From Flavobacteriales bacterium (GTDB lineage Bacteria > Bacteroidota > Bacteroidia > Flavobacteriales_F > PHOS-HE28): a stretch of DNA of 43,486 bases. This document shows positions 1 through 43,486 of the stretch, one piece after another. Where the stretch lies: NCBI GenBank assembly GCA_024103275.1, contig JAGFIV010000068.1:1-43486 (forward strand). Direction: 5' to 3'. The notes beneath the pieces were generated by a model that was given only the letters and a program-made list of their open reading frames with translations, did not search any database and was not told where the DNA came from. A program made the translations under genes and the position numbers. Positions within the stretch are counted from its first letter, which is position 1. Each line of letters opens with the position of its first letter.

Positions 1-330
1 CCCGTATTGCCGCCCACGCAGGTGCCGCAGTTGTCCACGTAGGCCGTGCCGCCCCACACCCCGTTGCAATCCTGGGTGCAGGCGGTCAATCCCGTATTCC
101 CGCCCACGCAGCTGCCGCAGTTGTCCATGTAGGCCGTGCCGCCCCACACCCCGTTGCAGTCCTTCACGCAAGCGTTCAACCCGGTGTTACCTCCGACACA
201 CGTGCCGCAGTTGTCAAGAAAGGCCGTGCCACCCCACACGCCGTTGCAGTCTTTGACGCAGGCGCTTAAACCCGTGGTGCCGCCAACACAGGTGCCGCAG
301 TTGTCCACAAAAGCATTTCCACCCGGCACG
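1..330 (-). repeat. 90-bp (30-residue) tandem coding repeat
   Basis: Units begin at 31, 121, 211 and 301 with exact 90-bp spacing, each opening with a ttgtc-type block and most carrying aggccgtgcc. They encode DCNG..GG.A..DNCGTC.GG.TGL..C on the minus strand. The array continues off the left edge, so the total copy number is unknown. Units further left are more alike than the one at 301-330, which suggests recent expansion (inference). Confidence 0.9.
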
Positions 331-2339
331 CCGGCACAGTCCACGACTTGTCCGACACATAGGCAATCCGCGGTTACCGTGTCATTGATGGTGCCGGGAT
401 TTCCATCATCACAGGAAGATCCGATCTGTCCGGGCTGGTCAGGACAGTTGTCCTGTGCATCACAGATCCCGTCACCGTCCGAATCAGGGCTTTGTGTTCC
501 CACGCATTGGCAATCCTGGTTGTACACATCGTTCACCGTGCAGGCATCGCCATCATCGCAGGAAGAGCCCGGAACGGCACTTCCGCCCACGACACCATTG
601 CAATCCGGGGTGGCGCTTCCGTCGGCCGTGCCCTGCACCCCGAGCGAGAGGTTGTAGTACTTGCCCGTATTGGAGGTCTCCAGCTTCACGGCCCGCACCA
701 TGTACCGCTTTCCGGCCACGAATGGCACGGCGGGGCTGCTGAAGTTGGCCTGTGTTACCGGTTGGGGCGTCAAGCGGATCGGTGCCCCGGTACCTTGGCC
801 CATCTCATATACCAGGTACCCGTCCACGTCGCCGCTGGCGGCGGACCAGGAAAACGCAGCCTGGCCACCGTTGTTGGATACCACCAGATTGGAAGGCCTG
901 GGCACCATGGACATCCGGAGGGAAGGATCGCCCATCAGGGCCAGGTGCACCCTTGAGTAGGGTTGCCCTTGCCAGGCCGAGTTCTGGGGCACGTACAGGT
1001 TTGTATTGTTCATGGTGACCCATGCGCTGTACCCGATGTTGTCGCCCATGCCCATGTGATGGAAGAACCAGTTCGGCGCACCGGAATACACACTGGTCAG
1101 CCCATCGCCTCCCGCTATCGGTGCCCGAAGGAAATTGCCCGGGACGTTCCAGTCACCGAAATAACTGCCGTACGACATGTTGAAGACCCCGCCGAAATGG
1201 GTTGAGCCATAGTTGCTCGATGTGCCCACATTCGACGCTCCCCACCACATCCCTCCGCCGCAAGCATAGGTCCACAGGTAATTCTGCCCGTCCATCAAGG
1301 TGTAGAACGGGGGACCCGCCGGATTGCAGTTTGTCAGGTTGGAGGCACCAACAAGTGCCGCGATGTTGCGATATCCGCTACTGGCCAGCGGATAGCTCAT
1401 GTCCTGGAAATTATCAAAGACGATCCCCCGGTTCTGTGGGACCCATTGGCGCGTTTTGTAGTTGTGCGCCCTGTTCAAGTAGTTGCGGAGAAGCTCCACT
1501 TCGGGAAGCGGAAAATCGCCGCCCGGCGAGCCCAGTGCCCAGAAATCCACGCGGCCCACCTGCAGTTCCACGTCGCTGGGGAAATCACTCTGGTCGAACT
1601 TGCCGTCCCCCGGTACATTATCATTCCAATCCATGTCCGCGGAGGTCGTGTTCACGGTATTGTCCGTCCACGTCCCGTTCAGTTCCCCGTAGTATCCGTC
1701 GCACGGCCATGCTCCCTTGTGCTCCGAATGGCCATCCGGATTCAAGTTGCCTGAATAGGGTACGGGCACGTGGCCAATGATGTATACCGCCTTTACCCTG
1801 GTCGGGGCGGCATTGTAGTCGGCCTGTACCAAGGCGCGCACGGCGGACACGGCCATGTTGTTCGCCACGTCGTGCCTGATCACGCCCCAGCCGTCATTGT
1901 TCAGGTCGGTTTCCAATTGTTGAAGCTCCGTGGCCAAGGTCCCGGCAACGTTGTTGTCAACCAACAGGATCATGACGCCACGGTCCTCCACGAAGGGCAC
2001 ATCGATGCCGGATGCGATGTAGCCCGTTGCCGTCCCCCCGGCCGTGCGCACCACCTTGTACTCGTAATAGATGCCTGCCGACACATTGTTGTCCACATAC
2101 TGGTTCGTGCTGCCGCCCAGGCTGGCCAGGCTGTTCCCCCAGCCTTGGTCACCCTTCAGTTTCCGAAAGATCTGGTATCCGGTCGCGGAGGGATAGGGCT
2201 CCCACGAGATCGTGATCCGGGCCGGGGTGCTTTGCACCGCAGCAGCCAACTGCACCGCATTGGCCACCGAATAGGACTGGGCCCACAGCCAAACGGACAT
2301 GACGCAAGCAATGGGAAGGATGAGCAACCTTTTCAGCAT
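1..2339 (-). CDS. Giant secreted repeat protein with gingipain-like region (C-terminus outside window)
   Basis: The reading frame opens at the ATG at 2339 and stays open to the left edge (779 codons visible, no stop), so the C-terminus is missing. The N-terminus is a signal peptide (Lys-Arg, then a hydrophobic run ending near WAQ). An FN3-like domain follows (about residues 35-100), then a region resembling gingipain/C25 peptidases (about 110-470) with GHVPVPYSG, VGRVDF and HLALMGDPSLRM blocks. A second FN3-like domain comes next (about 480-560), then Cys-rich CDDG repeats with DSDGDGICD calcium-binding motifs. The visible end is a tandem array of 30-residue units built on DCNGVWGGTA and DNCGTCVGGNTG. 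Where gingipains have the catalytic His the protein reads YACGGGMWW, and where they have the catalytic Cys it reads GSYFGDW, so it may be inactive (inference). It is a paralogue of the next gene at 2509-6912. A T9SS tail is expected but not visible. Confidence 0.88.
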   Translation of the reverse strand, partial: MLKRLLILPIACVMSVWLWAQSYSVANAVQLAAAVQSTPARITISWEPYPSATGYQIFRKLKGDQGWGNSLASLGGSTNQYVDNNVSAGIYYEYKVVRTAGGTATGYIASGIDVPFVEDRGVMILLVDNNVAGTLATELQQLETDLNNDGWGVIRHDVANNMAVSAVRALVQADYNAAPTRVKAVYIIGHVPVPYSGNLNPDGHSEHKGAWPCDGYYGELNGTWTDNTVNTTSADMDWNDNVPGDGKFDQSDFPSDVELQVGRVDFWALGSPGGDFPLPEVELLRNYLNRAHNYKTRQWVPQNRGIVFDNFQDMSYPLASSGYRNIAALVGASNLTNCNPAGPPFYTLMDGQNYLWTYACGGGMWWGASNVGTSSNYGSTHFGGVFNMSYGSYFGDWNVPGNFLRAPIAGGDGLTSVYSGAPNWFFHHMGMGDNIGYSAWVTMNNTNLYVPQNSAWQGQPYSRVHLALMGDPSLRMSMVPRPSNLVVSNNGGQAAFSWSAASGDVDGYLVYEMGQGTGAPIRLTPQPVTQANFSSPAVPFVAGKRYMVRAVKLETSNTGKYYNLSLGVQGTADGSATPDCNGVVGGSAVPGSSCDDGDACTVNDVYNQDCQCVGTQSPDSDGDGICDAQDNCPDQPGQIGSSCDDGNPGTINDTVTADCLCVGQVVDCAGVPGGNAFVDNCGTCVGGTTGLSACVKDCNGVWGGTAFLDNCGTCVGGNTGLNACVKDCNGVWGGTAYMDNCGSCVGGNTGLTACTQDCNGVWGGTAYVDNCGTCVGGNT

Positions 2340-2412
2340 TTGGTCTTGGATTGTCCTTCCATTGCTCCGGCCCGGTGGAAGCAGGGGGCTGGATCGGAAG
2401 GATTCCTTATAG

Positions 2413-2452
2413 CGCGAGCCCCGATAGCGGGGTTACGCCATCGGGGCTCGCG
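2413..2452. terminator. Perfect 13-bp inverted repeat between the two paralogues
   Basis: Arms at 2413-2425 and 2440-2452 are exact reverse complements (cgcgagccccgat) around a 14-nt loop. The hairpin lies about 57 bp past the stop of the 2509-6912 gene and about 75 bp before the start of the next minus-strand gene. No convincing U-tract follows, so it may be a terminator, an mRNA-stabilising hairpin or a REP-like element. Confidence 0.5.
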
Positions 2453-2508
2453 ATCAGACAAGATGCCGACCAGGGGCGACGGGGGGCGGCAGGCTGCCGC
2501 CCAACGAC

Positions 2509-5500
2509 TTACAAGATGAGGACCACGGACCTGCCGATCACGCCGCCAGACCGGTCCCGGAACTCCAGGATATAGGGACCGGCGGCCAGGGCGGACAAGT
2601 CCAGCTCAGGCCCGAACCCGATCCCCAGGACCAACGCCCCTGCACCATCATATACCCATACCGTCCGGACCTCGGGGCCGGCATTTTCAATCCTCAACCA
2701 ACCGTCCGTGGGATTGGGATAGACATGCAGAGGGCCAAAGGAGCCGTCAATCCCGGTGATGCCGACCATGCTGCACGCATCCCCGATACCATCGTGGTTG
2801 GCATCCGCTTGGTCGGGGTTGAAGATCCAGGGGCAATTATCACAGAAATCGCCCACGCCATCACCGTCAAAATCGGCTTGGCCCGGATTGTACATGCCGG
2901 GGCAGTTATCACAGGCATCACCAATGCCGTCCTGATCGGTGTCAGCTTGGTCGTGATTGACTACAAGGGGGCAATTGTCCAAGCAGTCAACGATGCCATC
3001 CATGTCCCCATCCGGGTTGGGCAGGATGCCCGTGTTGCCGCCGGAGCACGTGCCACAAGCATCCACGAATGCGTTGCCGCCGGCCACGCCGTTGCAGTCC
3101 AGCAATTCACCACTGCATTCGCAATCCGGTCCCCAGGTGTCTTCCCCCGTGGTGCCATCACCATCATCACAAGGGGTGCCCGGCATGGCCGGACCGTTGG
3201 CCGTGCCGTTGCAATCCCACACAATGGGGATGCCGATGCATTCGCATGCTGCCGTCCATCGGTCATTGGCCGTTTCCGGATCCCCGTCATCACATGGACT
3301 GCCAGGCATGGCTGTACCGCCCGGCACCTGCACGCAGTCGAACGGTGATCCGGCACATTCGCAGGCCGGGCCCCACGTATCATTCCCAGTGCCAAGGTTC
3401 CCGTCATCACATGGCGTACCCGGCACGGCAGGGCCACCGGCCACACCGGTGCAATCGTAGGGTTGGCCTGCGCAGGTGCAGTCTGCCAGCCATTGATCAT
3501 TGCCCGTGCCGGGGTCCCCGTCGTCGCATGCCGTACCGGGCAAGGCACCGCCGCCAAGCACGCCTTCACAATCCAAGGGGAGCCCCGTACAGGTGCAATC
3601 CGTCGTCCAGGTATCGTCGCCCGTGCCGGGATCGCCGTCGTCACAAGGAGTTCCCGGCAAAGCCTCGCCGCCCGGCAGGCCCGTGCAATCGATCAACTCC
3701 CCGGAACATTCACAGTACACATCCCATACGTCGTTTCCGGTCAGTGGATCCAGGTCGTCACAGGCCGTACCGGGCAAGGCTTGGCCTCCTTCCACACCCA
3801 GGCAGTCAGCGGTCAAATTGCCCAGGCAATCACACTCAGCGGACCACGTATCATTGGTCGTCATGGGGTTGCCGTCATCACACGGCACCCCGGGCAGCAT
3901 GGCTCCTCCCGGCACGCCCTGGCAGTCCACCAATAGCCCCACGCATTCGCAATCCGCGGTCCAGGCATCTTCCATGGTGGCGTTGTTGCCGTCGTTGCAG
4001 ATGGTGCCCGGCAAGGCCGTTCCGCCTGGCACTCCTTCACAATCCAGCACCAGGCCTTGGCAGGTGCAACCGGTGGTCCACGTATCCTGCACGGTTCCGG
4101 GGTTTCCGTCGTCACATGCAGTTCCCGGCAAGGCCGACCCGCCCAGGTCACCCAGGCAATCGCGTACTTGGCCTGCGCAATTGCAATCGAGGTCCCAGGT
4201 ATCTTCCTCTGTTGCGGGATCGCCATCATCGCATGGCGTTCCCGGCAAGGCCGGCCCATTGGCCGTACCCGTGCAGTCCCAAACCACCGGGGTGCCTACG
4301 CAGTAGCAATTGGGCTGGATCGTGTCATCGATGGTATTCGGGTCACCATCATCGCACGGCGTGCCGGGCATGGCGGGGCCGTTGGGCACGCTGTTGCAGT
4401 CCAGCACCACCGGCGTTCCCGCACAGGTGCAGTCCTGCTGCAGCACGTCATCCGTCGTCATGGGATCGCCGTCGTCACACGGCGCGCCGGGCATGGCCGG
4501 GCCGTTGGGCACGCTGTTGCAGTCCAGCACCACCGGCGTGCCCGCACAGGTGCAGTCCTGCTGCAGCACGTCGTCCGTCGTCATGGGATCACCATCGTCG
4601 CACGGCGTGCCGGGCATGGCCGGGCCGTTGGGCACGCTGTTGCAGTCCAGCACCACCGGCGTGCCCGCACAGGTGCAGTCCTGCTGCAGCACATCATCCG
4701 TTGTTGCCGGATTCCCATCATCGCATGGATCCCCTACCGAGCCCCAAGCATACCGGCAGCTATCCTCGGCATCACAAATGCCGTCACCATCCGTATCCTG
4801 CACCGTTCCCCGGCATTGGCAGTCCCCGTTCACCCGGTCGTTCACCGTACAGGCATCACCATCATCGCAAGCCGAGCCGATCTGCCCGTAGGTGAAGGGG
4901 CAATTATCCTGGGCATCGCAGATGCCGTCCCCATCACTGTCCACATAAGTGCCGGTGCATTGGCAGTTCGCGTCCAGCACATCGTTCACCGTACACGAAT
5001 TCCCATCATTGCACGGTGAACCGACCTGCCCGGCGATGTATGGGCAGGTATCCAGCACGTCGCAGGTCCCATCCCCATCACTATCCTGGTAGGTCCCCTG
5101 GCACTGGCATGAGGCTGTCCAGACATCATTGATGGTGCATTCATCCCCATCATTGCACGGCGTGCCGGCCAATGCCGTCCCTCCCGGAACCCCGAGGCAA
5201 TCGGGGATCTGGGAACCGGTGACGGCCTCTCCGAATGCGCCCAGGCTCAGGTTGTAATAGCTTCCGCTGGGGGTTTGCTCCAGCCGCAAGGCCCGGACCA
5301 TGTACCGGATGGTGCCGCTTGCGCCGGCAAGCGATTCCGAGAACGATGTTCCGGTGACCGCTTCGTTTGTGACCCGCTGCCAGCCCTGTGCTCCGCCCAG
5401 ATAGCGATAGACATGGTAACCGGGCACATTGTCCGTACTTGCGGTCCAGACCAGGTTGATCGTGTTGCCGTTTGCCGTGCCCACCACGTTGGAAGGAGGA

Positions 5501-6912
5501 GCCACCATGGACATGCGCAGGGTGGGATCCCCCATGAGTGCAACGTGTACCCCTCCCGCACTGGCATTGCCCGGTTCATAATGGCCATTTCCATTGTTCT
5601 GGGTAAGGCGGGCCGCATAACCGATGGTCTCACCCATGGCCATGTGATGGAAGTACCAATTGGGCCATCCCGCCCAGAAGCAGGAAAGCACGTTCCCGCT
5701 TGCCAAGGAGGCCCGCATGAAGTTGTTCGGGCAATCGAAATCCCCGAAGTAGCTCCCGAACAGGACGTTGAAGATACTTTTCACACTCTTGGTCGCGAAG
5801 TCATTCGTGGTTCCGATGCCATTGGCATTGTCCCACCATCCGCCACCGCAACCATAGCTCCACAAGTAGCTTTGGTTCATCAATGTGCCGAAGAAGTCCA
5901 GGTCGGTGACGTTTGAAGCCCCGACCAATGGTGAGAACCCGCGATACCCGTTTGATGCAAAGGCCCCGCCGTACCCTTGGAAGTTGTCGTCGATCAGGCC
6001 GCGTGCCGGAGCCGTGAGCGCCTTGATCTTCCAGTTGTGCAGCTTCGTCAGGTAGTTGCCCATGAGCGTCACCTCATTCTGGGGGAAGGCAGGCAGGTTG
6101 GCGAAATCCACCCGGCCCACCGCAAGCTCAACCGCGGATGGAACAGTGCTCTGATCGTACTTCCCGTCACCCGGCACATTCCGGTTCCGGGGATCGATGG
6201 CCGAGGTGATGTACACCGAGTTATCCGTCCACGTGCCATCCACGTCCCCGTAAAAACAATCGGCGCTCCACGCTCCTTGGTGCTCATAGTGCCCGTCAGC
6301 CGCCAAGTTGCCCGAGTATGGCACAGGGACATGGCCGACCAGGAAAACCATCCTGGTGTTCTGCGGGTCGGCATTGTACTCATTGACGATGAGGCTTTTG
6401 ATGCTGGGAACGCTGGCATTGCGGCTTACGTCATGCCGCACCACATCCCACCCATCCGCTTCCATGTCCTTTGCCAGTTGGGCCAATTGCGAGGACAGCG
6501 GGCTGCTGAACAGATCATCAACGACCAGGATGACCTTTCCACGTTTGTCCACCATGGGCAATTGGATCCCCGCGTTGATGTACGCAAATCCGGGGCCCAG
6601 ATAGCTCATGGACCGTTTGATCTTGTACTCGTATGAAACCCCTGCCGAAACGGTCTCGTCCGTCCAGGTCAACGCATTTTGCGGAAGGGTGGCCACCGGG
6701 CTCCCCCAACTGGTGGCACCCTTCACCTTCCGCCAGATCTGATAACCTGTCACACTATACAAGGGCTGCCAGTTCAGCGTGATCCGGGGTGGCGAAACCT
6801 GCACCTGGGCATCCGCCCTCACACTGGCTTCGTATGCTTGGGCCAGTCCCGTGCCGGCATGTACGCTCAAGGCAACGGCCAAACATGCGGCCAATTTCTT
6901 TCCAATCGCCAT
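2509..6912 (-). CDS. 1467-residue T9SS-secreted surface protein, gingipain-like region plus Cys-rich repeats
   Basis: The order is signal peptide (1 to about 25), FN3-like domain (about 38-102), C25/gingipain-like region (about 120-465), second FN3-like domain (about 470-565), Cys/Asp-rich repeats (about 570-1290), three thrombospondin type-3 repeats (DTDQDGIGDACDNCP type), and a C-terminal T9SS type A sorting domain (HVYPNPTDGWLRI to VVLIL). I count about 17 copies of a unit with a ..CDDGDP.T..D core and DC.C.G end, plus one DACGTCSGG unit. The T9SS tail implies export through the outer membrane and cell-surface anchoring or release. In the C25-like region the gingipain catalytic His motif is replaced by YGCGGGWW (about residue 352) and the Cys motif by GSYFGDFD (about 389), so a structural or binding role seems likelier than proteolysis (inference). 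It is a tandem paralogue of 1-2339 and divergent from the NRPS operon, sharing a 274-bp upstream region. Substrate or partner unknown. Confidence 0.93.
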   Translation of the reverse strand: MAIGKKLAACLAVALSVHAGTGLAQAYEASVRADAQVQVSPPRITLNWQPLYSVTGYQIWRKVKGATSWGSPVATLPQNALTWTDETVSAGVSYEYKIKRSMSYLGPGFAYINAGIQLPMVDKRGKVILVVDDLFSSPLSSQLAQLAKDMEADGWDVVRHDVSRNASVPSIKSLIVNEYNADPQNTRMVFLVGHVPVPYSGNLAADGHYEHQGAWSADCFYGDVDGTWTDNSVYITSAIDPRNRNVPGDGKYDQSTVPSAVELAVGRVDFANLPAFPQNEVTLMGNYLTKLHNWKIKALTAPARGLIDDNFQGYGGAFASNGYRGFSPLVGASNVTDLDFFGTLMNQSYLWSYGCGGGWWDNANGIGTTNDFATKSVKSIFNVLFGSYFGDFDCPNNFMRASLASGNVLSCFWAGWPNWYFHHMAMGETIGYAARLTQNNGNGHYEPGNASAGGVHVALMGDPTLRMSMVAPPSNVVGTANGNTINLVWTASTDNVPGYHVYRYLGGAQGWQRVTNEAVTGTSFSESLAGASGTIRYMVRALRLEQTPSGSYYNLSLGAFGEAVTGSQIPDCLGVPGGTALAGTPCNDGDECTINDVWTASCQCQGTYQDSDGDGTCDVLDTCPYIAGQVGSPCNDGNSCTVNDVLDANCQCTGTYVDSDGDGICDAQDNCPFTYGQIGSACDDGDACTVNDRVNGDCQCRGTVQDTDGDGICDAEDSCRYAWGSVGDPCDDGNPATTDDVLQQDCTCAGTPVVLDCNSVPNGPAMPGTPCDDGDPMTTDDVLQQDCTCAGTPVVLDCNSVPNGPAMPGAPCDDGDPMTTDDVLQQDCTCAGTPVVLDCNSVPNGPAMPGTPCDDGDPNTIDDTIQPNCYCVGTPVVWDCTGTANGPALPGTPCDDGDPATEEDTWDLDCNCAGQVRDCLGDLGGSALPGTACDDGNPGTVQDTWTTGCTCQGLVLDCEGVPGGTALPGTICNDGNNATMEDAWTADCECVGLLVDCQGVPGGAMLPGVPCDDGNPMTTNDTWSAECDCLGNLTADCLGVEGGQALPGTACDDLDPLTGNDVWDVYCECSGELIDCTGLPGGEALPGTPCDDGDPGTGDDTWTTDCTCTGLPLDCEGVLGGGALPGTACDDGDPGTGNDQWLADCTCAGQPYDCTGVAGGPAVPGTPCDDGNLGTGNDTWGPACECAGSPFDCVQVPGGTAMPGSPCDDGDPETANDRWTAACECIGIPIVWDCNGTANGPAMPGTPCDDGDGTTGEDTWGPDCECSGELLDCNGVAGGNAFVDACGTCSGGNTGILPNPDGDMDGIVDCLDNCPLVVNHDQADTDQDGIGDACDNCPGMYNPGQADFDGDGVGDFCDNCPWIFNPDQADANHDGIGDACSMVGITGIDGSFGPLHVYPNPTDGWLRIENAGPEVRTVWVYDGAGALVLGIGFGPELDLSALAAGPYILEFRDRSGGVIGRSVVLIL
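4360..4740 (-). repeat. Near-identical 123-bp (41-residue) tandem coding repeats
   Basis: The block gttgggcacgctgttgcagt recurs at 4381, 4504 and 4627, an exact 123-bp period. The three units are almost identical in DNA and encode DCNSVPNGPAMPG..CDDGDP...DD...QDCTCAGTPVVL. Neighbouring CDDG units in the same gene are far more diverged, so these three copies look like a recent duplication. Confidence 0.93.
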
Positions 6913-7186
6913 TTATGGGGATCGGCTAAGGTATGGACTTCCGTGGGCGAAAAGTGCGGGAACCTGCCATCGGTATTGGATTTCCGACCATGCCGGGCCA
7001 ACTGCCGCAGCCGGTGTCCCCGGACCTTGGGCCACCACCACCACCTCGACGAATAGCCGTAGCTTTACGACGAGCAACCCCTTTGAAGCCGCATACCAAT
7101 TGAAAAGGGCCGCCATCCCATCCGAACTTTCATTTCCAAATGGCGTTGAACAGGCGCCACCCATGAAGAAGACCGCTTAATTGACC
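6913..7186. other. Divergent intergenic region between surface protein and NRPS/PKS operon
   Basis: These 274 bp separate two divergently transcribed genes and must hold both start regions unless transcription begins further away. I see no gene, no convincing Bacteroidota promoter pair (TTG / TAnnTTTG) and no strong hairpin. The closest match is a one-mismatch -7-like element at 6926-6933 on the minus strand. Confidence 0.5.
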
Positions 7187-10100
7187 ATGAAGGAAATCGC
7201 TGCTTTCCCTGCAAACACCATACATGCGGACATCGAACGAATGGCGGCCACCCACCCGCAAGCCATCGCGGTGACATGCGGGACCGCGCGTTTGACGTAC
7301 GAGGAATTGAACACGCGGGCCAACAAACTGGCCCATCACCTGATCGCCCAGGGTGTGAAACCCGACAGCATCGTTGCCATCAGCATGGAACGCAGCCTGG
7401 ACATGATCGTCGGGCTGCTTGGCATCCTGAAGGCCGGCGGTGCCTATTTGCCCCTGGACCCCGCCTACCCGGCGGACCGGATCGCCTACATGCTGGAAGA
7501 TGCCCGCCCCGTCCTGCTGATCACCCAGCACACGCTGCGGCCGGGGCTTCCCACCTTCACGGGCCCTGTTATCGACATTGACAACGATTGGACAGCCATG
7601 GCCCGGCAGGAGCGCTCCAACCCCGTGGTAAAGGGGTTGACCCCGGGCAATCTGGCATACATCATCTACACCTCCGGTTCCACGGGCAGGCCCAAAGGGG
7701 TGATGATCGAGCACCGGAACGTCTCGCGCCTTTTTGCGGCATGCCAGGATTGGTTCCATTTCGGCACCGGCGATGTGTGGACGCTGTTCCACTCATTCGC
7801 CTTCGATTTTTCGGTATGGGAGATCTGGGGTGCGCTGCGCCATGGCGGCCGTTTGGTGATCGTTCCGCGGGAAGCCACACGGGCCCCGCGGGAATTCTAC
7901 CGGTTGCTGTGCGATGAAGGGGTCACCGTGCTGAACCAGACGCCCAGCGCCTTCCGTCAGCTGATCCATGCCCAGGCCGAGCTCTTGGCCGACCAAGGCG
8001 ATGAGGCTGCGCTGCAGCACAAGCTGCGCTTCATCATTTTCGGGGGTGAAGCCTTGGAGATGCACAGCCTGAAACCATGGCTTGAGCACAATCCCATTGG
8101 GGCTCCGAAGCTCATCAACATGTACGGCATCACGGAGACCACGGTGCATGTCACCTACCGTGAGCTCACCGCCGGGGACATCGGTGAAGGAAAAGGGAGC
8201 AATATCGGCGTACCGATCCCGGACCTCGGCGTGGTGCTGCTGGACGAGCATCTGAAACCGGTCCCCGTCGGGGAGATCGGCGAGATCCATGTAAGCGGGG
8301 CAGGTTTGGCACGCGGCTACCTCGGCCGGCCGGAGCTGACCGCTGAACGCTTCATCGCCGATCCATACAGTGACAAGGCCGGCGAAAGGCTATACCGGTC
8401 CGGCGACCTGGCGCGCAAGCATGCCGACGGCACGTTGGAATACCTCGGCCGCAACGACCACCAGGTGAAGATCCGCGGTTTCCGGATCGAGCTGGGCGAG
8501 ATCGAGGCCGAGATCATGCGGGATGCGACGGTACAGGAGGCCGTGGTGCTGGCACGTGAGGACCGGCCCGGGAATAAACGGCTGGTGGCCTACCTCACGT
8601 TGAAGAAGGACCAGGCCTTCGGGCAGGATGCCATGCGGCGACACCTGGGGCAAAAGCTTCCCGAGTACATGGTCCCAAGTGCCTTCGTGGTATTGGAAGC
8701 ATTCCCGCTGACCGTGAACGGAAAGCTTGACCGGGCCGCATTACCGGCGGCGGGAGGGGAACGGCCGGACCTGTCCACGGCCTTTGCCGCGGCGACGACA
8801 CGCACGGAAAAATTGCTGGCGGCATCCTGGGCCGACGTGCTGGGCATCGACCGCGTGGGCATCGACGACAACTTCTTCGACCTCGGCGGCAATTCCTTCC
8901 TCAGCGTACAGGCCACGTCGGCATTGGAGGAACAGGGCCTGTACCTGCCCATCGTGAAGCTTTACCAACACCCAACGGTGCGTGCCTGCGCAGCCTTCCT
9001 CGACGGCAGCGGCGGCGTGGCGCCCTCGGAAATGGCCGCACGGCGCAAAGCCATGGGCCACGGCAAGGGTGATGTGGCCATCATTGGCATGAGCGGCCGG
9101 TTCCCCGGTGCGGCCAGCGTGGAGGAACTGTGGCGGAACCTGCTCGCCAAGAAGAACGGCATCAGCCGTTGGAGCGTGGACGAGCTTGACCCGAGCATCC
9201 CTGCGGCCTTGCGCGACGACCCCGATTACGTGAAGGCACGGGGCGTGATCGCCGATGCCGACAAGTTCGACCACGGATTCTTCGGGGTGAATCCCCGGCT
9301 GGCCGACCTGATGGACCCCCAGCAGCGGGTCTTCCTGGAAACCGCATGGGCCGCGCTGGAGGATGCAGCCTACGACCCGTCCGCCTTTGACGGCCTGATC
9401 GGCGTGTACGCGGGCATGTACAACAACACCTACTACACGCACAACGTCATCGGCCACCCGGAGCTGATCGAACAGGTGGGCGACTTCCAGGTGATGACCG
9501 GGAATGAGAAGGACTTCATCGCCACCCGCCTGGCCTTTGAGTTCGACCTGCGTGGACCGGCACTGAGCATCCACACGGCCTGCAGCACTTCGTTGGTGGC
9601 CATCGCCCAGGCCTTCAAGGCCCTGCGCGAAGGCGAATGTGACATGGCCCTGGCCGGTGGCGTGGCCATCACTTCGCCCATCAACAGCGGCACCCTGTAC
9701 AACGAAGGCGGCATGCTGAGCCCGGACGGCAACACGCGCACCTTTGATGCCCACGGCAAGGGCACCAGCTTCAGCGACGGCACCGCCGTGGTCGTCCTGA
9801 AACGCCTGGATGATGCCGTGCGCGACAAGGACCACATCTATGCGGTGGTGAAAGGTGCGGCCCTCAACAACGACGGCAGCGAAAAAGCGAGCTTCACCGC
9901 GCCCAGCGTGCGGGGGCAGGCCGAGGTGATCGCCATGGCACAAGCCGATGCCGGCATCACGCCCGACCAAGTGGGCTACATCGAGGCCCACGGAACAGCC
10001 ACCCCGTTGGGAGACCCGATCGAGGTGGAAGGCCTGAAACAGGCTTTCGGGTCGGCGGCGGGCGGCAACACGAAACCCTGGTGCGCCCTGGGATCGGTGA

Positions 10101-13100
10101 AAAGCAACATCGGCCACCTGACGGCCGCGGCCGGTGCCGCCGGCGTGATCAAGACCGCCTTGGCGCTACAGCGCGAACAGATCCCTGCCAGCATCGGTTT
10201 CGAGAAGCCGAACCCGGCAATTGACTTCGTCGATTCGCCTTTCCATGTGGCACAGGACAACCTGGCCTGGCCGCGCACGGACAAGCCGCGGATCGCCGGG
10301 GTGAGCAGCTTCGGCGTGGGTGGCACCAATGCCCACGTGATCCTGGCAGAACCACCGGTGGCGACGCCTTCGGGCCCTTCGCGCGGGAAACAGCTCTTCC
10401 TGCTGAGCGCCAAGAGCAGGGCCAGCCTCGATGCCATGACGGACAATCTCCGCAAGTGGCTGGAGGAACACCCGGACAGCTCCCTGGCCGATGCGGCATT
10501 CACCTTGCAGACCGGGCGCCGCCACTTCCGGCACCGCCGGCTGATCGTGGGCGGGACGCACGGGGAGGTGATCGAGGCCATCGCCAACAAGGACACGAAC
10601 CTGACAGGCACGCGTGAGCTCCATGAGGCCGCACCCGGCGTAGTGTTCATGTTTCCCGGACAAGGCTCCCAATACGTGAACATGGGGCGCGACCTCCGGG
10701 AAAGCGAACCGGTCTTCAGGACCCATTTTGATCAATGCTGCACCTTGTTCATCAAGGAGCTCGGCACCGACCTGCGCACCGTGATCTTCCCGGGGCCCGG
10801 AGAGGAGGGGAAGGCCGCGGAACAGCTGAAACGGACGGTCTTCACGCAACCGGCGCTGTTCACCATGCACTACAGCCTCGCCAAGCTGTGGATGCACTGG
10901 GGCATCATGCCCGACGCGATGATCGGCCACAGCATCGGCGAATTCGCCGCAGCCTGCCTGGCCGGCATATTCTCCCTGGAGGATGCGGTGAAACTCGTGG
11001 CCCACCGCGGACGCATGATGCAGGACCTGCCCGAAGGCAGCATGCTTTCCGTGCGTGCCCCGGAAGAAGAAGTGGCCAGGCGGTTGTCCCCCGCATGCAG
11101 CATCGCCGCCAACAATGGGCCCCGGCTGTGCGTGGCCAGCGGCCCGCACGAGGATATCGCCAAGCTGCAGGCCGCGCTGGAGAAGGACGGCATCACGTGC
11201 AAGCTCCTCGTCACGAGCCACGCTTTCCACAGCCCCATGATGGAACCCATGGTGGAACCCTTCGGGAAGGTGGTGGAAAGCGTGCAGCTGCATACGCCGC
11301 GCATCCCCATCGTGAGCACAGTGACCGCCCAATGGCTCAAGGATGAAGAGGCCTGCTCACCCTCGTACTGGAGCAACCATGTGCGCGCCACCGTGCGTTT
11401 TGCCCAAGCCGTGAAGTTTGCCTGGACGGACACCGGCGAAACCGGGGCCAAGGCATGGGCGGGCTCGCGCGTGATGCTGGAAGTGGGCCCGCGCGCCACG
11501 GCCACCACATTGGCACGCCAGCAAAGCAGCGACGGCAAGAAGCACGTGGCCGTGTCTTCGCTGGGCAGCGACGCGGGCAACGGAGAGGAACTCACCCATC
11601 TGTTGAAGGCCGTCGGCGGCTTGTGGCAGAGCGGCGTGAACATCCATTGGAAGGCCTTCCATGAGCTTGAGGACAGGAAGCGGCTCAGCATGCCCACGTA
11701 TGCTTTCGAGCGCGTGCGGCACTGGGTGGATCCGGTGGCTGTGGTGGCCACCAATGGACATGTTGGACGCGAAGTGCCGTCCATCACGCCCATACCGCAA
11801 GCTGCGGTGGACGCGGGTCTTTCCCTGAAGGATCAACTGATCATTCAGATCAAAACCCTTCTGGAGGATAGCTCCGGGCTGGAACTGGCCGAAGCGAGCA
11901 ACGAGGAGACCTTCCTCGGGATGGGCCTCGACTCCCTGTTCCTCACGCAGGTGGCCACATCCTTGAGCCGGAAGTTCGGCGTGAAGGTGAGCTTCCGCCA
12001 ACTCAATGAGGAGCTTGCCAACCTGGACAAGCTTGCCGACCACATCCTGCCGCATTGGGGCGATAAAGGTGCGACCGCACAGGCCAACGGCGAGCAGGCA
12101 CAGCCCGGATCCCCCGCCCTCAACGCCTTCGAGGATGCTCCCGACCTGAAAAAGACATTCGGCGCCCAGGCACGCATCGTCAAGGAAAAGACCGACGATT
12201 TCACGCCGCAGCAACGCGCCTGGTTCGATGATTTTGTGGAACGGTACACCACGAAAACGGCCAAGAGCAAGGCCTTCACCCAGCAGCATCGCGCCCGCAT
12301 GGCCGATCCGCGCGTGGTGACCGGCTTCAAGCCCCTGACCAAGGAGGTGACCTACCAGGTGGTGGTGGACCGCAGCCAAGGCTGCCACCTCTGGGACATC
12401 GACGGCAATGAGTACGTCGATATCCTCAGCGGATTCGGTTCCTCGCTGTTCGGCTACATGCCCGACTTCGTAAAGAAGGCCATCCACGAGCAGACCGAGC
12501 TCAGCAACGAGATCGGCCCGATGACCCCCTTGGCCGCCGAGGTGTGCGACCTGCTGTGCGAATTCACCGGTCACGACCGGGCCGCCGTTTGCAACACCGG
12601 TTCCGAAGCGGTGATGGGCGCCATGCGCATGGCACGAACGGTGACGGGCCGAAGCCTGATCATTTCCTTCACGGGGAGTTACCACGGGATCCATGACGAG
12701 GTGATCATCCGTGGCAGCAAGAGCCACAAGAGCTACCCCGGCGCGGCGGGCATCATGCCGGAGTCCGTGCAGAACATGCTGGTGCTGGACTACGGCACGC
12801 CGGAAAGCCTGGAGATCATCAGGCAGCGCTGCCATGAGACCGCCGCCGTCCTGGTGGAGCCCGTACAAAGCCGGCGCATGGAGTTCAGGCCCGTGGATTT
12901 CCTGCGCGAGGTGCGGCGCATCACCCGGGAACATGGCACGGCCTTGATCTTTGATGAGGTGATCACCGGCTTCCGCATGCACCCGGGCGGCACGCAGGCC
13001 CTGTTCGGCATCAAGGCGGACATCGCCTCCTACGGGAAGGTGATCGGCGGGGGGATGCACATCGGTGCCATGGCAGGCGCCCGCAAATGGATGGATGCCC

Positions 13101-13738
13101 TGGACGGCGGTTGGTGGCAATTCGGTGACGACAGCGTCCCCGAGGTGGGCCTGACCTATTTCGCCGGCACCTTCGTGCGCCAGCCCCTTTCCATGGCGGC
13201 GACCAAGGCCGCCCTGCTGCACATGAAGCAGGCAGGGCCTGCCTTGCAGGAACGCCTCAACACCATGACCGAAAAAATGGTGGCGCGCGGCAACGAGCTG
13301 TTCGAAAAATACCAGTTGCCCTTCCATTGGGTCAATTTCGGCAGCGCCTTCAAGACGAAGTATGATGAAAGCGTCCACTACACCGAGTTCTTCTTCATGC
13401 TGATGCGCCTGCATGGGGTGCACCTGCTGGACTTCCCGCATTTCCTGACCACGGCCCACACCGAAGCCGACGTCGAATTCATACTGGATGCGCTGGAGAA
13501 GACCTGCCAGGAACTGCGTGCCTCAGGCTTCATGCCTGAACGCACCTACCCCATACCCGTGGTGAACAGCGTGCTCGGGGGCAGCCAGCGCCGCATGTCG
13601 GAACGGGTGATCAGCGCCTTGGATGCACCGGTGCCGGGTGCACGGTTGGGACGCACGCCAAAAGGAGATCCGGCCTGGTTCGTGCCCGACCCGGACCGGA
13701 AAGGGAAATACCTGATGGTGGAATTGGAGGAAAAGTGA
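7187..13738 (+). CDS. Hybrid NRPS-PKS megasynthase: A(Thr)-T-KS-AT-ACP-aminotransferase
   Basis: The 2183-residue protein has these domains in order. Adenylation (about 10-520) contains YIIYTSGSTGRPKG near 157-170 and PLTVNGKLDR near 507. Carrier T has GGNS with Ser570. Ketosynthase (about 628-1050) has active-site TACSTS Cys799, His935 and His977. Acyltransferase (about 1150-1440) has GHSIGE Ser1249 and HAFH 1345-1348, the malonyl-CoA signature. ACP has GLDSL Ser1583. A class-III PLP aminotransferase (about 1680-2130) has DEVITGFR Asp1923 and SYGK Lys1951. The ten A-domain pocket residues read DFWNIGMVHK, the canonical threonine code. The inferred chemistry is Thr loading, one malonyl extension, and transamination of the beta-keto group to a beta-amine (no KR domain). 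The C-terminal AWFVPDPDRKGKYL linker resembles the AMT-to-C linker of MycA/ItuA-type synthases, but here the chain ends and the C domain is on the next protein. Start: ATG 7187 is preferred to an in-frame TTG six bases upstream. Confidence 0.96.
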   Translation: MKEIAAFPANTIHADIERMAATHPQAIAVTCGTARLTYEELNTRANKLAHHLIAQGVKPDSIVAISMERSLDMIVGLLGILKAGGAYLPLDPAYPADRIAYMLEDARPVLLITQHTLRPGLPTFTGPVIDIDNDWTAMARQERSNPVVKGLTPGNLAYIIYTSGSTGRPKGVMIEHRNVSRLFAACQDWFHFGTGDVWTLFHSFAFDFSVWEIWGALRHGGRLVIVPREATRAPREFYRLLCDEGVTVLNQTPSAFRQLIHAQAELLADQGDEAALQHKLRFIIFGGEALEMHSLKPWLEHNPIGAPKLINMYGITETTVHVTYRELTAGDIGEGKGSNIGVPIPDLGVVLLDEHLKPVPVGEIGEIHVSGAGLARGYLGRPELTAERFIADPYSDKAGERLYRSGDLARKHADGTLEYLGRNDHQVKIRGFRIELGEIEAEIMRDATVQEAVVLAREDRPGNKRLVAYLTLKKDQAFGQDAMRRHLGQKLPEYMVPSAFVVLEAFPLTVNGKLDRAALPAAGGERPDLSTAFAAATTRTEKLLAASWADVLGIDRVGIDDNFFDLGGNSFLSVQATSALEEQGLYLPIVKLYQHPTVRACAAFLDGSGGVAPSEMAARRKAMGHGKGDVAIIGMSGRFPGAASVEELWRNLLAKKNGISRWSVDELDPSIPAALRDDPDYVKARGVIADADKFDHGFFGVNPRLADLMDPQQRVFLETAWAALEDAAYDPSAFDGLIGVYAGMYNNTYYTHNVIGHPELIEQVGDFQVMTGNEKDFIATRLAFEFDLRGPALSIHTACSTSLVAIAQAFKALREGECDMALAGGVAITSPINSGTLYNEGGMLSPDGNTRTFDAHGKGTSFSDGTAVVVLKRLDDAVRDKDHIYAVVKGAALNNDGSEKASFTAPSVRGQAEVIAMAQADAGITPDQVGYIEAHGTATPLGDPIEVEGLKQAFGSAAGGNTKPWCALGSVKSNIGHLTAAAGAAGVIKTALALQREQIPASIGFEKPNPAIDFVDSPFHVAQDNLAWPRTDKPRIAGVSSFGVGGTNAHVILAEPPVATPSGPSRGKQLFLLSAKSRASLDAMTDNLRKWLEEHPDSSLADAAFTLQTGRRHFRHRRLIVGGTHGEVIEAIANKDTNLTGTRELHEAAPGVVFMFPGQGSQYVNMGRDLRESEPVFRTHFDQCCTLFIKELGTDLRTVIFPGPGEEGKAAEQLKRTVFTQPALFTMHYSLAKLWMHWGIMPDAMIGHSIGEFAAACLAGIFSLEDAVKLVAHRGRMMQDLPEGSMLSVRAPEEEVARRLSPACSIAANNGPRLCVASGPHEDIAKLQAALEKDGITCKLLVTSHAFHSPMMEPMVEPFGKVVESVQLHTPRIPIVSTVTAQWLKDEEACSPSYWSNHVRATVRFAQAVKFAWTDTGETGAKAWAGSRVMLEVGPRATATTLARQQSSDGKKHVAVSSLGSDAGNGEELTHLLKAVGGLWQSGVNIHWKAFHELEDRKRLSMPTYAFERVRHWVDPVAVVATNGHVGREVPSITPIPQAAVDAGLSLKDQLIIQIKTLLEDSSGLELAEASNEETFLGMGLDSLFLTQVATSLSRKFGVKVSFRQLNEELANLDKLADHILPHWGDKGATAQANGEQAQPGSPALNAFEDAPDLKKTFGAQARIVKEKTDDFTPQQRAWFDDFVERYTTKTAKSKAFTQQHRARMADPRVVTGFKPLTKEVTYQVVVDRSQGCHLWDIDGNEYVDILSGFGSSLFGYMPDFVKKAIHEQTELSNEIGPMTPLAAEVCDLLCEFTGHDRAAVCNTGSEAVMGAMRMARTVTGRSLIISFTGSYHGIHDEVIIRGSKSHKSYPGAAGIMPESVQNMLVLDYGTPESLEIIRQRCHETAAVLVEPVQSRRMEFRPVDFLREVRRITREHGTALIFDEVITGFRMHPGGTQALFGIKADIASYGKVIGGGMHIGAMAGARKWMDALDGGWWQFGDDSVPEVGLTYFAGTFVRQPLSMAATKAALLHMKQAGPALQERLNTMTEKMVARGNELFEKYQLPFHWVNFGSAFKTKYDESVHYTEFFFMLMRLHGVHLLDFPHFLTTAHTEADVEFILDALEKTCQELRASGFMPERTYPIPVVNSVLGGSQRRMSERVISALDAPVPGARLGRTPKGDPAWFVPDPDRKGKYLMVELEEK

Positions 13739-13750
13739 TCAACCGAGGAA

Positions 13751-16700
13751 ATGGAGAAATTCATAGAGGAACCCAAATACACCGCGGTGGACCACGACCC
13801 GTTCACGGGGCCGGCCATCCAACGCACCATCCCGACCACCGAAGCGCAGCGCGAAGTGATCCTTGCCTCCCTGATGGAGCGCGGGGCCAATTGCGCATAC
13901 AATGAGAGCGTTTCACTGGAGCTGGCCGGGCCACTGGACCGGCGGGCCATGGAACAAGCCGTGAAGGACCTGGTACAACGGCACGAAGCCTTGCGTGCCC
14001 AGATCAGTTCCGATGGCATGCGGATGACGATCGTGGAGGACATTGGCATCAACCTGCCCTTCTCGGACCTTGCCGACCTGCCCGAAAACGAACGTGCGGT
14101 CCAACTGGAACTGATCGACCGGCAGGACATGGGCACGGACTTTGACCTGCACAAGGGTCCTTTGTTCCGGGCCCGGCTCATCCGCACCGGTCCCGATACC
14201 CACTTGTTGCGCCTGACCGGCCACCACGTGGTATGTGACGGGTGGAGCCTTTGGATCATGATCTCGGAGATGGGGGCCCTGTACAATGCCGCCAAGAACG
14301 GGAGGACCCCTGCCCTGCCTGAAGCCGGGAAATTCAGCGAATATGCACTCGCCACCCTGGACTTCGCGAACAGCCCTGAGCATAAACTGGTGGAACAATA
14401 TTGGCTGGACCTGTACAAGAAGGGCATCCCGTACATGGACCTTCCCACCGATCATGCCAGGCCCGCCACGAAGACATACAACGGCAAGCGCCTGGACCTG
14501 CCCTTGGGCAACAGCCAATCACGCAGCCTGCGGGAGGTCGCCACCCGCAACGGCGCGAGCCTGGTCACCACCTTGCTGACCACCTTCGAACTTCTTCTCT
14601 ACAAATTGACCGGGGATGCCGACGTGGTGGTGGGCCTGCCCGCTTCCGGGCAGAGCGACCTGGGCATGAAGCACCTGGTGGGCCACTGCGTGAACCTGCT
14701 GGCCTTGCGCAGCCACGTGGATGGATCGCGATCCTTCGCCGGGCATCTCAAGGACCGAAGGACCGCCATGCTTGATGCATTCGACCATCAGAAATACACC
14801 TTCGGCACCTTGGTGCGAAAGCTGAACATCCATCGCGAACCTGGCCGCATCCCGCTTTGTCCGGTGGTGTTCAACATCGACATGAACATGGATGACGGGG
14901 TGGCCTTCGAGGGGATGCGCCACCGGTTCATCAGCAACCCGCGCATGTTCGAGAACTTCGAGCTATTCCTGAACGCAGCGGGCAGCGATGAATCCATCAT
15001 CCTGGAATGGAGCTTCAACACCGACCTGTTCGATGAAGCCACCGTGCATGCCTGGATGGACCAATTCCGCATGCTGGTGGAGCGCATCTGCAAAAACCCC
15101 GGGGCCGCCATCAACGAGCTGGTCGGCGACCTCGAGGTCGCGCAAGAACGGCGGATGCCCCAACCCGCGTGGGCCGGGCGAATGGTGGCCTACCCGCAAA
15201 AGGACGTGGCTTCCCTGTTTGACGAGGTGGCCGGCATCTATCCGGGGAATATCGCCCTGGAATACGGCGACGGGCAGCTCACGTACCGGCAATTGCAGGA
15301 AAAGGCCCATGCCCTGAGCCAGACCTTGGTCAATCTCGGCGTGGCGCCGGGCGAACCGGTCGGGCTCTTCGTAACCCGGGGCTTTGATATGGTGGTCGCC
15401 ATGTTGGCCACCATGCGTGCCGGCGGCTGCTTTGTTCCCTTTGACCCCGCTTACCCCGCCGAACGGCTTGCCTTCATGCTCGAAGACAGCCGGGTGAAGG
15501 TGTTGCTCACCCTCTCCGGGCTGGCCGATACCCTGCCCAAACACCAGGCACAGGTAGTATTGCTGGATGCCCTGGGATCCCCTGCACCGGCAAAAATGCC
15601 CAAGCTCACGCCCGAGGCGCCGGCCTACATGATGTACACGAGCGGCAGTACCGGCCTCCCCAAAGGGGTGGTGGTGCCGCACAGGGGCATCGTACGGTTG
15701 GTACGGGAACAGAACTTCCTGCCTTTCGGCCCGGGCCTGAGCTTTCTGCAGTTGTCCAATATCTCCTTTGATGTATGCACCTTGGAGATATGGGGCCCGC
15801 TGCTCAACGGCGGACGGTTGGCCATTCCGGTCGGGCAGGTGTTGACCCCCTCGGAGATCATCGCCAACATCCGCAAACACCGTGTGAATGCCGTTTGGTT
15901 CACCTCGGGCTTGTTCAACATCATGGTGGACGAGGAGCTTGATGGCCTGCGCGGCCTGAAGCATATACTGGCCGGCGGGGACGTGTTGAGCGTGACACAC
16001 GTGGGGAAGGCGTTGAAGGCCCTGGGGCCCAACGTCCTGATCAACGGATACGGCCCCACGGAAAACACCACGTTCACGAGCTGTTACCCCATCAATGACA
16101 GCGCCGCCATCGGGTCGGGGGTGCCCATCGGCTATGCGGTGCACAATACCACCCTGCATGTGCTGGACGAGAAGCGGAACCCGGTCCCCGTGGGCCATAA
16201 AGGGGAGTTGTACACGGGCGGGGACGGCGTGGCCCTGGGTTATTGGAACCGGCCAGAGCTTACGGCCGAACGGTTCATCGATGATCCCTTCAGCGGGAAA
16301 AGCGGCGCCAAACTTTACCGTACCGGCGACATCGTCCGCTGGCAGGCCGATGGATCCCTGGCCTTCGTGGGCCGGAACGACGGCCAAGTGAAGGTGCGCG
16401 GGTTCCGGGTGGAGGTCGGCGAGATCGAAAACGCCCTGAACGACCTGGGTGCGGTGAAGGACAAAGTGGTGGTGGCGCGCCAGGACGGGCCGGGGGAAAA
16501 ACAACTTGCCTGCTACCTGGTACCGGCGGGGCCGGCGAGGAAAGATGATGCCGTGGCCAACGACGCGCTGATCAACCTGGTGCGCGACCACTTGCGCACC
16601 CGATTGCCCGGCTATATGGTGCCGGCCACCTATACGGTCATGGAATCCATTCCACTGACCGCCAATGGGAAGGTGGACCGCCGCGCCCTGCCCGCGCCCG

Positions 16701-17704
16701 ACCTGCGCAGCTCGGTGATGAAGGCCAGCCATGTAGCCCCACGAAATGCGAATGAGCAGATGCTGGCCGATATTTGGAAGAAGGCCTTGAACGTGGAGGT
16801 GATCGGGGTGCACGACAATTTCTTCGACTTGGGCGGGCATTCCTTGATCGGCTTGCAAGTACTTGCCCATTTGGAGCAACAAACCGGCATCAAGCTTCCG
16901 CTCAACACCTTGTTCCGGTCACCGACGGTGGCGCTGTTCGCGGGCGAGCTTGAACAAATGCCCGGTAACGCGCCCACCGAGTTCATGGCCGCCATCCAAA
17001 GGCAGGGTAGCAAGTTGCCGCTGTTCTGCATCCATGGCGATGAGGCCAACTATTTCATTTCACGGGACCTGGGCACGGACCAGCCGTTCTACGGCTTCTT
17101 CCACCAAGGCGAGGACGGCCTGCCGATCCGGTACACGTCCGTGGAATCCCTCGCTTCCCATTTCATCAAGGAGATGCGCACCGTGCGGCCGAAAGGCCCC
17201 TTCCTGCTCTGCGGTTTCAGCTTTGGGGGCCTGGTGGCATACGAGATGGCGCAACAATTGAGAGACGAAGGGGAACAGGTGCCGTTCCTGGCGCTGATGG
17301 ACACCGATGCACCATCCCTCCACCCGACGAAGTTGCAGAATCCGCACTGGTACACCCCGATCAAGCGGGTGGTCATGCGCGCCATGGTGCGTTATTACCG
17401 GGGCCGCCATACCCCGCTCCCCCCGAAACTGCGCCACTTCCACATCATCGATACGTACGAGCAGGCCACCGCGCGGTACCAGGCAAAGCCTTACGACGGG
17501 CCGCTCCTGCTTATCCGCGCCGAAGAGTCCAAACTCGCCGATTCGGCCGGGTGGAAGGAGTTGGTGAAGGGGAAACTGACGGTGGTGACCACGCCCGGCG
17601 ATCATTTCAACATGATCAAGGACCCCCAGGTCAAGACGCTTTCCTCCCACATCGGGCGCGGCATTGAGCAAGCTCTAGAGAGCACCGTTGCCGTCGCAGG
17701 ATGA
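13751..17704 (+). CDS. NRPS terminal module: C-A(Val-like)-T-TE
   Basis: The 1317-residue protein has a condensation domain (about 25-450) with an intact HHVVCDG motif (158-164). An adenylation domain follows (about 480-990; MMYTSGSTGLPKG core, GYGPTENTTF, LTANGKVDRR end). Then come a carrier domain (FDLGGHSL, Ser1031) and a type-I thioesterase (about 1070-1310) with GFSFGG (Ser1157) and GDH (His1285). The pocket residues read DVLWLGGTFK, closest to known valine codes such as DAFWIGGTFK, so an aliphatic substrate, probably Val, is inferred. The C domain would accept the beta-amino acyl chain from the upstream ACP/AMT protein, join it to Val, and the TE would release a linear or cyclised product. 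It starts 12 bp after the upstream gene and overlaps the phosphopantetheinyl transferase by 4 bp (ATGA), so the three form an operon. Confidence 0.96.
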   Translation: MEKFIEEPKYTAVDHDPFTGPAIQRTIPTTEAQREVILASLMERGANCAYNESVSLELAGPLDRRAMEQAVKDLVQRHEALRAQISSDGMRMTIVEDIGINLPFSDLADLPENERAVQLELIDRQDMGTDFDLHKGPLFRARLIRTGPDTHLLRLTGHHVVCDGWSLWIMISEMGALYNAAKNGRTPALPEAGKFSEYALATLDFANSPEHKLVEQYWLDLYKKGIPYMDLPTDHARPATKTYNGKRLDLPLGNSQSRSLREVATRNGASLVTTLLTTFELLLYKLTGDADVVVGLPASGQSDLGMKHLVGHCVNLLALRSHVDGSRSFAGHLKDRRTAMLDAFDHQKYTFGTLVRKLNIHREPGRIPLCPVVFNIDMNMDDGVAFEGMRHRFISNPRMFENFELFLNAAGSDESIILEWSFNTDLFDEATVHAWMDQFRMLVERICKNPGAAINELVGDLEVAQERRMPQPAWAGRMVAYPQKDVASLFDEVAGIYPGNIALEYGDGQLTYRQLQEKAHALSQTLVNLGVAPGEPVGLFVTRGFDMVVAMLATMRAGGCFVPFDPAYPAERLAFMLEDSRVKVLLTLSGLADTLPKHQAQVVLLDALGSPAPAKMPKLTPEAPAYMMYTSGSTGLPKGVVVPHRGIVRLVREQNFLPFGPGLSFLQLSNISFDVCTLEIWGPLLNGGRLAIPVGQVLTPSEIIANIRKHRVNAVWFTSGLFNIMVDEELDGLRGLKHILAGGDVLSVTHVGKALKALGPNVLINGYGPTENTTFTSCYPINDSAAIGSGVPIGYAVHNTTLHVLDEKRNPVPVGHKGELYTGGDGVALGYWNRPELTAERFIDDPFSGKSGAKLYRTGDIVRWQADGSLAFVGRNDGQVKVRGFRVEVGEIENALNDLGAVKDKVVVARQDGPGEKQLACYLVPAGPARKDDAVANDALINLVRDHLRTRLPGYMVPATYTVMESIPLTANGKVDRRALPAPDLRSSVMKASHVAPRNANEQMLADIWKKALNVEVIGVHDNFFDLGGHSLIGLQVLAHLEQQTGIKLPLNTLFRSPTVALFAGELEQMPGNAPTEFMAAIQRQGSKLPLFCIHGDEANYFISRDLGTDQPFYGFFHQGEDGLPIRYTSVESLASHFIKEMRTVRPKGPFLLCGFSFGGLVAYEMAQQLRDEGEQVPFLALMDTDAPSLHPTKLQNPHWYTPIKRVVMRAMVRYYRGRHTPLPPKLRHFHIIDTYEQATARYQAKPYDGPLLLIRAEESKLADSAGWKELVKGKLTVVTTPGDHFNMIKDPQVKTLSSHIGRGIEQALESTVAVAG

Positions 17705-18477
17705 ATGCATCCGCCAGTGGCCGGGAACTGACCCTTCTATGCACCGGGCCGGAGCAGCTCGTGCAGGCCCGCAGCCCCATGGGACCACCGGGCCATGCAG
17801 GAACCGTCCACGTGTGGCTTGCGGAACTTGAGGGACTACGTGCGGAGGCCGACGCTTTCCTGCCCCTGCTGGACGCGAACGAACGCGAGCGGGCCAAGCG
17901 GTTCCGGTTCGACCATGACAGGGAACGCTTCCTGATCGCGCACGGCGTGCTGCGGCGGGTCCTGGGATCTTGGCTTGCCCGTCCCCCGGCGGAAGTGGAG
18001 ATCTTGCGTGGGGAACACGGCAAGCCATACGTGGAAGGCCATGGCCTGCATTTCAACCTGAGCGATACCAAGGATGCCGTGATCGTGGCCCTTCAGCAGG
18101 ATGTCCCCCTGGGCGCAGACCTGGAGACCTTGGAACGCCATACCGACCATGCAAATGTGGCGCGGCACTATTTCGCATCCGGCGAAGTGCAGGACATCGA
18201 GGCATCCAATGACCCCAAGCGCCGCTTCCTGGAACTATGGACACGCAAGGAAGCCGTATTGAAGGCCTCCGGCGTGGGCATCATGGAGGACCTGCGCGCC
18301 TTGCGGGCGGACCATGCGCGCAACACGTTCCAGATCGCCCATCCGGAGTTCATGCGCATGGCTGCGGACCTCTACCATGTAAGAACATTCCACTGGGGTG
18401 CGAAGCACATCATCAGCATCGCCTCGCCAAAAGCCATCCTCGATGTGCAGGCCATCCTGTTCCCGGGCGGGTTGTAG
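17701..18477 (+). CDS. Sfp-type 4'-phosphopantetheinyl transferase
   Basis: The 258-residue protein has the Sfp/AcpT-family signatures: FNLSDT (about 119), GADLE (about 138, Mg/CoA-binding acidic residues) and ELWTRKEAVLKASG (about 178-191). It would transfer phosphopantetheine from CoA to the serines of the three carrier domains encoded just upstream. Its ATG overlaps the stop of the NRPS gene (ATGA at 17701-17704), which suggests translational coupling and dedication to this pathway. The length fits Sfp-type enzymes rather than the roughly 120-residue AcpS. It ends 6 bp before the stop of the convergent helicase gene. Confidence 0.95.
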   Translation: MNASASGRELTLLCTGPEQLVQARSPMGPPGHAGTVHVWLAELEGLRAEADAFLPLLDANERERAKRFRFDHDRERFLIAHGVLRRVLGSWLARPPAEVEILRGEHGKPYVEGHGLHFNLSDTKDAVIVALQQDVPLGADLETLERHTDHANVARHYFASGEVQDIEASNDPKRRFLELWTRKEAVLKASGVGIMEDLRALRADHARNTFQIAHPEFMRMAADLYHVRTFHWGAKHIISIASPKAILDVQAILFPGGL

Positions 18478-18483
18478 CCAACC

Positions 18484-19944
18484 TCATTCCTCTTCCCCGT
18501 AGAACCGGGGGTGGAAATTCAGGAGGTACAATTTCCCGGTGGCACGGGTGACGGCCGTATAGAGCCAGCGCACGTATTCGCGGTCAATCATGTCGCCGGT
18601 CACGTAGCCCTGGTCCACGAAGACGCTTTGCCACTGGCCGCCCTGGGCCTTGTGGCAGGTGACCGCGTATGCGTACTTCACCTGCAAGGCATTGAGGTAG
18701 GGGTCCTTCCGGAACAGGCGCATGCGCTCAGCCTTGGTACGCGCCACCAGGCCGGCCATCACATCCTGCGCCAACTGCCGCATGCGCGGGCCCGGAAGGG
18801 CGGGGCCATCGCCCGCCAGGACATCCAGGATCACCTTGACCTCCAATTCGCGTTCATCCCGCCCATCCCACCATGAGACCACCAAGTCCGCGAAGCGCAG
18901 CCCATGGCGTTCGTCGGTACTGCGTACCCGCAGCACCCGGACTTGTTCACCATTCGCGATCAGGTTGAACGAACCCTGTCCCGCCCCTTCCCGGGCCGCC
19001 CAGAAGTAGTTGTTCTTCACCACCATCAACCGGTCATTGGCCTCCAGCTCTTCCTCGAACCCATGGATGCGTGCCCTCACCTGCTGATTGTACAGGTATG
19101 CACGCTTATTGGTCCTGCAGATCAGGCAAACCTCATCGTCGCCGTGGCGGGCATAAGCCTCCTCCAAGGCATCCTGCAGATCGTTCCCTTCCACCCGCAC
19201 CACATCGGGATGATCCAAGAGGAAGCGCGGCACCGGCTTATCCCCCTTCCCATCGCCCCCATCGCCGTGCGCCTGTTCCGGCATGGCGGCAAGGATGGTC
19301 CGCAAGGCCGTTGCATTCACCAATATCCCGGATGCTTCCGCTTGGCGCACCACGTCCGTCATCTCCACACTCCCGGCCAGCAGCCCGTGCGCAGCGAGCT
19401 CATTCGTGTCCAAGGCCGGGCTATGGTCGCTCCCCACCGGTGGAAGCTGGGCGGGATCCCCGATCAGCAGGAGCTTGTTGCCCGCGGAGGCAAATACATG
19501 GGCAAACAGGTCCGAAAGCAGGTCCCGTCCATGAAGCCCCTCGCCGCCCGTGCCGATCATGCTGGCCTCATCCACCACGAAAAGGGCTTCCCGGTCGCGG
19601 TTAGGCGCCAATGACATGCCGGCAAAGCCCCCGTCGCCATCATCACCGGCCCGGTAGATCCGGCGGTGGATGGTGCTGGCCGGGGCACCGGCGTAAGAGC
19701 CCAAAACCTTGGCCGCCCGGCCCGTGGGGGCGAGCAACACGACCGGCCTCCCCATCTCGGACAACGTCTTCACCAACGCGCCGACGAGCGTGGTCTTACC
19801 CGTACCCGCATACCCCTTCAGAACCAATGTGGCCTTTGCCCGGTCCGTGGTGATAAGCCGCCCCAGCGCAATGATGGCCCGTTGTTGTCCCGGGGTGGGC
19901 GCATGGCCCAAGAAGGACAACAATCTTTCCGCCGGCACAGGCAT
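18484..19944 (-). CDS. RecD/Dda-like superfamily 1 DNA helicase
   Basis: The 486-residue protein has a Walker A motif GYAGTGKT (residues 44-51), a Q-motif-like TPGQQRAI (17-24), motif Ia APTGRAAKVL and a DEASMI Walker B (about 125). A GDPAQLPPVG motif III and a C-terminal UvrD_C_2-type block YAVTCHKAQGGQW (about 430) complete the set. This is the architecture of the short RecD-like helicases of Bacteroidota, related to phage T4 Dda; it lacks the long N-terminal region of RecD2. It probably unwinds DNA 5'-3' in repair or replication restart (family knowledge, not demonstrated). Convergent with the phosphopantetheinyl transferase gene and unrelated to that pathway as far as the sequence shows. 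Confidence 0.92.
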   Translation of the reverse strand: MPVPAERLLSFLGHAPTPGQQRAIIALGRLITTDRAKATLVLKGYAGTGKTTLVGALVKTLSEMGRPVVLLAPTGRAAKVLGSYAGAPASTIHRRIYRAGDDGDGGFAGMSLAPNRDREALFVVDEASMIGTGGEGLHGRDLLSDLFAHVFASAGNKLLLIGDPAQLPPVGSDHSPALDTNELAAHGLLAGSVEMTDVVRQAEASGILVNATALRTILAAMPEQAHGDGGDGKGDKPVPRFLLDHPDVVRVEGNDLQDALEEAYARHGDDEVCLICRTNKRAYLYNQQVRARIHGFEEELEANDRLMVVKNNYFWAAREGAGQGSFNLIANGEQVRVLRVRSTDERHGLRFADLVVSWWDGRDERELEVKVILDVLAGDGPALPGPRMRQLAQDVMAGLVARTKAERMRLFRKDPYLNALQVKYAYAVTCHKAQGGQWQSVFVDQGYVTGDMIDREYVRWLYTAVTRATGKLYLLNFHPRFYGEEE

Positions 19945-19990
19945 CGGCGGTGAAGTTCGGCAGCAACGGTGATACGGCGACCTGCGTTCC

Positions 19991-20219
19991 CAGGGCTATC
20001 GCGTCTTAATTCATCAACGGTCATGACTTCGGCAAAGGGGTAGGAACAGCAGGCCCAACGTGCGTTCCTTGCTCCCCGGACCGCCGCTCGCTTTGGTCCG
20101 CCCCCTCGCCCTGAGCCCGCCGTTCGGCGGGCACGAGGGGGACAGGATCGCCGCACGCTGGGCCCGCTGTTCCGGCACATTCCCAGTACTGACGGGAGAA
20201 ATCAGACGCGATAGCCCTG
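19991..20219. repeat. 16-bp terminal-style inverted repeats enclosing a strong hairpin
   Basis: The arms cagggctatcgcgtct (19991-20006) and agacgcgatagccctg (20204-20219) are perfect reverse complements. The 10-mer cctgcgttcc lies directly outside both arms in the same orientation (19981-19990 and 20220-20229), like a target-site duplication. The enclosed 200 bp encode nothing recognisable. Confidence 0.6.
20101..20141. terminator. Strong compound hairpin
   Basis: The outer stem ccccctcg (20101-20108) pairs with cgaggggg (20134-20141). The inner stem gcccgccg (20115-20122) pairs with cggcgggc (20125-20132) across a 2-nt loop. It lies about 130 bp downstream of the minus-strand methyltransferase stop. 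There is no clear U-tract, so termination is only one possibility. Confidence 0.5.
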
Positions 20220-20272
20220 CCTGCGTTCCTGTCCCGGTGATCACGCCGTCGCTGTCCTGTCCACGGAGCCGG

Positions 20273-21016
20273 TCACACTTTCCGGAAATAGCCCATGGTG
20301 TATTCATTGGAATACAACAGGGACACTTTCTCCGGCTTGTCGGCCAGAAACTCATCCAAGGCCCTCCGGTAGCCGGGGGAAATGTAGGCGGGCGACAGGC
20401 CTTTCCGCGGGAATTTCTTCTCGTCGTAGTACACGGCGATGGCCCCGATGGCCCCCGGCGACATCCGCTCGTACAGATGAGGGAGGTAATGCTTCGCCGA
20501 CTCATACAGGTCGCCGTCCATCCAGGCGAAGCTGATGCGATCAGGCAGCTGCCCCGGGATCGTGTCCTCAAACCAGCCTTTGTGTATTTCAGGCATTTTC
20601 AGGCCCACGGTGTTGAACCGTTGCTTGAAGACGTCCATGGTCGTGGCCATGTATCCTTTCTGATAGACCTTATCATTCAGGTCATTGGCGGTGAGCGTCG
20701 GCAGACCTTCGAAACTATCGTAGGCATGCACCGTCTTCCCCGGCGCCAGGGTGGTCACCACCTTCTGCATCACGATGGTGCTGTCGCCCGCATAGCATCC
20801 GATATCCACCACGTCGCCGGGCACGCCATGGACCATCACCTGTTCAATCAGGAAGAACAAATTCATCCGGGCCTCCACATTGGCCATGTCGCCGGGTGCC
20901 GGGGTCAGCCGCGTGTTCCTTTTCAGCTTTCTCAGCACCCGGTTGGCGAACCGCTGCCAATCCGTGGGCGTGCGGTGGTCCCAGTCCAAGTAGGAGGCAA
21001 TGAACGTATTATCCAT
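20273..21016 (-). CDS. TylF/MycF-like SAM-dependent methyltransferase
   Basis: The protein has 247 residues from the ATG at 21016, chosen over an in-frame ATG 39 bp upstream because the intervening codons look like untranslated leader with an A-rich stretch just before 21016. The SAM-binding motif I is VVDIGCYAGDST (69-80). HAYDSFEGLPTL follows at the motif II position and FAWMDGDLYES in the later acidic motif. This pattern matches the TylF/MycF O-methyltransferase and macrocin-O-methyltransferase-like family, whose members act on sugars or small molecules. It stands alone on the minus strand, separated from the NRPS operon by the helicase, so a tailoring role is not supported by context. Substrate unknown. 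Confidence 0.85.
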   Translation of the reverse strand: MDNTFIASYLDWDHRTPTDWQRFANRVLRKLKRNTRLTPAPGDMANVEARMNLFFLIEQVMVHGVPGDVVDIGCYAGDSTIVMQKVVTTLAPGKTVHAYDSFEGLPTLTANDLNDKVYQKGYMATTMDVFKQRFNTVGLKMPEIHKGWFEDTIPGQLPDRISFAWMDGDLYESAKHYLPHLYERMSPGAIGAIAVYYDEKKFPRKGLSPAYISPGYRRALDEFLADKPEKVSLLYSNEYTMGYFRKV

Positions 21017-21258
21017 GTGCGCTTTTGTTAATGGGGGCAATATACGCGCCTGCACATCCTGTAGTTACAACAAGGTCCGTGCATTTATCCAACCTTGGCA
21101 CCTGTTCAAAAAGGGGTGGGAAATGTCCCCGTGCTACTCGGACGCGGATGGGCCGCGATCCTTGAAGACCCTCCGTTGAGAACGGACCTCATCCGCCCCA
21201 CTCCGTCATTTACCATCGCCTTGCTTCCTTTGTAAGCCGTTGCGCCCTGCTGCGACCG

Positions 21259-22059
21259 ATGCTTGCCGAACGCTTCCACCCCGATTACGACCCGTCCAAG
21301 GACCATGCATGGCACCTGAGCGTATGGCTGGCACCGGACCTGTGTGCCTGGTGCATCCACGAACGATCGACCGGACACTTGATGGCCCTGGCGGCCCAGG
21401 GGGGGGATACCCTTCCGCTGCCGGACCGGATGGCTTCGAAACCCTCCAGCGTTTCCTTCACGGCCATGCCCGAAGTAAGCACCTTGGTGCCGGCAAGTGC
21501 ATTGCAGCCCGGCACGGAGATGCAGCATTTGAAGCTGGTGCATGGCAAAGTTCCTTCCGGCCTGCTGCGTGACGAGCCCCTGGCCACCTTGGGGGCCCAC
21601 TGCCTCTACCTGCACGATGAACAGGTGGAGCAGGACTTGCTGAAGCGCTACCCTGGGGCGCGGTCCCTGCCGTTGCAAGGCACCTTGGTCGGCCATGCCC
21701 TGGGCCGCTCGTCCAATGGGCCCGTCGTGGTGCTGCACCGTTCATCCAACCGCCTGGACGTGGTGGTGGCCGACCATGGCAAGCTATTGCTGAGCAATGC
21801 GTTCTACGCCACCATGCCGGAGGATGTCCTGTACTATGCCCTGTTCGCGGTGGATCAATGCCACCTAACCCCCAATGCGGTGAGCCTATATGCCGGCGGC
21901 ACCCATTTGATGGCGCGGGAGGAGCACCTGGTCTCCGGGTATTTTGAAAGGGGCTTACTGCCAAGTACCGGCCCGGGTGACCACGTCCTGGCGAAGTTGA
22001 ACGTAAGTGATGCACACCGCTGGACCGGCCTGATCGAGCAATTCCCATGCGCATCATAG
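21259..22059 (+). CDS. DUF3822 family protein
   Basis: The 266-residue protein matches the Bacteroidota-specific DUF3822 family, which has a predicted actin-like (ASKHA) fold and no established function. The N-terminal LSVWLAPDLCAWCI strand pair and the internal VVLHRSSNRLDVVVADHGKLLLSNAF block are characteristic. No signal peptide or membrane segment is visible, so it is probably cytoplasmic. The gene overlaps rsmD by 13 bp; this DUF3822-RsmD pairing recurs across the phylum and suggests shared regulation. Confidence 0.85.
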   Translation: MLAERFHPDYDPSKDHAWHLSVWLAPDLCAWCIHERSTGHLMALAAQGGDTLPLPDRMASKPSSVSFTAMPEVSTLVPASALQPGTEMQHLKLVHGKVPSGLLRDEPLATLGAHCLYLHDEQVEQDLLKRYPGARSLPLQGTLVGHALGRSSNGPVVVLHRSSNRLDVVVADHGKLLLSNAFYATMPEDVLYYALFAVDQCHLTPNAVSLYAGGTHLMAREEHLVSGYFERGLLPSTGPGDHVLAKLNVSDAHRWTGLIEQFPCAS

Positions 22060-22595
22060 GCGGCCGGTACAAGGGTAAACGCATCGCCCCGCCCCGGGAG
22101 ATCGTGGCGCGGCCTACCACGGATTTCGCCAAGGAAGCCTTGTTCAACATCCTTCAGCATTCCATCCCGCTGGAAGGCATACGGGTGCTGGACCTGTTCG
22201 CGGGTGCGGGGGGCATCTCCCTCGAGTTCCTCAGCCGCGGCGCCGCGGAAGTGGTAAGCGTGGAACAGGACCGCATGCTATACGGCCATCTGCAGCGCAC
22301 CGCACGGGACATGGCGATCGATAACTGGCGCTTGGCCAAGGCCGACGTGTTCACTTTCCTGGACGCGGACCGCGGCCAGTACGACCTGATCTTCGCGGAC
22401 CCCCCGTTCCACTTGCCCGAGACGGCCGGCCTGCCCGCCCATATCCGCGGGAGGGGCCTGCTGGCACCGGACGGCCTGCTGATCGTGGAACACTACAAGA
22501 CCTTGGACCTGTCCGCCGACCCCTGGTTCGATGTTGGCCGCAAATACGGCAACATCCATTTCAGCTTCTTCACCCCCAAGGAAGGCCAACCATGA
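22047..22595 (+). CDS. rsmD: 16S rRNA (guanine(966)-N(2))-methyltransferase RsmD
   Basis: The 182-residue protein starts MRIIGGRYKGKRI, the standard RsmD N-terminus, followed by RPTTDFAKEALFNIL. The SAM motif I is VLDLFAGAGGISLEF and the catalytic N-methyltransferase tetrapeptide is DPPF within IFADPPFHL. RsmD methylates G966 of 16S rRNA in the 30S subunit. Length is normal for the family. It overlaps DUF3822 by 13 bp and coaD by 4 bp (ATGA), so the genes are translationally linked. Confidence 0.96.
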   Translation: MRIIGGRYKGKRIAPPREIVARPTTDFAKEALFNILQHSIPLEGIRVLDLFAGAGGISLEFLSRGAAEVVSVEQDRMLYGHLQRTARDMAIDNWRLAKADVFTFLDADRGQYDLIFADPPFHLPETAGLPAHIRGRGLLAPDGLLIVEHYKTLDLSADPWFDVGRKYGNIHFSFFTPKEGQP

Positions 22596-23056
22596 GCAAC
22601 CCAAGCAAGATCGCGGTATTCCCAGGCTCCTTCGACCCGGTGACCATCGGGCACGTCAGCATCGTGGAGCGGTCACTGCCCCTGTTCGACCGCATCGTGG
22701 TGGCCATGGGCGAAAACATCGGCAAGCGGTACATGTTCACCGCGGAACAGCGCCTGGCCTGGCTGCAGGAGACCTTCCGCGGGCAACCCAAGGTGGAGGT
22801 CATGGCCTTCAAAGGGCTCACGGCGGACCTTTGCCGGGAATTGGGGGCAGGCTTCATCATACGCGGGTTGCGCAACAGCACCGACCATGGCGTGGAGCGA
22901 AGCATTGCCTTGATGAACCACGCCCTGCGCGGGGTGGAGACCATATTCCTGCCCGCCCTTTCCGAACATGCGCACATCAGCAGCACCATCGTGCGGGAAC
23001 TGCTGGCCAATAAAGCAGACGTCTCGGCGTTCGTTCCTGCTGCGGTACGTCCCTGA
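22592..23056 (+). CDS. coaD: Pantetheine-phosphate adenylyltransferase (PPAT)
   Basis: The 154-residue protein carries the nucleotidyltransferase motif GSFDPVTIGH near the N-terminus and the C-terminal HISSTIVREL (ISSTxxR) motif. It catalyses the penultimate step of coenzyme A synthesis, 4'-phosphopantetheine plus ATP to dephospho-CoA. Length is typical. It overlaps rsmD by 4 bp and its stop overlaps the next start by 1 bp (TGATG), placing it in the middle of a tight operon. Confidence 0.97.
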   Translation: MSNPSKIAVFPGSFDPVTIGHVSIVERSLPLFDRIVVAMGENIGKRYMFTAEQRLAWLQETFRGQPKVEVMAFKGLTADLCRELGAGFIIRGLRNSTDHGVERSIALMNHALRGVETIFLPALSEHAHISSTIVRELLANKADVSAFVPAAVRP

Positions 23057-24573
23057 TGAGGCGATTGATCACCGGGCTTGTCCTTCTCGGCACCCTCACG
23101 CTTGATGGTGCCACCGTTGATTTGCAGGTGGAGGCGCCTTCCTACATCGGCCAGCAGGCCACCCTTTACCGGTACCTGGACCTTTTCACGCGCCGCCTGG
23201 CACCCCTGGCCAGGGGGGTGGTGGACCATCAAGGCGGCATCCATTTGCAAGCCGAGGTGAACGGAACGGAGAAGGCCCTGCTGCTGGTGGGCAGCACGGG
23301 TGCGGACCTGTGGTTGCGCCATGGGACATACCACGTGCAGATGCCAGCCCCGCCGGCGGACCAGGTGCAGACCCTGGCCGCCACGGCCCGCGTGGAGCTG
23401 ACCTTCCTGGACTTGGACCACTTGGACGTCAATGCGTTGGTGGGCGACCTGAACGCCCGCCTGGATGCCTTCCTGGCCGCGGACCTGGCGACCGATGATC
23501 GTGCAGGGATGATGGCCGTGGACCGCCTGCGCAGCGGCATGGAGGCACCGGTGGCCGACACCGCCCGGTCCACGCGCCGACCCTACGTTTCTCCTGTGTG
23601 GGGCGAGGCACGGGTGGATTCCTTCGCGGCCAAACTGGAAAAATTCTACCAAGGGGTGGACGACACGTGGTTCCGCCACGACGCCGAGTACGGCATTGCC
23701 GGCCTGTATTTGGGTCCCAAGGCCAATGAGCGCAAGCTGTTCGATCGCTTCCTGAAGGGCAAGCCCGTGCTGTACGATGTGCCCGAATACGTCCGCTTCT
23801 TCTCCGCGTTCCATGAGAACTTCCTGCTGCGCACGTCATTCCGCAGCCATACCGAAACGTTGCAGCGCAACTTGCGCGAGGGCCGAACGGACAGCCTGAA
23901 GGCACTGCTCGCGCAGAACGACTTCCTGCGGGACGACAGGATCAATGAATTGGTGCTGATCACCAACCTCTATGTGAACCACGCGCACCCGGACCTTGAC
24001 AAGAACGGGATCTTGAAGGTGCTGGCCGATGTGCGCGACCGGTCCATTTACCCGGAACACCGGCAGATTGCGGCCAACATGATCTGGGACCTGACCGCCG
24101 GAGGAAAAGGGCAGCGCCTGCCCACGGCGGAACTGACCGATGACCGGGGCGTACCGGTGGACTGGAACAAGTTGCAGCAAGGTTACTCCTGCATCCTGGT
24201 CACCAAGCCGGGCAACCCGTACAACGACAAGGAGATCATGGCCATGGACAAGCTCGTGCGCGAATACGGCGACCTCGTCCGGTTCCAGTATGTTGTCCTG
24301 GACCGGTCTGCGGAGGAACTGGCCGACTGGCGGAAGGCGAACGCGCAATATGCGGGCAACTGGTGCAGGCCCAACGACCAACGGGAGCTCCTGGACCAGT
24401 GGCGGACAAGGAGCGCCCCGGCCCTGTACGTGCTGCACGACGGCATCCTGGAAACGCAACCGGGCCTGCTGCCCAGCCAAGGACTGGCGGCTATCCTGCA
24501 CAAGGTGCGTACGGCTGCCGAACGCGACCGGCAGCTCAAGCGCGACCGTGGACTGCCGCCTCCCAGGCGTTGA
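23056..24573 (+). CDS. Exported thioredoxin-fold (TlpA/DUF5106-like) protein without CXXC
   Basis: The 505-residue protein has a signal peptide (about 1-20) and an N-terminal beta-rich segment resembling DUF4369. A helical middle region follows (about 130-350), then a C-terminal thioredoxin-like domain (about 355-495) that starts GQRLPTAELTDDRGVPVDW. Where TlpA-family proteins have the redox CXXC after the first strand it reads TKPGNPYNDKE, so oxidoreductase activity is unlikely. Related Bacteroidota proteins sit in the periplasm; the role here is unknown. It follows coaD with a 1-bp overlap and overlaps the end of the convergent NUDIX gene by 38 bp. Confidence 0.8.
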   Translation: MRRLITGLVLLGTLTLDGATVDLQVEAPSYIGQQATLYRYLDLFTRRLAPLARGVVDHQGGIHLQAEVNGTEKALLLVGSTGADLWLRHGTYHVQMPAPPADQVQTLAATARVELTFLDLDHLDVNALVGDLNARLDAFLAADLATDDRAGMMAVDRLRSGMEAPVADTARSTRRPYVSPVWGEARVDSFAAKLEKFYQGVDDTWFRHDAEYGIAGLYLGPKANERKLFDRFLKGKPVLYDVPEYVRFFSAFHENFLLRTSFRSHTETLQRNLREGRTDSLKALLAQNDFLRDDRINELVLITNLYVNHAHPDLDKNGILKVLADVRDRSIYPEHRQIAANMIWDLTAGGKGQRLPTAELTDDRGVPVDWNKLQQGYSCILVTKPGNPYNDKEIMAMDKLVREYGDLVRFQYVVLDRSAEELADWRKANAQYAGNWCRPNDQRELLDQWRTRSAPALYVLHDGILETQPGLLPSQGLAAILHKVRTAAERDRQLKRDRGLPPPRR

Positions 24574-25174
24574 GGACCGGGACCAGGGACGGGTAGGTGT
24601 CGCCACGCATGGCCTTCACCTCACGGGCATCCAGCCAGCGTACCTGGTCGATGTCTTCCTCCGTTTGTGCCGCCAGCGGTTCCGAGGAATCGCCATGCAT
24701 CAGGAACCAATGCGTGCATTTCAAGTGCTGCACACCGTTGCGCGGGTAGGTGTGCCAGGTCTCACACAAGGCCCTTTGGGTGTCCAACGTCCTCAGCCCG
24801 CACTCCTCCCGCACTTCGCGCATGGCCGCCGTCCGGACATCCTCGCCCGGTTCCACCTTCCCTTTGGGCAGGTCCCACCGCCCCAGGCGATGAATGGCCA
24901 ACAGGCGGCCCCGGTCATCGGTGACCGCACCGCCGGCTGCCTGCACCGGTCGGAAGCCCCGGCGGAACCATTGCCACAGTTCCTCCACCTCCCTGCCGAA
25001 GACATGGATGCCACGCAACCGGTCCTCTCGCGCCAACGTCTTCTTGGCCAAATCCATCTCCTCCGGGTGTTCCACCCGCAGAACCAGCCAGTTGCGCGGC
25101 AAGGCCCTCAAATCGGGCGGGCCACCGATGGTGAACTGCTTCCCGTCGATATGGACATCGTAAGTTTGCCGCAT
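24536..25174 (-). CDS. NUDIX hydrolase
   Basis: The 212-residue protein contains a complete Nudix box, GKVEPGEDVRTAAMREVREE followed by CGL, which binds divalent metal and hydrolyses nucleoside-diphosphate-linked compounds. An N-terminal extension of about 75 residues precedes the Nudix fold, as in other Bacteroidota homologues adjacent to pyrE. The substrate is not predictable. Its start codon overlaps that of divergent pyrE by 2 bp, and its 3' end overlaps the upstream plus-strand gene by 38 bp. Confidence 0.93.
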   Translation of the reverse strand: MRQTYDVHIDGKQFTIGGPPDLRALPRNWLVLRVEHPEEMDLAKKTLAREDRLRGIHVFGREVEELWQWFRRGFRPVQAAGGAVTDDRGRLLAIHRLGRWDLPKGKVEPGEDVRTAAMREVREECGLRTLDTQRALCETWHTYPRNGVQHLKCTHWFLMHGDSSEPLAAQTEEDIDQVRWLDAREVKAMRGDTYPSLVPVLNAWEAAVHGRA

Positions 25175-25847
25175 GGATTCCCGCCTCGAACCGGCGCTGA
25201 AGATCGCCGAATTCCTGCTACGAATAAAAGCGGTGAGGCTGGAACCTCAAAAGCCGTTCACGTGGGCCAGCGGGTTGAAGAGCCCGATCTATTGCGACAA
25301 CCGGAAAACGTTGAGCCACCCGGTGGTGCGCACCTATATCCGCCAGCAGCTGGTGGAGGCTATCACCAACGAGTTCGGCAAGCCGGAAATGATCGCGGGG
25401 GTGGCCACCGGGGGTATTGCCCACGGCGTGCTCGCCGCCCAGGAGATGGGGCTTCCATTCGTCTATGTGCGCAGTTCGGCCAAGGGCCATGGGCTGCAGA
25501 ACATGGTGGAAGGGGATTTGACCCAGGGCCACAGCGTGGTGGTGGTGGAGGACCTGGTGAGTACAGGAAAGAGCAGCCTGCAGGCCGTGGCGGCGCTGCG
25601 CGAGGCGGAATGCAACGTCAAGGGCATGGTGAGCATTTTCACATACCGCCTAAAGGAAGCGGCAGATGCGTTCGCCAATGCCAAGCTCCGCCTCTTTGCG
25701 CTCACCGATTACAACGTCTTGCTCAAGCAGGCGATCGCGGACAATTACATCACCGAAAAGGACCTGCAGTCCTTGAATGCATGGCGTGAGGACCCCGCGC
25801 GGTGGAGCGCCATGGCCAACGCCGGCCAGAAGAACATCAAGGCCTGA
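25173..25847 (+). CDS. pyrE: Orotate phosphoribosyltransferase
   Basis: The 224-residue protein has the PRPP-binding signature VVVVEDLVSTGKSS (about 125-138). FTWASGLKSPIYCDNR near the N-terminus is the usual PyrE segment preceding the orotate site. It converts orotate and PRPP to OMP in pyrimidine synthesis. The start is constrained by the palindromic CATG shared with the NUDIX start. The SRPBCC gene follows after 22 bp, a common arrangement in Bacteroidota. Confidence 0.96.
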   Translation: MDSRLEPALKIAEFLLRIKAVRLEPQKPFTWASGLKSPIYCDNRKTLSHPVVRTYIRQQLVEAITNEFGKPEMIAGVATGGIAHGVLAAQEMGLPFVYVRSSAKGHGLQNMVEGDLTQGHSVVVVEDLVSTGKSSLQAVAALREAECNVKGMVSIFTYRLKEAADAFANAKLRLFALTDYNVLLKQAIADNYITEKDLQSLNAWREDPARWSAMANAGQKNIKA

Positions 25848-25869
25848 CCGGGCCGGGAAGAAGCACGGC

Positions 25870-26271
25870 ATGACGACGATCGAAAGCAAGCGTGTCCGCA
25901 TCAACCGGAGCCCGCAGGAGCTGTACGGTTTCTTACAGGACATGAACAACTTCCGGCAACTGCTGCCGCAGGACCGCATCACCGACTGGCAGAGCGACGG
26001 GAAGTCGTGCTCGTTCAAGGTACAGGGCGCGGCGACCATCGGACTGGAACTCGTTGGCGGTACACCGGACACGCTGGTGCAGATGAAGAGCACCGAACGG
26101 GCCCCGTTCCCCTTCACCTTGGACGTACACCTGGAGGAACAGCCGGGCGGCACCGAGGCCTTCCAACGCTTCGAAGGTGACATCAATCCCTTCCTGCGGA
26201 TGATGGTGGAGAAGCCCTTGAAAAACCTCTTCGACCACATCGCGGACAAGATGGTGGCCATTCACGGATAG
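25870..26271 (+). CDS. SRPBCC-family protein
   Basis: From the ATG at 25870 the protein has 133 residues and begins MTTIESKRVRINRSPQELYGFLQDMNNF, typical of the START/Bet v 1-like fold that encloses hydrophobic ligands. An earlier in-frame ATG inside pyrE would add 31 non-conserved residues and is rejected. No signal peptide. The gene sits 22 bp after pyrE, a recurring neighbourhood, but no function or ligand is known. Confidence 0.85.
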   Translation: MTTIESKRVRINRSPQELYGFLQDMNNFRQLLPQDRITDWQSDGKSCSFKVQGAATIGLELVGGTPDTLVQMKSTERAPFPFTLDVHLEEQPGGTEAFQRFEGDINPFLRMMVEKPLKNLFDHIADKMVAIHG

Positions 26272-26362
26272 GTTCCGGCGGAAGCCGTGGAACATCCAAA
26301 AACTGCTACGGACCGGGCTCCGGGATGCAGGATGCGCCATCTTCGCCGGACAAGATCAACAG

Positions 26363-28183
26363 ATGGCAACAAGCAGTGGCGGCGGTGCCGGTGACCAGGC
26401 CATCCACCGGCCTGACAAGGCCTCTTGGCGCAAGACCCTCCGGCTTTTCCGCTACCTGAGGCCGCACTTGGGGGCGTTCGTGGCCGGCATGGGCTGCCTG
26501 CTCGTCACCAGCCTGCTCAGCCTGGCCTTCCCCATCCTGCTGGGGAAATTGATCAACGCACATGCAAGCGGCGGCGGCTTCTGGTCAGCCCCCATCACGG
26601 ACCTCACCAACATCGACTCGGTGGCCAAGCTGCTGATCCTCGTGTTCGCATTCCAGGCCGCCTTCGGTTTCGCCCGCATCTACTTCTTCGGCCTCGTTTC
26701 CGAGAATGCCTTGGCCCGGCTTCGGCAGGACACCTACGCCCACCTGATCCGCATGCCCATGCTCTTCTATGCGCAGCACCGGGTGGGCGAGCTGAACAGC
26801 CGCATCAGCGCGGACGTGGCCCTGCTGCAGGAAGGCATGACCACCTCCCTGGCCGAGTTGCTGCGCCAGGTCCTCACCATCACCATCGGCATCAGCCTGC
26901 TCACCATGGTGAGCGTCCAGCTCACCCTGACCATGCTGGCCACCCTGCCCGTGGTGGCCCTGGTGGCGGTGTTCTTCGGCCGTTGGATCCGCAAGCTCAG
27001 CAAGCAGGTGCAGGACCGCATCGCGGAGACCAACGTGATCGTGGACGAGACCTTGCAGGGGATCCAGAACGTAAAGGCCTTCAGCAACGAAGGCTATGAG
27101 GCGGGCCGCTACGGCAGCGCGGTGCTGAAGGCACGGAGCCTGGCCCTGAAGGGCGTGCGCTGGCGCGGCGCCTTCGTGTCGTTCATCATCTTCTGCATGT
27201 TCGGCGTCATCGTGTTCATCATCTGGCGCGCCGTGCACCTGATGGCCGACGGGGCGCTGAACATGGGCGACATCACCTCATTCCTGGCCCTGTCCATCAT
27301 GATCGGGGCCTCCATCGCCAGCGTGCCCGAGCTGGTGACCACCATGCTGAAGGCCGTGGGCGCCACCGAACGGTTGATGGACCTGCAGGAGGGCGAGACC
27401 GAGCCGCTCACGTTGCACCCCGCTGGCGCGCCGCTGCCCATCCGCGGCGACATCGTCTTCGAGCAGGTCGCGTTCCACTATGCCACGCGCCCCGACCACG
27501 CGGTGCTCCGCGATGTCAGCTTCCATGCGCGCCCGGGCGAGCGCGTGGCGCTGGTGGGGCCGAGCGGCGCGGGCAAGAGCACCGTCGCCTCGCTGGTGCT
27601 GCGCTTCCATGACCCGGTGAAGGGGCGCATCCTCATCGACGGGAAGGAAGCACGCGCGTACGACCTCGCTGCCTTGCGGGGGCGCATGAGCATCGTGCCG
27701 CAGGAGGTGCTGCTCTTCGGCGGGACCATCCGGGAGAACATCGCCTATGGAAAGCCCGGTGCCCCGATGGAGGAGATCGCGGAGGCGGCCCGCAAGGCCA
27801 ACGCCCATGACTTCATCACGGCCTTCCCCGACGGCTATGATACCGTGGTGGGTGAACGCGGCGTGCAGCTCAGCGGCGGGCAGCGCCAACGGATCGCCAT
27901 CGCGCGCGCCGTGCTGAAGGACCCCGCCATCCTGATCCTGGATGAGGCCACCAGCGCCCTGGATACCGCCAGCGAACGTGTGGTGCAGGAAGCCTTGGAC
28001 AAGCTTATGGAAGGCCGTACCAGCATCGTGATCGCCCACCGCCTGAGCACGGTGCGGCGGGCCGACCGCATCCTGGTGCTGGACCAGGGCCGCGTGCTGG
28101 AAAGCGGCACCCACGACGAACTGATCGCCAACACCGGCGGGCTCTACCACTCGCTGAGCCGCCTGCAGCTAGCGGGGGCGTGA
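26363..28183 (+). CDS. ABC exporter half-transporter, MsbA-like (membrane domain plus ATPase)
   Basis: The 606-residue protein has an N-terminal type IV (ABCB-like) membrane domain with six helices (about 40-320) and a C-terminal ATPase. Motifs are Walker A GPSGAGKST (about 398-406), signature LSGGQRQR (about 502), Walker B with ILILDEATSALD (about 524-535), and the H-loop His in IVIAHRLSTV. Homodimers of this type export lipids, lipopolysaccharide core, peptides or drugs. It is not adjacent to the NRPS operon, so exporting that product is only a possibility. It has a 91-bp upstream gap and converges on the CotH gene. Confidence 0.94.
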   Translation: MATSSGGGAGDQAIHRPDKASWRKTLRLFRYLRPHLGAFVAGMGCLLVTSLLSLAFPILLGKLINAHASGGGFWSAPITDLTNIDSVAKLLILVFAFQAAFGFARIYFFGLVSENALARLRQDTYAHLIRMPMLFYAQHRVGELNSRISADVALLQEGMTTSLAELLRQVLTITIGISLLTMVSVQLTLTMLATLPVVALVAVFFGRWIRKLSKQVQDRIAETNVIVDETLQGIQNVKAFSNEGYEAGRYGSAVLKARSLALKGVRWRGAFVSFIIFCMFGVIVFIIWRAVHLMADGALNMGDITSFLALSIMIGASIASVPELVTTMLKAVGATERLMDLQEGETEPLTLHPAGAPLPIRGDIVFEQVAFHYATRPDHAVLRDVSFHARPGERVALVGPSGAGKSTVASLVLRFHDPVKGRILIDGKEARAYDLAALRGRMSIVPQEVLLFGGTIRENIAYGKPGAPMEEIAEAARKANAHDFITAFPDGYDTVVGERGVQLSGGQRQRIAIARAVLKDPAILILDEATSALDTASERVVQEALDKLMEGRTSIVIAHRLSTVRRADRILVLDQGRVLESGTHDELIANTGGLYHSLSRLQLAGA

Positions 28184-28380
28184 ACGGTGACCCATGGGCG
28201 GGGGCGATACCATCCTGTACTGAACAGGGAGGCTTCGGCAACTGAAGGCTTTGATGGATGGACCTGGGCGCCAGGATGGCGAATGATACCCGCCGCCACA
28301 TCGCCGCGATAGCCAAGCGGAAGAGCCCACGGGATTGCCATCCCGCGCATGGCTGCCCATCCCATTTGCCTTCCGTCGGG
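28184..28380. other. Intergenic region between convergent genes
   Basis: These 197 bp separate convergent ABC exporter and CotH genes. Only short inverted repeats are visible: cctgt/acagg at 28214-28228 and a 5-bp pair near 28263. No gene or clear terminator can be called. Confidence 0.4.
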
Positions 28381-30105
28381 TCAGTTGACGACCAACGCGG
28401 TGCTGGCGACCCGCAAACCACCGTGCAACACGGTCACCAGGTAGGTGCCTCGCGCCAGATGTGAAAGGTCCAACCGGGTCTCCGGGCCTGTGAAGGGGAC
28501 ATCCATCACCTGCTGGCCGAGGAGATCGGCAACGTGGATGCGCATGTCGGCGGTCCCCCCATTGAACCTAACGATGGTGGAGCCGGCCGCCGGATTCGGG
28601 AAGACGAGGGCGCGCTGCCTTCCGGCTTGCTCCTGCATCCCCAGCACCGCGCAAGTCTGCTCCATGCCGGCATCCAACAGGGCCAGCTTTTCCCCCAACC
28701 ATTGTTCCATATATGCCAGTTGTCCCGGGTCGTACACGTAATCGGGCCAAGCCATCTCCTCCCGCTCATACACCCCTGACTGGGCCAGTTGTGCGTGCCT
28801 GGCCGTGAAACGCTGCATGATGCTCCCGACGGTGAACCGATCCTGCCGCAGTTCCCACCAACGTTCGCAATGGGCATGCCTGAAGCCGTTCCATGAAAGG
28901 TCCTCGATCCAGCGGTCGTACAGGCCGTTGGAAAGGAACCATGGGGACGGTTCCGACAGCGCACCGTTCCAACCCAGGCCCAGGATTCCGTCCAGGTCCC
29001 ATGGTACATAAAACCAAGGTTCACCTTCCTTGTAGCGGGCGATGAAAATGTTCTTCCCCGTGTTGTCCTCGGCCTGGAGCAGGTTCAGGAAAAGGAAATA
29101 ATCCACCGCGTTCGCCATGTAGAAGCGCTGGCCGATGCCGTCCATGAAAGCATCATCATCCGATGTGACAACGAAGGATACCAGGTCGGAAAGCGCCGCC
29201 CAATCCGGCTCCTCATCGGGATACTCGACCCGGAACCCTCCCCATTCCTGATCGCCCTCCCCGAACGGTGGAGGGATGGACGTGAAGGTGGAGCCGCCCC
29301 AGGCAATGCCCTTGAAAAGTGCCCCGCGTTGGCTGCCATTGAACTTTTTCAGTTGAAGCTGCTTCCGGTCCACGCGTTCACCCACGGCATAAAGCCCCCG
29401 ATAGGAGCCGTTGAAGAACAACTCCGCAAATACACGGTGCACGCCGCTTTGGGCATTCGGCTCCAAAAAAGCGTAATACGGCTGATGGATGTCCATCCAC
29501 AGTTCCTGGGCGATCACGGACCTCAGGCGCAACGGCTCAATGCTCATGGCATCCAGGTTCCAGTCGTCATCGGAACGCATGCCCAGCAAGGAAACATCCC
29601 GGGTCACCTGATGATCCGAATCCTGGCGGAACTCGATGAGGAAGGACTTTTTGGGCAGCGCCTGGGAGGAACCGCCCCGGTATTCCATTCCGACCTGGTA
29701 TTGGCTGATCACTTGGTCGTGGGACCACATATCGAACCGCCCGGGCACCTTCGGTTCGTCGACGACCTCACTGTCCGTGAACATTTGGATCAGGGGCAGT
29801 CCGGTGAAGTACACCGCCACCTCCTCCCCATCGGGACCTGCAGCCGCATAGCGTGTGCCCGTGGCCAGGTCCTGCACCGGCCCATCGAAGATGAACAGGC
29901 CATCGGCATCCAGCGCAACCTTCTCCCCGGGCCATTGCGCATTCGCCTCCTGCCCGGTCATGGCCACCACCAGCAACCCGAGCTGGGCATCAAAGCCGAA
30001 ACGGCCCGGCTGCACCTCCACGGTATCCGCCACCGCCCATAGGCGTGGCGCCGCAGCCAAGGCCACGGCACCGGCCATCATCCATCGCCCGCTTCGTGTC
30101 CCCAT
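28381..30105 (-). CDS. CotH-family secreted protein with T9SS sorting domain
   Basis: The 574-residue protein has an N-terminal signal peptide (to about residue 25), a CotH domain (about 100-430) and a C-terminal T9SS type A sorting domain (about 500-574; VFPNPAAGSTIVRF and LARGTYLVTV). CotH-typical segments include YRGGSSQALPKKSFLIEF, ELFFNGSYRGLYAVGER and WFYVPWDLDGILG. CotH proteins have an atypical protein-kinase fold; B. subtilis CotH phosphorylates spore coat proteins, but the role of secreted Bacteroidota versions is unknown. Surface display or release through T9SS is inferred. It is downstream of rsmG on the same strand, 51 bp away. Confidence 0.92.
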   Translation of the reverse strand: MGTRSGRWMMAGAVALAAAPRLWAVADTVEVQPGRFGFDAQLGLLVVAMTGQEANAQWPGEKVALDADGLFIFDGPVQDLATGTRYAAAGPDGEEVAVYFTGLPLIQMFTDSEVVDEPKVPGRFDMWSHDQVISQYQVGMEYRGGSSQALPKKSFLIEFRQDSDHQVTRDVSLLGMRSDDDWNLDAMSIEPLRLRSVIAQELWMDIHQPYYAFLEPNAQSGVHRVFAELFFNGSYRGLYAVGERVDRKQLQLKKFNGSQRGALFKGIAWGGSTFTSIPPPFGEGDQEWGGFRVEYPDEEPDWAALSDLVSFVVTSDDDAFMDGIGQRFYMANAVDYFLFLNLLQAEDNTGKNIFIARYKEGEPWFYVPWDLDGILGLGWNGALSEPSPWFLSNGLYDRWIEDLSWNGFRHAHCERWWELRQDRFTVGSIMQRFTARHAQLAQSGVYEREEMAWPDYVYDPGQLAYMEQWLGEKLALLDAGMEQTCAVLGMQEQAGRQRALVFPNPAAGSTIVRFNGGTADMRIHVADLLGQQVMDVPFTGPETRLDLSHLARGTYLVTVLHGGLRVASTALVVN

Positions 30106-30156
30106 GGTGCAAAGAGTGCAAAGATGCCCGAAACGTTGCCCGGAGGGCAGCGCCTT

Positions 30157-30771
30157 TCACAGCCCCACCTCCACCACCTTCTTGGTGGCGAAGAACTCCT
30201 CGCGGAAGAAGTCGCGCAATTCGATGACCCGCACGGGCAGGCGCACCGGCCGCAGTTCATCCACCAGGTCGCCGCCCTTGAGGTAGAGCAGGCGGCCCTG
30301 GCCCTTGGGCACCAGGTGCCGGGTGGCCTTGATGAACTCCGGCAAGGTGGTGACCGCGCGGCTGACGATGGCATCGTACCGCTCCCGGTGTTCCTCGCTG
30401 CGCACCTGCGCCGCCGTGGCATTCCCCAGGCCCAAGGCGGCGATCACGCCCTGCACGGCCGCGATTTTCTTGCCGATGCCATCGATGCAGTGGAACCGGC
30501 TTCCGGGGAAGAGGATGGCCAACGGGATGCCGGGGAAGCCTCCGCCGGTGCCCACGTCGACCACCCGGCTCCCGGGGGCGAAGGCATGCACCTTGGCGAT
30601 GCCCAGCGAGTGCAGCACATGCCGCTCATACAGGTGGACCATGTCCTTGCGCGAAATGAGGTTCACCCGCTCGTTCCATGCCGCGTAGAGCCGGCCCAGC
30701 TCACCGAAGCGCGTCCGTTGCTCCCCGGTGAGGCCCGGGAAATAATGGTGGATCAACTCCACGCCTTGCAT
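30157..30771 (-). CDS. rsmG: 16S rRNA (guanine(527)-N(7))-methyltransferase RsmG
   Basis: The preferred start is the ATG at 30771 (204 residues, MQGVELIHHYFPGL), because family members begin near this point; an in-frame ATG at 30807 adds 12 basic residues. The SAM motif is VVDVGTGGGFPGIPLAI, followed by HCIDGIGKKIAAV and IVSRAVTTLPEF, all diagnostic of RsmG/GidB. It methylates N7 of G527 in 16S rRNA. Its start lies about 40 bp downstream of the sigma-factor stop. Confidence 0.95.
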   Translation of the reverse strand: MQGVELIHHYFPGLTGEQRTRFGELGRLYAAWNERVNLISRKDMVHLYERHVLHSLGIAKVHAFAPGSRVVDVGTGGGFPGIPLAILFPGSRFHCIDGIGKKIAAVQGVIAALGLGNATAAQVRSEEHRERYDAIVSRAVTTLPEFIKATRHLVPKGQGRLLYLKGGDLVDELRPVRLPVRVIELRDFFREEFFATKKVVEVGL

Positions 30772-30810
30772 CTTGCTCCACGTTCCGCCGCGGGCGGCCG
30801 CCCGCACCGG

Positions 30811-31422
30811 TCAAATTGTGTCCTTGCGCGTGTCCAGCAGGTTCTCCAGGAACTCGCGCGCCCGGAACAGCTGTGCCTTCACCGTGCCCAGGGGCAGGTT
30901 CAGCTCATCGGCGATCTCCTCGTAGCTGTATTCCTTGTAATAACGCAGCTCCACCAAGGTGCGGTAGCGCGGCTTCAGCTTCTCCACCACCTCGCGCATC
31001 ACCTCGCTTTTCTGGTCCTTGATCACCACCTCGGCCGGGTCCAGGCCGTGGCCCTTGAGCTCGATCTGCATCTCATCGCCGTCCTGCGTGCCGATGGGGT
31101 TGTCGATGCTCAGCATCTTTTTCTTCTTCTGCTTGCGTATCCAGTCGATGCAGTTGTTCGACGCGATCTTGAACAACCAGGTGCTGAACGCATAGTTCGG
31201 CGTGTATTGGTGCAGGCGGTGGAAGGCCTTGCCGAAGGCTTCCAGCGTGAGGTCCTCCGCGTCGTCCTTGTTGTTGATCATCTTCAGGAGCATGAAGTAG
31301 ATCGAATCGCGGTAACGGGACATCAGCTCCGCATAGGCCTTTTGGTCCTTTTCCTCGACGGCACGCCGCACGAGTTCAAGGTCGTACACGGCCTTGTCGG
31401 ACAGGTTCGGGTTCACTTCCAT
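30811..31422 (-). CDS. RNA polymerase sigma factor (ECF-type, sigma-70 family)
   Basis: The 203-residue protein starts at MEVNPNLSD (31422). Region 2 includes YRDSIYFMLLKMINNKDDAEDLTLEAFGKAF and FSTWLFKIASNNCIDWIRKQ. Region 4 includes LVELRYYKEYSYEEIADELNLPLGTVKAQLFRAR, a helix-turn-helix recognising the -35 element. A longer in-frame extension upstream is the glycosyltransferase gene read in another frame and is rejected. No anti-sigma gene adjoins. The closest Bacteroidota relatives are conserved housekeeping-like sigma factors in the same position beside a glycosyltransferase. Start overlaps the upstream gene end by 10 bp. Confidence 0.93.
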   Translation of the reverse strand: MEVNPNLSDKAVYDLELVRRAVEEKDQKAYAELMSRYRDSIYFMLLKMINNKDDAEDLTLEAFGKAFHRLHQYTPNYAFSTWLFKIASNNCIDWIRKQKKKKMLSIDNPIGTQDGDEMQIELKGHGLDPAEVVIKDQKSEVMREVVEKLKPRYRTLVELRYYKEYSYEEIADELNLPLGTVKAQLFRAREFLENLLDTRKDTI

Positions 31423-32588
31423 CGCTTGGGCTTGATGATCAGGGTGCTGATGTAAATGCATGGATCCAAAAGTAGGAACAGCCATTCCAAGGGCAGGGCC
31501 AGCCAGATCAGGCCGCCGGCACCCAGGCGGCGCATGGCCAGCATGCCGATGGGCAGGAACACGGCCAGCTCCACCAACAGGCCGGCCAGGGCTTCCCGGA
31601 AGTGGCCGGCGAAGGCCAGGTACAGGATGGTGGCCCAGAGCACGAGCCGGGCCGCGGGCAGCAGGGTGAGCAGCAGCTGGTGGCCGAAGCGGTAGAAGCG
31701 CGCGGTGGTGTAGTGGCGCCGTTTGCGCCGCAGCCAAACGGCCGGGCCGGGCGTGGCGCGGGTGGTCATGTACGAGCGGGTGTCGGCGATGGCCGAAGTG
31801 TTGCGCGCGCGGGCCACCTCGTTGATGAAGAGGTCGTCATCGCCGCTCATCAACTGGCGGTGCCTGTTGCCGCCCTTGGCACCGAAGAAAAGGTCGCTGG
31901 TGAAGGCCATGTTGCGGCCCACGCCCATGTACGGGAGCCCGGCCTGCGCGAAGCTGATGTACTGCACGGCCTTCACGAACCCGTCGTAGCGTTCCAGCAC
32001 GCTCGTGATCCCCGGGCGCACCTCGTAGGGGCTGTGGCCGATCACGATCTGGCGGCCATCGCGGAAACCGGCGGCCATGGTGCTGATCCAATCGCGGCCG
32101 GTGGGCAGGCAATCGGCATCGGTGACCAGTACGTGGGAGTGCTTGGCACTGCGCACGCCCACGCCCAGCGCGATCTTTTTGCCGTAGCTGAATTTCTCGT
32201 CCGCCTGGATGTTCACCGGGTTCAGCCGCGGGTAGCGGGGGCGCATCCATTGGAGCACTTCCCAGGTATCGTCCTGGCTGCGGTCGTTCACCACCACCAG
32301 CTCGAACTCGCGGTGGTCCTGGTCCATCAGCAAGGGGATCAGCTGCTGCAGGGCGGCGCTCTCATCCCGGGCACAGACCACCACGCTTACCGGCAGGTCG
32401 CGGTCGGGCACCACCTCCTGCTTGCGGAAGGCCAGGCGGCTGAAGATGCCCAAGTGGAAGAAGGCCAGCACCAGGACGGCGAGGGCCATGAGGTAGAAAA
32501 CAAGCGTGGCGGTCAAATCCAAGGTGGCGCCGGGCGCACGGAATGGTATGGCCGCGAAGCTATCCGGCCCCCTTGCGGGCGGCATCAT
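31413..32588 (-). CDS. Family 2 membrane glycosyltransferase
   Basis: From the ATG at 32588 (391 residues; an adjacent ATG at 32585 is equally possible) the protein has an N-terminal membrane helix, a GT-A catalytic domain starting VSVVVCARDESAAL, and two to three C-terminal membrane helices. Metal and sugar-nucleotide motifs are VTDADC (about 154), GDDDLF (about 249) and RRKRRH (about 287, in the Q/RxxRW position). This resembles processive or undecaprenyl-type GT2 enzymes, but the donor and acceptor are unknown. It is divergent from tgt with a 73-bp gap and overlaps the sigma factor gene by 10 bp. Confidence 0.9.
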   Translation of the reverse strand: MMPPARGPDSFAAIPFRAPGATLDLTATLVFYLMALAVLVLAFFHLGIFSRLAFRKQEVVPDRDLPVSVVVCARDESAALQQLIPLLMDQDHREFELVVVNDRSQDDTWEVLQWMRPRYPRLNPVNIQADEKFSYGKKIALGVGVRSAKHSHVLVTDADCLPTGRDWISTMAAGFRDGRQIVIGHSPYEVRPGITSVLERYDGFVKAVQYISFAQAGLPYMGVGRNMAFTSDLFFGAKGGNRHRQLMSGDDDLFINEVARARNTSAIADTRSYMTTRATPGPAVWLRRKRRHYTTARFYRFGHQLLLTLLPAARLVLWATILYLAFAGHFREALAGLLVELAVFLPIGMLAMRRLGAGGLIWLALPLEWLFLLLDPCIYISTLIIKPKRWK

Positions 32589-32661
32589 GGGCGGCACCCA
32601 GTTATGAACAACGGCCGGGTGGATGGCCGCCGCCGGTTCATCGCGATCTTCGCGCCCCGGA

Positions 32662-33798
32662 ATGGAATTCAAGCTGTTGACCACCGATGCCCGCAGCAAG
32701 GCGCGCGCCGGCGAGCTGCATACCGGGCACGGCACGGTGCCCACGCCGGTTTTCATGCCCGTGGGCACCCTGGGCGGGGTGAAGGCCGTCCACATGCGCG
32801 AACTGCGCGAGGACGTGAAGGCCCCGATCATCCTGGGCAATACCTACCACCTCTACCTGCGGCCGGGCATGGAGGTGATCGCGCACGCCGGCGGGCTGCA
32901 CCGCTTCAACGGCTGGGACGGCCCCATCCTCACCGACAGCGGCGGCTTCCAGGTGCATTCGCTCAGCGACATCCGCAAGATCACCGAGGAAGGTGTGCGC
33001 TTCAGCAGCCACATCGACGGCAGCCGCCACCTGTTCACCCCCGAGGGCGTGATGGACATCCAACGCACCATCGGATCGGACATCATGATGGCCTTCGACG
33101 AGTGTACGCCCTGGCCCTGCCCCCTGGAATACGCCACCGACAGCATGCACCGCACCCACCGCTGGCTGGACCGCTGCCTGGACCGGTTCCATGCCACGGA
33201 GCCCAAGTACGGCCATGAACAAGCCGTGTTCCCCATCGTACAGGGCAGCACCTTCCCCGAATTGCGCAAGGCCAGTGCGGAGTACGTGGCCGGCAAGGGG
33301 GCCTGCGGCAACGCCATCGGCGGGCTCAGCGTGGGCGAGCCGGAGGAGGAGATGTACGCCATGGCGGAACTGTGCTGCGACATCCTGCCCAAGGACAGGC
33401 CGCGCTACCTGATGGGCGTGGGTACCCCGTGGAACCTGCTGGAGAACATCGCCCTGGGCGTGGACATGTTCGATTGCGTGATGCCCACCCGCAACGGCCG
33501 CAACGGCATGCTTTTCACCCGTGAGGGCGTGGTGCAGATCAAGAACAAGGTGTGGGCCGACGACCATTCGCCGCTGGACCCCAACGGGACCAGCTTCGTG
33601 GATTCGGCCTACAGCAAGGCCTTCGTGCGGCACTTGTTCGTCACCAATGAACTGCTGGGCCTGCAGATCGCCAGCCTGCACAACCTGGCGTTCTATGTGG
33701 CGTTGATGACCGAGGCGCGAACGAAGATCCTGGAGGGTACGTTCACCGAATGGAAGGCGATGATGTTGCTGAGGCTGAAAACGCGGATCTCCAGATGA
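32662..33798 (+). CDS. tgt: tRNA-guanine(34) transglycosylase, zinc ligands apparently missing
   Basis: The 378-residue protein begins MEFKLLTTDARSKAR. It has DSGGFQVHSL (the general-base Asp region), QGSTFPELR, GGLSVGEPEEEM and the nucleophile-containing DCVMPTRNGRNGMLFT. Tgt exchanges guanine 34 for preQ1 in queuosine synthesis. The CxCxxC cluster that binds zinc in E. coli-type enzymes should lie after SPLDP; here that segment reads NGTSFVDSAYSKAF, with no cysteine, though the later His (SLHNLAF) is kept. This may be a lineage-wide variant. Start at 32662 matches the family; longer in-frame starts add non-conserved residues. Confidence 0.95.
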   Translation: MEFKLLTTDARSKARAGELHTGHGTVPTPVFMPVGTLGGVKAVHMRELREDVKAPIILGNTYHLYLRPGMEVIAHAGGLHRFNGWDGPILTDSGGFQVHSLSDIRKITEEGVRFSSHIDGSRHLFTPEGVMDIQRTIGSDIMMAFDECTPWPCPLEYATDSMHRTHRWLDRCLDRFHATEPKYGHEQAVFPIVQGSTFPELRKASAEYVAGKGACGNAIGGLSVGEPEEEMYAMAELCCDILPKDRPRYLMGVGTPWNLLENIALGVDMFDCVMPTRNGRNGMLFTREGVVQIKNKVWADDHSPLDPNGTSFVDSAYSKAFVRHLFVTNELLGLQIASLHNLAFYVALMTEARTKILEGTFTEWKAMMLLRLKTRISR

Positions 33799-33845
33799 GC
33801 CCATAGTTTCGGGCCTTGAGCCCTTCGCCACGAGCTGCGAGCCGC

Positions 33846-33900
33846 GAGCCTTGAGCTTGTAGCCCGGATCAAGCTCAAGGCTCAAGCTCAAGGCTCGAAG
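33846..33900. terminator. 14-bp perfect hairpin within a tandem AAGCTCAAGGCTC array
   Basis: The arms gagccttgagcttg (33846-33859) and caagctcaaggctc (33870-33883) are perfect reverse complements around a 10-nt loop, 48 bp after the tgt stop. The right arm continues as a roughly 13-bp tandem repeat (aagctcaaggctc) to 33899. It could terminate tgt transcription, but no T-run follows. Confidence 0.55.
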
Positions 33901-33947
33901 CTCACTTGGACCAACCTGAACCTACGGCCACCCACCCGATCCCTCCC

Positions 33948-35099
33948 ATGTTCAAGACCCTCGACCGCTACATCATCCGCCAGTTCCTCGGGACCTTTTT
34001 CCTGAGCCTGGTGCTGATCATGAGCATTGCCGTGGTGTTCGACATCAGCGAGAAGACCGAGGACTTCGCCAAGGCTACGGCCACGATGAAGGAGATCGTG
34101 GTGGACTACTACATCAACTTCATCATCTACTACAGCAACCTGTTCAGCGGGTTGTTGATCTTCATCGCCCTGCTGCTGTTCACCAGCAGGATGGCCGGGC
34201 GCAGCGAGGTGATCGCATCGCTGAGCAGCGGCATCAGCTTCCATCGCTTCGCGCGGCCCTATTTCGTCACCGCCACCATCCTCACGGTGATCTCGCTTTA
34301 CGTGAACATCTTCCTGCTCCCGCACGCCAACCAAAAGCGGCTCGCCTTTGAGAAGGCCCACATCTGGAGCACCTACCGGCTGGAGGAACACCATGTGCTG
34401 CGCGAGATCCAGCCCGGGGAGATCGCCTATTTCGAGTCGGTGGACGTGCCCAAGCTCACCGGCTACCGCTTCAGCCTGGAGCGATGGCAGGACGGCCAGT
34501 TGCGCCGGAAGCTGCTCAGTGACCGGGCGGTGTTCGACACCGTATCGGGCAAATGGACCGTGTATGATTACATGATCCGGGACATCCCCCCGGACCCCGG
34601 CTTCAAGGCGCTTGACCAGGGCACGGCCCCGGGCGTACCGCCGGGGGAAGGGAAAGCACGGATGCCGGCGGAGCGGATCACGCGCGGCGCGGTGCTGGAC
34701 ACGGTGATCGCCTTGAAGCTGTCGGACCTGGGCCAGCGGCTGGACATCGCGGCGGCGCTGGACCGCAAGCAGATCGCGGAGTTCATCCGGGCGGAAAAGG
34801 CACGCGGCGGCAGCAAGGCCGCCTACTATGAGGTGGAGCAGCAGCAGCGCACCTCCTACCCTTTCGCCACCTACGTGTTCACGCTGATCGGCGTGGGGAT
34901 CGCCAGCCGGAAGGTGCGGGGCGGCACGGGGGTGCACCTGGTGCTGGGCGTCCTGCTCTCGCTGTTGTACGTGTTCGCCATGAAGATGACCACCGTGGCC
35001 GCCACCAACTCCGCGTTCAACCCCACGCTCGCGGTGTGGATGCCCAACATCCTTTTCGGCATCGTGGGCGCGCTGATCTACTGGAAGGCCCCGAAGTAG
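33948..35099 (+). CDS. LptF/LptG-family permease (YjgP/YjgQ)
   Basis: From the ATG at 33948 the 383-residue protein begins MFKTLDRYIIRQFLGTFFLSL, the typical LptF/G start and first membrane helix. Two more helices follow (about 50-120), then a periplasmic beta-jellyroll region (about 125-270) and three C-terminal helices (about 305-383). LptF/LptG with LptB extract lipopolysaccharide from the inner membrane and feed it to LptC/A. Bacteroidota often keep the two permease genes apart; which one this is cannot be decided from sequence alone. It follows tgt by 149 bp of repeat-containing DNA. Confidence 0.93.
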   Translation: MFKTLDRYIIRQFLGTFFLSLVLIMSIAVVFDISEKTEDFAKATATMKEIVVDYYINFIIYYSNLFSGLLIFIALLLFTSRMAGRSEVIASLSSGISFHRFARPYFVTATILTVISLYVNIFLLPHANQKRLAFEKAHIWSTYRLEEHHVLREIQPGEIAYFESVDVPKLTGYRFSLERWQDGQLRRKLLSDRAVFDTVSGKWTVYDYMIRDIPPDPGFKALDQGTAPGVPPGEGKARMPAERITRGAVLDTVIALKLSDLGQRLDIAAALDRKQIAEFIRAEKARGGSKAAYYEVEQQQRTSYPFATYVFTLIGVGIASRKVRGGTGVHLVLGVLLSLLYVFAMKMTTVAATNSAFNPTLAVWMPNILFGIVGALIYWKAPK

Positions 35100-35103
35100 G
35101 CGC

Positions 35104-36021
35104 TCACCAGGCAAACGTGGCGCCCAGTGCGCGGATGTCCTCTTCCAGGCCAGCGGCGCGCGTGGGCTGCACCCCCGCCAAGCGCCCATCGCGGCGCACC
35201 ACCAGGCTCTTCAGGTCCAGGTGCTGGTCCACGAACAGCAGTTCGGTTTCCGGGTAAGGGCCCCGCAAGGCCTCGACGATCTCCACCACGGACCAATCCT
35301 GTTCAACCAGGTCATAGGTGCCCGTAAGGCCGTCGGGCGGCAACAAGGCCGCCAGCGTATCCACCAAGGCCCGGATGTGGATGAACGACCGCCGCTGGCC
35401 TCCGCTGCCTCGCACGGTGATGCGCCCCTGGAAATGGGCCTGGAACACGAAGCGGTTGATCACCGCGTCGAACCGCATGCAGCGGCCAAAGCCGTGCACG
35501 TTGCCCGAGCGCAGGATGCACACGGGCTGGTTGTCGCCCAAGCGCGCCATGTGCGCTTCGCCCCGCAGCTTGGCATGGCCGTAGGCCGAGCGCGGGGAAG
35601 GCTTCTCCGCCGACAAGGCCGAGCCCACGCCTTCCCCGTACACCGAGGCGCTGCTGAGGTAGATCACCCGCGCCTTGGGCGCCACCTCCTCGATGGCGTA
35701 CACCACCTCGGCCGTGCCCCAGTGGTTCACCTGCTCGAACTGGCTGTGGCCCGCATCGGAGAACGGGGTGGTCACCTTGGCCGCCAGGTGGAAGATCACA
35801 TCGGCACCCGCCAGCTCCTGCAGCAAACGCCGGGAGTCGAGCACGTCCCCTTGCACCAGGCGCACCTTGGCGCCGCCGATCTTGGGCCCCATGAAGAGGC
35901 CGAAGTGGCCACGCTCCAGCAGGTCGTACACCACCACCTCATCCACTCGCCCATCGTTGGCCAACGCCGCGCACAGCTCCGCCCCGACGTATCCGGCCCC
36001 GCCGGTCACCACCACCTTCAT
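35104..36021 (-). CDS. NAD(P)-dependent epimerase/dehydratase (extended SDR)
   Basis: The 305-residue protein starts MKVVVTGGAGYVGAEL, a GxxGxxG Rossmann motif. It has IYLSSASVYGEG (Ser/Thr of the triad) and YGHAK (YxxxK catalytic pair), with DVIFHLAAK after strand 4. These are hallmarks of extended short-chain dehydrogenases acting on nucleotide sugars. The exact substrate cannot be given. Its start overlaps the stop of the upstream PAPS-reductase gene by 1 bp (TGATG), so the two are co-translated. Confidence 0.92.
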   Translation of the reverse strand: MKVVVTGGAGYVGAELCAALANDGRVDEVVVYDLLERGHFGLFMGPKIGGAKVRLVQGDVLDSRRLLQELAGADVIFHLAAKVTTPFSDAGHSQFEQVNHWGTAEVVYAIEEVAPKARVIYLSSASVYGEGVGSALSAEKPSPRSAYGHAKLRGEAHMARLGDNQPVCILRSGNVHGFGRCMRFDAVINRFVFQAHFQGRITVRGSGGQRRSFIHIRALVDTLAALLPPDGLTGTYDLVEQDWSVVEIVEALRGPYPETELLFVDQHLDLKSLVVRRDGRLAGVQPTRAAGLEEDIRALGATFAW

Positions 36022-36692
36022 CACTTGTTTGCCTTTGTCACCACCAGGTCGGTGTTCAGTCCACATTCGGTCTTCTTCAGCCCGTACCAGCGGCTGGTCC
36101 GTTCATCGTATCCCTCCATGGCCTTGCGCGTGTACGGCATGTCGCCGATGCTCAGGTAACCTTCGGCCTCCAGCGGGTGCGGCGGAAGGCCATGTTCCTT
36201 GATGTACGCATGGATCATCCGCGCGTTCCAGTCCAGCATGGGGTGGTAGCGCAGGCATCCATGTGCCGCAGGCTGCTCCACGTCCATCGCCCGGCGTGCG
36301 TCGCTCTGGTCCGCCCGTACCCCGTTGATCCACACATCATATTCCGCCAGCACCAGTTCCATGGGCTGCACCTTGTTCAAGTATGAATCGCGGTCGGGGT
36401 CCCAGCTGTACATCAGCTCGCCCTGGGCATTGCGCTGCTGGCTTTTCGGCACCAGGGGCCGCAGCTGGACGAAGTTCAGCCCGAGCAACTTCTTCAACGT
36501 GTCCCGGAACCGCAGCGTCTCCGGGAACAAGTAGCCGGTATTCACATAATACACGGGGATGGACGGATCGATCCGCATGAGCATGTGCAGCATCGGCACG
36601 CTGTGGCCCTGGAAGCTGGTGGAAGCGAAGATCTTCCTGCCCTCGGACTGGAAGGCGTGCACCCGGTCGCGAAACTGCTCGAAGGTGGGCAT
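36021..36692 (-). CDS. Phosphoadenosine phosphosulfate reductase family protein
   Basis: The 223-residue protein has the adenylyl-sulfate reductase fold markers ASTSFQGHSVPMLHML, YYVNTGYLFPETLRF and NGVRADQSDARR. The C-terminal KTECGLN matches the KxECGLH active-site Cys motif. It lacks the paired CC/CxxC cysteines that bind the 4Fe-4S cluster in APS reductases; the only other cysteine is in GCLRYHPM. By family rules this favours a PAPS reductase (CysH), reducing PAPS to sulfite with thioredoxin. No other sulfate-assimilation gene is in the window and the partner gene is a sugar epimerase, so the function is left open. Upstream lies a repeat-rich divergent region. Confidence 0.85.
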   Translation of the reverse strand: MPTFEQFRDRVHAFQSEGRKIFASTSFQGHSVPMLHMLMRIDPSIPVYYVNTGYLFPETLRFRDTLKKLLGLNFVQLRPLVPKSQQRNAQGELMYSWDPDRDSYLNKVQPMELVLAEYDVWINGVRADQSDARRAMDVEQPAAHGCLRYHPMLDWNARMIHAYIKEHGLPPHPLEAEGYLSIGDMPYTRKAMEGYDERTSRWYGLKKTECGLNTDLVVTKANK

Positions 36693-36788
36693 GGGCGCAA
36701 AGGTGGCGAACGGAGGTGGATCGGGAATGCGGCGAGGCGTGACAGAGGGTAACCGGGAGAGGGAGGTGGGGCGCGTGATGATGGTGAT

Positions 36789-36824
36789 GGTGAAGAAGGT
36801 GAAGAAGGTGAAGAAGGTGAAGAG
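36789..36824. repeat. 9-bp tandem array, ggtgaagaa x4
   Basis: Four units at 36789, 36798, 36807 and 36816 (the last ends gag), preceded by looser gatgatggtgatggtga sequence. Because the unit is a multiple of 3 it can be read through as codons, but it lies outside recognised genes. Confidence 0.9.
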
Positions 36825-36921
36825 GGTAAGGGATCAGAGAGCATGGATGATCAAGCACGCAAGGAGGGTACCCGTACTGACCTAGGGGAGGCATCCACCG
36901 GTTCCACTGATCCAGCCAATC

Positions 36922-37018
36922 AGCGCATTGGGCGCATTGCTGCTTTGGCGAATTGGCGAATTGGCACATTGGCACATTGGCACATTGGCACATTGGCTCA
37001 TTGGCTCATTGGCAAATT
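36922..37018. repeat. 8-bp tandem array, ggcacatt family
   Basis: Nine uninterrupted 8-bp units run from 36947 to 37018: ggcgaatt x2, ggcacatt x4, ggctcatt x2, ggcaaatt x1. Three more degenerate units (ggcgcatt, gctgcttt type) extend it left to 36922 with one base out of phase. It ends 44 bp before the start of the glycosylase gene. Confidence 0.95.
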
Positions 37019-37062
37019 GTCCCCTGGCCAACCAGCCCGTCGCCAATGGCGAACTTTGTACC

Positions 37063-37773
37063 ATGCTTGCCGATCGATTGTTGAAGGAGGTTTTTGCGTT
37101 TGACATCACCAAGGCCAAGTTGCCGAAGCGGATCGGGGTGCTGGACCCGTTCAACGGGGAACATGCCGGGCAGGTCCGCCGCAACGTGGAGCTGTTCCAC
37201 CGCCGGTATTACGCCGATGAGCAACCGCGCATGCTGATGCTGGGCATCAACCCCGGGCGCTTCGGCGCGGGCAGCACCGGCATCTGCTTTACCGATACCA
37301 AGCGCTGCGTGGCCGACCTCGGTATTCCCGTGGAGGGTGTCCAAACGCATGAGCCCAGCAGCGACTTCTTTTACCGGATGGTGCGCGCGGCCGGCGGCGC
37401 CGAAGCGTTCTATGGCCAGGTGTATGTCCAATCGCTCTGTCCGCTGGGGTTCACCAGAAAGGGGAACAAGGGCACGTGGGTGAACCTGAACTACTATGAC
37501 GACCCCGTGCTGCAGAAGAAGATCACGCCGTTGATGGTGGAGTGGATCCATGCGCTGGTGGCCACCGGCATGCACACTACCGTGGCCTGCTGCATCGGCA
37601 CGGGGAAGAACTATGCCTTCATGCAGAAGCTGAACGACAAGCACGGCTTCTTCGGGCGGATCATCCCCTTGGAACATCCGCGCTTCGTGATGCAATACCG
37701 GTACAAGCGGTTGGGGGAGTACATCGACAAGTACCTCGCGGCCTTGGAGGAAGCGTACGCCGCCCCCGTGTAA
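37063..37773 (+). CDS. SMUG2-like uracil-DNA glycosylase family protein
   Basis: The 236-residue protein has the N-terminal active-site segment MLMLGINPGRFGAGSTGICFTD (GINPG type) and the C-terminal LEHPRFVMQYR (HP-R/S loop) of the SMUG2 branch of the uracil-DNA glycosylase superfamily. These enzymes excise uracil or related damaged bases from DNA. Start chosen at 37063 because the in-frame extension upstream is only tandem repeat DNA. It is the first gene of a plus-strand run, with the ECF sigma gene following after 42 bp. Confidence 0.88.
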   Translation: MLADRLLKEVFAFDITKAKLPKRIGVLDPFNGEHAGQVRRNVELFHRRYYADEQPRMLMLGINPGRFGAGSTGICFTDTKRCVADLGIPVEGVQTHEPSSDFFYRMVRAAGGAEAFYGQVYVQSLCPLGFTRKGNKGTWVNLNYYDDPVLQKKITPLMVEWIHALVATGMHTTVACCIGTGKNYAFMQKLNDKHGFFGRIIPLEHPRFVMQYRYKRLGEYIDKYLAALEEAYAAPV

Positions 37774-37815
37774 CCTTTGGCGCGCGGCCGCGACATATTG
37801 GGAGCCCACCACGCC

Positions 37816-38367
37816 ATGGCCCACGACCCGCGATCCGAATTCATGCAGGCCTATGCCCCCTGCCACGAGCCATTCACCCGCTACTGCGCGGCGCTGGCCT
37901 ACGGTCGTTTGGACGCCCAGGACCTGATGCAGGACGTGCTGCTCAGCGCCTTCCAGCGCTTCGATGGCATCCGGCGCAAGGACCAATTGCTGCACTACCT
38001 GATCCGCGCGGCACGCAACCGGGCGGCCAGCACCTGGCGCATCGGCAAGCGGTACGCGGCCATCACCGCCGCGCAGGCCGCCAAGCTGCAGGCAGCGGGG
38101 GCCAGCGCGGACATGCTGGTGGATGCCGGCCTGCTCTACCGGGCCATGGACAAACTCCCCCCCGCGCAGCGCGAGGCCTTGGTGCTCTTCGAGGTCAGCG
38201 GCCTCAGCATGGCTGAGATCGCGGCCATCCAAGGGTCGAACGAAAACGCCGTGAAGACGAAGGTGAGCCGCGCCCGTGCCACCCTGCGCGGGTTGATGGA
38301 AGACCGCAGCGCACCGAACCACCTTGAACTGGTCCGTTCCATCGCAATCCTGCTCCTGTTGCCATGA
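37816..38367 (+). CDS. ECF-type RNA polymerase sigma factor
   Basis: The 183-residue protein (start MAHDPRSEFMQAY, 37816; an ATG 39 bp upstream is less likely) has a region 2 including DAQDLMQDVLLSAFQRF and LLHYLIRAARNRAAS. Region 4 includes KLPPAQREALVLFEVSGLSMAEIAAIQGSNENAVKTKVSRARATL. Its stop overlaps the start of the next gene by 4 bp (ATGA). That partner has the layout of a membrane anti-sigma factor, so this sigma factor is probably held inactive at the membrane until a periplasmic signal arrives (inference). Confidence 0.92.
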   Translation: MAHDPRSEFMQAYAPCHEPFTRYCAALAYGRLDAQDLMQDVLLSAFQRFDGIRRKDQLLHYLIRAARNRAASTWRIGKRYAAITAAQAAKLQAAGASADMLVDAGLLYRAMDKLPPAQREALVLFEVSGLSMAEIAAIQGSNENAVKTKVSRARATLRGLMEDRSAPNHLELVRSIAILLLLP

Positions 38368-39533
38368 ATCCCGCCGAAGACTCACCCGTGAAACTGGACG
38401 TGCTGCGCCAGCTGCCCCTGGAAGTGGACCTGGAGCAGGTACGCCGCATGGTGGCCGGCTTCCCGTTGGCCATGGGCGCACTCGCGTGGCTGACCCATAC
38501 CCTGAAGTTCCACCTCAACACCGTTCTGATGAGCACCCTCGGCACCTTGATCGTCACCGCAACCCTTGTCTGGCAGGCCGGACCGCGCACCACCGTGGAA
38601 GCGCCTTCCGCACCGGCACCACGTACCCTTCCGGCCGCACCCGCCATGACCGAAGAAGCCGCAGCACCCGCAGCGCTTCCCGTGGAGCCCACGCGTGCAC
38701 CGGCCGTACCAGCAGCCGCGCCGACCAACGAACCGGCACCTGAGCCCGTCCCGGCGCAGCCCGCAGTGGCCGCCGCACCGGCATCCAGCACGGTTCCCGC
38801 TGCACCTCAACCCGCACCGGTTTCCCAAACACCTGTCGCACCACGGATCGCCACGGGCAGCGAGCGCGTGTTCGACCTGCGCGGCTTCACCGGCATCACC
38901 TTGCTGGGCAGCATGAACGTGGTGGTGGAGCAAGGGGATTTTGCCGTGCGGGCCACTGGCGCGGCGCGGGACCTGGACCTGCTCGACATCAGGATGGACG
39001 GCCATTCCTTGGCCATCGGCACGGTCAAGCAGCGCAAGGTCCGGTTCTCCGGGGAGGTGCTGGTGCAGGTCACCCTGCCCGAACTGAAGCAGCTGACCAT
39101 CAACGGCTCGGGCGATATCAAGGCCTCCGGCACAGGGACCACCACGTCGCTTGAACTGCATGTGCTGGGCTCCGGCGCCATCCTGTTGACCGGCCCGCGG
39201 AAGACCGGGCAACTCACCGTCGCGGTGAACGGCTCGGGCGCGGTGAAGGTGGAAGGCGTGGCCGTTTCGGGCACCAGCAAGGTCAGCATGCTGGGCAGTG
39301 GGGATGTCTTGGTGGCGGGCAGCACGGACCGGTTGGAACTCTCGCTCAGCGGCAGCGGCGACGCGGATGTCAGCGGCCTGTCCATCGCCAAGGGCGGGCA
39401 GGTCACCACCATGGGCAGCGGGGATGTCCTCCTCAACAGCACCGTGCCGCTGTCGGTGGTCAACATGGGCTCCGGCAGGGTGCGCAACACGGCTGGCCAG
39501 GCACCGAACACAGACGGGAACGGCGAGGATTGA
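38364..39533 (+). CDS. Putative membrane anti-sigma factor with periplasmic GIN (DUF2807) domain
   Basis: The 389-residue protein starts with a short cytoplasmic segment (1 to about 48; LPLEVDLEQVRRMVAGFPL), then one membrane helix (about 50-70; LNTVLMSTLGTLIVTATLVW). A long Ala/Pro-rich linker follows (about 72-165), then a DUF2807/GIN beta-helix domain (about 168-375; repeated GSGD motifs such as INGSGDIKASG and MLGSGDVLVAG). The topology and the ATGA overlap with the ECF sigma gene argue for an anti-sigma factor whose periplasmic sensor is the GIN domain. The cytoplasmic segment is not a recognised zinc-binding anti-sigma domain; it has no HxxxCxxC. GIN domains have no established ligand. 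Anti-sigma function is inference; GIN assignment is strong. Confidence 0.88.
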   Translation: MNPAEDSPVKLDVLRQLPLEVDLEQVRRMVAGFPLAMGALAWLTHTLKFHLNTVLMSTLGTLIVTATLVWQAGPRTTVEAPSAPAPRTLPAAPAMTEEAAAPAALPVEPTRAPAVPAAAPTNEPAPEPVPAQPAVAAAPASSTVPAAPQPAPVSQTPVAPRIATGSERVFDLRGFTGITLLGSMNVVVEQGDFAVRATGAARDLDLLDIRMDGHSLAIGTVKQRKVRFSGEVLVQVTLPELKQLTINGSGDIKASGTGTTTSLELHVLGSGAILLTGPRKTGQLTVAVNGSGAVKVEGVAVSGTSKVSMLGSGDVLVAGSTDRLELSLSGSGDADVSGLSIAKGGQVTTMGSGDVLLNSTVPLSVVNMGSGRVRNTAGQAPNTDGNGED

Positions 39534-39686
39534 GCTGCCTACGCCTCAGCCAACTTTCAGGCGGTTTGGCCGGTGGGCTCGCGGACTTTGAGTGTCCTTG
39601 GCGGGGGCATCGGGCCTGGCTGCTAACTTGGTCCGCGCTCCAAATGACCCCTTCGGGCGTTTGGCTTGTATCCCATCCTCTTCGAC

Positions 39687-41453
39687 ATGATGCCACATCC
39701 CTCCCGCCTTTTTGATATCCTTGACCGCCAGCTCGCCGAATACCCGCAGGAGGTCTGCATTGCCGCCAAGCAAAAGGGCACCTGGTACAACTACACCACG
39801 GCCGATGTGGTGAAGACCGCCGAACAGTTGGCCATGGGCCTGATCAGCCTGGGCGTGAAGCCGGGGGACCGGGTGGCCATGGCCAGCGGCAACCGCAACG
39901 AATGGTGCATCGTGGACCAGGCCCTGCTGCGCATCGGGGCCGTCAGCGTGCCCATCTATCCCACCAGCAGCGCGGAAGACTACGCCTACATCCTCAGTCA
40001 CGCCGGGGTGCGGATCTTCTTCGCCAGCAACCAGGAACTGCACGACAAGGCCGAGGTGGCCGCGCGCGGCGTGCCGGGGATGAAGTACATCTACACCTTC
40101 GACCACCTGGACGGCATCCCGCACTGGAGCATGCTGCTGGCCAAGGATGAGGCGCTGCGGCCGAAATTGGAGGAGTACAAGGCCGGCGTGAAGGGCAGCG
40201 ACCTGTGTACGATCATTTATACCAGCGGCACCACGGGCAAGCCCAAGGGCGTGATGCTGACCCACCACAACGTGTTGAGCAATGCCGAGGCCAGCGCGGA
40301 GCGCCTGCCGGTGGAGGTGGGTGTCCGGTGCGTGAGCTTCCTGCCCTTGTGCCACATCTACGAGCGCATGCTGATGTACCTGTACCAGCGCACGGGCATG
40401 AACATCCATTTCATCGAGACATTGGACGACCTGGGCGCGAAGATCAAGGAGGTGCGCCCGCACGTCTTCACCGCAGTACCCCGCTTGTTGGAGAAGATCT
40501 ATGAGTCCATCCTCTCCAAGGGGCACGCGCTCACGGGCTTCAAGCGGTGGATGTTCGACCTTTCGCTGAAGGTGGGCGAGGAATACGACGTGCATGGAAA
40601 GAGCGCCTGGTACAAGGCGAAGCTGGCCCTGGTGCGCAAGCTCGTCTTCAGCAAATGGCGGGAGGCCTTGGGCAACGAGGTGCTGTGCGTGGCCAGCGGC
40701 AGCGCGGCGCTCAACCCCCGGCTGGCGCGGATCTTCAATGCGGCGGGCATCCCGGTGATGGAAGGGTACGGGCTCACGGAGACCTCGCCGGTGATCAGCG
40801 TGAACGATGCCCGCAACGACGGGCTGCGCTTCGGCAGCGTGGGCAAGCCCATCCGGAATGTGGAAGTGAAGATCGCCGCCGACGGCGAGATCATCGTCAA
40901 GGGGCCCAACATCATGGTAGGCTACTACAAGGACCCGGGGAAGACCGCAGAGGTGCTGGAGCCCGATGGCTGGCTGCACACCGGCGACATCGGGCGGCTG
41001 GACGCGGACGGGTTCCTGTACATCACGGACAGGAAGAAGGAAATGTTCAAGACCAGCGGGGGCAAATACGTGGCGCCCCAGGTGATCGAGAACCAGTTGC
41101 GCGCATCCCGCTTCATCGAGCAGGCCATGGTGATCGGGGAGAACCGCAAGTTCCCCGCCGCCCTCATCGTGCCCAACTTCGCATTCCTGAAGGAGTACTG
41201 TGCGTTGAAGGGCATCCCCTACACCAGTGCCGAAGAAGTGGTGAAGGACAAGCGCATCATCGACCGTGTGCAGCTGGAGGTGGATGAGGCAAACAAGGGC
41301 CTCGGCCACTGGGAGCAAGTGAAGAAGTTTGCCCTGCTCCCGCATGATTGGACCATTGAAGGAGGCGAGTTCACCCCCAGCCTGAAGCTGCGCCGCAAGC
41401 CCATCCTCGCGAAGTATGCGGACGCGGTGGAAGGCATTTACGCTGGCACCTGA
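39687..41453 (+). CDS. Long-chain fatty-acid–CoA ligase (AMP-forming)
   Basis: The 588-residue protein (ATG at 39687; the next codon is also ATG, and a TTG lies 21 bp upstream) is an ANL-superfamily enzyme. It has the P-loop TIIYTSGTTGKPKGVML (about 180-196), YGLTETSP (about 361), the TGDIG hinge region with ITDRKKEMFKTSGGKYV, and the C-terminal Lys in FTPSLKLRRKPI. The FLPLCHIYERM segment is typical of long-chain acyl-CoA synthetases of the FadD15/ACSL type. It activates fatty acids to acyl-CoA for breakdown or lipid synthesis. Intergenic spacing of 153 bp to the GIN gene suggests its own promoter. Confidence 0.95.
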   Translation: MMPHPSRLFDILDRQLAEYPQEVCIAAKQKGTWYNYTTADVVKTAEQLAMGLISLGVKPGDRVAMASGNRNEWCIVDQALLRIGAVSVPIYPTSSAEDYAYILSHAGVRIFFASNQELHDKAEVAARGVPGMKYIYTFDHLDGIPHWSMLLAKDEALRPKLEEYKAGVKGSDLCTIIYTSGTTGKPKGVMLTHHNVLSNAEASAERLPVEVGVRCVSFLPLCHIYERMLMYLYQRTGMNIHFIETLDDLGAKIKEVRPHVFTAVPRLLEKIYESILSKGHALTGFKRWMFDLSLKVGEEYDVHGKSAWYKAKLALVRKLVFSKWREALGNEVLCVASGSAALNPRLARIFNAAGIPVMEGYGLTETSPVISVNDARNDGLRFGSVGKPIRNVEVKIAADGEIIVKGPNIMVGYYKDPGKTAEVLEPDGWLHTGDIGRLDADGFLYITDRKKEMFKTSGGKYVAPQVIENQLRASRFIEQAMVIGENRKFPAALIVPNFAFLKEYCALKGIPYTSAEEVVKDKRIIDRVQLEVDEANKGLGHWEQVKKFALLPHDWTIEGGEFTPSLKLRRKPILAKYADAVEGIYAGT

Positions 41454-41493
41454 AAAACCCATTCCGACAACGTACCACCCAAAACCACCATCG

Positions 41494-41886
41494 ATGCGCA
41501 AATCCATCCTTATCGCGGCGGCCCTGCTCACGCTGGGCGGATGCAAAAAAGAACCTGGTGAAGGCGGCAAGGCCGAGATCCGGGGCGTGGTGATGCGCCA
41601 GGACGTTACGGCCACAGGCGCACCACAGCCTAACCGGCCGGCCTATCCCTACCAGGACACGCGCGTATTCATCGTATACGGCGACCACGATTTCCATGAT
41701 GACGATGTGCGCACCGGTCCCGATGGCCAGTACGTGTTCCGATGGCTGCGCAAGGGCGACTACACCGTGTACACCTTCGGGGAGTGTGACTGCCCCGGCA
41801 AGACGGAAGTGGTGTCGCAGAAGGTCTCCATCAGCGGTCGCAAGGACGTGGTGACCGTGCCTACCCTTACCGTGAAGAACTTCTGA
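41494..41886 (+). CDS. Small lipoprotein with carboxypeptidase-regulatory-like beta fold
   Basis: From the ATG at 41494 the 130-residue protein starts MRKSILIAAALLTLGGCKKE, a lipoprotein signal with lipobox LGGC (lipidated Cys at residue 17). The rest is a single beta-sandwich-like segment with the GPDGQYVFRWLRKGDYTVYTF pattern seen in carboxypeptidase-regulatory/SdrD_B-like domains. A GECDCPGK motif gives two further cysteines. Function unknown. It sits 5 bp upstream of the DUF2490 gene and probably shares its transcript with the SCO gene. Confidence 0.85.
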   Translation: MRKSILIAAALLTLGGCKKEPGEGGKAEIRGVVMRQDVTATGAPQPNRPAYPYQDTRVFIVYGDHDFHDDDVRTGPDGQYVFRWLRKGDYTVYTFGECDCPGKTEVVSQKVSISGRKDVVTVPTLTVKNF

Positions 41887-41891
41887 CGCCG

Positions 41892-42605
41892 ATGCGGGTG
41901 CTCCTGGCAGCAGCATGGGCCGCGCTGGCGGCAGGGGCCGTCATGGCCCAGCCCGGCGAAGGCAGCCGGCCAGGGACCGACGTGCAATTCTGGCCCAGCT
42001 TGAGCGCCGAAATCAAGCCGTTCCGGCGGAAAGACGCCAAGGACACGCAGATGCGCTTCTTCCGCGACCTGCGTGCCTCGGGGGAACTGGGGTGGAAGTT
42101 CAACGAAGGCGCCGCACAGTTGAAGCAGTTCAACATCGATGCCGGTATCAGCTACCCCTTGTTCAAGTTCATGCGCTTGGGTGCCGAATACCGGTACAGC
42201 ATCCGCGACCGGTACACCACCAACCGCCACCGGTTGGACCTGCAACTTTGGCTGAAGCACAAATTCGACAGGCTACAGGCCGACTACCGCTTCGAGTACG
42301 AGCACTCGTTCCGGGATGTGCGGAAGTTGCGAACTTTGTTGCGCAACCGGGCCGGGCTGGGCTACAACATCCCGAACTGGAAACTGGACCCGCAAGTGCG
42401 CGTGGAAGCCTTCACGGCACTGCACTACACCGGGAACAGGCTGGTAGGCATGCGTTATGACCTGGGCACGGAGGTGAACCTGAACAAAAGGAAGACCCGC
42501 AGCATGGAGATCGCCGTCCGCCACGACCGTGAAATGGGCATCGCCAGTCCGGAGCATGCATGGGTCTTGGTGGTTGAGCTGGCAAATACATTCAAGCAAA
42601 AGTGA
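41892..42605 (+). CDS. DUF2490 outer-membrane beta-barrel-like protein
   Basis: The 237-residue protein has a signal peptide (about 1-19, ending VMAQ). The body alternates basic/aromatic beta-strands (FWPSLSAEIKPF, LGAEYRYSIRDRYT, DYRFEYEHSFRD), consistent with the DUF2490 family of predicted small outer-membrane barrels. The family has no assigned function. Its stop overlaps the GTG start of the SCO gene by 4 bp (GTGA), so the two are translationally coupled. Confidence 0.85.
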   Translation: MRVLLAAAWAALAAGAVMAQPGEGSRPGTDVQFWPSLSAEIKPFRRKDAKDTQMRFFRDLRASGELGWKFNEGAAQLKQFNIDAGISYPLFKFMRLGAEYRYSIRDRYTTNRHRLDLQLWLKHKFDRLQADYRFEYEHSFRDVRKLRTLLRNRAGLGYNIPNWKLDPQVRVEAFTALHYTGNRLVGMRYDLGTEVNLNKRKTRSMEIAVRHDREMGIASPEHAWVLVVELANTFKQK

Positions 42606-43267
42606 AGGACGCTCCCTACATACGGGCCGGCATCGTACTGGCCATCTTCGCGGTGGCGGTGGGCATCGGCTACTACCTGATCAAGCCGTCGGATGAGCTA
42701 CCGATCTATCATCCCTCGCAGTTGGACCCGCGGCTGGTGGATGCCTCCGTCCGGAGCGAAAAGGGCGAGCACCACATCAAGCCATTCCGCCTCGTCGACC
42801 AGAACGGGGACAGCCTTTTCCTCTCCGACGTGCAAGGCAAGGTGCTGCTCACCGATTTCTTCTTCACCACCTGCGGCACCATCTGCCCCAAAATGAGCAG
42901 CCAACTGGCCCGCGTTCAGGAAGAGTTTGCCGATGACGACCGGGTGCTGCTCCTCTCCCATTCCGTCACCCCGGGCGCCGACTCGGTGCCGGTGCTGCAC
43001 GCCTATGCGGAACGGTACGGCGTGGACCACCGCCGTTGGCGGCTGCTGACCGGTGACCGCAAGCAGATCTACGACCTGGCCCGCACCAGCTATTTCGCCG
43101 TGATGGACGAAGGGGACGGCGGGCCCGACGACTTCGTGCATACGGAGAACTTCGTCCTGGTGGACCCGCAGGGCCGCATACGCGGGTTCTACGACGGCAC
43201 CAAGGCCAAGGAAGTGGACCAGGCCATGAAGGACATGCACAAATTGCTGAAGGAGATGAAGGGATAG
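42602..43267 (+). CDS. SCO1/SenC-family copper/thiol protein
   Basis: The 221-residue protein starts at a GTG (42602) overlapping the upstream TGA; no suitable ATG lies nearby. One N-terminal membrane helix (about 8-26) anchors a periplasmic thioredoxin-like domain. The metal-binding CxxxC is in FTTCGTICPKM (about 96-106) and the distal His is in FVHTENFVLVD (about 178). SCO proteins deliver copper to the CuA site of cytochrome c oxidase or act as thiol reductases. Cytochrome oxidase genes are not in the window, so the client is not shown. Confidence 0.93.
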   Translation: MKDAPYIRAGIVLAIFAVAVGIGYYLIKPSDELPIYHPSQLDPRLVDASVRSEKGEHHIKPFRLVDQNGDSLFLSDVQGKVLLTDFFFTTCGTICPKMSSQLARVQEEFADDDRVLLLSHSVTPGADSVPVLHAYAERYGVDHRRWRLLTGDRKQIYDLARTSYFAVMDEGDGGPDDFVHTENFVLVDPQGRIRGFYDGTKAKEVDQAMKDMHKLLKEMKG

Positions 43268-43283
43268 GGTGGCCTTTTGTGGG

Positions 43284-43380
43284 TAGTTGTCAGTTGCCAG
43301 TTGCCAGTTGTCAGTTGCCAGTTGTCAGTTGTCAGTTGCCAGTTGTCAGTTGCCAGTTGCCAGTTGCCAGTTGCCAGTTC
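43284..43380. repeat. 7-bp tandem array, cagttgc/cagttgt
   Basis: Twelve uninterrupted units of cagttgy run from 43291 to 43374, flanked by a tagttgt unit on the left and a truncated cagttc on the right. The last base alternates between c and t. The array begins 17 bp after the SCO stop. Confidence 0.96.
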
Positions 43381-43441
43381 GTGAGCCGTGGTACGTAGGA
43401 TGCAGTTCCTTGCTGTTGCCGTGGCGATTGCCTTCGGCATG

Positions 43442-43486
43442 GGCTCATAGCTCAGGGCTCATGGCTCATGGCTCATGGCTCAGGGC
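43442..43486. repeat. 7-bp tandem array, ggctcat/ggctcag, cut by window edge
   Basis: Six units run from 43442 to 43483 (ggctcat, agctcag, ggctcat x3, ggctcag) and the array continues off the right edge. It has the same 7-bp period as the cagttgy array only 60 bp away, but a different sequence. Confidence 0.92.

Follow-up and report, generated by a model that had tools for sequence, protein, structure and literature searches.

Class I anti-sigma factors, e.g., RseA, RsiW and ChrR, are inhibitors encoded beside their own ECF sigma factor, and class I members devoid of zinc exist. FecR has a double role, i.e., it both holds and helps its sigma factor. Domain 2 of sigma factors normally binds core RNA polymerase.

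According to the accessible part of PMC7406223, class I anti-sigma domains have a length of 101 ± 33 aa, and a class I anti-sigma neighbour is found for 6% of Bacteroidetes ECF sigma factors vs. 32% overall. In the same part of that paper, CnrY represents class II, a short two-helix domain whose helix 1 lies on sigma domain 4 and whose helix 2 lies on sigma domain 2. The Dma family, as described in the consulted portion of PMC13088901, is made of an N-terminal anti-sigma part, a membrane helix, a disordered tether and a beta-barrel. An ECF/anti-sigma pair of Flavobacterium psychrophilum shares its promoter type with T9SS genes, following the available excerpt of PMC9723704.

The window, i.e., the whole stretch of 43,486 nucleotides analyzed here, belongs to a 3.58-Mb genome made up of 137 contigs. 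The gene at 37816..38367 (+ strand, ATG start, TGA stop) encodes a protein of 183 aa matching Pfam Sigma70_r4_2 (7.1e-16, 58 bits), Sigma70_r2 (2.9e-5, 24.2 bits for a cut-off of 24) and TIGR02937, sigma70-ECF (60.5 bits, cut-off 42.9). Having regions 2 and 4 of sigma-70 and a size close to 180 aa, it is an ECF sigma factor. The NCBIfam assignment GFO_1088/PG0214 sigma (NF058625) is not reached (76.9 bits for a cut-off of 130). The next gene, 38364..39533 (+ strand, ATG start), encodes a GIN-domain membrane protein of 389 aa, the proposed anti-sigma factor; both genes share the four bases ATGA (38364-38367), thus the 4-bp overlap of the preliminary description is correct.

Genes for a PAPS reductase, a UDG-superfamily protein and an AMP-binding enzyme neighbour the pair and are retained in the nearest relatives (L095-L099); none of the three was found in L100-L105. 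A UDG-like gene is also located upstream in L011, L019, L021, L022, L024 and L025. At 36850-37030 and 43189-43440 of the window, ORF translations contain short peptide repeats (LAHWHIGTLAHWLIG; NWQLTTDNWQLTT), which suggests short tandem repeats located within intergenic DNA or close to it.

The GIN protein can be divided into four parts. (i) Residues 1-50 precede the membrane helix and contain the proposed sigma-binding motif (residues 7-33, 38382..38462, + strand), supported by its conservation across families, its stand-alone versions and the coevolution of its second helix; the positions of helix 1 (about 8-16) and helix 2 (about 23-31) are transferred from the model of a relative (locus L044). 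(ii) The membrane helix corresponds to residues 51-69 (38514..38570, + strand), the best 19-residue hydropathy window starting at residue 51 (1.66). A second and weaker hydrophobic stretch begins at residue 29 (38448-38504; hydropathy 1.33), just ahead of that helix; in genus relatives it reaches up to 2.01 in some and falls to 0.2-0.4 in L012, L014 and L015. Because of this stretch, the single helix announced previously is confirmed as to its presence at 51-69, while its being the only one is likely, short of proof. (iii) The linker, described before as Ala/Pro-rich, extends over the 92 residues 74-165 (38583..38858, + strand) and contains indeed 57% of Ala plus Pro. (iv) The GIN domain, residues 175-375 (38886..39488, + strand), matches DUF2807 (PF10988) at 4.2e-22 and 79.2 bits, well over the Pfam gathering score of 24.2, in agreement with the first assignment. 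It would be located on the periplasmic side of the membrane and is the presumed sensor. Its sequence matches in the PDB are 3jx8 (9.5e-11), 3pet, 3lyc, 4ygu and 4opw, and also 7muc.

There is no Cys in residues 1-50, nor in the entire protein of 389 aa; the zinc anti-sigma motif (Hx3Cx2C) is thus absent, as had been noticed. The Pfam matches of the window protein include no curated anti-sigma model.

The GIN protein was searched in 45 congeneric genomes, with matches in 44. In 23 loci (L003-L025) the match includes the N-terminal 75 residues, and a sigma gene lies directly upstream in 21 of them; the remaining two, L007 and L020, sit at contig ends. None of the 8 examined GIN loci of the genus without that N-terminus (L001, L026-L032) has a sigma gene. 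This contrast (21/23 vs. 0/8) places the coupling of the sigma and GIN genes beyond chance. The ATGA overlap is identical in the 21 genus pairs.

Sigma searches were extended over the class and the phylum (the order-level round covered 8 genomes). Upon 332 loci examined across the phylum, 9 have no sigma gene in the stretch, leaving 323 sigma loci. The start of the downstream ORF scores at least 5 bits with the motif profile in 307 of these (260 different pairs and 47 duplicates), it being noticed that the training set of this profile included part of the 307 loci. The partner starts at most 50 bases from the sigma stop in 241 of the 260 non-redundant pairs; the two genes overlap in 152, among which 92 as ATGA. 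A best hydropathy window of at least 1.4 is found in 259/260 partner proteins, with a median start at residue 51.

The 16 sigma loci without a scoring downstream ORF were considered individually. Five of them (L112, L113, L115, L116 and L119) carry the very small motif proteins presented below. In L134, L196 and L284 the DNA ends less than 300 bases from the sigma gene, hence no partner is scored, and in L154 the motif and the helix are present with a frame that stops at 69 aa. Motif look-alikes are seen by eye farther downstream in L269 and L285; no motif ORF was found downstream of the sigma gene in L110 and L120. In L321, L323 and L336 the protein next to the sigma relative begins with a different N-terminus and is possibly another kind of anti-sigma factor.

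The N-terminal motif has the consensus LF..AR..P.evs.eev...i. It is found beside this sigma group also in other families and in another class. With a profile built from 124 proteins of the own class, a score of 2 bits or more is obtained for 84% of the 136 other pairs vs. 0.9% of 227 control ORFs drawn from the same loci; in this leave-class-out test the ORFs were selected beforehand by means of a profile whose training set contained most of them, i.e., the scoring alone is independent, and the locus sets were assigned by search of origin. Negative own-class scores were obtained for 14 of the 260 pairs.

That the motif is a separable domain, apparently the working unit beside the sigma factor, is most plainly indicated by five Saprospiraceae loci where it constitutes the whole protein (53-58 aa, no membrane helix): L112:3052-3228, L113:2695-2856, L115:3053-3223, L116:3054-3221 and L119:1668-1835. 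These proteins start 4-41 bases past the sigma stop and, lying outside the training set, reach 22.7-47.5 bits with the own-class profile. The ORF that follows them resembles ClpP, by eye, in L112, L113, L116 and L119.

The outer part of the partner is far less constant. Family scans were performed on 118 full-length partners, the first in locus order of the 178 from L040 upward, i.e., 117 from outside the genus and that of L102 (same-genus genome G020). Pfam identifies Por_Secre_tail, the T9SS C-terminal sorting domain, in 21, DUF2807 in 17, FGE-sulfatase in 10 and DUF4097 in 6; WG repeats (2), SLT (1) and WD40 (1) are rarer among the 25 of 37 matched families listed. With NCBIfam, the T9SS type A sorting domain is found in 24 and GldK in 10. 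Neither the 25 of 37 Pfam families listed nor the full set of 21 NCBIfam families comprises an anti-sigma model or an outer-membrane barrel family. In the cases inspected singly, the T9SS domain occupies the extreme C-terminus of partners having a membrane anchor ahead of it: L061:1998-3422 (residues 395-471 of 475), L070:96-1424 (360-439 of 443) and L121:3097-4488 (384-463 of 464). Own profiles, built from few members, detect the tail in 66, GIN in 38 (of which 21 are the genus pairs) and FGE in 16 of the 260 proteins. On the sigma FastTree, at least 19 changes among four outer-part states are counted, and 6 for GIN vs. the rest; this tree omits 33/260 proteins that are unlabelled and truncated by the locus end.

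Even inside the genus GIN is not fixed, since two genomes keep the motif without detected GIN. G020 (L102:3031-4293, also L354) retains the sigma gene with its ATGA overlap, the promoter ahead of it and a motif of 27-28 bits, and the outer part of the L102 partner has no match to GIN or to any Pfam family. In G042 (L368) the sigma gene, ATGA and the motif (about 14 bits) are kept, and no GIN is found within the 312 residues covered. The comparison of these sequences indicates that the outer part is exchanged and that the sigma-side motif is the conserved element.

An ECF-type promoter, composed of a -35-like TAACCTTT, N12 and a -10-like CGAC, is located at 37771..37794 (+ strand) and starts 45 bases ahead of the sigma ATG; the -10-like stretch of the window reads CGACATA, not CGACTA. 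The arrangement TAACCTTT-N12-CGAC occurs 34-53 bases ahead of the sigma start in the 26 loci examined, with the exact TAACCTTT in 25 and TAACCTTA in L109. It is present upstream of the sigma gene in Roseivirga, Cytophagia, Chitinophagales and Saprospiraceae records as well. In the 44 genus genomes the exact pattern gives 27 sites in 26 genomes vs. 14 for the backward control, and a sigma gene follows 26 of the 27, which implies autoregulation: the sigma factor probably drives its own operon. The second exact copy of one genome, L369:1501-1524 (G003:C180:28380-28403), is found some 4.4 kb past the first and precedes an ORF of 102 aa.

At E ≤ 1e-3, 25 of the 44 genus genomes have a motif protein, and 24 of these 25 also have the promoter. 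The promoter is also present in G042 (motif at E 0.008) and in G007 (where the contig stops inside the sigma gene); G011 carries the motif but no exact copy of the promoter, and both are absent from 17/44 genomes. When up to 3 mismatches are allowed in 14 genomes, 19 sites are obtained, of which 13 belong to the sigma gene and 6 lie away from it, for 17 in the backward control. The sigma factor may have targets beyond its own operon; the 6 off-sigma sites being below the control, none is claimed. Upstream DNA was sufficient in 259 pairs, those of the genus among them; 27 show a near-exact form (six from L040 upward) and 34 a loose form, the latter occurring in 5/2425 control stretches. The majority of the distant pairs thus rely on something different.

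Covariation between the motif and the sigma factor was estimated with mean-field couplings computed from 246 pairs, i.e., the 260 minus 14 (effective number 216), with 156 within-clade shuffles as null. The mean of the ten strongest couplings between motif helix 2 and sigma domain 2 is 1.074 vs. 0.606 ± 0.053 (z 8.8; no shuffle as high). The other blocks reveal a background covariation: z 5.0 for the control block membrane helix/sigma domain 2 and 4.7 for helix 2/sigma domain 4 (0/156 shuffles as high for both), 2.6 for membrane helix/sigma domain 4 (2/156) and for helix 1/sigma domain 2 (1/156), and 1.8 for helix 1/sigma domain 4 (5/156). Only helix 2/sigma domain 2 is therefore clearly above this background, and its signal survived the removal of doubtful pairs.

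Several of the leading pairs have the spacing of a helix: N22 and N26 with S35, N23 with S64, and N27 with S68. Counted along the aligned row, they correspond in the window to V21, Q25, D22 and V26 (for N22, N26, N23 and N27) of the GIN protein and to Q35, R64 and N68 of the sigma factor. The third strongest single pair, N47-S40, falls outside the motif. A two-helix block pattern (helix 1 on sigma domain 4, helix 2 on sigma domain 2) loses its significance once the set is cleaned: it accounts for 15 of the 20 top pairs and is reached by 30/156 shuffles. A contact of helix 1 with sigma domain 4 is thus not claimed, the significance seen in the first runs having gone with the doubtful pairs. The covariation points to motif helix 2 as the part that would contact sigma domain 2.

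In L044 the sigma factor and its partner are in one frame, so that translation continued past the stop yields a natural fusion for modelling. AlphaFold2 was run with an alignment of 70 rows, 22 being fused (from 29 one-frame loci) and 48 sigma-only (from 60). The model has a mean pLDDT of 87.3 and a pTM of 0.76, with motif helices at 198-206 and 213-221 (pLDDT 95 and 96 for blocks 201-210 and 211-220) and the membrane helix at 231-252. The partner alone, used as control, has a pLDDT of 87-91 over its first 30 residues (pTM 0.29). The motif helices being confident without the sigma factor, their confidence is no proof of docking and was dropped as such.

The sigma factor is closed in the fusion model. 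The first rank in Foldseek is CnrH in complex with CnrY (TM-score by target 0.70). With VIA-align, Z is 16.2 for RpoE-NepR (3.7 Å over 157), 13.7 for SigW-RsiW (3.5 Å over 145) and 13.4 for CnrH-CnrY (3.1 Å over 144), and polymerase-bound ECF sigma factors aligned on both domains are at about 26-28 Å rmsd from the model. SigG1, listed without partner, has a Z of 11.8 (4.6 Å over 157); a closed sigma factor is thus not peculiar to complexes. As the VIA-align rows cover mostly model residues 4-168, the motif itself is hardly compared with solved folds. The fusion model is thus weak as a proof of anti-sigma docking.

The pair is best read as a membrane signalling unit in which the GIN protein would act as an anti-sigma factor on the ECF sigma factor, the latter being released by a signal at GIN (probability about 0.8). 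The anti-sigma factor first suggested for this locus gains support from the retention of the motif next to the sigma gene, the exchange of the outer domain, the stand-alone motif proteins and the helix 2/sigma domain 2 coevolution. At the level of sequence, the operon, the motif, the exchange of outer domains, the conservation of the promoter and the coevolution are established; from them we infer that the GIN protein physically binds and inhibits the sigma factor. In such a mechanism: (i) the first 33 residues or so of the GIN protein, in the cytoplasm, would hold the ECF sigma factor, the second short helix of the motif docking on sigma domain 2; (ii) a single membrane helix, followed by a flexible Ala/Pro tether, would join the motif to the periplasmic GIN domain; (iii) a signal at GIN, perhaps a change of the envelope or of the surface, would free the sigma factor; (iv) the freed sigma factor would transcribe its own operon from TAACCTTT-N12-CGAC.

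The preliminary description had also suggested a different class of anti-sigma domain. This is consistent with the absence of any anti-sigma model among the families listed for the 118 relatives, and we tentatively consider, at slightly less than even odds, that the motif represents a separate, uncatalogued and minimal (about 30 residues) class of ECF anti-sigma domains, widespread in Bacteroidota and carrying interchangeable outer modules. Alternatively, the domain could descend from the same origin as CnrY and be a remote offshoot of a known class, class II: CnrY is also short and two-helical, with helix 2 on sigma domain 2 (from what is accessible of PMC7406223), as the coevolution suggests here, and the modelled sigma factor resembles CnrH bound to CnrY. 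However, that structural ranking is shared by NepR and by the class I factor RsiW. Kinship by sequence was not significant: CnrY, represented by a single sequence, has 1.3 bits with the motif profile, in a different register, and its shuffled sequence does as well in 227 of 5000 cases. When the motif alignment was searched against PDB sequences, no anti-sigma factor was listed, CnrY included, and the best match was weak (E 0.067). A descent from a CnrY-like protein is possible, though less likely than not.

A role like that of FecR appears unlikely. The membrane protein would then hold and also help its sigma factor, the N-terminal part being needed for full activity after signalling. The motif beside the sigma factor, its tiny stand-alone copies and the coevolution fit any direct sigma partner, and sequence does not separate the two roles; nevertheless, the closed sigma factor of the model fits inhibition better, albeit weakly. 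It is very improbable that the GIN protein is merely a co-transcribed adhesin or structural component of the envelope, under the control of the sigma factor and without contact with it, since, although GIN occurs without a sigma gene (0/8 motif-less GIN loci have one) and the conserved promoter would express both genes together, it is the cytoplasmic motif that is conserved and GIN that is exchanged or missing.

If the anti-sigma motif does form a separate class, GIN would be one module, a T9SS sorting tail or a GldK-like domain being used in other lineages, and the status of the secretion and gliding machinery may be what some of these members monitor. Such a class would help to explain why only 6% of Bacteroidetes ECF sigma factors have class I neighbours (value from the accessible part of PMC7406223). 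A short, easily overlooked motif with exchangeable outer domains would offer a direct route to the missing partners of these sigma factors, and the GIN domain gains a testable role, that of signal receiver. The members with a T9SS tail raise the question of an anti-sigma factor monitoring protein export, i.e., one that could report on secretion. The F. psychrophilum pair, as far as the excerpt of PMC9723704 goes, may bear on these members. Among the literature matches listed, none links the DUF2807/GIN domain to anti-sigma or sigma factors, and no paper linking SUMF1 with anti-sigma, ECF and Bacteroidetes was found, while one listed paper mentions T9SS C-terminal sorting together with anti-sigma; most subscription papers lie outside these searches.

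The comparison with known systems leads to the following picture. Other DUF2807/GIN proteins share the GIN domain, and the 8 examined genus loci without the motif have no adjoining sigma gene. As for class I factors, the gene of the GIN protein adjoins that of an ECF sigma factor. The protein differs from them by the lack of Hx3Cx2C and of any Cys, and by a cytoplasmic part of about half the mean class I length of 101 aa (same accessible part of PMC7406223). Since zinc-free class I members exist, the missing zinc motif alone does not suffice to set the protein apart from class I. With CnrY-CnrH it shares a very short two-helix cytoplasmic part, in line with the class II size (residues 1-50 ahead of the membrane helix, two helices in the models of the L044 relative), and a similar modelled conformation of the sigma factor. 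CnrY differs in that it has 95 aa without a large outer domain, its sensor CnrX being encoded by a separate gene. With Dma, as far as the consulted portion of PMC13088901 describes it, the GIN protein has in common its occurrence in Bacteroidota, a gene beside that of an ECF sigma factor, an N-terminal sigma-binding part (putative in the GIN protein), one membrane helix, a long disordered tether and a C-terminal outer domain. However, Dma ends in an outer-membrane beta-barrel and the window protein in GIN, a difference from the Dma architecture. By analogy, we propose that the GIN protein may work like CnrY and Dma.
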